In this document: positions 1-47,771 of the stretch, one piece after another
Layout: every line of letters starts with the position of its first letter
How positions within the stretch are numbered: the stretch's first letter is position 1
Origin: Brenneria bubanii
GTDB taxonomy: Bacteria; Pseudomonadota; Gammaproteobacteria; Enterobacterales; Enterobacteriaceae
Assembly: GCF_022378355.1 (NCBI RefSeq)
Contig: NZ_JAKMAJ010000020.1
Location: forward strand, 1-47,771
Direction of reading: 5' to 3'
Length of the DNA: 47,771 bases
Position numbers and translations under genes: made by a program
The notes under the pieces: model-generated
Seen by the model: only the letters and a program-made list of their open reading frames with translations
Told to the model about the DNA's origin: nothing
Databases searched by the model: none

Positions 1-217
1 ACCACGGGAATATATACGCAGGAAGTTATCGCAACCGTAAGAGAGCAAAAACGTCTGGATATATAGGGTCAAATCCACCCCATTGATACCCCCAACTGAC
101 CGTAGATTTCTGTGAACGTGAGTAGACGAGCAGAGACAATAAGGGCCGTGAAACCGCGTATTATAAGGGTTTAAAGGGTGTTTGAGTAGACTTGGGGAGA
201 CGTTAAAATAGGTAGGA
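1..217. other. flank downstream of tRNA-Thr, possible edge of an integrated element
   Basis: No gene can be called in this stretch. Read on the minus strand, it follows the CCA end of the tRNA-Thr gene directly. It contains a G-rich double motif (GGGGGTATC then ATGGGGTGG, about positions 74-93) that resembles the GGGGGTA repeats often seen between a tRNA attachment site and the start of a P4-type integrase gene. No integrase start can be recognised before the window ends. An integrated island at this tRNA is therefore only a possibility. The 3' end of this tRNA gene (thrW in E. coli) is a known integration site. Confidence 0.3.
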
Positions 218-293
218 TGGTGCCGATAATAGGAGTCGAACCTACGACCTTCGCATTACGAATGCGCTGCTCTACCAACTGAGCTATATCGGC
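218..293 (-). tRNA. thrW: tRNA-Thr (anticodon CGT)
   Basis: The reverse complement folds as a standard 76-nt tRNA. The acceptor stem starts GCCGATA, the D arm is AGCTCAGTTGGTAGAGC, the anticodon loop TTCGTAA gives anticodon CGT, the T arm contains GGTTCGACTCC, and CCA is encoded. It lies just downstream of proA on the same strand, the position of thrW in E. coli. Confidence 0.97.
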
Positions 294-412
294 GTTGTGA
301 TCGTCTTGGCGAATGCATGACGATGAACTACGGGGTGACAAACTATTGAAAATGAGGGAGCAAGTCAAGCCCTTGGCTACCGTCTGCTGGTTTTATAATC
401 GCTGCGTTGACG

Positions 413-459
413 ATAGGGATTCTCTGATAATTATCTACGCTAACAACAGAGATCCCTAT
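413..459. terminator. inverted repeat between proA and tRNA-Thr
   Basis: Arms ATAGGGATTCTCTG (413-426) and CAGAGATCCCTAT (447-459) pair with one bulged base around a 20-nt loop. The element sits just past the proA stop codon. There is no clear T run after it, so it may act as an mRNA 3'-end structure or a processing signal separating proBA from the tRNA, not as a classical intrinsic terminator. Confidence 0.35.
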
Positions 460-483
460 AACTTTACGGATTAAGAAACGAGA

Positions 484-1737
484 TTATGGACGAACCAGAT
501 CGTCGCCGTAGCCAATCCATTTGTATGTGGTCAAGGCCTCCAATCCCATCGGGCCGCGCGCATGCAGTTTTTGCGTACTGACGGCCACTTCCGCTCCCAG
601 GCCAAATTGTCCGCCGTCGGTAAAACGGGTGCTGGCATTGACATAAACCGCCGAAGAATCCACTTCACGCACAAAGCGTTCCGCATTACTCAGCGAACGC
701 GTCAGAATCGCGTCAGAATGCTGCGTGCCGTGCTCGCGGATATGTTCGACCGCGTCGTCCAAATCCTTCACCAGCGTAACGTTAAGGTCGTTTGACAGCC
801 ATTCATCATCATAATTGGCCGCCTCCACCGCGACGACCTGCGCCGGCCCCTCGGTCAAGTACGGCATGGCTGAAGCGCTGGCATGTAAGGTTACACCGGC
901 CGTTGCCATTTTTTTGCTCAGCGCGGGCAGGAAGTCAGGCGCAATGCTTTTATTGACCAGCAGCGTTTCCAGGCTGTTGCAGGCGCTGGGGCGTTGTACT
1001 TTGGCGCTTTCAATGACCGTCAACGCCTTATCAAAATCAATGCTTTCATCCGCATAAATATGGCATACGCCGATCCCGCCGGTAATGACCGGGATGGTCG
1101 ACTGTTCGCGGCAGAGCCGATGCAGACCGGCGCCGCCGCGCGGGATCAGCATGTCGACATAGCGATCCAGCTTCAACAGTTGATTCACCAGTTCGCGATC
1201 CGGGCTTTCAATCGCCTGAACCGCCGACGCAGGCAAGCCGCACTGCGCCAGCGCTTTCTGAATCACCTTCACCGTCGCCGCATTGGTGCGATAGGTTTCT
1301 TTCCCGCCGCGCAGGATCACCGCATTGCCGGTTTTCAGGCACAACGAAGCCACATCGATCGTAACGTTGGGGCGCGCTTCGTAAATCACGCCGACCACGC
1401 CGAGCGGCACACGGCGGCGCTCCAGCTTTAAGCCGCTGTCCAGCATGCGCCCATCCATCACCTGCCCCACCGGGTCGGCCAAACGGCATACCTGGCGAAC
1501 ATCGCCGGCAATCGCCGCCAGCCGTTCCGTGGTCAACAGCAGTCTGTCGAGCAGCGCTTCGCTCATGCCGTTTTGCCGCGCCTGCGCCACGTCCTGCTCA
1601 TTGGCCGCCAGAATCTGCGCGCTTTCCAACGCCAGCGAATCCGCAATCGCTTCCAATGCGCGATCTCTCTCGGCGCTACTCAGCACCGACAGTTGATAAG
1701 ACGCCGCTTTCGCCGCTTTGCCCATTTGCTCAAGCAT
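484..1737 (-). CDS. proA: gamma-glutamyl phosphate reductase
   Basis: Second enzyme of proline synthesis from glutamate: the NADPH-dependent reduction of gamma-glutamyl phosphate to glutamate-5-semialdehyde in the cytoplasm. The protein has 417 residues, the usual length. The aldehyde-dehydrogenase-type fold is evident from the segment [20 protein letters not shown] (about 119-138) and the catalytic cysteine C253 in the context RPSACNSLE. The ATG is preceded by AAGGAG at good spacing. proB lies 10 bp upstream, so the two genes form the usual proBA operon. Product channelling between ProB and ProA is known for the family. Nothing unusual is seen in the protein. Confidence 0.98.
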
Positions 1738-1747
1738 CGCGTACTCC

Positions 1748-2851
1748 TTAATTAATAATCATGTCGTCTCGATGAACCGCCACCGAACCGTACTCATAAC
1801 CGAGAATATCGGCAATCTGCTGGGAATGATGTCCGGCAATCATACGCAGCGCATCGCTATTGTAGCGGGTTACGGCATGAGCCAAATCACGCCCGGTCAG
1901 GCTGCGGATTCGAATGACTTCACCACGGGAAAAATCGCCCGTCACCTCGCGGATACCTGTCGGCAATAATGAACTGCCGCGTTCAAGGATCGCCGACAAC
2001 GCGCCGTCATCCACCGTAATTTCACCGGCCGGCGGGGCGCCGAAAATCCAGCGCTTACGTTTTTCCAGCGGCGCTTCCAGCGCATGGAAACGCGTACCAA
2101 CCGAGACATCCGCGATAACATCGCCGATAACGCCCGGTTTGTTGCCCGCGGCAATCACTACATCGATGCCGGCTCGGCAGGCGACGTCGGCCGCCTGAAG
2201 TTTGGTCGACATGCCGCCGGTGCCCAAGCCGGAAACGCTGTCGCCAGCCACGCTGCGCAACGCATCGTTAATACCGGTGACTTCACGAATGAGCTCGGCA
2301 TCCGGGTGCTTACGCGGATCGGCGGTAAATAATCCCGCCTGATCGGTCAGCAGCAATAGCTTATCCGCGTCAGCCAGAATCGCCGCCAGCGCGGAGAGGT
2401 TATCGTTATCGCCAACTTTGATTTCCAACGTCGCCACCGCATCATTTTCATTGATAACGGGAACGATTTGATTATCCAGCAACGCCCGCATGGTATCGCG
2501 CGCGTTGAGAAAACGTTCGCGATCCTCCAGATCGGCGCGAGTCAGCAACATCTGTCCGATGTGGATACCATAGATGGAAAACAACTGCTCCCATAGCTGA
2601 ATCAACCGACTCTGCCCTACCGCGGCCAGCAGTTGTTTGGAAGCAATGGTGGCCGGCAATTCCGGATAACCCAGATGTTCTCGACCGGCGGCTATCGCGC
2701 CAGACGTAACGATAACAATCCGGTGCCCTGCCGCATGCTGCTGCGCGCACTGGCGCACCAGCTCGACAATGTGAGCACGATTAAGGCGGCGTGAACCGCC
2801 GGTCAGCACGCTGGTGCCAAGTTTCACAACCAAAGTTTGGCTACCGCTCAT
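1748..2851 (-). CDS. proB: glutamate 5-kinase
   Basis: Catalyses ATP-dependent phosphorylation of glutamate to gamma-glutamyl phosphate, the committed and proline-feedback-inhibited step of proline synthesis. The protein has 367 residues. An amino-acid kinase domain fills about residues 1-255 ([13 protein letters not shown] at the N terminus, ENDAVAT and [12 protein letters not shown] further on). A C-terminal PUA domain begins around residue 275 ([14 protein letters not shown]). This matches the E. coli enzyme in size and domain order. It is first in the proBA operon. Its ribosome binding site is weak (GGCAGAAAAATT before ATG). In E. coli phoE lies just upstream; here crl follows after only 126 bp. 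Confidence 0.98.
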
Positions 2852-2977
2852 AATTTTTCTGCCGTTGAAGTCATCAAAATAGAATAAATAAGAAAAACGT
2901 TGTAACAGGCCGCGCGCATTATGCCAACAGACGCAAGGCGAAAACCCGCGAATAAATCGGGGATCAGGCAGGCAGCA

Positions 2978-3352
2978 TCACGGTCGTGCGGTTAATGAAC
3001 AGACCGGATCCAGGGATTGCAGGAGTTTTTCCAACCGAATATGAAAGGACTCTTTGGTGCTATTCAGCTTATCCATCACTTCTTTGTCTTTGATTTTTTC
3101 TTCACGCCAATTACCGCTTTTATCATAGAGACCAAAGCGATAATGGTAGATAAAGATCTGGTCCTGCGCTTCAAGATCCAGCCACCATCCCCAAAACTCA
3201 CGCTTTTCCGGGGCGGGTTTAACATTGACACATACGGCCAGACAGTCAAAGAAAAAATGGTCGTGCTCACACTGCGCTTCACGTATGTATGGTCCCAGAG
3301 AAGCAAACTTTTTCATCAGTCTGCTTTTCGTATGTCCACTCGGTAACATCAT
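2978..3352 (-). CDS. crl: sigma factor-binding protein Crl
   Basis: Crl binds the stationary-phase sigma factor RpoS and promotes its assembly with core RNA polymerase. The 124-residue product carries the family hallmarks: [14 protein letters not shown] near the N terminus, [16 protein letters not shown] (about 33-48) and [13 protein letters not shown]. The E. coli protein is 133 residues; this one is shorter at its variable C terminus, which is outside the RpoS-binding core. AAGGAG lies about 9 bp before the ATG. It stands between frsA and proB, as in E. coli, apart from the missing phoE. Confidence 0.95.
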
Positions 3353-3411
3353 TCGGCTATCTCCTTGGTTTGAACATCCTTTGTAGCAGAGTACGGCAAT
3401 TTATCAATCCA

Positions 3412-4662
3412 CTAAGCCAAATTTTGGCCTAACCAATGAGTAATTTGTCGCAACGCCTGATGAAAGTTCTGATAGACCGGTGAAAAATTGATTGACAGCA
3501 ATTTCCCCTGCTGCGATGAATTGACGATCAGCGTCGCCTCTTCTTTCGGGCAAACCAAATCGTTATCCCAGTACCCGGCCAGCATGGGCGTCGGGCAACG
3601 TCGGCCCAGCAATCCCTGCGTTTTCAACGAATAGCGGCCCAGCTCCATTTTCAACGCTTCATCGGTAGAAAAAGGCATGCCCAGTCGACTCGCCAGCACA
3701 TCCATAAACATCCCCGGCACCTGTTGCTGACGTTGCGCATCGCACAGCAGGTGATGCACCACCGGACCAAGACAGGCGACGCCACGCAGACGCTGACTTT
3801 CCAGATACGCCAGGCGCACCGCGATATTGGCGCCGAAACGAAAACCGAATGCGCCGACCCGGCAATGATCCACCCACGGCACATCCGGCAATGCCCGCAA
3901 GACCTGTTGATGCAGAAAGCTGGAATCCTGATGCAGTTTCCAGCGCGAGGAAAAACCGACCGACGGCATATCGATGGTCAGCATCGCCATCCCGGCCGGC
4001 GCCAGATAATCGCAGAACAGACGATAGTAATCGCTTTGCAGCATTTCCAGGCTGCCGCACATCAGTATCGTCGGGAAAGGCGCTTCGCCTTGCGCAGGCA
4101 GATGCAGAAACCCGGTCAGCGAGCCGCCGCCCTCAATCGGGAACGTCAGTTCTTTTAACTCATAGGGGAGAAACTTCGCGGCTTCCTCATAAGCGCGATT
4201 AGCCAGCGTCTGAGCCTGTTCAGCCAGCTCATCGCCTTTAATATGCGGATAGGCCGCGATGCTGTACAGATTAGCGGCATTCAGCCAATAGCGGCCATTC
4301 TGTTTGGCATCCTGATTGTCCGCCGCCCGTTGCTGCCAATCTGCGCCCTGCTTAACCCACTCGTAAATCCAGTTGCCGCTGCGATAGCCGATAACCGTAT
4401 CCAGTAATCGATCGGTGCTTCTTTCCGCCTTGCTGGCGGCGATTCGCGCCAGAACGTCTTCAATGTCCCAGGGCTCGACGCCGCGCCAAATCCACATCAG
4501 CCGGTTCAGTATGCGATACCAGTTACCGGTGTTTTCCCCTTCCAGCGTGGAATGCGTCCTTGATTCGCCCCGCTCGTGACCAGCGCGGTTTACCAGCGTA
4601 GACGTTTCAGGATGCTTAAAGGATGGTTTGAACAGGATTTCGGACAGGTTAGCTTGCGCCAC
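3412..4662 (-). CDS. frsA: FrsA, fermentation-respiration switch protein (alpha/beta hydrolase)
   Basis: The 416-residue protein belongs to the FrsA/DUF1100 family of alpha/beta-hydrolase-like proteins. E. coli FrsA has been linked to the balance of fermentation and respiration through binding of EIIA-Glc, and esterase activity has been reported for the family. Seen here are the family N terminus ([20 protein letters not shown]), an alpha-helical cap region and a hydrolase core from about residue 170 ([20 protein letters not shown]). The nucleophile-elbow position reads GFRFGANIA instead of GxSxG, which is normal for FrsA and argues against a classical serine hydrolase. The start codon is GTG, preceded by GGGAG, and it matches the E. 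coli start. Confidence 0.95.
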
Positions 4663-4832
4663 GGCAGTCTCCCTTTTATGTCAGCGACACTAAACTTTGT
4701 CACGAGTGTAGCGAACTCGCCATAGCGAAGACAAATGACAGCGCGCACAAATCAACACAAGAGCACAGAATCAGCGTAAATCGCTCATCAAGGGAAAATC
4801 TGTATTGCCATAATATCGCTAATGATAAACGA

Positions 4833-4858
4833 CAATGCCCGGTATAAACCGGGCATTG
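4833..4858 (-). terminator. intrinsic terminator-like hairpin after gpt
   Basis: A perfect 11-bp stem (CAATGCCCGGT / ACCGGGCATTG) with a 4-nt loop starts about 20 bp past the gpt stop codon. On the minus strand it is followed by GTCGTTTATCATT, a weak U-rich tail. It most likely ends the gpt transcript before frsA. Confidence 0.65.
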
Positions 4859-4878
4859 GATAAAACGACGGACGATAA

Positions 4879-5337
4879 TCAGCGGTCAGACAGCGGCGGA
4901 ACAAATACCACGCCCATATCCCACGGCTGTTCTATCCAGGTATTCTGCGGAATGTCGACGATATAGTCGTCAACCAATGGCTGACCGGCTGGTTTTGCAA
5001 AAATCGTGACAAAGTGAGCCTTGGGATACATGTCACGGATGGCTTTCGCCGTCCCACCGGTATCAACCAGATCGTCGACGACGATGAAGCCTTCACCATC
5101 ACCCTCTGCGCGCTTGAGCACTTTCATTTCACGCTGGTTATCATGGTCATAGCTAGAGATGCAAACCGTATCGACATGACGGATACCCAGTTCGCGCGCC
5201 AGCAAAGCGCCGGGAACCAAGCCGCCGCGGCTAACGGCGATGATGCCTTTCCATTGTTCGGCAGGCAGTAGGCGCTGTGCCAGTTTGCGGGCATGAATTT
5301 GCAACATATCCCAGGTTACGACGTACTTTTCGCTCAT
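4879..5337 (-). CDS. gpt: xanthine-guanine phosphoribosyltransferase
   Basis: Purine salvage enzyme that transfers the phosphoribosyl group of PRPP to guanine, xanthine and, less well, hypoxanthine. The 152-residue product is the same length as E. coli Gpt and nearly the same sequence. The PRPP-binding motif is [14 protein letters not shown] (about residues 84-97). The early loop [17 protein letters not shown] and the C-terminal [16 protein letters not shown] are also typical. The gene order gpt-frsA-crl-proBA is the conserved enterobacterial one. The ribosome binding site is weak. A TATAAT-like hexamer on the minus strand near 5402-5408 could be its -10 element. Confidence 0.97.
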
Positions 5338-5577
5338 AAAATATATCCCAGCCGAATAAAAATGGCTTACGTTGAGTCTGAGGGGGAAAAAGGTTGCGCG
5401 GGATTATAGATACCCAACGACATAAAAACCAGCGTTTCTCCGCCTTATAGCCGCGTTTACTCCGCCTGCACGCAGTCTAAACAAAAATTTGGCGATAACT
5501 AAGTACAAAAAGAGATTGGACGCCTCCGGCGGAAAAATATATTAAATAAAGGCAAGCAACATCAAGCGGAGACGACC

Positions 5578-5931
5578 ATGACCGAATTTTATGTTTTGGT
5601 TCAGGAGCAATCTACCCTGATCGGCACCCTGTTGGTCATTGGGCTGGTTGCGCTGTTTTATGACGAATTGGCCGCCGGTTTTCAGACGCTGTGGAAAAAA
5701 CCTGAAACGTTAGAGGGAATAATCATACGCCGCCGCCACTTTCCCGCGCAAAAAACGCTTACGCTGATTGATAATTTTTACAGCTATATTCCGGTGCATA
5801 CGCTGGAAAGCGAGAAATATGTTCTGGACGTCGAAGCCAATGGACAATGCTATCAGGTGGAAACCAGCGAGATGGCGTTTCGGCGCTTGTCGGTGGGCGA
5901 CAAGGTGACTATCCACCATCAGGCCGGTTAA
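5578..5931 (+). CDS. small single-pass membrane protein of unknown function
   Basis: I do not recognise this 117-residue protein. It has a short N terminus, one hydrophobic segment at about residues 13-28 (STLIGTLLVIGLVALFYDEL), then a soluble part of about 85 residues with alternating hydrophobic residues that looks beta-rich and ends LSVGDKVTIHHQ. The layout (one membrane helix followed by a small beta domain ending in a GD turn) recalls DUF2500-type proteins, but no specific motif supports assignment. The start is supported by AGCGGAGACGACC before ATG and by codon use like that of its neighbours. It stands alone between divergent gpt and pepD, where E. coli has no gene. Confidence 0.75.
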   Translation: MTEFYVLVQEQSTLIGTLLVIGLVALFYDELAAGFQTLWKKPETLEGIIIRRRHFPAQKTLTLIDNFYSYIPVHTLESEKYVLDVEANGQCYQVETSEMAFRRLSVGDKVTIHHQAG

Positions 5932-6398
5932 GTCGTATAATCAGGCGAGGCAGTTGTCTCGCCCCCCCCCATAAAACGCATATCACCGTCCGCCACGCAG
6001 CGACGGTCTGCCGGGCGACGCATCGGCCATATTATTTTCCTATTGCTCTGCTCATTCTGAAGGCTGCCCCACCCGTAATGCTAACCGTTCAACAACTTAA
6101 TCTCACCGCCGTTAGCCTGATTGGCCAAGGGATCGGCGATCCTTGTTCACACCATCTGAGGTTATCCGCAAACGCCACCAGAGCGCAGCCAGCTTCGTTT
6201 TTTAATGGCAACGCCCCCCACCCTCGATGGAAAGTGATATTCTGTCCCGATACGCCATATTAAAACCGATAGATTTCAGGATATCGCCTGATGACAACCT
6301 GAAATAATGAGCGAATCGTTCCAATCGTGATTCACTTTCAACCCGTAGCCCTCCGCGCCAGACGCGAAGACAGGCCTGCTGAAAAGGAGACTTTAATA
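5932..6398. other. intergenic region with a C9 tract, upstream of pepD
   Basis: No gene is supported here. Just past the stop codon of the small membrane protein, GGCGAG and CTCGCC (about 5944-5962) form a short hairpin that runs into nine consecutive C bases (5962-5970). An 8-bp inverted repeat, ATTTCAGG (6273-6280) and CCTGAAAT (6298-6305), lies in what would be the pepD leader. Possible promoter hexamers are not clear enough to assign. Confidence 0.5.
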
Positions 6399-7859
6399 GT
6401 GTCTGAACTGTCTCAACTTGCCCCACAACCGCTGTGGGACATTTTTGCCAAGATCTGTTCCATTCCCCATCCGTCTTACCATGAAGAAGCGCTTGCCGCG
6501 CACATCCTTGAATGGGCAACAGGGCAAGGCATTCATGCCGAGCGCGATCGAGTTGGTAATATTCTGCTGCGTAAAGCGGCGACGCCGGGAATGGAAAATC
6601 GTAAGCCGGTCGTCCTGCAGGCGCATCTGGATATGGTGCCGCAGAAAAATAACGATACTCTGCATGATTTCACTAAAGATCCGATTCAACCGTACATCGA
6701 CGGCGAATGGATAAAGGCGCGCGGCACCACGCTGGGCGCGGACAACGGCATCGGCATGGCGTCCGCGCTGGCGGTGTTGTCCGACAACAGCGTGAAGCAT
6801 GGTCCATTGGAAGTATTGCTGACCATGACCGAGGAGTCGGGTATGGACGGGGCCTTTGGTCTGCAACCGAACTGGTTACAGGGCGAAATTCTGATCAATA
6901 CCGATTCAGAAGAAGAGGGCGAAGTCTATATGGGTTGCGCGGGCGGCGTCGACTTTATTACCCGTCTGCCGTTGACGCGCGAATCCCTGCCTGCCGGTTA
7001 TCAAACGCTGACGCTGACCCTCAAGGGGCTAAAAGGCGGTCACTCAGGCTGCGATATTCATCTGGGGTTGGGCAATGCCAATAAACTGCTGGCGCGTTTC
7101 CTGTTCGAACAGGCCGAAAAGCTGGATATCCGTCTTCTGAACCTGAATGGCGGCACGCTGCGTAACGCTATCCCGCGTGAAGCTTTCGCCACCCTGGCAT
7201 TACCGGCGGCCGATGTCGAAGCCTTCAAGGCGCAAAGCCAGGAATATTTGTCGGTGCTGAAAAACGAGCTGGCCGTGGTGGAGAAAAATCTCACCCTGCT
7301 GGTGGAAACAGCGGATGCCCCCGCACAGGCGCTGACCAAAGACGTCGGCATTCGGCTATTGGCCTTGCTGAACGCCATGCCGAACGGCGTCATCCGCATG
7401 AGCGATGTGGTGAAGGGCGTCGTGGAAACGTCTCTGAATATCGGCGTGGTGACGATGGACGAAAAACAGGCTGAAATTAACTGTCTGATTCGCTCGCTGA
7501 TCGACAGCGGCAAAGATGCCGTGGTCGGCACGCTGACGTCATTGGGTCGGCTGGCCGGCGCCGAGACCACGCCAAAGGGCGGCTACCCCGGCTGGCAACC
7601 CGATGCCGGTTCTCAGGTTATGCAACTGGTGCAAGAAACCTATCAGAAACTGTTTAACAAAACGCCGAACATCATGGTGATTCATGCGGGGCTGGAGTGC
7701 GGGCTGTTTAAAGAACCCTATCCCAACATGGATATGGTTTCCATCGGGCCGACCATTACCGGTCCCCACTCTCCGGACGAACGGGTACATATTGCCAGCG
7801 TCGGCCAGTACTGGCAGTTGCTGACGGCCTTGCTGAAGGCCATTCCTGAAAAAGCCTGA
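6399..7859 (+). CDS. pepD: aminoacyl-histidine dipeptidase (peptidase D)
   Basis: Cytosolic zinc dipeptidase of the M20 family that cleaves Xaa-His dipeptides such as carnosine and other unblocked dipeptides. The product from the GTG at 6399 has 486 residues, as in E. coli. This start is chosen because AAAGGAG precedes it at 9 bp and the sequence SELSQLAPQPLWDIFAKICS then aligns with E. coli PepD; an upstream in-frame ATG at 6327 adds 24 unrelated residues. Metal-ligand motifs include QAHLDMVPQ (about 76-84), GADNGIGMA, TEESGMDG, INTDSEEEGE and, near the C terminus, HAGLECG and GPHSPDE. It is a monocistronic gene with a terminator shared with dinB. Confidence 0.97.
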   Translation: MSELSQLAPQPLWDIFAKICSIPHPSYHEEALAAHILEWATGQGIHAERDRVGNILLRKAATPGMENRKPVVLQAHLDMVPQKNNDTLHDFTKDPIQPYIDGEWIKARGTTLGADNGIGMASALAVLSDNSVKHGPLEVLLTMTEESGMDGAFGLQPNWLQGEILINTDSEEEGEVYMGCAGGVDFITRLPLTRESLPAGYQTLTLTLKGLKGGHSGCDIHLGLGNANKLLARFLFEQAEKLDIRLLNLNGGTLRNAIPREAFATLALPAADVEAFKAQSQEYLSVLKNELAVVEKNLTLLVETADAPAQALTKDVGIRLLALLNAMPNGVIRMSDVVKGVVETSLNIGVVTMDEKQAEINCLIRSLIDSGKDAVVGTLTSLGRLAGAETTPKGGYPGWQPDAGSQVMQLVQETYQKLFNKTPNIMVIHAGLECGLFKEPYPNMDMVSIGPTITGPHSPDERVHIASVGQYWQLLTALLKAIPEKA

Positions 7860-7868
7860 TGACGATAT

Positions 7869-7890
7869 ACGGCTCTGCGGAGCCGTTTAT
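7869..7890 (+). terminator. intrinsic terminator between pepD and dinB
   Basis: The stem ACGGCTC / GAGCCGT with a TGCG loop, followed by TTATTCC, starts 10 bp past the pepD stop codon. It overlaps the dinB stop codon, so both convergent genes end at this structure. Confidence 0.6.
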
Positions 7891-8945
7891 TCCCAGTTCA
7901 ACACCAACTGACGTTCAATCTGCGGATCGAGCAGCGTGACGTGCAGACCCACCAGCCTCACGCCGCGCTCATCTCTCCGCTCCCTCCAGGTTTGCTGCGC
8001 CAGCGTAAGCAGATCCTGCTTGTTCAGTACCGGCCATACGTGCTCCTGCGTAGTCTGACGAAAGTCGTCAAACTTCAGTTTCACCCCTTGCCGCGCAATG
8101 TGCAGATCCGGCTTCACCCGTTTTAAACGTCGCTCAAGTTCCTGATAAAGCTGCTCGATCAAGCCTTCGCACTGGTGCCAGTGGTGGATGTCCTGCGCCA
8201 GCGTCTTCTCGACGCCGACCGACTTACGCAACCGATCCGGCGAAACGGGCCGGTCGTCAATGCCGTGGCAACGCTCCCACAAAACCCGCCCAAACTTACC
8301 AAAGTCTTTTAATAATTCGGCCTGTGGGTGATTGCGCACATCCGCACAGGTCAGCATCCCCTTCTCTTCCAGCCGCTTCGCCGTCACCTTGCCGACGCCC
8401 GGTATCTTGGCCAGCGGCAGCTGCAACAAAAACAAGTCCACCTTGTCCGGAGGGATAACAAACTGACCGTTAGGCTTGTTCAATTCCGAAGCGACCTTGG
8501 CCAGGAATTTGATGGGAGCCACCCCAGCGGAGGCGGTAAGGTTCAGTTCCTCGAAAATAACCTGACGAATTTCGTCCGCAATCAGCGTCGCCGAGCCATT
8601 GCAGTAGGCGCTGTCGCTAACATCCAGATAGGCTTCGTCCAGGGAAAGGGGTTCAATCAGAGACGTATAGCGGGAAAAAATTTCACGGATCTGGCGGGAG
8701 GCGGCTTTATACACCTCCATCCGCCCGGAAAGCAGCGTCAGATGCGGACACAAGCGCAGAGCCGTCGCCGTCGCCATCGCGCTGCGCACCCCATAACGGC
8801 GAGCCGGATAATTGGCGGTGCTGATCACGCCACGGCGATCGGCGCTGCCGCCTATCGCCAGCGGAATATCGCGCAGGCGCGGATTATCACGCATCTCAAT
8901 TGCGGCGTAAAAGCAATCCATATCAACATGAATAATTTTGCGCAT
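7887..8945 (-). CDS. dinB: DNA polymerase IV (Y family, translesion)
   Basis: Error-prone translesion DNA polymerase of the SOS response. The 352-residue protein has the catalytic acidic residues D8 and D103/E104 ([20 protein letters not shown]), a helix-hairpin-helix region ([19 protein letters not shown], about 177-195), a little-finger domain, and the C-terminal beta-clamp-binding peptide RQLVLNW, equivalent to the QLVLGL tail of E. coli Pol IV. The steric-gate position 13 is Tyr where E. coli has Phe; both aromatic residues occur in the family. A LexA box lies 17 bp before the start codon, so SOS induction is expected. The gene converges with pepD. Confidence 0.97.
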
Positions 8946-8961
8946 ACCCCTCCCCGACCAA

Positions 8962-8977
8962 CTGTATGAATATACAG
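8962..8977. promoter_or_regulatory. LexA (SOS) box upstream of dinB
   Basis: The 16-bp site CTGTATGAATATACAG has the full CTG-N10-CAG frame and a strongly palindromic TAT/ATA core, close to the enterobacterial LexA consensus. It lies 17 bp upstream of the dinB start codon. Confidence 0.9.
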
Positions 8978-9183
8978 CCCCATGCAGCCATAAACAAGTT
9001 AGGACGCAGTAGTTGTCGGCGGCCTTTGGGCTGAATCGATGAAAAACGCGTGGTGCCTAATCGCCGCATGGCGGACGGTGTGATTCTCTTTGTTCTCCTG
9101 CCGGCATTATTGTCGTGTTACCCTTTTTGCTTATCGTCGCTTCAGAGCAAAATCCCATCAGACAGACAAACAAGAGGGGTAGG

Positions 9184-9954
9184 ATGGAAAGTAACCAGAG
9201 TCACAGCAACAGCGTCGAACGCCAGTTCGGTTCGCAAGCACAAAACTATCTGACCAGTTCAGTACATGCCCAGGGCAAGGATTTAATGCGGCTATCGGCC
9301 CTGTTGGCCCCTTTCCCGCATGCCAGCGTTATCGATCTGGGATGCGGCGCCGGACACGCCAGTTTTGTTGCCGCACAGGCAACGGCGGAGGTAGTAGCTT
9401 ATGATCTTTCCTCGCAAATGCTGGAGGTCGTCGCCCAGGCCGCCGCGCAGAAAGGTCTGACGAATATCCGCACGCAACGCGGCGTCGCCGAATCGCTGCC
9501 GTTTGCCGACGCCAGCGCCGATCTCGTCATCAGCCGCTATTCCGCCCACCACTGGCACGATGTCGGACAGGCGCTGCGCGAAATCAGACGGGTTCTGAAA
9601 CCGGGCGGTCAAATCATCATGATGGATGTGGTATCGCCGGGTCACCCGCTGCTGGACATCTATTTGCAGACGGCGGAAAAACTACGCGATACCTCCCACG
9701 TGCGCGATTACTCGCCCGGCGAATGGCTGAGCATGTTCACCGAAGCGGGATTTATCGTACGTAACGTCACCAGCGATCGCCTGACGCTGGAGTTCAGCAG
9801 TTGGATCGCACGCATGCGTACGCCGGAATATTTCGCCGTTGCGATCCGAGAGTTGCAAAAAACCCTGGCCGCGGAAGTCACTCAGCATTTTGAAGTGCAG
9901 GACGACGGCTCTTTTGTGACCGATATTATGATGTTTGAAGCGACAAAATTGTAA
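9184..9954 (+). CDS. yafE: SAM-dependent methyltransferase YafE
   Basis: A 256-residue class I methyltransferase with the SAM-binding motif VIDLGCGAGHASFVA (about 48-62) and a following acidic strand (VVAYDLSSQML). The segment SRYSAHHWHDVGQALREI RRVLKPGG is typical of the UbiE/YafE group. It matches E. coli YafE over its length. The methyl acceptor is not known. The ATG at 9184 is preceded by GAGGGG; an upstream in-frame ATG at 9115 lacks homology and is not used. In E. coli the gene follows yafD, which is absent here. The gene stands alone, divergent from dinB. Confidence 0.92.
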   Translation: MESNQSHSNSVERQFGSQAQNYLTSSVHAQGKDLMRLSALLAPFPHASVIDLGCGAGHASFVAAQATAEVVAYDLSSQMLEVVAQAAAQKGLTNIRTQRGVAESLPFADASADLVISRYSAHHWHDVGQALREIRRVLKPGGQIIMMDVVSPGHPLLDIYLQTAEKLRDTSHVRDYSPGEWLSMFTEAGFIVRNVTSDRLTLEFSSWIARMRTPEYFAVAIRELQKTLAAEVTQHFEVQDDGSFVTDIMMFEATKL

Positions 9955-9992
9955 TTATCAATTACCTGTTTAGGTTGCTCATATTGAATAAA

Positions 9993-10038
9993 GAATGGAC
10001 AGCGAAAAAGGCTATCTCCTTAAATCCGTTGTCCATTC
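9993..10038. repeat. nested inverted repeat between yafE and dpaA
   Basis: Arms GAATGGACA (9993-10001) and TGTCCATTC (10030-10038) match perfectly, and the match continues with one mismatch into GCG/CGT. The 28-nt spacer contains a second small stem AAGG-CTATCT-CCTT. The structure starts about 40 bp after yafE. It may be an mRNA 3' structure or terminator, but no T run follows directly. Confidence 0.45.
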
Positions 10039-10231
10039 AACGCATTTCTTTATGGCCTGAATGTTGATAAATAAACCGCCACGGCGCCTCCGTCAAAAAT
10101 TTATCTTTTTCCTCTCTTGATTAAAATTAAGGCGGTGATAATGTGAAACGCATCTATATTCGCCTCATGGCAAAGGAATACGGAAACTAAGCCGTATTAT
10201 GCAGCAACGCCTTTATTCACCAGGATCCATA

Positions 10232-10954
10232 ATGCAAAAAATCGCGCTATCCTTTGCGATGTTGTTTTTTTTGCCATCCCTTGCCGTTACCTGCGCCGCC
10301 AGTGAGCCCGCGCCGATAGCAAAAGATCTGAAGCAACAACTATTAGGCTCTCCAATCTATATTCAGATATTTAAAGAGGAGAGAGTATTAGAGCTTTACG
10401 CCAAAGTCGGAAATGAATATCGCTTATTGGAAAACTATCCCATTTGTAAATATTCGGGCGGCCTTGGGCCTAAACGCGTTGAGGGCGATTTGAAAAGTCC
10501 GGAGGGCTTCTATCAGATCGATCTTCGCCAGCTTAAGCCGGACAGTCATTATTATCGCGCGATAAACATTGGTTTCCCTAATGAATATGATAAATCACAA
10601 GGGTATTCCGGCCGCTATCTGATGATCCACGGCGAGTGTGTTTCCGTGGGTTGCTACGCCATGACCAATAATTATATTGACGAGATCTATCGTTATGCAG
10701 AACAAGCGCTGCGTAACGGACAGGCGAAAATAGAGCTGGCGATTTATCCGTTCCGCATGACGGAAGCCAATATGCAACGCCATCGCAATTCCACCTATTC
10801 CGCTTTCTGGCGTCAGCTACAGCCAGGCTATGCTTATTTCAATCAGCATTACCAACCACCGGCCATCACGGTATTTAACGGGCAGTACGTCGTCAGTCCA
10901 CCGTTGATGACCAGCAAGCCGGTATTAAATTACGCGTTCACCGAAACGAAATAA
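10232..10954 (+). CDS. dpaA: L,D-transpeptidase-family protein DpaA (YafK), releases Lpp from peptidoglycan
   Basis: Periplasmic YkuD-domain protein. E. coli YafK (DpaA, also called LdtF) cleaves the bond between Braun lipoprotein and peptidoglycan. From the ATG at 10232 the protein has 240 residues with a signal peptide (about 1-23, ending TCAAS). The catalytic motif is HGECVSVGCYAM, with H133 and nucleophile C141 in the SxGC pattern. This start follows AGGATCCATA and gives a proper signal peptide; an ATG at 10199 would add 11 residues ahead of it. The last 30 bp overlap the convergent yafJ gene. Confidence 0.92.
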   Translation: MQKIALSFAMLFFLPSLAVTCAASEPAPIAKDLKQQLLGSPIYIQIFKEERVLELYAKVGNEYRLLENYPICKYSGGLGPKRVEGDLKSPEGFYQIDLRQLKPDSHYYRAINIGFPNEYDKSQGYSGRYLMIHGECVSVGCYAMTNNYIDEIYRYAEQALRNGQAKIELAIYPFRMTEANMQRHRNSTYSAFWRQLQPGYAYFNQHYQPPAITVFNGQYVVSPPLMTSKPVLNYAFTETK

Positions 10955-11692
10955 AACAAACTCGCCTGGCATGATCTTATGCCAGGTTTCATTGCCGGTC
11001 AGCGGCTGCGTCGCCAACACCGTAACCACATCGTTGGGCGTGGTCTGCTGCTGGAAATCAATTTCCACATCCTGATCCAGCAGCGTCGCTTTACCAAAAG
11101 GCGCGCGCCGGGTGATCCAGTAAAGGTGGGTGGAACAATACCCCATCACAAACTGTCCGTCGGACAGCAGCATGTTAAACACGCCTTTTTTGCGCAGCGC
11201 ATCCGCCTGCTGGGCAATATAGCGGAACACCGCGGGCCAGTTTCCCGGCGTGCGCGGATAGCGTTGCGACAGTTGATACAACAGCCAACAGAACGCAAAC
11301 TCGCTATCCGTCTGACCTACCGGCCGAAAAGTGCCGGTTTTTAACGAACGATACCCTTTTAATTGCCCGTTATGGGCGAACGTCCAGTTTCTTCCCCACA
11401 GTTCGCGGGTAAAAGGATGCGTATTTTCCAGCGCCACAGATCCCCGGTTCGCCTGGCGGATATGTGATACCACAGCGCAAGATTTGATGGGATAGTCCTG
11501 TACCAGCCGGGCAATCGGCGAGCTATAGCTTGGCTGAGGATCCTTAAACGTTCGGCAGCCATGGCCTTCATAAAACGTAATTCCCCAACCGTCCCGGTGC
11601 GGCCCCGTCAGGCCGCCACGCTGTACCAACCCGGTAAAACTGAAACAAATGTCTGTCGGCACATTAGCGCTCATCCCAAGCAATTCACACAT
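10925..11692 (-). CDS. yafJ: class II glutamine amidotransferase-like protein YafJ
   Basis: A stand-alone class II (Ntn-type) glutamine amidotransferase domain of 255 residues, the same length as E. coli YafJ. The start at 11692 is set by biology: it puts Cys at position 2 (MCELLGMSANVP), so removal of Met leaves the N-terminal nucleophile. It is preceded by GAGAG. Other motifs are the RGG and GPHRDGWGI segment, SHIRQANRG, the glutamine-loop residues in TFAHNGQLKGY, and GQTDSE. The physiological substrate is not established. The 3' end overlaps dpaA by 30 bp in a convergent arrangement. Confidence 0.93.
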   Translation of the reverse strand: MCELLGMSANVPTDICFSFTGLVQRGGLTGPHRDGWGITFYEGHGCRTFKDPQPSYSSPIARLVQDYPIKSCAVVSHIRQANRGSVALENTHPFTRELWGRNWTFAHNGQLKGYRSLKTGTFRPVGQTDSEFAFCWLLYQLSQRYPRTPGNWPAVFRYIAQQADALRKKGVFNMLLSDGQFVMGYCSTHLYWITRRAPFGKATLLDQDVEIDFQQQTTPNDVVTVLATQPLTGNETWHKIMPGEFVLFRFGERVI

Positions 11693-11726
11693 TCTAACTC
11701 TCTTAACCTCTCTTGCCTGTCTGCCG

Positions 11727-12311
11727 CTATCCTTTAGCAACCATTTCTTTTTCAATCAGTTGGATAAGGATATGTATCGCCTTGATGTGAATTTCCTGAA
11801 TACGATCGGCGTAGCCGAAATGCGGTACACGAATTTCCACATCCGCCGTGCCGGCCATTTTGCCGCCGTCTTTACCGGTCAGCGTAATGACCTTCATGCC
11901 TTTAGCCTTCGCCGCGGCAATCGCTTTAATAATGTTGCTGGAATTCCCCGAGGTTGAGATCCCCAAAAGCACATCGCCTTCACGCCCCAAGGACTCAATA
12001 TAACGAGAAAAAACAAAATCATAACCAAAGTCATTACTGACGCAGGAAAGATGGCTCGGGTCGGAGATGGCAATCGCCGGGTAGCCCGGGCGATTCTCCC
12101 GATAGCGGCCGGTCAACTCTTCAGCAAAATGCATCGCATCACAGTGCGAACCGCCATTACCACAGGAAATAACTTTCCCGCCCGACTTAAACGCGTCGGC
12201 CAGCAGTACCGCAGCATTTTGAATAGACTGAATATTCGCATCATCACTCAAAAAAGCATTCAGCGTTTCCGCCGCTTCTTTCAGCTCACTACGGATTAAG
12301 TCCTGGTACAT
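11727..12311 (-). CDS. gmhA: sedoheptulose-7-phosphate isomerase
   Basis: First enzyme of ADP-L-glycero-D-manno-heptose synthesis for the lipopolysaccharide inner core: it converts sedoheptulose 7-phosphate to D-glycero-D-manno-heptose 7-phosphate. The 194-residue SIS-domain protein has the phosphate-binding loop [20 protein letters not shown] (about 49-68), [10 protein letters not shown], and [13 protein letters not shown] with a metal-binding His. It is essentially collinear with E. coli GmhA (LpcA). GAGAGG precedes the ATG. It lies 34 bp upstream of yafJ, so co-transcription is likely. In E. coli the divergent neighbour is fadE; here it is yajD. Confidence 0.97.
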
Positions 12312-12635
12312 GGAATCCTCTCAATTTGTCCGGTGACGTCATCATATTCCGTTATGCAGTGTAGCGGATTGCCGAAACAGCGAGAAGCTCGCAATGTCAC
12401 GATCGTCAGGATTGACGACAACAATCGGAAAATGGCGGCTGGCGCGCCGGATTGCGCGTGAGGTTGTAACCATTATGTAAATAAAATGAGGGGATCAGGC
12501 GAAGAAACGACGACAACGGCCAACCATCAGGTCAGATCTGTTGTCAACCGCCGCGCCCTTTTTTAGCCAATCCATTTATACCTTGAGTCAACCGAGGTAA
12601 AATAACGGCTTCCGACCTAATGAAGACATCACGCC
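12312..12635. other. divergent intergenic region gmhA/yajD
   Basis: This 324-bp region holds the promoters of the divergent gmhA and yajD genes. I see no convincing operator, RNA gene or small reading frame with a ribosome binding site in it. Confidence 0.4.
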
Positions 12636-12986
12636 ATGGCATACATTCCCAAAAACTACGCGAGGCTCGAAAGCGGCTATCGTGAAAAAGCGCTGAAACT
12701 TTTCCCATGGGTATGCGGCCGCTGCTCGCGCGAGTTTGTTTATTCCAACCTGCGTGAACTGACCGTTCACCATATCGACCATGACCACAGCAACAACCCG
12801 GAAGACGGCAGCAACTGGGAAATGTTATGCCTGTACTGCCACGATCATGAGCATTCAAAATATACCGATGCGGATACCTACGGCTCGACCGTGGTGGCCG
12901 GCGAAGATGCTCAGAAAGATGTCGGCGTAGCGACGCATAACCCCTTTGCCGATCTGAAGTCGCTGATGGGCAAAGGAAAGAAATAA
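12636..12986 (+). CDS. yajD: HNH-nuclease-family protein YajD
   Basis: A 116-residue protein with a compact HNH (ββα-metal) motif: WVCGRCSREF with a first CxxC pair, then LTVHHIDHDHSNNPEDGSNW holding the catalytic His cluster, then MLCLYCHDHEH with a second CxxC pair. It matches E. coli YajD. DNA cleavage is expected from the fold, but its role in the cell is unknown. It is monocistronic. A GGGGCGG/CCGCCCC inverted repeat (12994-13022) without a T run follows the stop codon and may end the transcript. Confidence 0.92.
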   Translation: MAYIPKNYARLESGYREKALKLFPWVCGRCSREFVYSNLRELTVHHIDHDHSNNPEDGSNWEMLCLYCHDHEHSKYTDADTYGSTVVAGEDAQKDVGVATHNPFADLKSLMGKGKK

Positions 12987-13067
12987 GCCCAACGGGGCGG
13001 CGAATGTTCTTCATCCCGCCCCTTCGGGTCGCCGTAAGCGGCGTTTAACCTTAACCTCGGTGACCTT

Positions 13068-14270
13068 CTATGCCTCGCTTTGACGCACGCGAGCCAGCAG
13101 CTCGTCCACATCGGCAATGTGCGGCGCGGCAAGGAGCAGTGTCCGGCCCAGGCGTAGCGCATGACGCTGACATACCGTGCGGACCGCCTCATCCTGAATG
13201 TCGTCGAGGTCGGCGACGTGCGCCAGCCCGATAGTGCGGCGGATAAGCTCGGTGCCGCAATAGCCGATCGTATCCTGCCACACCTGCTGCAAAAAGCATT
13301 CGACATAGCCGGGTTCAGCCAACGACGGCTCACGGTCATGGTGCTGACTCAGCGACGCAAAACGCGCGGCGAAGGTCTGCCATAAGCGGCGAATATCGGC
13401 AAGGCGCTGCGCCCTGGCCGCATCCGCTTCACGCAGCGCCAGTTGTCCCGGTAAACCGCAATAGTTAAGCAACAGGTTGCCCAACGCGGTTCCCACATCG
13501 AACCCGATCGGACCATAGAAGCCGAACTCGGCGTCAATCGCCTTCAGGCGCCCCTCCGCGACAAAGAGCGAACCGCTATGGATATCGCCATGCAATAACG
13601 CTTCCGCCTTGCTTAAAAAACGGTGTTTTAACCCCGCCACCGCCAGCTTGACTGCGCTATCGCCGCGCAGCGCCAGCACATCCGGCGTCAACGCCGCTTC
13701 AAAGCGGTTTCTTTCATGATCGATATAGGGGTCGGTAAAGAACAGATCTTCGGTGATCTGACACAGTTCAGGATTGGTGAACCGACTCACCGCCGCTTTT
13801 TTATCATGCGGCGCCTGATAAAAATCAGACGTATGGAATAGCGTTTGCGCCAGGTATTCGCCCAGCTGCTCGGCGGCCTGAGGATAATCAATCCCCTTTG
13901 TCAGCTCGCCGCGCCAGATACGATGATCGGACAGATCCTCCTGCACCATCACCGCCAGTTCGGCATCATGGTGCAGGACGGTAACCGTATGCTGAGGGCA
14001 AAAGCGCGCGTGCACCAGAAGCGTTTCGGCTTCAATGCGCGCGCGATCCAGCGTCAGCGGCCAGGATTCGCCGACGCAACGAACATAGGGCAGCGCCTGT
14101 TTGACTATCACCCGGCTTATCCCCTGCGCATCGCGGATTTTAAAGACCAGATTCAGGTTACCGTCGCCAATTTCTTCTGCATCGACCAGCGTTTGCGGAT
14201 CGCTCACCCCGCCGTACCGGCGGGCGTATTGCACGGCATCATCTGCCGTAAAGGTGCGGTAAAGCGGCAT
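13068..14270 (-). CDS. mtnK: 5-methylthioribose kinase
   Basis: Phosphorylates 5-methylthioribose (MTR) to MTR-1-phosphate, the entry step of methionine salvage in bacteria that first cleave methylthioadenosine to adenine and MTR. The 400-residue protein has a protein-kinase-like fold: the glycine-rich segment [13 protein letters not shown], the lysine in [12 protein letters not shown], the catalytic loop [13 protein letters not shown] (about 222-234) and the metal-binding [16 protein letters not shown]. The start at 14270 is chosen because AAGGGG precedes it and it fits the Klebsiella protein; two upstream ATG codons at 14300 and 14297 add 10 residues without a good ribosome binding site. 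It is divergent from mtnA across a MetJ-box array. Confidence 0.95.
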
Positions 14271-14327
14271 TGCCAACCCCTTGTTAAATTCTTCCATCAA
14301 CCGTTTTCAATCGCCCGTTGGATACTT

Positions 14328-14359
14328 AGACATAAAAACGTCTGGACATCTATACTTCT
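14328..14359. promoter_or_regulatory. four tandem MetJ boxes between mtnK and mtnA
   Basis: Four contiguous 8-bp units in exact phase read AGACATAA, AAACGTCT, GGACATCT and ATACTTCT. Against the met-box consensus AGACGTCT they match at 5, 7, 6 and 6 of 8 positions. MetJ with SAM binds two or more such boxes cooperatively. The array sits in the 150-bp divergent promoter of mtnK and mtnA, so repression under methionine-replete conditions is predicted for both. Confidence 0.85.
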
Positions 14360-14420
14360 GCAAAACATCTTGGCAGAATAAGGAAATTGATGCAATAGCA
14401 CAACATGGATTTAACCAATC

Positions 14421-15461
14421 ATGCAGAACATTAACACTACCAGCTTAAAAATCGTTGACGATCGGCTTTGGATCCTCGACCAGCAGGCGCTGCCACAGGA
14501 AAAACACTGGTGCCCCTGCCCGGACGTAGCGACGCTGGTTGAACATATTCAGACGCTACGAGTACGCGGCGCGCCGCTTATCGGCTTATCCGCCAGCCTG
14601 CTGCTGGCGTTGCTGGCGGAACAAGGACTCACCAGCCGGCGGTTGACGGATGCGCTGGAAACGCTGCGTGCCGCACGCCCGACCGCGGTGAACCTGATGA
14701 ATAATCTCGACCGCATGAAACTGGCGCTGGCGCAGCCGCGGTTCGCCGACGCCATGCAGCGGGAAGCGCTGCGGCTGGTCGAGGAAGACCGCCGGCTGTG
14801 TGAAAATATCGCCGATTACGGCGCTACGCTGGTGGCGCCGAACAGCCGTTTACTGACTCACTGCAACACCGGCGGGCTGGCGACAGCCGGTATCGGCACC
14901 GCCATCGGCGTACTAAGACGTTCGCATCAGCAGGGGAAAATCGCCCAGGTATGGGTGGATGAAACCCGACCATTGCTACAGGGCGGACGCCTTACCGCCT
15001 GGGAACTGGGCGAGTTGGGGATCCCTTATCAACTGATTTGCGACTCAATGGCCGCCAGCCTGATGGCGCAGGGAGAAGTAGACGCCGTATGGGTGGGCGC
15101 GGATCGCATCGCCGCCAACGGCGACGTGGCCAATAAAATTGGCACCTACAGTCTGGCCGTGCTGGCGCACTATCACCAGATACCTTTCTATGTCGCCGCG
15201 CCGCATACCACGCACGATCCGACATGCCCGGATGGCGCCGCGATTCCGATTGAACAACGCGCCGCCGATGAAGTCACCGGGGTGTCAGGCCGTTTCGGCC
15301 ACTGCCAGTGGGCGCCGCGCAATGCGCCGGTTTACAATCCGGCCTTCGACGTCACCCCCGCCGCTTTAATCAGCGGTTGGGTGCTGGATACCGGGATTGT
15401 GACGCCGCAGGCGGTGAAGGATGGGATATTTCACGCCGCGCAGGGTGAAAGCGAAGCCTGA
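14421..15461 (+). CDS. mtnA: methylthioribose-1-phosphate isomerase
   Basis: Aldose-ketose isomerase that converts MTR-1-phosphate to methylthioribulose-1-phosphate. The 346-residue protein belongs to the eIF2B-like isomerase family. The family signatures are [10 protein letters not shown] (about 48-57), the catalytic cysteine in [14 protein letters not shown] (about residue 151) and the catalytic aspartate in [18 protein letters not shown] (about residue 231). The start fits the Klebsiella protein, but the ribosome binding site before it is poor. A better site (AAGGA, 14380-14384) instead serves a two-codon minigene at 14390. Downstream, a 7-bp GC-rich stem (15542-15560) and the mtnD terminator separate it from mtnBCD. 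Confidence 0.96.
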
Positions 15462-15584
15462 GCAACCTGACGGATTGGCCTACTCAGCCTTATTTATGCC
15501 GTTCAGTTGGCGTTGGGCGGTGGATAGCATCCTGCTGCGAAAGCCGGCTTGCCGCCGGCTATCTAGCGCCGCCGCCTGAGCGAT

Positions 15585-15610
15585 AAAAAAAACGCCAGTC
15601 AAGCTGGCGT
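15585..15610 (-). terminator. intrinsic terminator of the mtnBCD operon
   Basis: On the minus strand the stem ACGCCAG / CTGGCGT with a 5-nt loop is followed by eight T residues. It lies 28 bp past the mtnD stop codon and is a textbook Rho-independent terminator. Confidence 0.9.
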
Positions 15611-15637
15611 CAATGGCATTTAAAAAACGTGTCGCAT

Positions 15638-16183
15638 TCAGTTCTCCAGCTTCGGATAGGCATCCGCGATCTTGTCGCCGGTAAAATGCGCGATCCACCC
15701 TTGCGGATTATCGAACAGGCGAATGGCGGTAAAGTGCGGCTCCGGCCCCATGTCAAACCAGTGGGCGGTGCCCGCCGGGACGGACAGCAAATCGTCTTTC
15801 TCACACAGGATCTGGAAAATTTTACCTTGCAGATGCAGACAGAATAGCCCGGCGCCGGCGACGAAGAAACGCACTTCGTCCTCGCCATGCGTATGTTCGG
15901 CCAGAAACTTGGTGCGCAGCTCGGCGCGCTGCGGGTTATCCGCCCGGATGCTGATGACATCCCAGCTCTGGTAGCCTTTTTCCGCCACCAGCCGGTCGAT
16001 TTCGTGTTGATAGGCCGCCAGCACTTCCGCGGATTCCGGATCGACGCTTAGCGGCTGGTTCGCCTGCCAGCGTTCAAAACGTACGCCGATATCGGCCAAT
16101 TGACGGCGGATAGCCTCGGCATCCTGGCTTTGCCAAATCGGTTGGCTGGCATCGCTATCACTAAAGATGGTCAGTGCGCTCAT
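15638..16183 (-). CDS. mtnD: acireductone dioxygenase
   Basis: Oxygen-dependent enzyme that cleaves the acireductone intermediate of methionine salvage. The Fe(II) form yields 2-keto-4-methylthiobutyrate and formate; the Ni(II) form yields methylthiopropionate, formate and CO. The 181-residue cupin has the metal ligands H97, H99 and E103 (EHTHGEDEV) and H141 (GTAHWFD), one position offset from the Klebsiella enzyme. The ATG is preceded by AGGAG and overlaps the mtnC stop codon by 4 bp. It is the last gene of mtnBCD. Confidence 0.97.
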
Positions 16184-16881
16184 TGGGAATACTCCTGTAA
16201 ATCGATCTGGTCAAAACTCGCCACCTGACGGTGGCCGCTCAAGTTATCAGCCTCGGTACGAATAAGCTGACAAGTATGCCACCCAGCCTGCTGCGCGGCA
16301 TCCAGTTCCTGATGGATATCCGACAGAAACAGTAATTGCCCGGCCGGTAAGCCGATGGAGCGGGCGATGGTCTGGTAAGAGGTCGTTTCGCGCTTGGCGC
16401 CGACGCCGGTATCAAAATAATCACTGAACAGCGGACGCAGATCGCCAGCGTCGCTGTGGCCGAACAATAGCTGCTGCGCTTCCACCGAACCGGATGAATA
16501 GACATACAGCCGGAGGCCCTGCCGCCGCCAGTCAGCCAGCCGCGCGGCGACCTCCGGATAAACATGACCGCGGAAATCGCCGTTGAGATAGCCGCTGCGC
16601 CAGATAATCCCCTGTAGCTGCTTCAGCGCCGGAGACTTACGATCTTCATCCATTAACCGGTTCAATGCCGCAATCAGCATCTCCCGATCCGCGAGCGGTT
16701 GATTCAGCTCCCGACGCAGCGTCGCCAGCGCCTGGGCAATTTCCTCATTTTGCTCCAGCGCTACCGTCTGCGTCAGCCGCGCGCGGGCATAGGGAAACAG
16801 CACGTTGTGCACGAAGCGAATATCGCTGGTGGTGCCTTCGATATCCGTCACAACGGCTTTAATGGTGTGGCGGTTACTCAT
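16180..16881 (-). CDS. mtnC: enolase-phosphatase E1
   Basis: Bifunctional haloacid-dehalogenase-superfamily enzyme of methionine salvage: it enolises and dephosphorylates 2,3-diketo-5-methylthiopentyl-1-phosphate to the acireductone. The 233-residue protein starts with the HAD motif [12 protein letters not shown] (nucleophile D13, and E15 where most HAD phosphatases have Asp, as is typical for E1). [11 protein letters not shown] (motif II) and [13 protein letters not shown] (motif IV) follow. It overlaps mtnB upstream and mtnD downstream by 4 bp each, so translation of the three genes is coupled. Confidence 0.97.
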
Positions 16882-17492
16882 TTGGCCTCCAGCAGTCGAC
16901 GTTGCAGCTCACACTGGAACAGAAATTCCAGCCCTTCAAGATGGCGGCGCGCCTCCGCTACGCTTTCTCCCCAGCAATAGAGGCCATGACCACGAACCAG
17001 AAAGCCGTAACGCAGCGGTTCGCCGTGCGCACGGTCGGCGACCCTGCGCGCCAGAGCAGGGATATCCTGATCGTTATCGAAAATGGGGATAACAACGCGA
17101 TCCACATGGCTTTTCTGGCCCGCCAGCGACTTCTGCATTTCATAACCTTGCAGCACCAGTTGCCGGCCGCTTTCCACCCTGGAGAGAACGGTCGCGTTGA
17201 CCGAATGCGTATGCAGCACCGCGCCAATCCGCGCATCGGTGCGGTACAGCAAGGTGTGCAGCCCGGTTTCGGCGGAAGGGATACGTCCGCTGGGCACATG
17301 GTTGGTGGCGATATCCACCAGCAGGAAATCATCCGCCTGTAAGCTGCCTTTATCCTTGCCTGATTCGGTAATCAGACACTGCGCTTCATCAAGGCGCACA
17401 GACATATTGCCGCCGGTCGCCGGGCACCAGCCCTTTTCCCCTATCCAATGGCAGGCGGCGAGCAGGGTGGTAAGTTGCAGGTTTTCCGTCAT
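16878..17492 (-). CDS. mtnB: methylthioribulose-1-phosphate dehydratase
   Basis: Zinc-dependent class II aldolase-like enzyme that dehydrates methylthioribulose-1-phosphate to 2,3-diketo-5-methylthiopentyl-1-phosphate. The 204-residue protein has the substrate-binding segment [14 protein letters not shown], the zinc ligands in [12 protein letters not shown] (about 94-105), and a further His in [12 protein letters not shown]. It leads the mtnBCD operon, with AGGAAGG before the ATG. Its promoter lies in the region shared with mtnE, which holds a second MetJ-box array. Confidence 0.96.
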
Positions 17493-17607
17493 GATCCTTC
17501 CTAATTATCCCCGTCATTTTTCAAGTTGCCGGTGCGTTGGCGGCCTGCGACTCGAAATCTATGGGGTATGCAGTGCTTAGCACTTTTAGTTATGACTTAG
17601 CGTTCAA

Positions 17608-17639
17608 AGGCATTTAGCCGTTTAAACGTCCAAGCGTCT
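17608..17639. promoter_or_regulatory. four tandem MetJ boxes between mtnB and mtnE
   Basis: The contiguous 8-bp units AGGCATTT, AGCCGTTT, AAACGTCC and AAGCGTCT match the met-box AGACGTCT at 5, 6, 6 and 6 of 8 positions. The right edge touches a possible mtnE promoter (TTGATT at about 17639, TGTTAT about 17 bp further). The array lies between the divergent mtnBCD and mtnE-yafV units, matching the arrangement between mtnK and mtnA. Confidence 0.8.
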
Positions 17640-17707
17640 TGATTGCCAAATACTAACATCGTGTTATATTGGCTAGCAATACAGGCCTGTTGGAGTCCTT
17701 ATCAATT

Positions 17708-18865
17708 ATGAGCGCCGCACTGATTCCCGAAAGTAAACTGCCTTCGCTGGGCACCACCATCTTTACGCAGATGAGCGCATTGGCGCAGCAGCACCAGGCC
17801 ATCAATTTATCTCAGGGTTTTCCTGATTTTGACGGACCGGACTACCTGAAGGCGCGTCTGGCCTATCATGCCGGCCAGGGCGCCAATCAGTATGCGCCGA
17901 TGACCGGCGTCGCTCCGCTGCGCGCCGCGATTGCGGAGAAAACCGCTGAGATATATGGTTGGCGTCCTGACGTCGAGACGGAAATCACCGTCACCGCCGG
18001 CGCTACGGAAGCGCTGTTTGCCGCCATTACCGCGCTGGTGCGTCCCGGTGATGAAGTGGTCTGTTTCGATCCCAGCTACGACAGCTACGCCCCGGCGGTA
18101 GCGCTGGCGGGCGGCGTGCTAAAGCGCGTCGCGCTGCAACCGCCCGCTTTTCGCGTCGACTGGGCGGAATTCGCCGGCTTGCTAAGCGACCGCACCCGTC
18201 TGGTGATCCTGAACACGCCGCATAATCCTTCCGCCACCGTATGGCGACAGGAAGATTTTCAGCAGCTCTGGCAGGCGATTAGCGCACGCGAGATCTATGT
18301 GCTGAGCGACGAAGTGTATGAGCATATCTGCTTTGCCGAAGGCGGGCACGCCAGCGTGCTGGCTCATCCGTCACTGCGTCAGCGCGCCATTGCCGTTTCC
18401 TCATTCGGCAAAACCTTTCATATGACCGGCTGGAAAGTGGGTTACTGCGTTGCGCCAGCCGCGCTGAGCGCCGAAGTGCGTAAGATCCATCAGTACCTGA
18501 CGTTCGCGGTCAATACGCCGGCACAGTTAGCCATTGCGGATATGTTGCGCGAACAGCCCGAACACTGGCGCGCCTTGCCCGACTTTTATCGCGCCCGTCG
18601 CGATCGCTTTGTGAATGCGCTGGCCGGCAGCCGTTTTAACATTCTGCCCTGTGAAGGCACCTATTTTCTGCTGGCGGATTACAGCGCGATTTCCGATCGG
18701 GACGATGTCAGCTTCTGCCGTTGGCTAACCGAGCAGGTGGGCGTGGCGGCAATCCCGCTGTCGGTATTTTGCGCCGGTCCGTTCCCGCACTCGCTGATTC
18801 GTCTATGCTTCGCCAAACAGGAATCTACGTTGGACGCGGCTGCGGAGCGCCTATGTCGACTTTGA
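17708..18865 (+). CDS. mtnE: methionine (KMTB) aminotransferase, YbdL family
   Basis: PLP-dependent aminotransferase that converts 2-keto-4-methylthiobutyrate to methionine, the last step of methionine salvage. The 385-residue protein is close to E. coli YbdL along its length (LSQGFPDFDGP, NQYAPMTGV, AGATEALFAAI, NTPHNPSATVW). The PLP lysine is K235 in SSFGKTFHMTGWK. The family can use glutamine as amino donor. The ATG at 17708 fits E. coli YbdL; the GGAG before it is about 12 bp away, so the ribosome binding site is modest. It overlaps yafV by 13 bp. mtnE is used as a functional symbol; ybdL is the E. coli name. Confidence 0.93.
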   Translation: MSAALIPESKLPSLGTTIFTQMSALAQQHQAINLSQGFPDFDGPDYLKARLAYHAGQGANQYAPMTGVAPLRAAIAEKTAEIYGWRPDVETEITVTAGATEALFAAITALVRPGDEVVCFDPSYDSYAPAVALAGGVLKRVALQPPAFRVDWAEFAGLLSDRTRLVILNTPHNPSATVWRQEDFQQLWQAISAREIYVLSDEVYEHICFAEGGHASVLAHPSLRQRAIAVSSFGKTFHMTGWKVGYCVAPAALSAEVRKIHQYLTFAVNTPAQLAIADMLREQPEHWRALPDFYRARRDRFVNALAGSRFNILPCEGTYFLLADYSAISDRDDVSFCRWLTEQVGVAAIPLSVFCAGPFPHSLIRLCFAKQESTLDAAAERLCRL

Positions 18866-19620
18866 AAATTACCCTGCTGCAAGCGCCGTTGGTCTGGCAG
18901 GACGCCACCGCCAACCTGAGCCATTTCGATACGCTGCTGACCGACATTACCGGACGAGACCTGATTATTTTACCGGAGATGTTCACCAGCGGTTTCTCGA
19001 TGGAAGCGGCGAAACAGGGCGTGGAACAGAGGGTGATTGAGCAGTGGCTGCACCAGTGGGCGCAGCGCAATAACGCGCTGATCGGCGGCAGCGTCGCCGT
19101 GCGCACGCCGAAAGGCGCGGTCAACCGCTTTTTGCTGGTCGACCCGCAGGGCAAGGTTTATCACTATGATAAGCGTCACCTATTTCGGATGGCGGATGAG
19201 CACCAACATTATCTGGCCGGCGTCGAGCGAACGATTATCGAGTGGCGCGGCTGGCGAATTTGCCCGCTGATCTGTTATGACCTGCGCTTCCCGGCATGGT
19301 CGCGTAATCAGCGGGATTACGATCTGCTGCTGTACGTGGCCAACTGGCCGGCGCCGCGTTCAGCGCACTGGCGCACGCTGCTGGCCGCAAGGGCGATTGA
19401 GAATCAGGCCTATGTCGCAGGATGCAATCGGGTGGGCAGCGACGGCAACGGCCATCATTATCAGGGCGACAGCGTCGTCGTCAACGCGCTCGGGGAAACC
19501 CTGGCGTCAGCGCCACCGAACCTACCGGCGCGGCTGGACGCCGAGCTGTCGCTGGAAACATTACAAAGCTATCGCGAAGCCTTTCCCGCCTGGCGCGATG
19601 CGGATCGATTTACGCTGTAA
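18853..19620 (+). CDS. yafV: omega-amidase (Nit2/YafV, nitrilase family)
   Basis: Carbon-nitrogen hydrolase that deamidates alpha-ketoglutaramate to alpha-ketoglutarate and ammonia. The 255-residue protein has the nitrilase triad E42 (LPEMFTSGF), K107 (YDKRHLFRMADEH) and C141 (ICYDLRFPAW). It matches E. coli YafV. The ATG lies inside the 3' end of mtnE (13-bp overlap), so the two are translated from one message. This pairing makes sense: if MtnE uses glutamine as donor, it releases alpha-ketoglutaramate, and removal of this product pulls methionine formation forward. The same gene is called mtnU in Bacillus. Confidence 0.94.
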   Translation: MSTLKITLLQAPLVWQDATANLSHFDTLLTDITGRDLIILPEMFTSGFSMEAAKQGVEQRVIEQWLHQWAQRNNALIGGSVAVRTPKGAVNRFLLVDPQGKVYHYDKRHLFRMADEHQHYLAGVERTIIEWRGWRICPLICYDLRFPAWSRNQRDYDLLLYVANWPAPRSAHWRTLLAARAIENQAYVAGCNRVGSDGNGHHYQGDSVVVNALGETLASAPPNLPARLDAELSLETLQSYREAFPAWRDADRFTL

Positions 19621-19678
19621 ATCCGAGCCCGACGACCGCGTCAGCGGCTGGTCGGACGCTTTCAGCACCACGAACCGC

Positions 19679-20935
19679 CTAGTCCTGATAGGTCAATATC
19701 ACCTGCGTCAACGCGCGTAACGCCAGCGCGACGTCCGCCGTCATCACCGATTCGTCAGGGTGATGGCTGATCCCTTCCCTGCAGCGGACAAACAGCATGG
19801 CGACCGGCCAACGTTCGGCAATGGCGATGGCATCATGTCCCGCGCCGCTGGGCAACAATAGATTGCCGCCCTGCACTTGCTCAACGGCGTGGCTCAAGCG
19901 CTGTTGCAACGCCGCATCGCAGCGGGTGGCGGCGATGCGGTAATACTCTTGCGCCGTGAAGCGACATCCGCGATCGTCGGCGATCCTCTGCGCCGTGGTC
20001 AGCAGATTTTTCAGCAGCGCGTCCAGCGCCGCGTCTTCCGGCCCGCGAATATCCAGCGTTAATCTGACTTCACCGGGAATGACGTTCGCCGCCCCCGGCA
20101 GGCATTGCAACGTGCCGAAGGTCGCAACCAGATAAGGATCGCTCTCCCTGGTTAACCGCTCCGCCTGCGTCATCCAGTTCGCCGCCGCCGCCAGCGCATC
20201 CTGCCGCTGGGTCATCGGTACCGTTCCCGCATGCCCGGCCACGCCCTCAAAGGTACAGTTCAGACGACGAGCGCCGTTAATCGCCGTGACGACGCCCAGC
20301 GCCAATCCCTGCTGCTCCAGACAGGGACCCTGCTCAATATGCAGTTCCAGATAGGCGGCAATGTCGCCGACCGGACGCGCCGCCTGGCCGATAGTCCGTG
20401 GATCCAACCCGGCCGATGCCAGCGCCTGCTCAACCGTCATACCCTGCGCATCCCGGCAGTTCAGCCAGTCGGCCGGCCAGGTGCCGGTCAGACCGCGACT
20501 GCCCAGCAACGTGATGCCGAAGCGGGTGCCTTCCTCATCGCCGAATCCCACCACCTCCAGCGCGAACGGCAGGCGGATGTTGCGCCGGTGCAGGACGCCA
20601 ACCGCCTCAATCGCCGTTAATACGCCCAGCATCCCGTCATACCGCCCGGCGTTGCGAACCGTATCCAGATGGGACCCCAATAATAGAGCGGGCGCATTCG
20701 GTCGACGCCCCTCATAGCGCCCGCAAATATTACCGACGCTATCCTGCCGGACTTGCATCCCGGCCTCACGCATCCACTCGCCGACCAATACATTGGCGCG
20801 CAGATGCTCAGGCGACAGATAGACTCGCGTAAGCTGCCCTGCCGTTTCACTTATTTCCGCCAGCGCATCGCAGCGCGCCATAACCCGTTCCGCCGCGGGT
20901 CGCGCAGCAAACATCGACATCCGGGCATCGCTCAT
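19679..20935 (-). CDS. hpxK: allantoate amidohydrolase (M20 family)
   Basis: Predicted to hydrolyse allantoate to ureidoglycine, CO2 and ammonia. The 418-residue protein is an M20 amidase of the AllC / N-carbamoyl-amino-acid hydrolase group. Metal-ligand motifs are GSHLDTV, GRYDGMLGVL, VGFGDEEGTRFG, LELHIEQGP and, near the C terminus, GISHHPDESV. The start at 20935 overlaps the hpxJ stop codon by 4 bp (ATGA), so translation is coupled. The reading frame stays open 39 codons further upstream, inside hpxJ, but those residues are not family-like. Substrate is inferred from its partner hpxJ; sequence alone cannot exclude other N-carbamoyl substrates. Confidence 0.85.
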   Translation of the reverse strand: MSDARMSMFAARPAAERVMARCDALAEISETAGQLTRVYLSPEHLRANVLVGEWMREAGMQVRQDSVGNICGRYEGRRPNAPALLLGSHLDTVRNAGRYDGMLGVLTAIEAVGVLHRRNIRLPFALEVVGFGDEEGTRFGITLLGSRGLTGTWPADWLNCRDAQGMTVEQALASAGLDPRTIGQAARPVGDIAAYLELHIEQGPCLEQQGLALGVVTAINGARRLNCTFEGVAGHAGTVPMTQRQDALAAAANWMTQAERLTRESDPYLVATFGTLQCLPGAANVIPGEVRLTLDIRGPEDAALDALLKNLLTTAQRIADDRGCRFTAQEYYRIAATRCDAALQQRLSHAVEQVQGGNLLLPSGAGHDAIAIAERWPVAMLFVRCREGISHHPDESVMTADVALALRALTQVILTYQD

Positions 20936-22173
20936 GCCGGCTCCTCGCCGGCATAGCAATCCCATGCGGCCTGCAACGCCGCCCCCTGAACGGAACCAAA
21001 GCCCAGGTGATTCAGCACCGCTTCCAGCGCGCTCAACGTCTGCATCACACAATCTTTACGGGCGTTATAGCCCATGGTGCCGATACGCCAGATCTTGCCC
21101 TGCAGCGGCCCGAAAGAAGTGCCGATTTCAATGGCGAAATCTTCCAGCAGCATCTTGCGCACCTGCTCGCCATGAATACCTTGCGGGATCGTGACGCCCA
21201 GCACGTTGTTCATTCGATGCCGGCCGTCGCCAAAAACCGTCAGCCCCATCGCCTGAATGCCGGCCGCCAGGGCTGCGCCATGTAAAGCATGACGGGCGAT
21301 ACACCGATCCAGTCCTTCCTCTACGATAATGCGGGCGCATTCGCGCGCCGCAAACAGCATACTGGTAGCCTCGGTGTGGTGGTTCAGGCGCTCCGGCCCC
21401 CAATAATCCATCACCATGCCGAGATCAAAGTAGTTGGAATAGATCATTTCATCGTCGCCGTCCTGATGCGCATCGGTGCGGATCCCCTGCTCGACGCATT
21501 TGCGACGGCGGATCACGTCCTCCATTCGCGGACTCAGCGTGATCGGCGAACTGCCGGACGGACCGCCCAGACATTTTTGCAGCCCGGCGGACACCGCATC
21601 CAGCCCCCAGGCATCGGTTTCCAGTTCGTTGCCGCCAAAAGAAGCGGTCGCATCGGTATAGAACAGTACGCCGTGACGGCGGCAGATCTCGCCCAGCTCA
21701 GCCAGCGGCTGCAGCATGGTGGTCGAGGTATCGCCCTGTACCGTGAGCAGTAATCGCGGACGCACGCTTTTAATCGCATCTTCTATCCGATCGGGCGTAA
21801 ATACTTCGCCCCAGGGGGCTTCAATGGTATGCACTTCGGCACGGCAACGGCGGGCGATTTCACACAATAAATGGCCGAAACGGCCAAATACCGGCACCAG
21901 CACTTTATCGCCGGGACGGATCGCCGACAGCAGAATCGCCTCTATTCCGGCGCGCGATGTGCCGTCCACCAGCAGAGTCCAGCGGTTTTCGGTACGAAAC
22001 AGTCGACGATAGAGCACCATCACCTGATTCATATAATGGGTCATCGCCGGGTCATACTGCCCGACCAATTGGCTGGCCATGGCACGCAGTACGCGCGGAT
22101 CGGCATTAATCGGCCCCGGCCCCATCAACAAACGATGAGGGGGATTGATCTGCGCGTACGGTTCATTGTTCAT
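20932..22173 (-). CDS. hpxJ: (S)-ureidoglycine aminotransferase, PucG/HpxJ family
   Basis: PLP-dependent class V aminotransferase that moves the amino group of ureidoglycine to a keto acid, giving oxalurate. The 413-residue protein has the family N terminus HRLLMGPGPINADPRVLRAM, VDGTSRAGIEA, the cofactor aspartate in LFYTDATASFGG, and the PLP lysine K200 in SAGLQKCLGGPSG. Related alanine-glyoxylate aminotransferases share these features; the adjacent allantoate amidohydrolase and hpxWXY favour the ureidoglycine role. The ATG at 22173 is chosen because GGAG lies 9 bp upstream; a TTG at 22188 overlaps that site. A 136-bp gap separates it from the transporter ATPase gene. Confidence 0.85.
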   Translation of the reverse strand: MNNEPYAQINPPHRLLMGPGPINADPRVLRAMASQLVGQYDPAMTHYMNQVMVLYRRLFRTENRWTLLVDGTSRAGIEAILLSAIRPGDKVLVPVFGRFGHLLCEIARRCRAEVHTIEAPWGEVFTPDRIEDAIKSVRPRLLLTVQGDTSTTMLQPLAELGEICRRHGVLFYTDATASFGGNELETDAWGLDAVSAGLQKCLGGPSGSSPITLSPRMEDVIRRRKCVEQGIRTDAHQDGDDEMIYSNYFDLGMVMDYWGPERLNHHTEATSMLFAARECARIIVEEGLDRCIARHALHGAALAAGIQAMGLTVFGDGRHRMNNVLGVTIPQGIHGEQVRKMLLEDFAIEIGTSFGPLQGKIWRIGTMGYNARKDCVMQTLSALEAVLNHLGFGSVQGAALQAAWDCYAGEEPA

Positions 22174-22309
22174 TATGACTTGCTCCAAAATTTATGCTGC
22201 GCCGGTGGTTAATCCCCGCCAGCGCATCGAACAGACAAACATTGTCATGCGGAATTTATCGTGCGTATAAATTTCACCAGACATGCCTTTAACACTGACT
22301 TGTTAAGCG

Positions 22310-23053
22310 TTACGCCTCCGATAACCCGCGTACCGAGGCGATAAACTGTTTCAGTTCGGCGCTTTGGGGATTGGCGAACAGCGCTTTACTCTCGCCCTGT
22401 TCCCAGACTTTACCCTGATGCATAAACACCACGCGGTCGCCCACTTCACGGGCAAAATTCATTTCGTGCGTCACCAGAATCAGCGTCATCCCCTCTGCGG
22501 CAAGCTGCTCCAGCACTTTCAGCACTTCACCGACCAATTCCGGATCCAGCGCCGAGGTAATCTCATCGCACAGCAAGACTTTCGGGTTCATCGCCAGCGC
22601 CCTGGCTATCGCCACGCGTTGCTGCTGGCCGCCGGATAAATTGCCGGGATAGTAATTCATTCGCTCTCCCAGCCCGACCTTGTTCAGCACCTGCTCGCCC
22701 AACTCTCGGCACTCAGCGGCGCTTTTGCCCAACACGCGTCGCGGCGCCAGCATGACGTTTTGCAATGCGGTCATATGAGGAAATAAATTAAAATTCTGGA
22801 ATACCATACCGACTGAACGACTAATTTCGCGCGCCTGCGAATCGCGATCGGTGACGGTCATGCCGCTCAGCTTGATGCTGCCATCCTGATAGCCTTCCAG
22901 ACCGTTCATACAACGCAACAAGGTGCTTTTCCCCGAACCGCTGCGTCCGATGATGGAAATAACCTCACCCATTTCAATATCCAGATCCACGCCCTTCAGG
23001 ACATGATTCTGGCCGTAATACTTCTGTACCTGATTAATGGTTATGAGCGGCAT
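22310..23053 (-). CDS. ABC transporter ATP-binding protein (polar amino acid type)
   Basis: The 247-residue ATPase subunit belongs to a polar-amino-acid-type (GlnQ/HisP-like) importer. It has Walker A GRSGSGKST (about 36-44), the Q-loop VFQNFNLFPHM, the signature LSGGQQQRVAIARAL, Walker B VLLCDEITSALDP and the switch His in LVTHEMNFAREV. It overlaps the upstream permease gene by 20 bp. Its location between the transporter genes and hpxJK suggests uptake of a purine-degradation product such as allantoate or allantoin, but the transporter class itself only says small polar, often amino-acid-like, substrates. It may correspond to one of hpxFGHI of Klebsiella; I am not sure which letter. Confidence 0.9.
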   Translation of the reverse strand: MPLITINQVQKYYGQNHVLKGVDLDIEMGEVISIIGRSGSGKSTLLRCMNGLEGYQDGSIKLSGMTVTDRDSQAREISRSVGMVFQNFNLFPHMTALQNVMLAPRRVLGKSAAECRELGEQVLNKVGLGERMNYYPGNLSGGQQQRVAIARALAMNPKVLLCDEITSALDPELVGEVLKVLEQLAAEGMTLILVTHEMNFAREVGDRVVFMHQGKVWEQGESKALFANPQSAELKQFIASVRGLSEA

Positions 23054-23690
23054 TGAATTTCGTCTCCAGATAGCGGCTATAGTAGGAAAGCGGGTAACAC
23101 ATCAGGAAATAGCCGAGCGCCACCAAACCGAAGACCTTAAACGGCTGGTAGGTCACGTTATTCAACATGGTTCCCGCTTTCGTCAGTTCAATGAAGCCGA
23201 TAATGGATGCAAGAGCCGTTCCTTTTATCACCTGAACGGAGAATCCCACCGTCGGCGCGATGGCGATGCGCATCGCCTGAGGGGCAATCACCCGATAGAG
23301 CGTTTGCCAAAAAGTCAGCCCCAGGCACCGCGAGGCTTCCCACTGCCCTTTGGGCAAGGCTTCGACGCTGCCGCACCAGATATCCAGCAGAAAGGCGCTG
23401 GTAAACAGCGTTAGCGCCAACGCCGCCGCCGTCCATGGGCTGACGTCGATGCCGAACAGCGCCAGACCGAAAAACGCCAGGAACAGCTGCATCAGCAGCG
23501 GCGTTCCCTGAAACAGTTCGGTATAGAGGCGGATAATGCGAATGGGCCATTTATATTTCATCAAGCGCAGCAGCATCAGCGGCAACGTCACCAGCGCGCC
23601 GCCGATAAACGCGGTGAGCGACAGCAGCAGCGTCCAGCGCGCCGCCAGCAGTAAATTGCGCACAATGTCCCAGTCGGTAAACGTCGTCAT
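23034..23690 (-). CDS. ABC transporter permease (polar amino acid type)
   Basis: A 218-residue inner-membrane permease of the HisM/GlnP type with about five hydrophobic segments. The conserved cytoplasmic EAA loop that contacts the ATPase reads EASRCLGLTFWQTLYRVIAP (about 126-145). The start at 23690 overlaps the stop of the preceding permease gene by 4 bp, and an extension upstream of it would not be membrane-like. Two different permeases in one operon imply a heterodimeric channel, as in HisQM. Confidence 0.9.
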   Translation of the reverse strand: MTTFTDWDIVRNLLLAARWTLLLSLTAFIGGALVTLPLMLLRLMKYKWPIRIIRLYTELFQGTPLLMQLFLAFFGLALFGIDVSPWTAAALALTLFTSAFLLDIWCGSVEALPKGQWEASRCLGLTFWQTLYRVIAPQAMRIAIAPTVGFSVQVIKGTALASIIGFIELTKAGTMLNNVTYQPFKVFGLVALGYFLMCYPLSYYSRYLETKFNAAHNH

Positions 23691-24355
23691 GATTGCTGAC
23701 TCCCCAAAAAGCGCCGGCCCGCCAGCAATAATAGTTGGCGCATCAGCACGGACAACGCGAGATAACACAGCGTGGTCACCAGGTACACCTCAAAGCTCAG
23801 AAAAGTGCGTGACTGGATCAGGTTGGCGGCAAAGGTCAATTCCTCATAAGACACCTGAGAAACCACCGACGACCCGAGCATGACGATAATGCACTGGCTT
23901 ACCAGCGCCGGATAAATTCGCTGCAACGACGGCGGCAGAATCACGCGGAAGAAAGCCTGAGCGCGCGTTAGCCCCAGCACTCTGGCCGCTTCCCACTGGC
24001 CCTTAGGCGTGACCTGAATGCCCGCGCGAATAATTTCGGTGCTGTAGGCGCCCAGATTAATCAGCATCGCCAGTAACGCCGCCTGCCCGGCGGTGAGTTT
24101 CAGCCCCAGGCCGGGCAGACCAAAGACGATAAAAAACAGCTGCACCACAAACGGCGTATTGCGGATCAGCTCGACATAGACTCCCCACAGCCTGCTAAGC
24201 GGCGTAGGCCGGCCGCTGCGCAGCGCGGCGCCGCAAATGCCGATGGCGATGCCGCCAACCGTGGCCATTACCGTCAACTCAATGGTGACCCATAGCCCCG
24301 ATAATAGCTCGGGCCAGAACGGCCACAGCGCGGAAAAATCAAGCTGGTAGGTCAT
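23687..24355 (-). CDS. ABC transporter permease (polar amino acid type)
   Basis: A 222-residue permease that partners the one downstream. It carries the typical N-terminal sequence LLSGLWVTIELTVMATVGGI, the conserved ELIRNTPFVVQLFFIVFGLP and the EAA loop WEAARVLGLTRAQAFFRVIL. AAGGGG precedes the ATG. It lies 13 bp after the binding-protein gene and overlaps the second permease by 4 bp, which places all four transporter genes in one operon. Confidence 0.9.
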   Translation of the reverse strand: MTYQLDFSALWPFWPELLSGLWVTIELTVMATVGGIAIGICGAALRSGRPTPLSRLWGVYVELIRNTPFVVQLFFIVFGLPGLGLKLTAGQAALLAMLINLGAYSTEIIRAGIQVTPKGQWEAARVLGLTRAQAFFRVILPPSLQRIYPALVSQCIIVMLGSSVVSQVSYEELTFAANLIQSRTFLSFEVYLVTTLCYLALSVLMRQLLLLAGRRFLGSQQS

Positions 24356-24368
24356 GGCCTGGCGCCCC

Positions 24369-25160
24369 TTATGCCTTGATGCTGTCAGGCAACGGCGCCT
24401 TCAGCCATTTTTCCGACAGTCCATCCAGCGTCTTATCCTTCAGCGCCTTCTCAATTAGCCCATCCACCCGCGCTTTTAACGCCGGCTCCTCTTTTTTCAG
24501 ACCGATATAGCACGGAGAATCCTTCAGCATGAATTTCGCCACCGGCGCTTTGGTCGGATTTTGCCCGGCAATCGCCGCCACGACCAGATTACCGGTGGCG
24601 ACATACTCCACCTGACCGGATAAGTAGGCCGACAGCGTGGTGTTATTGTCTTCATAGCGTTTGATCTGCGCCGCCTTAGGGGCGATCTCGCTCAGCACCA
24701 TATCTTCCACCGCGCCGCGCGTAACGCCGACGCTTTTACCCGCCAACGCGTCCGGTGACGCCAAATCGCCGTCACTGGAACCAAATACGCCCAGGAAGAA
24801 CGGCGCATAGGCCCGGCTGAAATCGATGACTTTTTCACGCTCGGCGTTTTTACCCAGGCTGGAGATCACCAGATCAACCTTGTTGGTTTGCAGATAAGGC
24901 ACGCGGTTAGCGCTGGTCACAGGCACCAGTTGTAACTTCAGTTTCATCTCTTTCGCCAGATAACGGGCAATATCGATGTCATAGCCCTGCGGTTGTAAAT
25001 CCGTCCCGACCGAGCCGAACGGCGGAAAGTCCTGCGGTACGGCAACCCGCAATACGCCGCGCTGTTCAATATCCTTTAACTGGTCGGCCATCGCGCCGCC
25101 GGCCTGAATCAACAGCAGCGCCGCGCCCGCCGCCGCCAATAAACATTTTTTGATGCCCAT
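24369..25160 (-). CDS. periplasmic solute-binding protein of the ABC transporter
   Basis: The 263-residue protein has a clear signal peptide (LLAAAGAALLLIQAGGAMA, cleavage expected near residue 25). The mature part is of the SBP family 3 type: RGVLRVAVPQDFPPFG, PQGYDIDIARYLAKEM, VDLVISSLGKNAEREKVIDF and, later, a second lobe with YKRYEDNNTT-like polar residues. Family 3 proteins bind amino acids and related small anions. It is the first gene of the transporter operon, and its upstream region carries two GAAAC-type repeats that may be operators for the RpiR regulator. The exact ligand cannot be read from the sequence. Confidence 0.9.
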   Translation of the reverse strand: MGIKKCLLAAAGAALLLIQAGGAMADQLKDIEQRGVLRVAVPQDFPPFGSVGTDLQPQGYDIDIARYLAKEMKLKLQLVPVTSANRVPYLQTNKVDLVISSLGKNAEREKVIDFSRAYAPFFLGVFGSSDGDLASPDALAGKSVGVTRGAVEDMVLSEIAPKAAQIKRYEDNNTTLSAYLSGQVEYVATGNLVVAAIAGQNPTKAPVAKFMLKDSPCYIGLKKEEPALKARVDGLIEKALKDKTLDGLSEKWLKAPLPDSIKA

Positions 25161-25491
25161 ATTGTCCGCCCCCGATTAACTCACGATTGAAACTAATGAT
25201 TCTTAAAAAGCAAATAATGAAACTATCGTTGCAAAAATAAAGCAAAGAACATGCCAGTCTCAAGCCGTGACCGCCAACGTTTCAGTCCGGCCATGATCAT
25301 TGCGGAGCGTTCAGGAAAAAAAGCCGGTTACGCCAGAATTGAAGGGGATATCAGACGGTATAGACGCCGAGGGGAAAAACGTTGCGCCGATAAAAAAATG
25401 ACGAGAAGCCGACCCGAATCGGCATCAAAAACCAGAGAATAAGAAAAACATAACGCACCAATTTGATGCAAAGCACCATTTTTGCGCCCCG
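25161..25491. promoter_or_regulatory. promoter region of the transporter-hpxJK operon with two operator-like sites
   Basis: This 331-bp gap has no supported gene. Two 14-bp sites, GAAACTAATGATTC (25189-25202) and GAAACTATCGTTGC (25219-25232), start 30 bp apart, about three helical turns. Both fit an imperfect palindrome GAAAC-N4-GTTTC. A related site lies upstream of the regulator gene at 26359. They are candidates for RpiR-family binding. The rest shows no clear structure. Confidence 0.45.
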
Positions 25492-26331
25492 TTATCGCTG
25501 TTCCAGTTCATCCAGCTCGCTGTAGAGATCGGCGATTTGATGAATGCGTTGGCGACCGTCACGCAACATTTCATGCAGTAACGCGTTGCTGAGCAGATTG
25601 ACCAGGCTCATCGCGGAAGCGTAGCTGTCAAAAGCGGAAACGCTGTCCAGCGGCGCGCACAGCGCCCAATTCGCCAGGGGCAATAAAGCATGCGCCTGCG
25701 GCTCGCACAGCAATAATACCGGCACCTGCTGTGCCCGCAGGGCCGTCAGCAGCGGTTGAATCAAGCGGGCGCGGCGGCGAAATGCCACCACCACCACCAG
25801 ATCCTGCTCGTTCAGGTCCGCCAGCTCTTCAGACAGCGTTTGCCCGGGCTGAACCAGCAGCATCACCTGAGGTCGAGTCTGCACCAGTTGCTGACGCAGG
25901 TGAAGCGCGACCGGATAACTGTTGCGCAATCCCATAATGCACAGACGCTTCGCACGCATCATCGCGGCGATCACCGCGTTGAACTGCGTCGGATCGATCT
26001 GCTGCGTCCATTGGGTCAGGTTGGCCATCTCTTGCTTGTAATGTCGCGCCAGCAGGGTGTTTCCCTGCACCGCGTCACGATTATCAGCCAGCGGCATTCC
26101 GCTCTGGCGCAGCGTACGCAGCTCCTCACGCATGGCGCGGAAGCTGGAATAGCCAAGCCGTTTGAATAAGCGGCTGACGGTGGCTTTAGAAACGCCGCTC
26201 ATCTGCGCCAGTTCGGCGCTGTTGTAGCTGATCAAATCATCGAAATGATCGAAGATAAAATCCGCAACCCGCTGTTCCTGTGGCGAAAGTTCGCTGTAAC
26301 GACGCTGTAGTCTTTCATCAATCTGCTTCAT
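25492..26331 (-). CDS. RpiR-family transcriptional regulator
   Basis: A 279-residue regulator with an N-terminal helix-turn-helix domain (SPQEQRVADFIFDHF then AELAQMSGVSKATVSRLFKR, about 17-60) and a C-terminal SIS domain (about 125-260, with CIMGLRNSYPVALHLRQQL) that usually senses a phosphosugar or related metabolite. It lies between the transporter-hpxJK operon and the divergent hpxWXY genes, so it is the likely local controller of both. Whether it acts as repressor or activator, and its ligand, cannot be told. SIS domains bind sugar phosphates in most studied members, so use in purine breakdown would mean a shifted ligand. Confidence 0.9.
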   Translation of the reverse strand: MKQIDERLQRRYSELSPQEQRVADFIFDHFDDLISYNSAELAQMSGVSKATVSRLFKRLGYSSFRAMREELRTLRQSGMPLADNRDAVQGNTLLARHYKQEMANLTQWTQQIDPTQFNAVIAAMMRAKRLCIMGLRNSYPVALHLRQQLVQTRPQVMLLVQPGQTLSEELADLNEQDLVVVVAFRRRARLIQPLLTALRAQQVPVLLLCEPQAHALLPLANWALCAPLDSVSAFDSYASAMSLVNLLSNALLHEMLRDGRQRIHQIADLYSELDELEQR

Positions 26332-26694
26332 AACACCATCACCTATCGCTGAGCGGTTGTAACTTTCGTTTCAGTTTTACGTTTTGTTTCACCGCAACAT
26401 AACACAGCCCGGCGGGCGTTGCCTCCTCAATAGATGGCAATATTGAACCGCGTTGAGGCGGCCCTTTAGGTCGGGATCCAGGGATAGGCCGAAGTGATAG
26501 TGGGAAGCCAACGCGCCTGCGACCTGAAAAATGGCGGGGATGCCGTCAAGCGAAAAAACTGGAACGGAGTTTGCTTAAAACGAGGATGTTAGCAGGGCAA
26601 ACCGCGATGACAGCAGATAACGGTAAAAAGCAGGCAATCGATTAACGCCGTTTGCACTCTCCCCTACAGCCGGATCAAAAAAAGGAATGACGGC
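26332..26694. promoter_or_regulatory. divergent promoter region between the RpiR regulator and hpxW
   Basis: The 363-bp gap contains GTAACTTTCGTTTC at 26359-26372, which resembles the two operator-like sites before the transporter operon, followed by T-rich GTTTC repeats to about 26390. The ATG pair of hpxW is preceded by AAAGGAA. I looked for a sigma-54 promoter (GG-N10-GC) and did not find a convincing one. Confidence 0.4.
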
Positions 26695-28281
26695 ATGATG
26701 CAAAGCAATACCGCGCCATTGGGCATGGCAGTGACGCCGCATCACTTAGCCAGCGCCAGCGCTCAGGCTATTCTGCGTGAAGGCGGCGACGCCATTGAAG
26801 CGATGGTGGCGGCGGCGGCGACAATCTCCGTGGTTTATCCCCACATGAATGGATTGGGCGGAGATGGTTTCTGGTTGATTGTGCCGCCGCAAGGCGAACC
26901 TATCGCCATTGACGCCAGCGGCGCCGCCGGTCAGCTTGCCAGCCGTGATTTTTATCGGGGAGAACCGCACATCCCCCATCGCGGCCCCAAAGCCGCGCTC
27001 ACCGTTGCCGGCACCGTCGGCGGCTGGCAAGAAGCGCTGAAATATTCTCAGACCCTTGGCGCGGTCCCGTTGCCGCTCGAGCGCCTGCTCGCCGACGCCA
27101 TTCGTTATGCCGCAGACGGTATTCCCATAACCCAGTCGCAGGAAGATGCGCTGAGGCAGCATTATAATGAATTGATTAATCTGCAGGAGTTTAGCCGCGT
27201 CTTTATGCCTGAAGGGACGATCCCGCGCGCCGGCAGCCGTTTTACCCAGCCCGATCTGGCTGAAACCCTGACGCGGTTGACGCGGGAAGGTTTGGACAGT
27301 TTCTATCGGGGATCGCTGGCGAAGCGCTTTGCCGAACAAATGACCCGGCTGGGCATGCCCGTGACGGGCGATGATTTAGCCGGCTACCGCGCCAAACGCA
27401 CCACGCCGCTGCGCTTAAAGCACAGTAAAGGCGATGTGTATAACCTTGCCCCGCCGACGCAAGGGCTGGTGTCATTAGCGATCCTCGGCTTGACCGATCG
27501 CCTGGATATGGCGGATCTCAATGACAGTCAGACCGTCCACCGCATTGTCGAATCCACCAAATTGGCTTTCCGGTTGCGCGACCGTTTCATTACCGACCCG
27601 AACATGATGACGCAAAACGCTCAGGCATTGCTGGAGCCGGATAACCTCAGCCTGATGGCAAACGAAATTGATACCCGTAAAGCCGCGCCCTGGCAGGCGG
27701 GTAAAGGCCCCGGCGATACGGTGTGGATGGGCGTGTGCGACAGCAGCGGGCTTTGCGTTTCCTTTATTCAGAGCATCTACCATGAATTCGGCAGCGGCGT
27801 CGTACTGCCCGGTACCGGGGTGCTATGGCAGAATCGCGGCGCCGCTTTCAGTCTCGATCCTCATCATCTGCTGGCGCTGGAGCCGGGCAAACAGCCGTTT
27901 CATACCTTGAATCCGGCGGCCGCGAGATTATCCGACGGCCGCACTATGGTGTATGGCGCGATGGGCGGCGACGGACAGCCCCAGACGCAGGCGGCGCTGT
28001 TTATTCGTCATGTGCTTCAGGGGATGCCGCTACAGCAGGCGATTACCGCGCCGCGCTGGCTATTGGGGCGCACCTGGGGGCAGTCGTCCGACACCTTAAA
28101 ACTGGAGGAGCGCTTCAAACCCGCCACCATCGACGCGCTGCGCGCGTTGGGTCATAACGTCGAACTGCTCAGCGGTTTTAGTGAATCCGTCGGCCATGCC
28201 GGCGCCATCGTCCGCCATACTCACGGCATGCTGGAAGGCGCGTTCGATCCCCGCAGCAACGGCAGCGCCGCGGGTTTTTAA
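26695..28281 (+). CDS. hpxW: oxamate amidohydrolase (gamma-glutamyltransferase family)
   Basis: Predicted to hydrolyse oxamate to oxalate and ammonia, the last nitrogen-releasing step of the hpx uric acid pathway, as shown for Klebsiella HpxW. The 528-residue protein has the gamma-glutamyltransferase fold: GMAVTPHHLASASAQAILREGGDA at the N terminus, LGGDGFWLI, and an autoprocessing site in KGPGDTVWMGVCD, where T342 should become the N-terminal nucleophile of the small subunit. No signal peptide is present, unlike periplasmic Ggt, so it should act in the cytoplasm. It leads a plus-strand operon with hpxX and hpxY. A glutathione-type substrate cannot be excluded from sequence alone, but the neighbours argue for oxamate. 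Confidence 0.85.
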   Translation: MMQSNTAPLGMAVTPHHLASASAQAILREGGDAIEAMVAAAATISVVYPHMNGLGGDGFWLIVPPQGEPIAIDASGAAGQLASRDFYRGEPHIPHRGPKAALTVAGTVGGWQEALKYSQTLGAVPLPLERLLADAIRYAADGIPITQSQEDALRQHYNELINLQEFSRVFMPEGTIPRAGSRFTQPDLAETLTRLTREGLDSFYRGSLAKRFAEQMTRLGMPVTGDDLAGYRAKRTTPLRLKHSKGDVYNLAPPTQGLVSLAILGLTDRLDMADLNDSQTVHRIVESTKLAFRLRDRFITDPNMMTQNAQALLEPDNLSLMANEIDTRKAAPWQAGKGPGDTVWMGVCDSSGLCVSFIQSIYHEFGSGVVLPGTGVLWQNRGAAFSLDPHHLLALEPGKQPFHTLNPAAARLSDGRTMVYGAMGGDGQPQTQAALFIRHVLQGMPLQQAITAPRWLLGRTWGQSSDTLKLEERFKPATIDALRALGHNVELLSGFSESVGHAGAIVRHTHGMLEGAFDPRSNGSAAGF

Positions 28282-28298
28282 TCTAACTAGCGAGGAAT

Positions 28299-28499
28299 AT
28301 GATGACTACCCAATCAACCGATAATGCCGAACTGGCATCCTATATCCAACAAATGGAGACGCTGCTGGCGCTGGCGCTAACCCAGGCACGACGCCAGGAA
28401 CTATTGCTTCAGTTCAGCCGTATTTATGACATGGCCCAACCCTTGATGGCGTTTCCGCTGGAGGCGCATCAGGAGATAGCCGGAGTCTATACATTATGA
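28299..28499 (+). CDS. hpxX: small AtzG/GatC-like subunit, oxalurate catabolism
   Basis: A 66-residue protein, predicted mostly helical, of the HpxX/AtzG (DUF4089-like) group. The central part reads LALALTQARRQELLLQFSRI, and the end [18 protein letters not shown] resembles the extended tail by which GatC and AtzG wrap around their amidase partners. It overlaps the amidase gene by 4 bp (ATGA), which favours equimolar synthesis. GAGGAAT precedes two adjacent ATG codons (28299 and 28302); the second has the better spacing. In related AtzE-AtzG pairs the small subunit is needed for amidase stability. Assignment is by size, context and tail motif. Confidence 0.8.
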   Translation: MMTTQSTDNAELASYIQQMETLLALALTQARRQELLLQFSRIYDMAQPLMAFPLEAHQEIAGVYTL

Positions 28500-29878
28500 G
28501 TCAGGTTCAGACGCTGTCCATCAAACAAATTCGTCATGGATTGCAGTCCGGCGAGTTCTCGGCCAGAGAGCTGGCGCAACGTTCGCTGGATGCGATTGAG
28601 CGCGTCAACCCGACGATTAACGCCTATACGACGATAACCCGCCGGCGCATGCTGGATGAAGCGGAAAGCGTCGATCGCCGGCATAAACTCGGCGAACCGC
28701 TGCCCGCGCTGGCCGGCGTGCCTTATGCGGTAAAGAATTTATTTGATGTCGCGGGCGAAACCACATTAGCCGGCGCGCAGCTATTTAGCCAGCGTCCGGC
28801 CGCATCGCAGGATGCGTTCGCCATCGCCCGGCTAAGCCAAGCGGGCGCAATGTTGTCCGGCATGCTGAATATGGATGCATACGCCTACGGCTTTACCACG
28901 GAGAACAGCCATTACGGGGCGACGCGCAATCCGCGCGATACGCAAAGGATTGCCGGAGGCTCCTCCGGCGGATCCGCGGCGGCGGTGGCCGCGGGGCTGG
29001 TCAATTTTACGCTGGGCAGCGACACCAACGGCTCGATTCGGGTTCCTTCCTCGCTGTGCGGTATTTTCGGACTCAAGCCAACCTTTGGCCGTTTGTCACG
29101 CCGCGGCAGCCATCCTTTTGTCGCCAGTCTCGATCATATTGGCCCAATGGCGCGGAACACCGAAGATTTGTCACTGGTTTTTGACGCGTTGCAGGGTCAG
29201 GACAGCGCCGATCGTTTTCAGGCGCCACGCCCGGATCTTACATGCGCTGAACGCTTGACGGCGGGCAATGACGGCCTGCGCTGCGCGGTGCTGGACGGTT
29301 ATTTTTCCGACTGGAGCAGCGACGACGCCAAGAGCGCCGTACGGCAGGTGGCCCACGCGCTGAATGCGCAAACCCACGTCAGTTTGCCGGAAGCCAATCT
29401 GGCGCGCACCGCGGCCTTTATCCTTTCCGCCAGCGAAGGGGGAAACCAATATCTTCCCGCACTGCGCGATACGCCAGAGCTGTTCGAGCCCTTCTCGCGG
29501 GAACGTCTGCTGGCCGGGGCCATGATCCCCGCCGCCTGGTATATCCAGGCGCAGCGCTTTCGCGACTATTTCCGCCGGCAGGTTTTGCCGCTGTTCGAAC
29601 ATACCGATCTGCTGATTGCGGCGGCGACGCCTTGCTGCGCCACGCGAATCGGCCAGGAAAGCATGCGCATTAACGGCGTAGACCTGCCGGTGCGCGCCAA
29701 TATGGGCATGTTGACGCAGCCGATCTCTTTTGTCGGATTACCCGTTGTCACCGTACCGATGAAAACGGCGAGCGGACTGCCGATCGGGGTCCAGATCATC
29801 GCCGCACCATGGCGAGAGGATCGCTGCCTGCGCGCCGCCTGGGCGCTGGAACAGCAAGGCTGCTGTCTATTGTCTTAA
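28496..29878 (+). CDS. hpxY: AtzE-family amidase, predicted oxalurate hydrolase
   Basis: A 460-residue amidase-signature enzyme. The Ser-cisSer-Lys triad is visible: K80 (YAVKNLFD), S156 ([11 protein letters not shown]) and nucleophile S180 ([12 protein letters not shown]). It belongs to the AtzE group (1-carboxybiuret hydrolase-like), whose substrates are small carboxylated ureas. Oxalurate, the product of HpxJ, is exactly such a molecule, so hydrolysis of oxalurate to oxamate plus carbamate is a reasonable prediction; direct release of oxalate and urea is the alternative. The third oxalurate-associated gene of Klebsiella, hpxZ, is not found downstream. Confidence 0.8.
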
Positions 29879-30246
29879 GCGCTACATTATTATCCGTCAC
29901 CGTTACGGCGGCATCTGCGCTGGCTTCCCTTATTGCTCGGCTCGTCCCTGCTCCAAACCGGAAGCCAGCCGTCGGCTGGTCAAATCCATTTCCGCCATGA
30001 TGCAATGCGAAATCTATCGGCTATCGCGTTATTTGGGCAAAAAATACCGTTAATTAACCACACACAATATCAGGCGATTATTTGCTGCTATTCGGCCCTA
30101 ATTGACTGAAAACGATCTTGCGAAAAAGGATAATAATGTTAACTGCGTCACACTCGCCATGTGCCCGATATTTACCGCCGCACACGCCGCGCTAGGCGGC
30201 AAATTTCCCCATAAAATCATGACGCTTATTTTTACTATAATTAAGC

Positions 30247-30264
30247 TGAGAATCACGATTCTCA
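30247..30264. promoter_or_regulatory. 18-bp palindrome of unknown role
   Basis: TGAGAATC-AC-GATTCTCA is a perfect palindrome with 8-bp arms. It resembles a Fur site in its outer TGAGAAT/ATTCTCA halves, but the spacing is 3 bp too long for the classical 7-1-7 Fur pattern. It lies about 400 bp upstream of proV with no gene close by. Confidence 0.4.
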
Positions 30265-30418
30265 CAAATTATTTCGCACGAAAATCAGTCTATTATTCAG
30301 CTTGAATAGCAAAAATTTAAATTTATATCTCTGGTTTTTTTATTGATAAAACAAACAATAGCCATCAATTTATATTTCATGAGAAAGACTTATTTTTCGA
30401 GATAAAAACCCAAGATGG

Positions 30419-30441
30419 AAACAATGCGCAACGCATTGTTT
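30419..30441 (+). terminator. perfect 10-bp hairpin upstream of proU
   Basis: AAACAATGCG-CAA-CGCATTGTTT folds into a perfect 10-bp stem with a 3-nt loop, followed by TAAAATAAAAAAAC. The tail is only moderately T-rich (GTTTTAAAA). It may be the terminator of a short unannotated transcript or a DNA cruciform in the proU regulatory region. Confidence 0.4.
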
Positions 30442-30570
30442 TAAAATAAAAAAACAGAAAAAACAATTCAAACCGTATCAATATATATCAATCCAAATAC
30501 ATGAAAATAATAGGGTTAAATTTTTACGGATAATTGTGCGCTCGTTAAAATCGATTCAGCCGCCAGGGGG

Positions 30571-30598
30571 TTGTCTCAAAATCTCATTATGGTAGGGT
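30571..30598 (+). promoter_or_regulatory. proU (proVWX) promoter
   Basis: The -35 hexamer TTGTCT and the -10 hexamer TAGGGT are 16 bp apart, about 70 bp upstream of proV. The sequence GGGGGTTGTCTCAAAATCTC and the unusual -10 TAGGGT closely follow the E. coli proU P2 promoter, which is the osmotically induced, sigma-70-dependent one. Confidence 0.8.
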
Positions 30599-30668
30599 AT
30601 GGGGCGTTTAATCATCACCAGGACAAACGTTATAGAACTATAAACGACCATAGGAAAACAACTGTTTC

Positions 30669-31871
30669 ATGGCAATTAAACTTGAAGTAAAGCACCTTTA
30701 TAAAATATTTGGCGAACATCCGAACCGGGCATTCAAACTGATCGATAAAGGCCTCACCAAAGATCAGATATTTGAAAAAACAGGCCTTACCGTCGGTGTA
30801 AAAGATGCCAGTCTGGCCATTGAAGAAGGCGAGATATTTGTCATCATGGGATTATCCGGTTCCGGCAAATCTACCATGGTACGCCTTCTCAATCGTCTGA
30901 TAGAACCGACCCGTGGTCAGGTTCTGATTGACGGCGAAGATATTGCTCAAATATCCGACGCTGCGCTGCGCGATGTGCGGCGTAAAAAAATCAGTATGGT
31001 CTTTCAGTCTTTCGCGTTGATGCCGCATTTGAATATCCTCAACAATACCGCCTTTGGGATGGAGTTGGCCGGGATAGCGAAAGCGGAACGTGAAAAGAAG
31101 GCGTTGGATGCGCTGCAACAGGTCGGTCTGGAAGCTAACGCCCACTCCTACCCGGATGAACTGTCGGGCGGGATGCGCCAGCGCGTCGGCTTGGCTCGCG
31201 CGCTGGCGAACGACCCGGATATCCTGCTGATGGACGAAGCCTTCTCCGCGCTCGATCCGCTGATCCGTACGGAAATGCAGGACGAGCTGATCAAGCTCCA
31301 GTCCCGTAACCAACGCACCATCATCTTTATCTCGCACGATCTGGATGAAGCGATGCGTATCGGCGACCGGATCGCCATCATGCATGGCGGCGAAGTAATC
31401 CAGGTGGGTACGCCGGACGAAATCCTGAATAATCCGGCCAACGACTACGTGCGCACCTTCTTCCGCGGCGTGGACGTCAGCCACGTGTTCAGCGCCAAGG
31501 ATATCGCCCGCCGCCGCCCGGTTACGCTTATTCGTAAAACGCCCGGCGTCGGACCGCGTTCCGCGCTGAAAATTTTGCAGGATGAAGACCGCGACTACGG
31601 CTATGTGCTGGAGCGCGGACAAAAATTCATTGGTGTCGTCTCCATCGACTCGCTAAAGCAGGCCTTGAAAGAGCAACAGCCGCTGGAAAACGCGCTGTTG
31701 TCCGATCCGGCCCCTGTGCCCGCTGATATGTCGCTCAATGAGCTGATCTCTCTGGTCGCGCAAGCCCCTTGCGCCGTCCCGGTGATTGGTGAAAACAACG
31801 AGTACATCGGCATCATTTCAAAAGGCATGCTGCTGCAGGCGCTGGATAAGGAAGGAGCAACCAATGAGTAA
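30669..31871 (+). CDS. proV: glycine betaine/proline ABC transporter ATP-binding protein
   Basis: ATPase of the ProU osmoprotectant importer. The 400-residue protein has Walker [10 protein letters not shown] (about 61-69), the Q-loop [11 protein letters not shown], the signature [15 protein letters not shown], Walker [14 protein letters not shown], and two C-terminal CBS domains (from about 285) that in this family respond to ionic strength. It matches E. coli ProV over its whole length. The start fits E. coli, but the ribosome binding site is weak (AGGAAAACAACTGTTTC). In E. coli, sequences inside proV act as the H-NS-dependent downstream silencer. The last 8 bp overlap proW. Confidence 0.98.
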
Positions 31872-33075
31872 ATCAACGACTAATCCATGGGAAGACGGCA
31901 CGGTGACGCAGCAAGACGCCGCGGCGCAAAGCGATCCCTGGGCGTCAACGACGCAGAACGCCCCTCAGGCCGACAGCGCAGCCGTACCTGATGCCGGCGC
32001 GCAGAGCGATCCCTGGTCATCCGCCGCCCCGGCGCAGGATGCGCCCGCCAACGGCGCTGACGCCTGGAATGCCGCGCCGCCATCCGGCGGTTCGTCCGAT
32101 ACGGCCCAGGCCGGTAGCGACTGGCTCAACAGCGCGCCTGTTGATACGCAGACGCATTTCAGTCTGCTCGACCCGTTCAAAGACACGCTGATTCCGCTGG
32201 ATCACTGGGTAACGCACGGTATCGACTGGGTGGTGATGCACTTCAGACCGCTGTTTCAGGGCGTGCGCGTGCCGGTCGATTTCATTCTGAGCGGTTTTCA
32301 GCAGTTTCTGCTGGGTATGCCGGCGCCGCTGGCTATTATGCTCTTCTCGCTGATCGCCTGGCAGATATCCAGTCTTGGCATGGGCGTCGCCGCGCTGGTT
32401 TCGCTGGTGATCATTGGCGCAATCGGCGCCTGGTCGCAGGCGATGGTCACTCTGGCGCTGGTGCTGACCGCTCTGTTCTTCTGCATACTGCTAGGCTTGC
32501 CGATAGGCATTTGGCTGGCTCGCAGCGAAAAAGCGGCCAAGATTATCCGGCCGCTGCTGGATGCGATGCAGACAACGCCTGCATTCGTCTATCTGGTGCC
32601 GATCGTTATGCTGTTCGGCATCGGCAACGTGCCGGGTGTGGTGGTAACCATTATTTTTGCCTTGCCGCCCATTGTCCGTCTGACGATTCTGGGTATCAGG
32701 CAGGTTCCCGCCGATCTGATTGAAGCGGCCGAGTCCTTTGGCGCCAGCCCTCGTCAGATGCTGTTTAAAGTTCAGCTACCGCTGGCGATGCCAACCATCA
32801 TGGCGGGCGTAAACCAGACGTTGATGCTGGCGTTGTCGATGGTTGTCATCGCTTCAATGATCGCCGTAGGCGGACTGGGTCAGATGGTACTGCGCGGCAT
32901 TGGCCGTCTGGATATGGGGCAGGCGGCGGTCGGCGGCGTCGGCATCGTTATTCTGGCCATTATCCTCGATCGGCTGACGCAATCGTTGGGCCGCGACAGA
33001 CGCAGCAAAGGCAATAAAAGCTGGTATACCGTCGGCCCTATCGGACTGATAACCCGGCCTTTCATCAAGCAGTAA
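31864..33075 (+). CDS. proW: glycine betaine/proline ABC transporter permease
   Basis: Membrane channel of ProU. The 403-residue protein is about 50 residues longer than E. coli ProW (354). The extra length is in the cytoplasmic-side N terminus, which is rich in Ala, Asp, Gln and Pro and contains two copies of AQSDPW plus ADAWNA and SDWLNS variants. The membrane part from about residue 130 is strongly conserved ([20 protein letters not shown]; the EAA loop [20 protein letters not shown]). The ATG at 31864 follows GAAGGAG inside the end of proV. Confidence 0.97.
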
Positions 33076-33231
33076 TTATTCGTATCGGTTGCCTGGCTCA
33101 GGCCGGGTAACTGAACCATCCATAATTAAACCAACATAATAAAACTTGTTTTCCACAACCAATGGCTTTTAGCGCGCGTCAGCGCGGCAACTTGCCAGCC
33201 AGCGGCATGGAACAGGAATGAGGAAATTACT

Positions 33232-34230
33232 ATGAGCAAGACAAAAATCTGGGCCGCGGCCCTGACGACTGCGCTGCTAAGTTCATCAATTTATGCAGCT
33301 GATTTACCGGGCAAAGGCGTGGCGGTTATTCCCGTGCAAAGCACCCTGTCGGAAGAAACCTTCCAGACCGAGTTGATCAATAAAGCGTTGGAAAAGCTGG
33401 GCTACGACGTACAGCCAATCCGTGAAGTGGATTACAACGTCGCCTATACCACCGTCGCCAACGGCGATGCCACATACCTTGCCGTCAGTTGGGATCCGTT
33501 ACACACCAACCAGTATCAGGCTGCCGGCGGCGACAATAAATTCTATCGTGAAGGCACCTACGTCACCGGCGCGGCGCAGGGGTATCTGATCGATAAGAAA
33601 ACCGCTGAAAAATATAAAATCACCAACGTTGAGCAGTTAAAAGATCCTAACATCGCCAAGCTGTTCGATACCAACGGCGACGGCAAAGCCGATCTGACCG
33701 GCTGTAACCCAGGTTGGGGCTGTGAAGCGGCGATTAACCATCATATGCAGGCATACGGCTTGACCAATACGGTTGATCATAACCAGGGCAACTATGCCGC
33801 CATGATCGCCGATACCATTACCCGATTTAAAGAAGGCAAGCCGATTCTGTATTACACCTGGACGCCTTACTGGGTAAGTGATGTGCTGGTTCCGGGACGT
33901 GATGTCGTCTGGCTGCAGGTTCCCTTCTCTTCCCAACCGGGCGCGATGCAGGGCGTTAGCACCAAGCTGCCTAACGGCGCGGATTACGGCTTCCCGGTCA
34001 ATAGCATAAAAATCGCCGCCAATAAGCAGTGGGCGGAAAAAAACCCGGCGGCCGCAAAACTGTTTTCCATCATGAAGCTGCCGCTGGCCGATATCAATGC
34101 GCAGAACCGCAGCATGCATAATGGTCAAGGCTCTCAGCAGGATATCGATCGTCATGTCAACGGCTGGATCAAAGCCCACCAGCAGTTGTTCGACGGCTGG
34201 GTGAAAACCGCGGCTGAAGCAGCAAAATAA
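33232..34230 (+). CDS. proX: glycine betaine/proline-binding periplasmic protein
   Basis: High-affinity periplasmic binding protein that delivers glycine betaine and proline betaine to ProVW. The 332-residue precursor has a signal peptide (about 1-22, LLSSSIYA before ADLPGKG). Conserved tryptophans of the ligand box are seen in [19 protein letters not shown] and [12 protein letters not shown], and the disulfide-type cysteines in [15 protein letters not shown] precedes the ATG. A strong terminator follows, closing the proVWX operon. Confidence 0.97.
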
Positions 34231-34250
34231 TTCATACATCGTGAATCCAG

Positions 34251-34272
34251 GGCGGCTTTTGCCGCCTTTTTT
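34251..34272 (+). terminator. intrinsic terminator of proVWX
   Basis: The stem GGCGGC / GCCGCC with a TTTT loop is followed by six T residues, 20 bp after the proX stop codon. It is a typical Rho-independent terminator. Confidence 0.9.
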
Positions 34273-34452
34273 CATTTTATGACGACTTAGTAATCAACCA
34301 ACCTCAATTTCCCCAACTCCGCCATTCTTAAATGTCGCACATGAGCTACCCTATTAATCAATAGCGGTACTTCCTTCGATGCTCGACGTCCCTATCGCTT
34401 ACTTTCTGTCACAGAATAATCAAATTTATCTAACTTGATACCATTTACCCAA

Positions 34453-34472
34453 ATAGTAACTTTCGTTACTAT
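34453..34472. promoter_or_regulatory. perfect palindrome upstream of mprA, candidate EmrR operator
   Basis: ATAGTAAC-TTTC-GTTACTAT has perfect 8-bp arms around a 4-bp centre, 31 bp before the mprA start codon, and overlaps a possible -10 hexamer TATACA (34470-34475). MarR-family repressors bind such palindromes and often control their own operon, so this is the likely binding site for MprA (EmrR). Confidence 0.65.
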
Positions 34473-34502
34473 ACATATCGTGATTAATGAGGTTATATAA
34501 GA

Positions 34503-35015
34503 ATGGATAGTTCGTTTACTCCAATAGAAAAAATGCTAAGCCTGCGCGCTTCACGTAAACCCGATTTCCCCTATCAGGAAGTCCTGTTGCTACGTCTATG
34601 TATGCACATGCAAAGCAAAATACTGGAACACAGAAATCAAATATTGAAAGAACAAGGTATTAATGAAACCTTGTTTATGGCGCTCATCACACTGGAGTCG
34701 CAGGAATCCTACAGCATTCAACCGTCGGAACTCAGCGCCGCGCTGGGATCATCACGGACCAACGCCACCCGCATTGCTGACGAGCTGGAAAAAAGAGGCT
34801 GGATTGAAAGACGCGAAAGCAGCAGCGATCGGCGTTGCCTGCATTTACATATGACGGAAGAAGGCAAATCGTTCCTCGGCCAGTTACTTCCCCCGCAGCA
34901 TGAAAGCCTCCATTTCCTGTGGTCGACGCTCAGTAGCGATGAGCAGAAACAGCTCGAAGCATTGATGAGAAAGCTGCTGACCCGTTTAGATGAGATGGAA
35001 GCGATCAAAGAATAA
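34503..35015 (+). CDS. mprA: MarR-family repressor MprA (EmrR)
   Basis: Repressor of the emrAB multidrug efflux operon, released by uncouplers and other hydrophobic compounds in E. coli. The 170-residue protein has the MarR winged-helix fold: [29 protein letters not shown] (helix-turn-helix, about 71-99) followed by the wing [20 protein letters not shown] with the conserved DRR. E. coli MprA is 176 residues. GAGG lies 10 bp before the ATG. It heads the mprA-emrA-emrB cluster, with a 259-bp gap before emrA, longer than I recall for E. coli. Confidence 0.96.
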
Positions 35016-35092
35016 TAATTATTGATTTGATAAAAATAGAATCCCTCACGGTACCAGAAATCTCCCAGTGATCGCGTCACCGGGCGCTGATG

Positions 35093-35120
35093 TTGACTGC
35101 GGACAATGCCCGTTTACTTT
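35093..35120 (+). promoter_or_regulatory. possible internal promoter for emrAB
   Basis: TTGACT (35093-35098) and TACTTT (35115-35120) are 16 bp apart in the 259-bp gap between mprA and emrA. The -35 is good and the -10 is only fair. An imperfect inverted repeat CCAGTGA / TCACCGG lies just upstream (about 35065-35083). Together they could allow emrAB transcription apart from mprA. Confidence 0.3.
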
Positions 35121-35274
35121 TCAGTAAGCCGCCATACCGCCGCTTAATATGACGTTAACCGCCAATCACCTGCCGCTGAACGCCGAGCGGAATCGGCGCT
35201 GGATATGCATTCATTTCAGCGACGTTAAATGGCGTGATACCAGGCACAATAAGAGAATAAACAGAGAGAAAACC

Positions 35275-36453
35275 ATGAGTGAAAATGTGGAAACACAGGC
35301 GCCGCAGCCAGTAAAGCAAAAGAACAAGAAAAGACAGCGTAAACGCGTGCTGACGCTGTTAACCCTTGTCTTTCTCGTACTCGGCTGCATTTGGTTCGTC
35401 TATTGGTTCCTGGTTTTGAGACACCACCAAAGCACCGATGATTCATACGTCGCCGGCAATCAGATTCAGGTGATGGCGCAAGTGACCGGGAGCGTCACGC
35501 GCGTGAACGTCGACAATACCGATTTCGTTAAGCAGGGCGATGTGCTGGTCGAACTGGATCAGACCGATGCCCAGCAGGCTTTTGAACGCGCGCAGACCGC
35601 GCTGGCCACCAGCGTACGCCAGACGCATCAGTTAATGATTAACGGCAAACAGTATCAGGCCAATATCGAGCTGCTTCAGGTGCAACTGAGTCAGGCGCAG
35701 AGCGATTTAAGCCGCCGTGAGACGCTGGGGCAGGTCAAGGCTATCGGTCGTGAAGAAGTGCAGCACGCGCGCGATGCGGTAGCCAGCGCCAAGGCTTCGC
35801 TGGAAGTGGCCAAGCAGCAATATCAGGCTAACCAGGCCATGATTCTGGACACGCCATTAGAACGCCAGCCGGCGATTCAACAGGCGGCCGCGGCGATGCG
35901 CGATGCCTGGCTGGCGTTGCAGCGGACAAAAATCGTCAGTCCGGTAAATGGTTATATATCGCGCCGCAGCGTTCAGATCGGCGCCAGGATCACCACGACA
36001 TCCGCGCTAATGGCCGTGGTGCCGGCCGATCATCTGTGGGTCGACGCGAATTTTAAAGAGACTCAGTTGGCCAATATGCGCATCGGCCAGCCGGCGACCG
36101 TCATTGCGGATATCTACGGCGATGACGTCGTTTATCAAGGCAAAGTGGTGGGGCTGGATATGGGCACCGGTAGCGCATTCTCGCTGCTGCCCGCACAGAA
36201 CGCCACCGGCAACTGGATAAAAGTGGTGCAACGCCTGCCGGTGCGTATTGAGCTGGATCCGCAGCAGATTGCGCAACACCCGCTGCGCATCGGCTTGTCC
36301 GCGCTGGTTAACGTCGATACCGCCAATGCTGAAGGCAAATCGCTGTCGGAAACGCTGCGCAGTACGCCTGCTTATGAAAGCAATGCGTTAACGCTGGATC
36401 TCGCGCCGGTCAATCAAATGATTAGCGACATCATTCAGGCTAATGCCAGCTAG
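35275..36453 (+). CDS. emrA: multidrug efflux membrane fusion protein EmrA
   Basis: Periplasmic adaptor of the EmrAB-TolC efflux pump, which exports uncouplers and hydrophobic drugs. The 392-residue protein has a basic N terminus (KQKNKKRQRKR), one membrane segment (about 27-46), a biotinyl-lipoyl half-motif (STDDSYVAGNQIQVMAQVTG), a long coiled-coil hairpin (about 100-200) and a beta-barrel part (WVDANFKETQLANMRIGQPA). It matches E. coli EmrA. The ATG at 35275 is preceded by GAGAG; the frame is open further upstream, but those residues are not family-like. emrB starts 17 bp downstream. Confidence 0.96.
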   Translation: MSENVETQAPQPVKQKNKKRQRKRVLTLLTLVFLVLGCIWFVYWFLVLRHHQSTDDSYVAGNQIQVMAQVTGSVTRVNVDNTDFVKQGDVLVELDQTDAQQAFERAQTALATSVRQTHQLMINGKQYQANIELLQVQLSQAQSDLSRRETLGQVKAIGREEVQHARDAVASAKASLEVAKQQYQANQAMILDTPLERQPAIQQAAAAMRDAWLALQRTKIVSPVNGYISRRSVQIGARITTTSALMAVVPADHLWVDANFKETQLANMRIGQPATVIADIYGDDVVYQGKVVGLDMGTGSAFSLLPAQNATGNWIKVVQRLPVRIELDPQQIAQHPLRIGLSALVNVDTANAEGKSLSETLRSTPAYESNALTLDLAPVNQMISDIIQANAS

Positions 36454-36470
36454 TCTGCCAGGAGAAATGC

Positions 36471-38006
36471 GTGCAGAACAAACCGCTTAAAGGCGCCAGT
36501 CTCGCCTGGATGACCGTTGCCTTGTCATTGGCGACGTTTATGCAGGTGCTGGACTCGACCATCGCCAATGTGGCGATTCCGACCATTGCCGGCAACCTTG
36601 GGGCCTCTAACTCGCAGGGGACGTGGGTGATCACCTCTTTCGGGGTCGCCAACGCCATTTCTATTCCCATCACGGGCTGGCTGGCCAAACGCTTTGGCGA
36701 AGTCCGCCTTTTTCTGTTGTCCACCGCCCTATTTGCCTTCACGTCCTGGATGTGCGGCATGTCCACCAGCCTGGAGATGCTGATCTTTTCCCGCGTATTG
36801 CAAGGGATTGTCGCCGGGCCGCTGATTCCGCTGTCTCAAAGTTTGCTGTTAAATAACTACCCCCCCGCCAGACGGAGTATCGCGTTGGCGCTGTGGTCGA
36901 TGACCGTGGTGGTCGCGCCGATTTGCGGACCGATTCTGGGGGGCTGGATTAGCGACAACTACCATTGGGGCTGGATCTTCTTTATCAACGTTCCGCTCGG
37001 CGTGGCGGTAGTGTTCATTACCCTGCAGACGCTGCGGGGACGGGAAACCAAAACCGAAATCAAACCTATCGATACCGTGGGTCTGGCATTACTGATCGTC
37101 GGTATCGGCAGCCTCCAGATGGTGCTGGACCGAGGCAAGGAACTGGATTGGTTTAACTCGAACGAGATCGTGATTCTCACGGTTATCGCCGTCATCACGC
37201 TAACGTTTTTAATCGTCTGGGAGCTGACGGACGACCACCCGGTGGTGGATTTATCGCTGTTTAAATCCCGCAATTTCACCATAGGATGTTTGTGCCTCAG
37301 CCTGGCCTATATGTTTTATTTCGGCGCCATCGTCCTGCTGCCGCAATTGTTGCAGGAGGTTTATGGCTATACCGCGACCTGGGCCGGGCTGGCGTCGGCG
37401 CCCGTCGGCTTAATGCCGGTGGTGCTATCGCCGATTATCGGCCGTTTCGCGCCGCGTCTGGATATGCGACAGTTGGTCACGTTCAGCTTTATTATGTACG
37501 CCGTCTGCTTTTACTGGCGCGCCTATACCTTCGAACCGGGAATGGACTTCGGCGCTTCCGCGTGGCCGCAGTTCGTACAGGGTTTTGCCGTCGCCTGTTT
37601 CTTTATGCCGCTGACGACCATCACGCTGTCGGGGCTACCGCCGGAGCGTATGGCCGCGGCATCCAGCCTGTCAAACTTTACCCGAACGCTGGCGGGTTCG
37701 ATCGGTACGTCGATCACCACAACGTTATGGGCGCAGCGTGAGTCATTGCACCATTCTCAGTTGACGGAATCGATAACGCCCTACAATCCGCTGGCTCAGG
37801 AAACCTATCAACAACTGCAACAGACGCTGGGGATGAGCCAGTCGCAGGCCTCGTCTTATATTGCCAGCGAGATCACCGCACAAGGACTGATTATTTCCGC
37901 CAATGAGATTTTCTGGGCCGCTGCGGGGGTATTCCTGGTGCTGTTGGTGCTGGTCTGGTTTGCCCGACCGCCCTTTACCTCCGGCGGCGGAGGCGGCGCG
38001 CACTAA
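36471..38006 (+). CDS. emrB: multidrug efflux MFS transporter EmrB
   Basis: Inner-membrane proton-driven drug transporter of the DHA2 (14-helix) major facilitator group, partner of EmrA. The 511-residue protein has the family motif LDSTIANVAIPTIAGNLG (about 23-40), GWLAKRFGEVRLF (motif A), GPILGGWISDNYHWGWIFFI (motif C) and the C terminus GGGGGAH seen in E. coli. The start is GTG, preceded by AGGAG at 7 bp. In E. coli luxS follows; here it does not. Confidence 0.97.
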   Translation: MQNKPLKGASLAWMTVALSLATFMQVLDSTIANVAIPTIAGNLGASNSQGTWVITSFGVANAISIPITGWLAKRFGEVRLFLLSTALFAFTSWMCGMSTSLEMLIFSRVLQGIVAGPLIPLSQSLLLNNYPPARRSIALALWSMTVVVAPICGPILGGWISDNYHWGWIFFINVPLGVAVVFITLQTLRGRETKTEIKPIDTVGLALLIVGIGSLQMVLDRGKELDWFNSNEIVILTVIAVITLTFLIVWELTDDHPVVDLSLFKSRNFTIGCLCLSLAYMFYFGAIVLLPQLLQEVYGYTATWAGLASAPVGLMPVVLSPIIGRFAPRLDMRQLVTFSFIMYAVCFYWRAYTFEPGMDFGASAWPQFVQGFAVACFFMPLTTITLSGLPPERMAAASSLSNFTRTLAGSIGTSITTTLWAQRESLHHSQLTESITPYNPLAQETYQQLQQTLGMSQSQASSYIASEITAQGLIISANEIFWAAAGVFLVLLVLVWFARPPFTSGGGGGAH

Positions 38007-38203
38007 CCTTCGCTCTGACAGGCGCACGACGCGGCTCGATACCGCGGATGCCACAACGGGCGCCTGTCGTTCCTCGCGATAAAAATCCGCTGCCGTTAGC
38101 CGCAAACGCTCATCCTGAATAACGATTTGCATATTCAAAATAAACATTCCTTCACGCAGCGATTACAATGCCTGCCTCTTTATACTCAGGGATTTGATTC
38201 CAT

Positions 38204-39388
38204 ATGGCGCAGGTTTTACATTTTGCTCTGGCGATAGCCACGATATTTCTGTTGGCGTTGCTGGCAAGCCGCGATCGCAAACGCATTCGCGCACGCTTTA
38301 TCATACAGTTGCTGATCATTGAAATTGTTCTGGCCTACTTTCTTCTGCACTCCAGCGTTGGGCTGAATGCGATACGTTCCTTCGCCGCTCTGTTCGAAAA
38401 GCTGATGGCGTTTGCGGCGCAAGGCACCGACTTCGTGTTTGGCGGCATGAGCGCGCAAGGACTGGCTTTTATTTTCCTCAACGTACTGTGCCCGATCATT
38501 TTCATCTCCGCGCTGATCGGCATTTTGCAGCATTGGCGCATTCTGCCGTGGTTAATCAGAATTATCGGCACGCTGCTGTCGAAAGTAAACGGCATGGGAA
38601 AACTGGAGTCCTTTAACGCCGTCAGTTCATTGCTGCTGGGACAATCGGAAAACTTTATCGTCTATAAAGGCGTCATCGGCGACATCTCGCCGCGCCGCAT
38701 GTACACGATGGCGGCAACGGCCATGTCGACCGTTTCCATGTCAATCATCGGCGCCTACATGCGTATGCTGGAGCCCAAATACGTCATTGCGGCGCTGGTT
38801 CTGAATATGTTCAGCACCTTTATTATTCTGTCGATTATCAATCCCTATCAGTTGGAGGAAGAAGGCGAACTCAAGCTGGAAAAGCTGCACGAGGATCAGA
38901 GTTTTTTTGAAATGCTTGGGGAATATATTCTGGCCGGCTTCAAAATCGCCATGATCATCACGGCCATGCTGATCGGTTTTGTCGCGCTTATCGCCGCCAT
39001 CAACGCGTTATTCAACACTCTGTTTGGCATCGGTTTTCAAACCATGATGGGCTATCTCTTCACGCCGCTGGCATGGCTGATCGGCATACCCGCCGCCGAT
39101 ATGCTGCACGCGGGAAACATCATGGCCACCAAGGTGGTTTCCACCGAGTTTATTGCCATGATCGAACTGAAAAAAATTGCCGCCGAGATCTCGGCTCGCA
39201 GCCTGGGGATCCTGTCCGTATTCCTGATCTCCTTTGCCAATTTCGCGTCTATCGGCATTATTGCCGGCGCGATTAAAGGGCTAAATGAAGCGCAAGGCAA
39301 TGTGGTATCTCGGTTTGGTCTGAAGCTGGTTTACGGCTCGACGCTGGTGAGTCTGCTCTCAGCCGCGGTGGCGGGATTGGTGCTGTAA
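38204..39388 (+). CDS. nupC: concentrative nucleoside transporter NupC
   Basis: Proton-coupled nucleoside importer of the CNT family. The 394-residue membrane protein follows E. coli NupC (400 residues) closely, including [20 protein letters not shown], the substrate/ion-binding stretch [27 protein letters not shown] (about 126-152), and [20 protein letters not shown]. The paralogues NupX and PsuT are less similar as I remember them. AGGGA lies 11 bp before the ATG. The 197-bp upstream region may hold CRP or CytR sites, but I could not assign them with confidence. Confidence 0.93.
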
Positions 39389-39432
39389 CGATCCGCACGG
39401 TCAACTATCCGTACGCTAATGCTGTTTATCGT

Positions 39433-39462
39433 TATCGGCCCTTGCGGGTAGAAGGGCCGATA
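39433..39462. terminator. hairpin between convergent nupC and the lipoprotein gene
   Basis: TATCGGCCCTT and AAGGGCCGATA form a perfect 11-bp stem around an 8-nt loop, midway between the two convergent stop codons. No T run follows on either strand, so it may act as a 3' protective structure or an imperfect bidirectional terminator. Confidence 0.5.
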
Positions 39463-39468
39463 GGCGAC

Positions 39469-39912
39469 TTAAAAGGCGACGCAGGCCGGAACATCGACCC
39501 GCATCACGGACTCCTGCGCAAAGCGGGTTTTGTATACCGTGCGCAACGCTTCGACATCGCTTTCCCGTTCAGACGAGTGGATAAGCAGCAATGCTTTGCT
39601 GCTCTCCCGGACGACGACGCCATTCTGACCCAGCCACTGCCCCTGACTATCAACGATAGTCAACCCGTCCTTAAAGCGCGGCGTCACGTCGTGATCGACA
39701 AAGTCTTCCCACTCGGCGTCGGAAACCGGCGGCCCGGCAGGACGGTTCAGTCCGAAATAAAGCGTCGTTTGCACCATCTTGTTGCCGATATGACAGGCAT
39801 ACGGCGCAGAACGATTAGCATCAGAAGCATGCAATGACGGTGTGCAGCCGCTCGCCAGTAATCCCCCCAGAAGCAATGACGCCACGGCGTAGATTGATGA
39901 TTTTCGTGTCAT
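39469..39912 (-). CDS. predicted lipoprotein, DUF3574-like
   Basis: A 147-residue secreted lipoprotein. The N terminus (MTRKSSIYAVASLLLGGLLA) followed by SGC gives a lipobox with lipidated C23. The mature part contains TTLYFGLNRPAGPPVSDAEW and FVDHDVTPRFKDGLTIVD and ends with a Cys-containing ACVAF; this pattern fits the DUF3574 family of small lipoproteins of unknown function. The ATG at 39912 gives a normal signal peptide; a TTG 30 bp upstream would add acidic residues ahead of it. It lies between nupC (convergent) and yfiF (same strand, 96 bp upstream), so it may share the yfiF transcript. Confidence 0.82.
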   Translation of the reverse strand: MTRKSSIYAVASLLLGGLLASGCTPSLHASDANRSAPYACHIGNKMVQTTLYFGLNRPAGPPVSDAEWEDFVDHDVTPRFKDGLTIVDSQGQWLGQNGVVVRESSKALLLIHSSERESDVEALRTVYKTRFAQESVMRVDVPACVAF

Positions 39913-40008
39913 TGAGCGTTTCTCATCTTCATCTTTTTGCAAAGTATCAACAGCGCATCATTCGTCAAAGCGACGCGCCATTTCTTTCCGTCGGCGAGAC
40001 TCATGTCA

Positions 40009-41154
40009 TCAGGCTTTGTTCTGACGCCACCATTCAGACAACAGAATCCCGGTTGCAACGGAGATATTCAGGCTTTCGACTTTCCCCGTGCCGTCAATCG
40101 AGATATTGGTATCGCCCTGTAGCCAGGCGCTGTCCGACAGACCATCGCCTTCCTGACCCAGCACAATCACGGTTTTCGCCGGAAAGGTGGTTTTCGACAA
40201 TGCCGTGCCCTTATGGCTGGAGGTCGTCACAATGGTATATCCGGCTTTGCGAAACGCCTCGAATACCGCAAGAGGATCGTCGGCATTGATCGCCTTCACG
40301 TGCTCGGCGCCGCCTTCCGCCGTACGTACTGCGGCACCGGCTTCCAGCATCGTCGTATCCTGCACCAGCAGACCATTTACGCCAAAGTGCGCACAGCTTC
40401 GCATTATGCCGCCAAGATTGTGAGGATTACCGGCATCTTGCAATGCCAGGACGCAATCACGTTGTTCATCAGCCGTTTTCAGGTACTCATGCACATCCAT
40501 CCCCTGACGTTTTTTGATCAGGAAACAAACGCCGCCGTGGTGCTCGGTGCCGGAAGCTTTGGTCAGTTCATCATCGTCAACGACATGATAGGCCTTGCGG
40601 TTAGCGGCCATCCAGCGCAGCGCGTCGCGAAAACGCGGCGTCACTTCCTGCAAAAACCAGGCGCGAACAATTGAATCGGGACGACTTTTGAACAACGCAT
40701 GGCAGGCATTCTCACCATAAACCCGCGTCTCCTCCTGGCGCTGACGACGCAATTGCGCAGGGTCGATCTGGCTTTTACCGCTAATGCCGCCATGATCGAA
40801 TTCAGCGTCTTCGCCCGGCGCACGGGAAACCGTTTTCCAGGGGGAATCATTATTGTCGCGGCTCTCACCGCGCGGACGACGTGGACGTTCCGCACGTTCG
40901 CCATCGCGATCTTTGCCCCACGGGCTCTTTTCGCCGTCGCGAGAAGGATTTTCCCGGGCATAACGCGGGTTTTTATCACGGGGATGCTGAGGTTTATCGC
41001 GGGAACCCGCTTCGTCACGCCGACCGCGACCACCTTCACTGCGACGTTCTTTACCAGCCGGACGCTTGTTTTTGCTCTCTTTATCGCCTTCGTCATCGCT
41101 ACGGACGTACATCACGCGGACCTTGCCGCTCTTACTATTGAATGAATCGCTCAT
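40009..41154 (-). CDS. yfiF: SPOUT-family RNA methyltransferase-like protein YfiF
   Basis: A TrmH/SpoU-type RNA 2'-O-methyltransferase homologue of 381 residues (E. coli YfiF has 345). The first 120 residues are very rich in Arg, Lys, Asp, Glu and Gly and look disordered, as in E. coli but longer. Then comes an N-terminal substrate-binding domain ([20 protein letters not shown]) and the catalytic knot with [20 protein letters not shown] (motif 1), [12 protein letters not shown] (motif 2) and [19 protein letters not shown] (motif 3). The RNA target is not known to me. It is divergent from trxC, as in E. coli. GGAG precedes the ATG. Confidence 0.92.
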
Positions 41155-41423
41155 CTTTTATCTCCACCTACGCGCTGGGCGCGAAGATTACCTTATGTAC
41201 AGCCGCTTAGCTACCTGCTTGTCGTAAAAGCCAAAAACTATCGTAGCTATTGAGTAAACCACGTTGTTGGCGACAAGTCTGCTCACCATAATTAATCAAC
41301 TGTCGAGTAACATATCATTCAAATTACCCGGCAATCACTTAACATGTTGCTGACGTTCGCTACCGGCCCGCAACAGTGCTTATCCACAACAATGCTATAG
41401 TTCCTTTTACCCGAGGCCTCATT

Positions 41424-41843
41424 ATGAATACGGTATGCGCATCTTGCCAAACAACAAACCGTCTGTCCGAAGAACGTATAGACCACCATCCAAACTGCGG
41501 CAATTGTGGAGACCCCCTGTTTTCAGGTGAAGTTATCAATGCCACGGAAGCGACGCTGGATAAGCTGCTGCAGGACGACTTGCCGGTGATTATCGACTTC
41601 TGGGCCCCCTGGTGCGGCCCCTGCGTCAACTTCGCGCCCATCTTTGAAAGCGTCGCACAGGAACGCAGCCAGAAAATACGCTTCGTTAAGGTTAATACCG
41701 AATCAGAGCCAGCGCTCAGCGCCCGTTATCGTATCCGCACTATTCCAACGATTATGCTATTTAAACAGGGGAAGCTGGTCGATATGCTCAATGGCGCAAT
41801 GCCTAAAGCGCCTTTCGAGGGCTGGCTGGACGAATCGCTGTAA
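41424..41843 (+). CDS. trxC: thioredoxin 2
   Basis: Cytosolic disulfide reductase induced by oxidative stress in E. coli through OxyR. The 139-residue protein has an N-terminal zinc knuckle with C5, C8, C25 and C28 ([16 protein letters not shown]), then a thioredoxin domain with active site WCGPC (C64, C67) and the cis-proline segment [10 protein letters not shown]. The ATG at 41424 follows GAGG at 8 bp and fits E. coli TrxC; a frame extension upstream is not family-like. The gene lies between divergent yfiF and tapT, as in E. coli. Confidence 0.97.
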
Positions 41844-42038
41844 ATCCTCCAAAACCGATTAAAGCCGCGGCGGGCGGTAAACGGCAAGGCGAAAGCAAAC
41901 GCGGAGTATTATGGCCGCGGGTCTTTTGGTCTGACGTCATGTCGATTAGAATGACGTCTTTCGGAGCCGGTATGCTGAACCGCTACCCCCCTCAGCATAA
42001 GTCGGCTCTTGGCCGAATACGATGATAGCCACGACTTG

Positions 42039-42737
42039 ATGATTAACAATGCCGTCCTGCGCCTGCGTCAGCAACGTCTTGAGCAGTCTACCAAGCCTTT
42101 TCGGGCCCGCGGCTGCCGGGTTTTACGCTGTCAGCGCTGTTTGCTGCCGGTCGACAACTGCCTGTGCCACACCATCCAGCCGCAAAATGCCCGCAGCCGC
42201 TTTTGTCTGGTGATGTTCGACACCGAACCGTTGAAGCCAAGCAACACAGGGCGACTGATCGCCGATATACTGCCGCAAACCCAGGCATTTCTCTGGTCAC
42301 GGATCTCGCCGGATCCGCAACTGCTGGCCGCGCTCGCTAACCCGGAGTATCAACCCTATCTGGTTTTTCTCGCCGATGAGGGCGAAGAGGGGCGTCAGAT
42401 CTTTCGGCGATTGCCCGCGCAGGGAAAGGCCGCCCTGTTTGTCTTGCTCGACGGCACCTGGCCGGAAGCGCGAAAAATGTTCCGCAAAAGCCCTTATCTG
42501 AATGAGTTGCCCATTTTGTCGCTGACGGTCGACGCGCTTTCCCGCTACCAACTGCGGGAAGCCAGTCAGGCCGGACAGCATTGCACGGCGGAAATCGCCA
42601 TTGCCTTGCTTGACCAGGCCGGAGACAACGCCGCCGCCACGGCATTATCGACTCACTTTGATCGTTTTCGCCGGCACTACCTGGCGGGAAAGCCACACCA
42701 TAGCTTGCGGGAAATGCCACCGTTCATCACAGCATAA
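42039..42737 (+). CDS. tapT: tRNA-uridine aminocarboxypropyltransferase (DTW-domain protein, YfiP)
   Basis: Transfers the 3-amino-3-carboxypropyl group of SAM to U47 of tRNAs (acp3U). The protein has an N-terminal zinc-type cluster RCQRCLLPVDNCLCHT, FDTEPLKPSNTGRLIADIL, and the family hallmark LLDGTWPEARKMFRKSPYL (DTW position reads DGTW). From the ATG at 42039 it has 232 residues and begins like E. coli YfiP. A TTG at 42009 in the same frame would add 10 residues; neither start has a strong ribosome binding site. It lies 48 bp upstream of patZ, so co-transcription is likely. Confidence 0.92.
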   Translation: MINNAVLRLRQQRLEQSTKPFRARGCRVLRCQRCLLPVDNCLCHTIQPQNARSRFCLVMFDTEPLKPSNTGRLIADILPQTQAFLWSRISPDPQLLAALANPEYQPYLVFLADEGEEGRQIFRRLPAQGKAALFVLLDGTWPEARKMFRKSPYLNELPILSLTVDALSRYQLREASQAGQHCTAEIAIALLDQAGDNAAATALSTHFDRFRRHYLAGKPHHSLREMPPFITA

Positions 42738-42785
42738 TCGGCAAAAAGCGCTTAGTATCAAATGGGCTTTCCTAAAGGGTGACTT

Positions 42786-45428
42786 ATGAGCCAGCGCGGA
42801 TTGGAAGCACTATTACGTCCTAAGTCGATAGCGGTTTTCGGCGCCTCGGAACAACCGGGGCGCGCGGGTTTTCTGATGATGAGGAACTTGCTGGATGGAG
42901 GCTTCAACGGGCCGATCCTGCCCGTCACTCCCCGCTATCACGCCGTCTGTGGCGTTTTCGCCTATCCGAACGTTGCCAGCCTGCCGCTGACGCCCGATCT
43001 GGCGGTGCTTTGTACGCATGCCAGCCGCAATCTGGCCTTGCTGGAGGAGATAGGCCAGTCCGGCTGTAGCGCCGTCATTATTCTCGCCGCCCTTCCCGCT
43101 CAATTCAGTGCGTTAAAGGCCTGCGCCGTTCGCTATAACATGCGGCTGCTCGGTCCAAACAGCCTTGGCGTGCTGGCGCCCTGGCAAGGATTTAACGCCA
43201 GCTTCTCATCGCTGCCCATCATAAAAGGCAAATTGGCGTTTATCTCGCAGTCCGCCGCCGTATCAAATACCATCCTGGACTGGGCGCAACAACGGGGAAT
43301 CGGCTTCTCTTATTTTATTACGCTGGGCGACAGCCTGGATATTGATGTCGACGACCTGCTGGACTTTTTGGCCCGCGACGGCAAAACCCAAGCCATTCTG
43401 TTGCACCTCGAACATATTCGCGACGCCCGGCGCTTTCTGTCCTCCGCCCGCAGCGCCGCAAGAAACAAACCCATCCTGGTGATCAAAAGCGGGCGCAGCC
43501 AGCAAGCTCAGCAATTGCTGAGCGAGCGGCGGCATGGGCTGGACGCGGCCTACGATGCCGCAATTCAGCGCGCGGGCCTGCTACGGGTACAGGATACTCA
43601 TGAGCTGTTCTCCGCGGTGGAAACACTCAGTCATTTGCGCCCATTGCGCGGAGAGCGTTTGCTGCTGGTCAGCAATGGCGCGTCGCCGGCGGCACAGGCT
43701 CTCGATCGGCTGCTGAGCAAGCGGGGGAAACTGGCGCGACTGAGCGAAACGACGCAACAGGCGTTGCGAAGAATACTGCCGGAGCATATAGCAATCGGCA
43801 ATCCGCTCAATCTACGCGAGGAAGCAACGATCGACCGCTATCTGGCGGCGGTTTCCGTTCTATTGGATAGCGATGACGTCGATGCGCTTCTTATCATCTA
43901 TTCTCCCAGCGCCGCAGCGCCAGGCACCGAAGCCGCCGCGCAACTGATTACGCTTTTTCAGCGGCATCCGCGCGCCAAGCGTATGGCGTTGCTGACCAAC
44001 TGGTCCGGCGAATATTCTTCGCAGGAGGCGCGTCGTTTATTCAACCATGCCGGAATCCCCACGTACCGCACGCCTGAGGGCGCCGTGACGGCATTTATGC
44101 ATATTGTCGAGTATTGGCGTAACCAGAATCAATTGATGGAGACCCCGGTGCTGTCAGCGGATTTATCAGCCAATGCCGGCCGGGCGCGCGAGCTGGCGCA
44201 TCAAGCGCTGGCTGACGGCAAAACGCAGTTGGATACCCACGAAGTACAACCTATTCTTCAGGCTTACGGTTTAAATACGCTGCCGACCTGGATCGCCAAA
44301 GACAGCGCCGAAGCGGTTTATATCGCCGAGCAGATCGGTTATCCGGTCGCCATCAAGCTGCGCACGCCGGACATCGCGCATAGGTCTGAAGTGCAGGGCG
44401 TCATGCTCTATCTGCGCAATGCCGGGGAAGTCCAGCAGGCGGCGACGGCGATGTTCGCTCGCGTTCAGCAAACCTATCCACAGGCGCGTATTCACGGTTT
44501 GCTAGTGCAAAGCATGGCCAAGCGGGCCGACGCTCAGGAACTGCGGGTGGCGGTGAAGCTGGACCCGGTATTCGGGCCATTAATCATGCTGGGGGACGGT
44601 GGCGTTGAGTGGCGAGAAAACCATATTGCCGTCGCCTTGCCGCCGTTAAATATGACGCTGGCCGATTATCTGGTGCGTCAGGCGCTGAAAGAAGGGAAAA
44701 TTCACGACCGCAAGGCACTGCGCGCCTTAGATGTTCCGGCGTTGAGCCAACTGCTGGTACAGGTTTCCAACCTGATCCTCGACTGCCCGGAGATATCCCG
44801 GTTAGACATTCATCCTCTTCTGGCCTCCGGTGATGAATTCACCCTGTTGGACGTCACCCTCCATCTGACGCCGTTTGACGGCGATCCACAGTCAAGGCTG
44901 GCGATTCGGCCTTATCCGCAGGAGCTGGAAGAAACCATTACACTGAAAGACAACATCCTTTGCCTGTTCCGCCCCATTCTGCCCGAAGACGAACCGCTAC
45001 TGGGTAAATTCATCGCCAAAGTGACAAAGGAGGATCTGTATTATCGCTATTTCAGCGAAATCAGTGAATTCAACCACCAGGACTTAGCCTATATGACCCA
45101 GATTGACTACGATCGGGGGATGGCATTTGTCGCTATCCGTCCGATGGGAAACGGCAACGAAATTATTGGCGTGACCCGAGCCATCGCCGATCCGGATAAT
45201 ATTCAGGCCGAGTTCGCGGTGTTGGTGCGTTCAGATTTAAAAAGGCTGGGGCTAGGCGGACGTCTGCTGGAAAAGCTGATTCGCTACGCCGGCCAACATG
45301 GATTAAAACAATTGAACGGCATCACCATGCCGTCTAATCAGGGGATGATTAGTCTGGCCAAGAAAATGGGCTTCACTGTCGATGTTCAGCTGGAAGAAGG
45401 CATTGTCGCGCTAACGCTAAAAGTTTAA
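42786..45428 (+). CDS. patZ: protein lysine acetyltransferase PatZ (Pka)
   Basis: Acetyl-CoA-dependent lysine acetyltransferase that in E. coli and Salmonella modifies metabolic enzymes, including acetyl-CoA synthetase. The 880-residue protein has an NDP-forming acyl-CoA-synthetase-like region (CoA-binding domain at the start, SIAVFGASEQPGRAGFLMMRNL; a ligase part to about 450; an ATP-grasp domain at about 475-700) and a C-terminal GNAT domain (about 715-880) with the acetyl-CoA loop VRSDLKRLGLGGRLLEKLIR. Length and order match E. coli (886 residues). AGGGTG precedes the ATG. Confidence 0.96.
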   Translation: MSQRGLEALLRPKSIAVFGASEQPGRAGFLMMRNLLDGGFNGPILPVTPRYHAVCGVFAYPNVASLPLTPDLAVLCTHASRNLALLEEIGQSGCSAVIILAALPAQFSALKACAVRYNMRLLGPNSLGVLAPWQGFNASFSSLPIIKGKLAFISQSAAVSNTILDWAQQRGIGFSYFITLGDSLDIDVDDLLDFLARDGKTQAILLHLEHIRDARRFLSSARSAARNKPILVIKSGRSQQAQQLLSERRHGLDAAYDAAIQRAGLLRVQDTHELFSAVETLSHLRPLRGERLLLVSNGASPAAQALDRLLSKRGKLARLSETTQQALRRILPEHIAIGNPLNLREEATIDRYLAAVSVLLDSDDVDALLIIYSPSAAAPGTEAAAQLITLFQRHPRAKRMALLTNWSGEYSSQEARRLFNHAGIPTYRTPEGAVTAFMHIVEYWRNQNQLMETPVLSADLSANAGRARELAHQALADGKTQLDTHEVQPILQAYGLNTLPTWIAKDSAEAVYIAEQIGYPVAIKLRTPDIAHRSEVQGVMLYLRNAGEVQQAATAMFARVQQTYPQARIHGLLVQSMAKRADAQELRVAVKLDPVFGPLIMLGDGGVEWRENHIAVALPPLNMTLADYLVRQALKEGKIHDRKALRALDVPALSQLLVQVSNLILDCPEISRLDIHPLLASGDEFTLLDVTLHLTPFDGDPQSRLAIRPYPQELEETITLKDNILCLFRPILPEDEPLLGKFIAKVTKEDLYYRYFSEISEFNHQDLAYMTQIDYDRGMAFVAIRPMGNGNEIIGVTRAIADPDNIQAEFAVLVRSDLKRLGLGGRLLEKLIRYAGQHGLKQLNGITMPSNQGMISLAKKMGFTVDVQLEEGIVALTLKV

Positions 45429-45595
45429 TCACCATACGTGATATAGCTCCCGCCTCAAGAGACGATCTGGCTATCAGAATCAAAACTTGCTCACAACGGC
45501 TGGAAAGTAATGGTATTATCGCCCGATTCGGCTATTCCTTAATTTTTGATGATGACCAGTCGGTCATACACTGATGAGAGAAGAAACGCACTGTG

Positions 45596-46951
45596 ATGTT
45601 GTCAAAACTTAAACGCAATAAATACCAACAACACCTCGCAGAACTGCCCAAAATCCCTCAGACAGCTGATGACGTTCAGACACTCCATACCCCTGAACTC
45701 TTCCGTACCACGCTGGTGAATGCCATTCTGAATGCCAGAAAGCGTATTTATCTGGTGGCGTTATATCTGGAACATGACGATGGCGGCATGGGGATTTTGT
45801 CTGCGGTATACGAAGCCAAGCGGCAGTGTCCCGAACTTGATGTCCGCATATTGGTCGACTGGCATCGCGCGCAGCGCGGACGAATTGGCGCCGCGGCGGA
45901 AAATACCAATGCCGACTGGTATTGCGATATGGCGGGAAAATACGTCGACGCGCAATTCCCGATCTATGGCGTCCCGGTAAATACACGTGAAGCGCTGGGC
46001 GTCCTGCACCTGAAAGGCTCTATTATTGACGATACCGTCATATACAGCGGCGCCAGCCTGAACGATGTCTATCTGCATCAGCATGATAAATACCGTTACG
46101 ATCGCTATCAGGTTATTCATAATTCGATACTGGCCGATACCATGGCCCAGTATATTCAAAGGATTCTGGCGGCATCCGCGGTACACAGGTTAGATCGCAT
46201 CGATAGGCCCAAAAGCCTGGAAATCAAAAATGAAACCCGGCAATTTAGACAATCATTACGTACCGCGGCCTACCATACGCCTGACTGCGGTGACGTTAAC
46301 GATCAACTAACCGTTACGCCATTAGTCGGATTGGGTAAAAAAAGTCCGCTGAATAAAACCATTCATCACTTGATGTACTGCACCAAAAATCACCTGGTGA
46401 TGTGTACGCCGTATTTCAACCTACCCGCCTTACTGGTCAGAAACATTATCCGGCTGTTACGGGAAGGGAAGAAAATCGAAATCATCATTGGCGATAAAAC
46501 CGCGAACGATTTTTATATTCCGCAAGACCAGCCATTTAAGATCATCGGCGCGCTGCCTTACCTCTACGAAATCAACCTGCGCCGCTTCCTTAGCCGCTTA
46601 CAGCGTTATATTGATAATCAGCAGCTGGTTATCCGCCTATGGAAGGACGGTGACAACAGTTTCCATCTGAAAGGCATGTGGGTCGATGATGAGTGGCAAT
46701 TACTGACCGGTAATAATCTCAATCCGCGCGCCTGGCGTCTGGATTTGGAAAACGCCATCCTCATTCACGATCCTGAAAAGGTTTTGCTGGCGCAGCGTTT
46801 ACAAGAACTGGCAAGAATCAAAGAACACACGCACGTGGTGGCAAACTACATGGAGCTGGAGAGCATTGCCCAATACCCGATAAAGGTGCGCAAGCTTATC
46901 CGTCGCTTACGCAGAATCCGCATCGACCGGCTTATCAGCCGCATCCTGTAG
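45596..46951 (+). CDS. pssA: phosphatidylserine synthase
   Basis: Makes phosphatidylserine from CDP-diacylglycerol and serine, the first committed step to phosphatidylethanolamine. The 451-residue protein is of the phospholipase-D-like subclass II type, peripherally bound to the inner membrane. It has two HKD motifs: H138-x-K140 in VLHLKGSIIDD, and a second in FHLKGMWVDD near residue 355. The C terminus is strongly basic (VRKLIRRLRRIRIDRLISRIL). The ATG at 45596 fits E. coli; a GTG three bases upstream is also in frame. It follows patZ after 167 bp. Confidence 0.97.
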   Translation: MLSKLKRNKYQQHLAELPKIPQTADDVQTLHTPELFRTTLVNAILNARKRIYLVALYLEHDDGGMGILSAVYEAKRQCPELDVRILVDWHRAQRGRIGAAAENTNADWYCDMAGKYVDAQFPIYGVPVNTREALGVLHLKGSIIDDTVIYSGASLNDVYLHQHDKYRYDRYQVIHNSILADTMAQYIQRILAASAVHRLDRIDRPKSLEIKNETRQFRQSLRTAAYHTPDCGDVNDQLTVTPLVGLGKKSPLNKTIHHLMYCTKNHLVMCTPYFNLPALLVRNIIRLLREGKKIEIIIGDKTANDFYIPQDQPFKIIGALPYLYEINLRRFLSRLQRYIDNQQLVIRLWKDGDNSFHLKGMWVDDEWQLLTGNNLNPRAWRLDLENAILIHDPEKVLLAQRLQELARIKEHTHVVANYMELESIAQYPIKVRKLIRRLRRIRIDRLISRIL

Positions 46952-47178
46952 CAAGCTTAGGCTTCTTGATCATTGGCGTATCGGCTATGTACGACACCGA
47001 TAAGCCTGGTGTGGCACATAGCGGGATCCGCTGCATCGCCACGCTCCCGTCGCCGCAAACCACACGTTTTATAACGCGTTGGGTAATCCTGATAATTAAA
47101 AACTCGCCGTATCAAAGACGATAAAAATACGCGTGGCCGCATTGCCAAACAAAAGGCATGGCAGAAAGAAATTATGGA

Positions 47179-47210
47179 TAAAAAAGCCATCCTGCGGGAT
47201 GGCTTTTTTA
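47179..47210. terminator. bidirectional intrinsic terminator
   Basis: The stem GCCATCC / GGATGGC with a TGCG loop is flanked by five or more A residues on the left and six T residues on the right, so it can end transcripts in both directions. It probably backs up the rRNA operon terminator on the minus strand and stops readthrough from pssA on the plus strand. Confidence 0.85.
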
Positions 47211-47321
47211 TCATCTGAAGCCTGAAGTTCGCATTCTTTGAGAGGGCCGAGCAACATCCAAATCGCTTTCGGCGCCTTCCCCTACGCGGGAAGGTAAACC
47301 CAGACAGATCATGGATAAAAC

Positions 47322-47350
47322 AAAAGGCCCAGTCTTTCGACTGGGCCTTT
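47322..47350 (-). terminator. rRNA operon terminator (rrn T1-like)
   Basis: A perfect 12-bp stem (AAAGGCCCAGTC / GACTGGGCCTTT) with loop TTTC lies 12 bp past the 5S gene. On the minus strand it is followed by a T-rich tail (TTTTGTTTTATCC). The sequence is almost the same as the E. coli rrnB T1 terminator. Confidence 0.95.
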
Positions 47351-47361
47351 CATTTGATTTG

Positions 47362-47481
47362 ATGCCTGGCAGTTCCCTACTCTCACATGGGGAGACCCCA
47401 CACTACCATCGGCGCTACGGCGTTTCACTGCTGAGTTCGGCATGGGGTCAGGTGGGACCACCGCGCTATCGCCGCCAGGCA
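47362..47481 (-). rRNA. rrf: 5S ribosomal RNA (distal copy)
   Basis: The 120-nt minus-strand sequence begins TGCCTGGCGGC and ends CTGCCAGGCAT, with the conserved internal segments GTGGTCCCACCTGACCCCA and GCCGATGGTAGTGTGGGG. It is nearly identical to E. coli 5S rRNA and follows a tRNA-Thr gene, in the position of rrfF in E. coli rrnD. Confidence 0.98.
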
Positions 47482-47516
47482 AATTCTTTTTAAACCGAAA
47501 CATTAACCCATAAATC

Positions 47517-47592
47517 TGGTGCTGATACCCAGAGTCGAACTGGGGACCTCACCCTTACCAAGGGTGCGCTCTACCAACTGAGCCATATCAGC
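47517..47592 (-). tRNA. thrV: tRNA-Thr (anticodon GGT)
   Basis: The 76-nt minus-strand sequence starts GCTGATATGGCTC, has the D arm CAGTTGGTAGAGC, the anticodon loop TTGGTAA (anticodon GGT), the T arm CCAGTTCGACTCTGG, and an encoded CCA. It lies between two 5S genes, as thrV does in E. coli rrnD. Confidence 0.98.
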
Positions 47593-47620
47593 GCACCGAA
47601 TTATCTGATGCCTGGAAGTT

Positions 47621-47690
47621 TATGAACCCGATAAGGGTTCATACTTCGGACAGTTTCCACTGTCTGATCATCGACGTCACCCCGATGATC
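47621..47690 (-). other. three tandem hairpins in the 5S-tRNA spacer
   Basis: Three perfect stems follow one another: TATGAACCC/GGGTTCATA (47621-47643), GACAGT/ACTGTC (47649-47664) and GATCATCG/CGATGATC (47666-47690). They fill the spacer between the proximal 5S gene and tRNA-Thr and are likely processing signals in the rRNA precursor. Confidence 0.6.
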
Positions 47691-47698
47691 CGTGTTTG

Positions 47699-47771
47699 AT
47701 GCCTGGCAGTTCCCTACTCTCACATGGGGAGACCCCACACTACCATCGGCGCTACGGCGTTTCACTGCTGA
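47699..47771 (-). rRNA. rrf: 5S ribosomal RNA (proximal copy, partial)
   Basis: The last 73 nt of a second 5S gene on the minus strand, cut by the window end. The visible part is identical to the same part of the distal 5S copy. Confidence 0.97.

Follow-up and report, generated by a model that had tools for sequence, protein, structure and literature searches.

The window, a stretch of 47,771 nucleotides from Brenneria bubanii, has ten open reading frames between positions 19679 and 29878, seven on the minus strand and three, divergent from these, on the plus strand. Coordinates and families of all ten genes are as given in the first-pass annotation: the open reading frames lie at these positions, and the Pfam and NCBIfam profile matches agree with the family calls. 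The genes and two candidate operators are:

19679..20935, minus strand: hpxK, allantoate amidohydrolase of the M20 family (NF006773 equivalog, 783 bits, cut-off 584)
20932..22173, minus strand: hpxJ, predicted ureidoglycine-glyoxylate aminotransferase (solved structure 3nnk, residues 5-410, E 2.2e-240)
22310..23053, minus strand: ABC importer ATPase (PF00005)
23034..23690, minus strand: ABC importer permease (PF00528; TIGR01726 over cut-off)
23687..24355, minus strand: ABC importer permease (PF00528; TIGR01726 over cut-off)
24369..25160, minus strand: periplasmic binding protein of the importer, predicted ureide ligand (PF00497)
25218..25233, no strand: candidate operator TGAAAC-N4-GTTGCA upstream of the binding-protein gene (sequence scan)
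25492..26331, minus strand: hpxU-like regulator of the RpiR family (PF01418 and PF01380)
26358..26373, no strand: candidate operator TGTAAC-N4-GTTTCA between hpxU and hpxW (conserved dyad)
26695..28281, plus strand: hpxW, oxamate amidohydrolase with GGT fold, predicted self-cleavage before T342 (solved structure 5hft)
28299..28499, plus strand: hpxX, AtzG/GatC-like small subunit (NF033624, 97 bits, cut-off 70; PF13318)
28496..29878, plus strand: hpxY, AtzE-family amidase, predicted oxalurate deamination (NF006631, 766 bits, cut-off 461)

The genes of allantoate catabolism in Klebsiella are named, and ordered, hpxUFGHIJK and hpxWXYZ. The Brenneria block has the adjacent hpxJ and hpxK (overlapping by 4 bases) on one strand with the ABC importer and the RpiR regulator, as in the first group, and hpxW, hpxX and hpxY divergent from hpxU, as in the second. 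Of 80 named relatives, 79 have six or more of the ten genes together, a synteny that excludes a chance arrangement. Locus L077 of K. oxytoca has the same genes in the same arrangement (identities: HpxJ 83%, HpxK 70%, HpxU 73%, HpxW 69%, HpxY 67%), but in addition has hpxZ, which is missing from the Brenneria block, and, in its vicinity, HIU hydrolase, OHCU decarboxylase, PuuE and hydantoin-racemase-family genes. As a whole, the block belongs to a known type, the hpx allantoate/oxalurate module of Klebsiella and other Enterobacterales. The available parts of Esquirol et al. 2018 describe ggt-atzG-atzE-atzH clusters of Enterobacteriaceae (Pectobacterium, Serratia, Klebsiella, Yersinia and others) with an ABC transporter, a transaminase and an allantoate amidohydrolase on the opposite strand (PMC6219798); these clusters differ from the Brenneria block in that they include atzH (hpxZ) and in their regulator, which is called LysR-family there and is RpiR here.

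The residues expected in the active sites are conserved throughout the homologues. H89, D100, E134, E135 and H199 of HpxK, which, like H392, we take to have catalytic roles, are invariant in all 81 sequences; H392 is a histidine in 77 and an asparagine in three of them. K200 of HpxJ is likewise invariant (81/81). HpxJ and HpxW have no model of their own kind (ureidoglycine aminotransferase and HpxW, respectively) among the NCBIfam matches listed, and HpxW is just below the general GGT model TIGR00066 (343, cut-off 358); both assignments rest on solved structures. Structure 3nnk, presumably from Klebsiella, is deposited as 'Ureidoglycine-glyoxylate aminotransferase', and HpxJ qualifies as a putative enzyme of this type by homology. 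Structure 5hft is deposited as 'Gamma-glutamyltranspeptidase' and is, we assume, HpxW of Klebsiella: its chain A aligns to residues 2-341 and its chain B to residues 342-528 of the Brenneria protein, with T342 invariant in 74/74 sequences. HpxY has its closest solved relative in 6c62 ('Biuret hydrolase', E 2.5e-140), which we take to be AtzE, and its K80, S156 and S180 are invariant in 82/82 sequences; an AtzE-type amidase with the Lys-Ser-Ser residues is thus combined with an AtzG-like subunit, as in AtzE-AtzG. NF033624, the model matched by HpxX, is named 'oxalurate catabolism protein HpxX', and NCBIfam names HpxZ as an oxalurate catabolism protein too.

The ligand of the importer is less well defined by its families. 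The top curated models for the ATPase are GlnQ, TcyN and HisP, and the best 25 of 188 models are all below their cut-offs; of the curated models listed for the importer genes, the permease domain model TIGR01726 alone is over cut-off. Solved structures give the binding protein only distant matches (best E 2.3e-28). Three loci (L044, L045 and L048) are without the importer; in two of these, hpxK adjoins HIU hydrolase and OHCU decarboxylase genes. An exchange of the importer for purine genes was considered and rejected: HIU hydrolase is present in 47 of the 80 loci, 45 have it together with the importer, and there is no anticorrelation.

The regulator was presumed to be HpxU from its position and the Klebsiella layout; HpxU of Klebsiella is reportedly an RpiR-type repressor, a finding ascribed to Guzman et al. 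2013. A TGNAAC-N4-GTTNCA site is present within the hpxU-hpxW intergenic stretch in 77/79 loci, with 0.055 such dyads expected per window from mononucleotide shuffles, and candidate sites are found at most 350 bp upstream of hpxF in 21/76 loci. The RpiR regulator would act at this conserved dyad. A third operator-like site, at 24931, falls within the coding sequence of the binding protein, where it may have arisen by chance, and was not counted. Scans for promoters (10 found, 7.1 expected) and terminators (13 found, 14.1 expected) gave numbers near chance.

It had been proposed that the organism does not start from urate, that it has no allantoinase gene nearby and that the block needs no carbamoyltransferase. 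The genome-wide search for uricase and for oxamate carbamoyltransferase (AllG) that the first-pass annotation had called for returned neither. Uricase (PF01014) and OHCU decarboxylase (PF09349) have no match in the genome, and HpxO (best 44 bits, cut-off 500) and PuuE (74.6, cut-off 424.6) have none over cut-off; the HpxO-like matches were rejected as general FAD enzymes, as 12 of 14 controls match too. A complete urate-to-oxalate hpx pathway, with uricase or HpxO, OHCU decarboxylase and allantoinase, is therefore absent, which supports the first proposal. The last is supported as well: AllG has no PF06545 match in the genome (0/1) while the E. coli control was positive, in a search that covered AllG of the AllFGH enzyme. 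The E. coli allantoin route (AllFGH oxamic transcarbamylase) likewise passes through oxalurate and oxamate, but, according to the available parts of PMC11326118, its oxalurate comes from ureidoglycolate and its last step yields carbamoyl phosphate; the absence of AllG sets the Brenneria genome apart from it.

For allantoinase the proposal holds within the window. On another contig (G000:C3:401489-402874) there is an AllB-type gene that is borderline (359.3 bits, cut-off 357.85) and adjoins genes for an NCS2 permease, an M20 amidohydrolase, and isochorismatase-like and adenine-deaminase-like proteins. The permease and the purine-type neighbours would fit an endogenous allantoinase upstream of the block, with allantoin taken up and the ABC importer serving another ligand. 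We consider this unlikely, since the gene fails two stricter allantoinase models (366, cut-off 631; 284.7, cut-off 688) and has an M20 amidohydrolase of its own alongside, and thus looks like part of a separate pathway.

The major difference to the related loci is at the end of the plus-strand genes. An hpxZ gene (AtzH-like, NF033625) follows hpxY in 78 of the 80 relatives; the Brenneria block is hpxWXY and not the full hpxWXYZ operon. The window aligns to locus L001 until position 29870 and resumes at 30122 (11375 and 12019 in L001), skipping the L001 hpxZ at 11405-11791. No hpxZ remnant is present at 29879..30121, the stretch that separates hpxY from the proV-like gene downstream (the best tblastn match with L001 HpxZ has E 0.23 and is on the opposite strand), and there is no PF11533 match genome-wide at E <= 0.001. 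An assembly gap or misassembly is an unlikely cause, because the contig is unbroken into the proV-like gene and one other Brenneria genome lacks hpxZ too, with nearly identical alignment breakpoints. Two Symbiopectobacterium-like genomes (loci L016 and L018) are also without hpxZ. Their block is missing hpxW as well, so their pathway does not have to continue to the same end point. Among the matches listed in a literature search of titles and beginnings of abstracts, no paper was found on hpxZ-less modules, and none of the matches listed concerned Pantoea carbekii; the available parts of the symbiont paper PMC7218078 and of PMC8032781 do not mention hpx genes.

HpxZ of L001 matches the AtzH structure 6bjt (E 3.9e-44), with Y22 and R46, invariant in 78/78 HpxZ sequences, aligned to its Tyr and Arg; this fits Tyr22 and Arg46, the two residues named in the published abstract. 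HpxXY is the counterpart of AtzGE of the cyanuric acid pathway of Pseudomonas sp. ADP, and the missing HpxZ that of AtzH; that pathway and its substrate differ, and the ten-gene Brenneria block includes neither atzD nor atzF. According to the available parts of PMC6219798, AtzEG deaminates 1-carboxybiuret, and addition of AtzH raised the rate of ammonia release by the pathway, yet the pathway ran without AtzH.

The sequences show family identity, synteny, conserved catalytic residues, the loss of hpxZ and the sustained constraint on hpxXY (below); every reaction in this organism, the ligand of the importer and the function of the operators are inferred. The importer would take up a ureide, probably allantoate, which HpxK would convert to ureidoglycine, NH3 and CO2; HpxJ would transfer the amino group of ureidoglycine to glyoxylate, yielding oxalurate and glycine. 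HpxX-HpxY would then remove the terminal amide of oxalurate, the presumed analogue of the 1-carboxybiuret of AtzEG, as NH3 to leave N-carboxyoxamate. Decarboxylation of N-carboxyoxamate would yield oxamate, accelerated in most relatives by HpxZ and probably spontaneous in this hpxZ-deleted genome, and HpxW would hydrolyse oxamate to oxalate and NH3. For HpxXY and for HpxZ, the argument is by analogy from AtzEG and AtzH. All in all, the Brenneria block is, with good confidence, an HpxZ-less variant of the hpx module that serves to scavenge allantoate nitrogen, the decarboxylation probably being spontaneous. The earlier description as a self-contained allantoate-to-oxalate module is right in gene identities and in pathway order by family; 'self-contained' goes too far: hpxZ is deleted, glyoxylate for HpxJ must be supplied from elsewhere, and the products include glycine and CO2. 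That the ureides are plant-derived is a guess. The one pointer to it from outside is a pan-GWAS of Serratia marcescens (PMC10656689), whose discussion counts HpxZ, together with an amino-acid ABC permease, among the signals that it relates to plants.

Of the 15 order-sample genomes with HpxX over cut-off, 14 also have AtzH, and both are retained in a genome of 1.1 Mb. HpxZ is thus normally of importance, and a pathway without it could be weakened: the module may be decaying in this Brenneria lineage, with an impaired oxalurate-to-oxalate branch and a build-up of oxalurate or N-carboxyoxamate. Gene losses in the genus fit such decay: two of ten genomes (G001 and G002) are without both HpxX and AtzH, G005 is without HpxX and misses hpxX and hpxY between hpxW and hpxZ, and hpxK is apparently frameshifted in the sister genome that shares the hpxZ loss. 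However, each of the ten genes has an open reading frame of the usual length, catalytic residues are conserved, and between the window and G003, the hpxZ-less Brenneria pair, dN/dS over the ten genes is 0.015-0.184 (dS 0.31-0.58). The values are 0.136 for hpxY, 0.184 for hpxX, 0.090 for hpxW and 0.070 for hpxJ (dS about 0.4); a point against the reading favoured here is that the top three are hpxX, hpxK and hpxY. The other hpxZ-less pair, L016 and L018, is constrained too (hpxY 0.077, hpxX 0.043; dS 0.42 and 0.37). Decay is hence improbable in our view; as hpxX and hpxY are constrained in both hpxZ-less groups, the conversion of oxalurate to oxamate probably proceeds in the absence of HpxZ, perhaps through N-carboxyoxamate losing CO2 on its own.

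The absence of HpxZ from two separate genome groups that keep HpxXY could also mean that HpxZ was never needed for this step, with HpxXY cutting oxalurate at another C-N bond to give oxamate directly, or oxalate and urea. The strong co-occurrence of HpxX and AtzH and the parallel to AtzE-AtzG-AtzH make this very doubtful. We regard it as an even call whether the HpxZ step has become dispensable in the Brenneria and Symbiopectobacterium-like lineages with HpxXY under selection, either by spontaneous decarboxylation or by HpxXY taking over, such that pruned variants can dissect the order of steps. Natural variants of this kind lack Z, both W and Z, XY (with W and Z retained) or the importer. These relatives amount to a series of natural knock-outs in the part of the pathway that is least characterised, HpxXY and HpxZ; for both, the reactions are assigned by annotation and not by assay in the available parts of the literature. 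Whether the AtzH-type step is ever essential is put to a natural test by strains with HpxXY but without HpxZ.

The block is a known module that recurs across named relatives: in the best 80 of 171 loci from such relatives, hpxJ and hpxK are present in 79 (L037 is a contig of only 3.6 kb) and the binding protein of the importer in 76; the closest named relative for HpxY in this set is Brenneria sp. hezel4-2-4 (locus L001, 85%). Esquirol et al. (PMC6219798) describe this neighbourhood in several Enterobacteriaceae. The allantoate cluster of Klebsiella and HpxU, its RpiR repressor, have reportedly been published, and HpxX and HpxZ each have a named NCBIfam model. PMC5270733 cites HpxW as an oxamate amidohydrolase. 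The deletion of hpxZ is the sole unusual feature that we found in this otherwise known system.

All ten genes of the first-pass annotation are present at the coordinates assigned to them and match their families and solved homologues: HpxJ matches 3nnk, HpxY the AtzE-type structure 6c62 and HpxW 5hft, with the chain break of 5hft falling before T342; for the binding protein, no close relative was found among solved structures. The residues that we take to be catalytic are conserved in the fetched homologues: K80, S156 and S180 of HpxY (82/82), T342 of HpxW (74/74), K200 of HpxJ (81/81) and H89, D100, E134, E135 and H199 of HpxK (81/81), while position 392 of HpxK has H in 77 of 81 sequences and N in three.

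In 78 of the best 80 of 171 loci, hpxZ follows hpxY; the exceptions are L016 and L018, and the gene is also absent from the window. A PF11533 search of the genome of the window (4.89 Mb in 533 contigs, with the window being the entire contig C20) had no match, and neither had the genomes of L016 and L018; three controls, the genomes of L001, L002 and L030, were positive. Ten Brenneria genomes were compared: HpxX is present in seven and AtzH in six, with HpxX but no AtzH in the genome of the window and in G003, AtzH but no HpxX in G005, and neither in G001 and G002. Among 295 genomes sampled from the order, HpxX and AtzH are each over the cut-off in 15 and both in 14 (each search had two more genomes with a match below cut-off); HpxX stands alone only in the genome of the window and AtzH only in G200.

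The alignment of the window to L001 ends at 29870 and restarts at 30122, corresponding to L001 positions 11375 and 12019, and that of G003 ends at L001 11375 and restarts at 11994, all of these breakpoints being approximate BLAST end points. Both alignments bridge L001 hpxZ (11405-11791), and because the window and G003 skip the same gene, a single ancestral deletion in their lineage is the simplest account. Within the spacer 3' of hpxY, the window has about 136 bases (29891-30026) that are absent from G003.

The window and G003 are separated by a dS of about 0.4 in most genes (range 0.31-0.58); this divergence arose after the deletion if the deletion is shared. For this pair dN/dS is 0.184 for hpxX, 0.136 for hpxY, 0.090 for hpxW, 0.070 for hpxJ and, computed on codons 1-356, 0.154 for hpxK. 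The second hpxZ-less pair, L016 and L018, has a dN/dS of 0.077 for hpxY (dS 0.42) and 0.043 for hpxX (dS 0.37). In both pairs, hpxX and hpxY are still constrained without hpxZ. Counting against continued constraint, dN/dS in the window-G003 pair is highest for hpxX, hpxK and hpxY; the comparisons with the hpxZ-bearing loci L106 and L107 likewise give hpxX and hpxY higher values than hpxW and hpxJ. Counting against it too, the hpxK of G003, the sister genome with the hpxZ loss in common, appears to be frameshifted near its 3' end, through either a true mutation or a sequencing error.

According to Esquirol et al. (PMC6219798), AtzEG deaminates 1-carboxybiuret and AtzH is the proposed decarboxylase for the product; the reconstituted pathway ran without AtzH, and addition of AtzH raised the rate of ammonia production. 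HpxZ of L001 aligned to AtzH (6bjt, E 3.9e-44) with Y22 and R46 falling on Tyr and Arg, and both residues are invariant in all 78 HpxZ; they agree with the two residues, Tyr22 and Arg46, that an abstract on AtzH names, if the chain numbering of 6bjt is taken as is. Oxalurate would be the analogous substrate of HpxXY here. Based on the AtzEG/AtzH parallel and the residue match, we propose that HpxXY would act as oxalurate deaminase, HpxZ would accelerate the decarboxylation of N-carboxyoxamate and HpxW would catalyse the final step. Three of the four nitrogens of allantoate would be released as NH3 and the fourth as glycine, and neither urease nor carbamoyltransferase would be involved; in agreement with the route without carbamoyltransferase that had been predicted from the block, AllG is absent from the genome. 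The naming of hpxY in print is unsettled, as in PMC12625717 a passage of the text calls it oxalurate amidohydrolase and a figure legend oxamate carbamoyltransferase. HpxZ (L001:11405-11791) is also very close to the solved structure 2rcd, deposited as 'Uncharacterized protein' (E 2.1e-70).

Other genes of the block are lost too; genome-wide checks cover AtzH and HpxX, and all other losses are at locus level. There is no match for hpxW in eight of the best 80 of 171 loci (L016, L018, L025, L055, L058, L061, L071 and L073), and in L015, L046 and L049 the best segment covers half to 61% of the gene. L016 and L018 lack both hpxW, scored in the block, and AtzH, scored genome-wide, with constrained hpxX and hpxY retained. 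L016 is titled Serratia marcescens, but this title may be wrong, because its layout is the same as, and its sequence very similar to, Symbiopectobacterium L018. In the Brenneria locus L105 (G005:C1:1007000-1026900), hpxW is immediately followed by hpxZ and both hpxX and hpxY are absent from the block; a profile search found HpxX absent from the entire genome. The four-gene importer between hpxU and hpxJ is missing from L044, L045 and L048, of which two are from Mixta and one is from Phytobacter. L110 (G056:C1:603000-620588), from a 1.1-Mb genome with 28% G+C over the 17.6 kb read, retains hpxK, J, W, X, Y and Z together with genes for PuuE allantoinase, a member of the hydantoin racemase family and an NCS1 permease (PF02133). 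Neither the ABC importer nor hpxU had a match in this stretch. We suspect that the genome is that of an insect symbiont, and the set looks like a minimal one for allantoin nitrogen recycling. L111 (G200:C7:134000-153900) is a distant version with relatives of HpxZ, HpxJ, HpxK, HpxW, the importer, PuuE and the racemase; it has no HpxX match, and another amidase family stands in the place of HpxY (NF006169, 404.8 vs cut-off 391).

Of 79 loci, 77 (all except L038 and L050) have a TGNAAC-N4-GTTNCA dyad between hpxU and hpxW (or hpxX). The dyad also occurs near hpxF, the binding-protein gene, in 21 of 76 loci, and is a good candidate for the operator of the regulator. In the window, such sites lie at:
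25218, TGNAAC-N4-GTTNCA dyad
26358, TGNAAC-N4-GTTNCA dyad

The first-pass annotation had read the block as a self-contained module from allantoate to oxalate, possibly fed by plant ureides instead of urate. This reading is supported in part: the gene families and the urate-free start stand, and the deleted hpxZ had been missed. Searches of the genome of the window gave no match for uricase or OHCU decarboxylase and none above the cut-off for HpxO or PuuE. A borderline AllB-type gene is present on contig C3. Flanks of up to 10 kb were fetched for the best 80 of 171 loci and their family labels checked: 47 contain HIU hydrolase and OHCU decarboxylase, and 42 contain PuuE and the racemase-family gene. 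None of the four is present in 29, namely all 15 of L001-L015 (Brenneria and Pectobacterium), Yersinia, Pseudomonas and some further loci, along with a few short contigs; as Yersinia and Pseudomonas are included, such flanks are not special to the group of the window. The module in this genome appears to start at allantoate; if the AllB-type gene works, the starting point would instead be allantoin. Plant ureides are a possible source, insect ureides another. The AllB-type gene is part of a separate cluster (L094, G000:C3:392000-406221) with adenine-deaminase-like, UAAP2-like, LysR, NCS2 permease, M20 amidohydrolase and isochorismatase-like genes.
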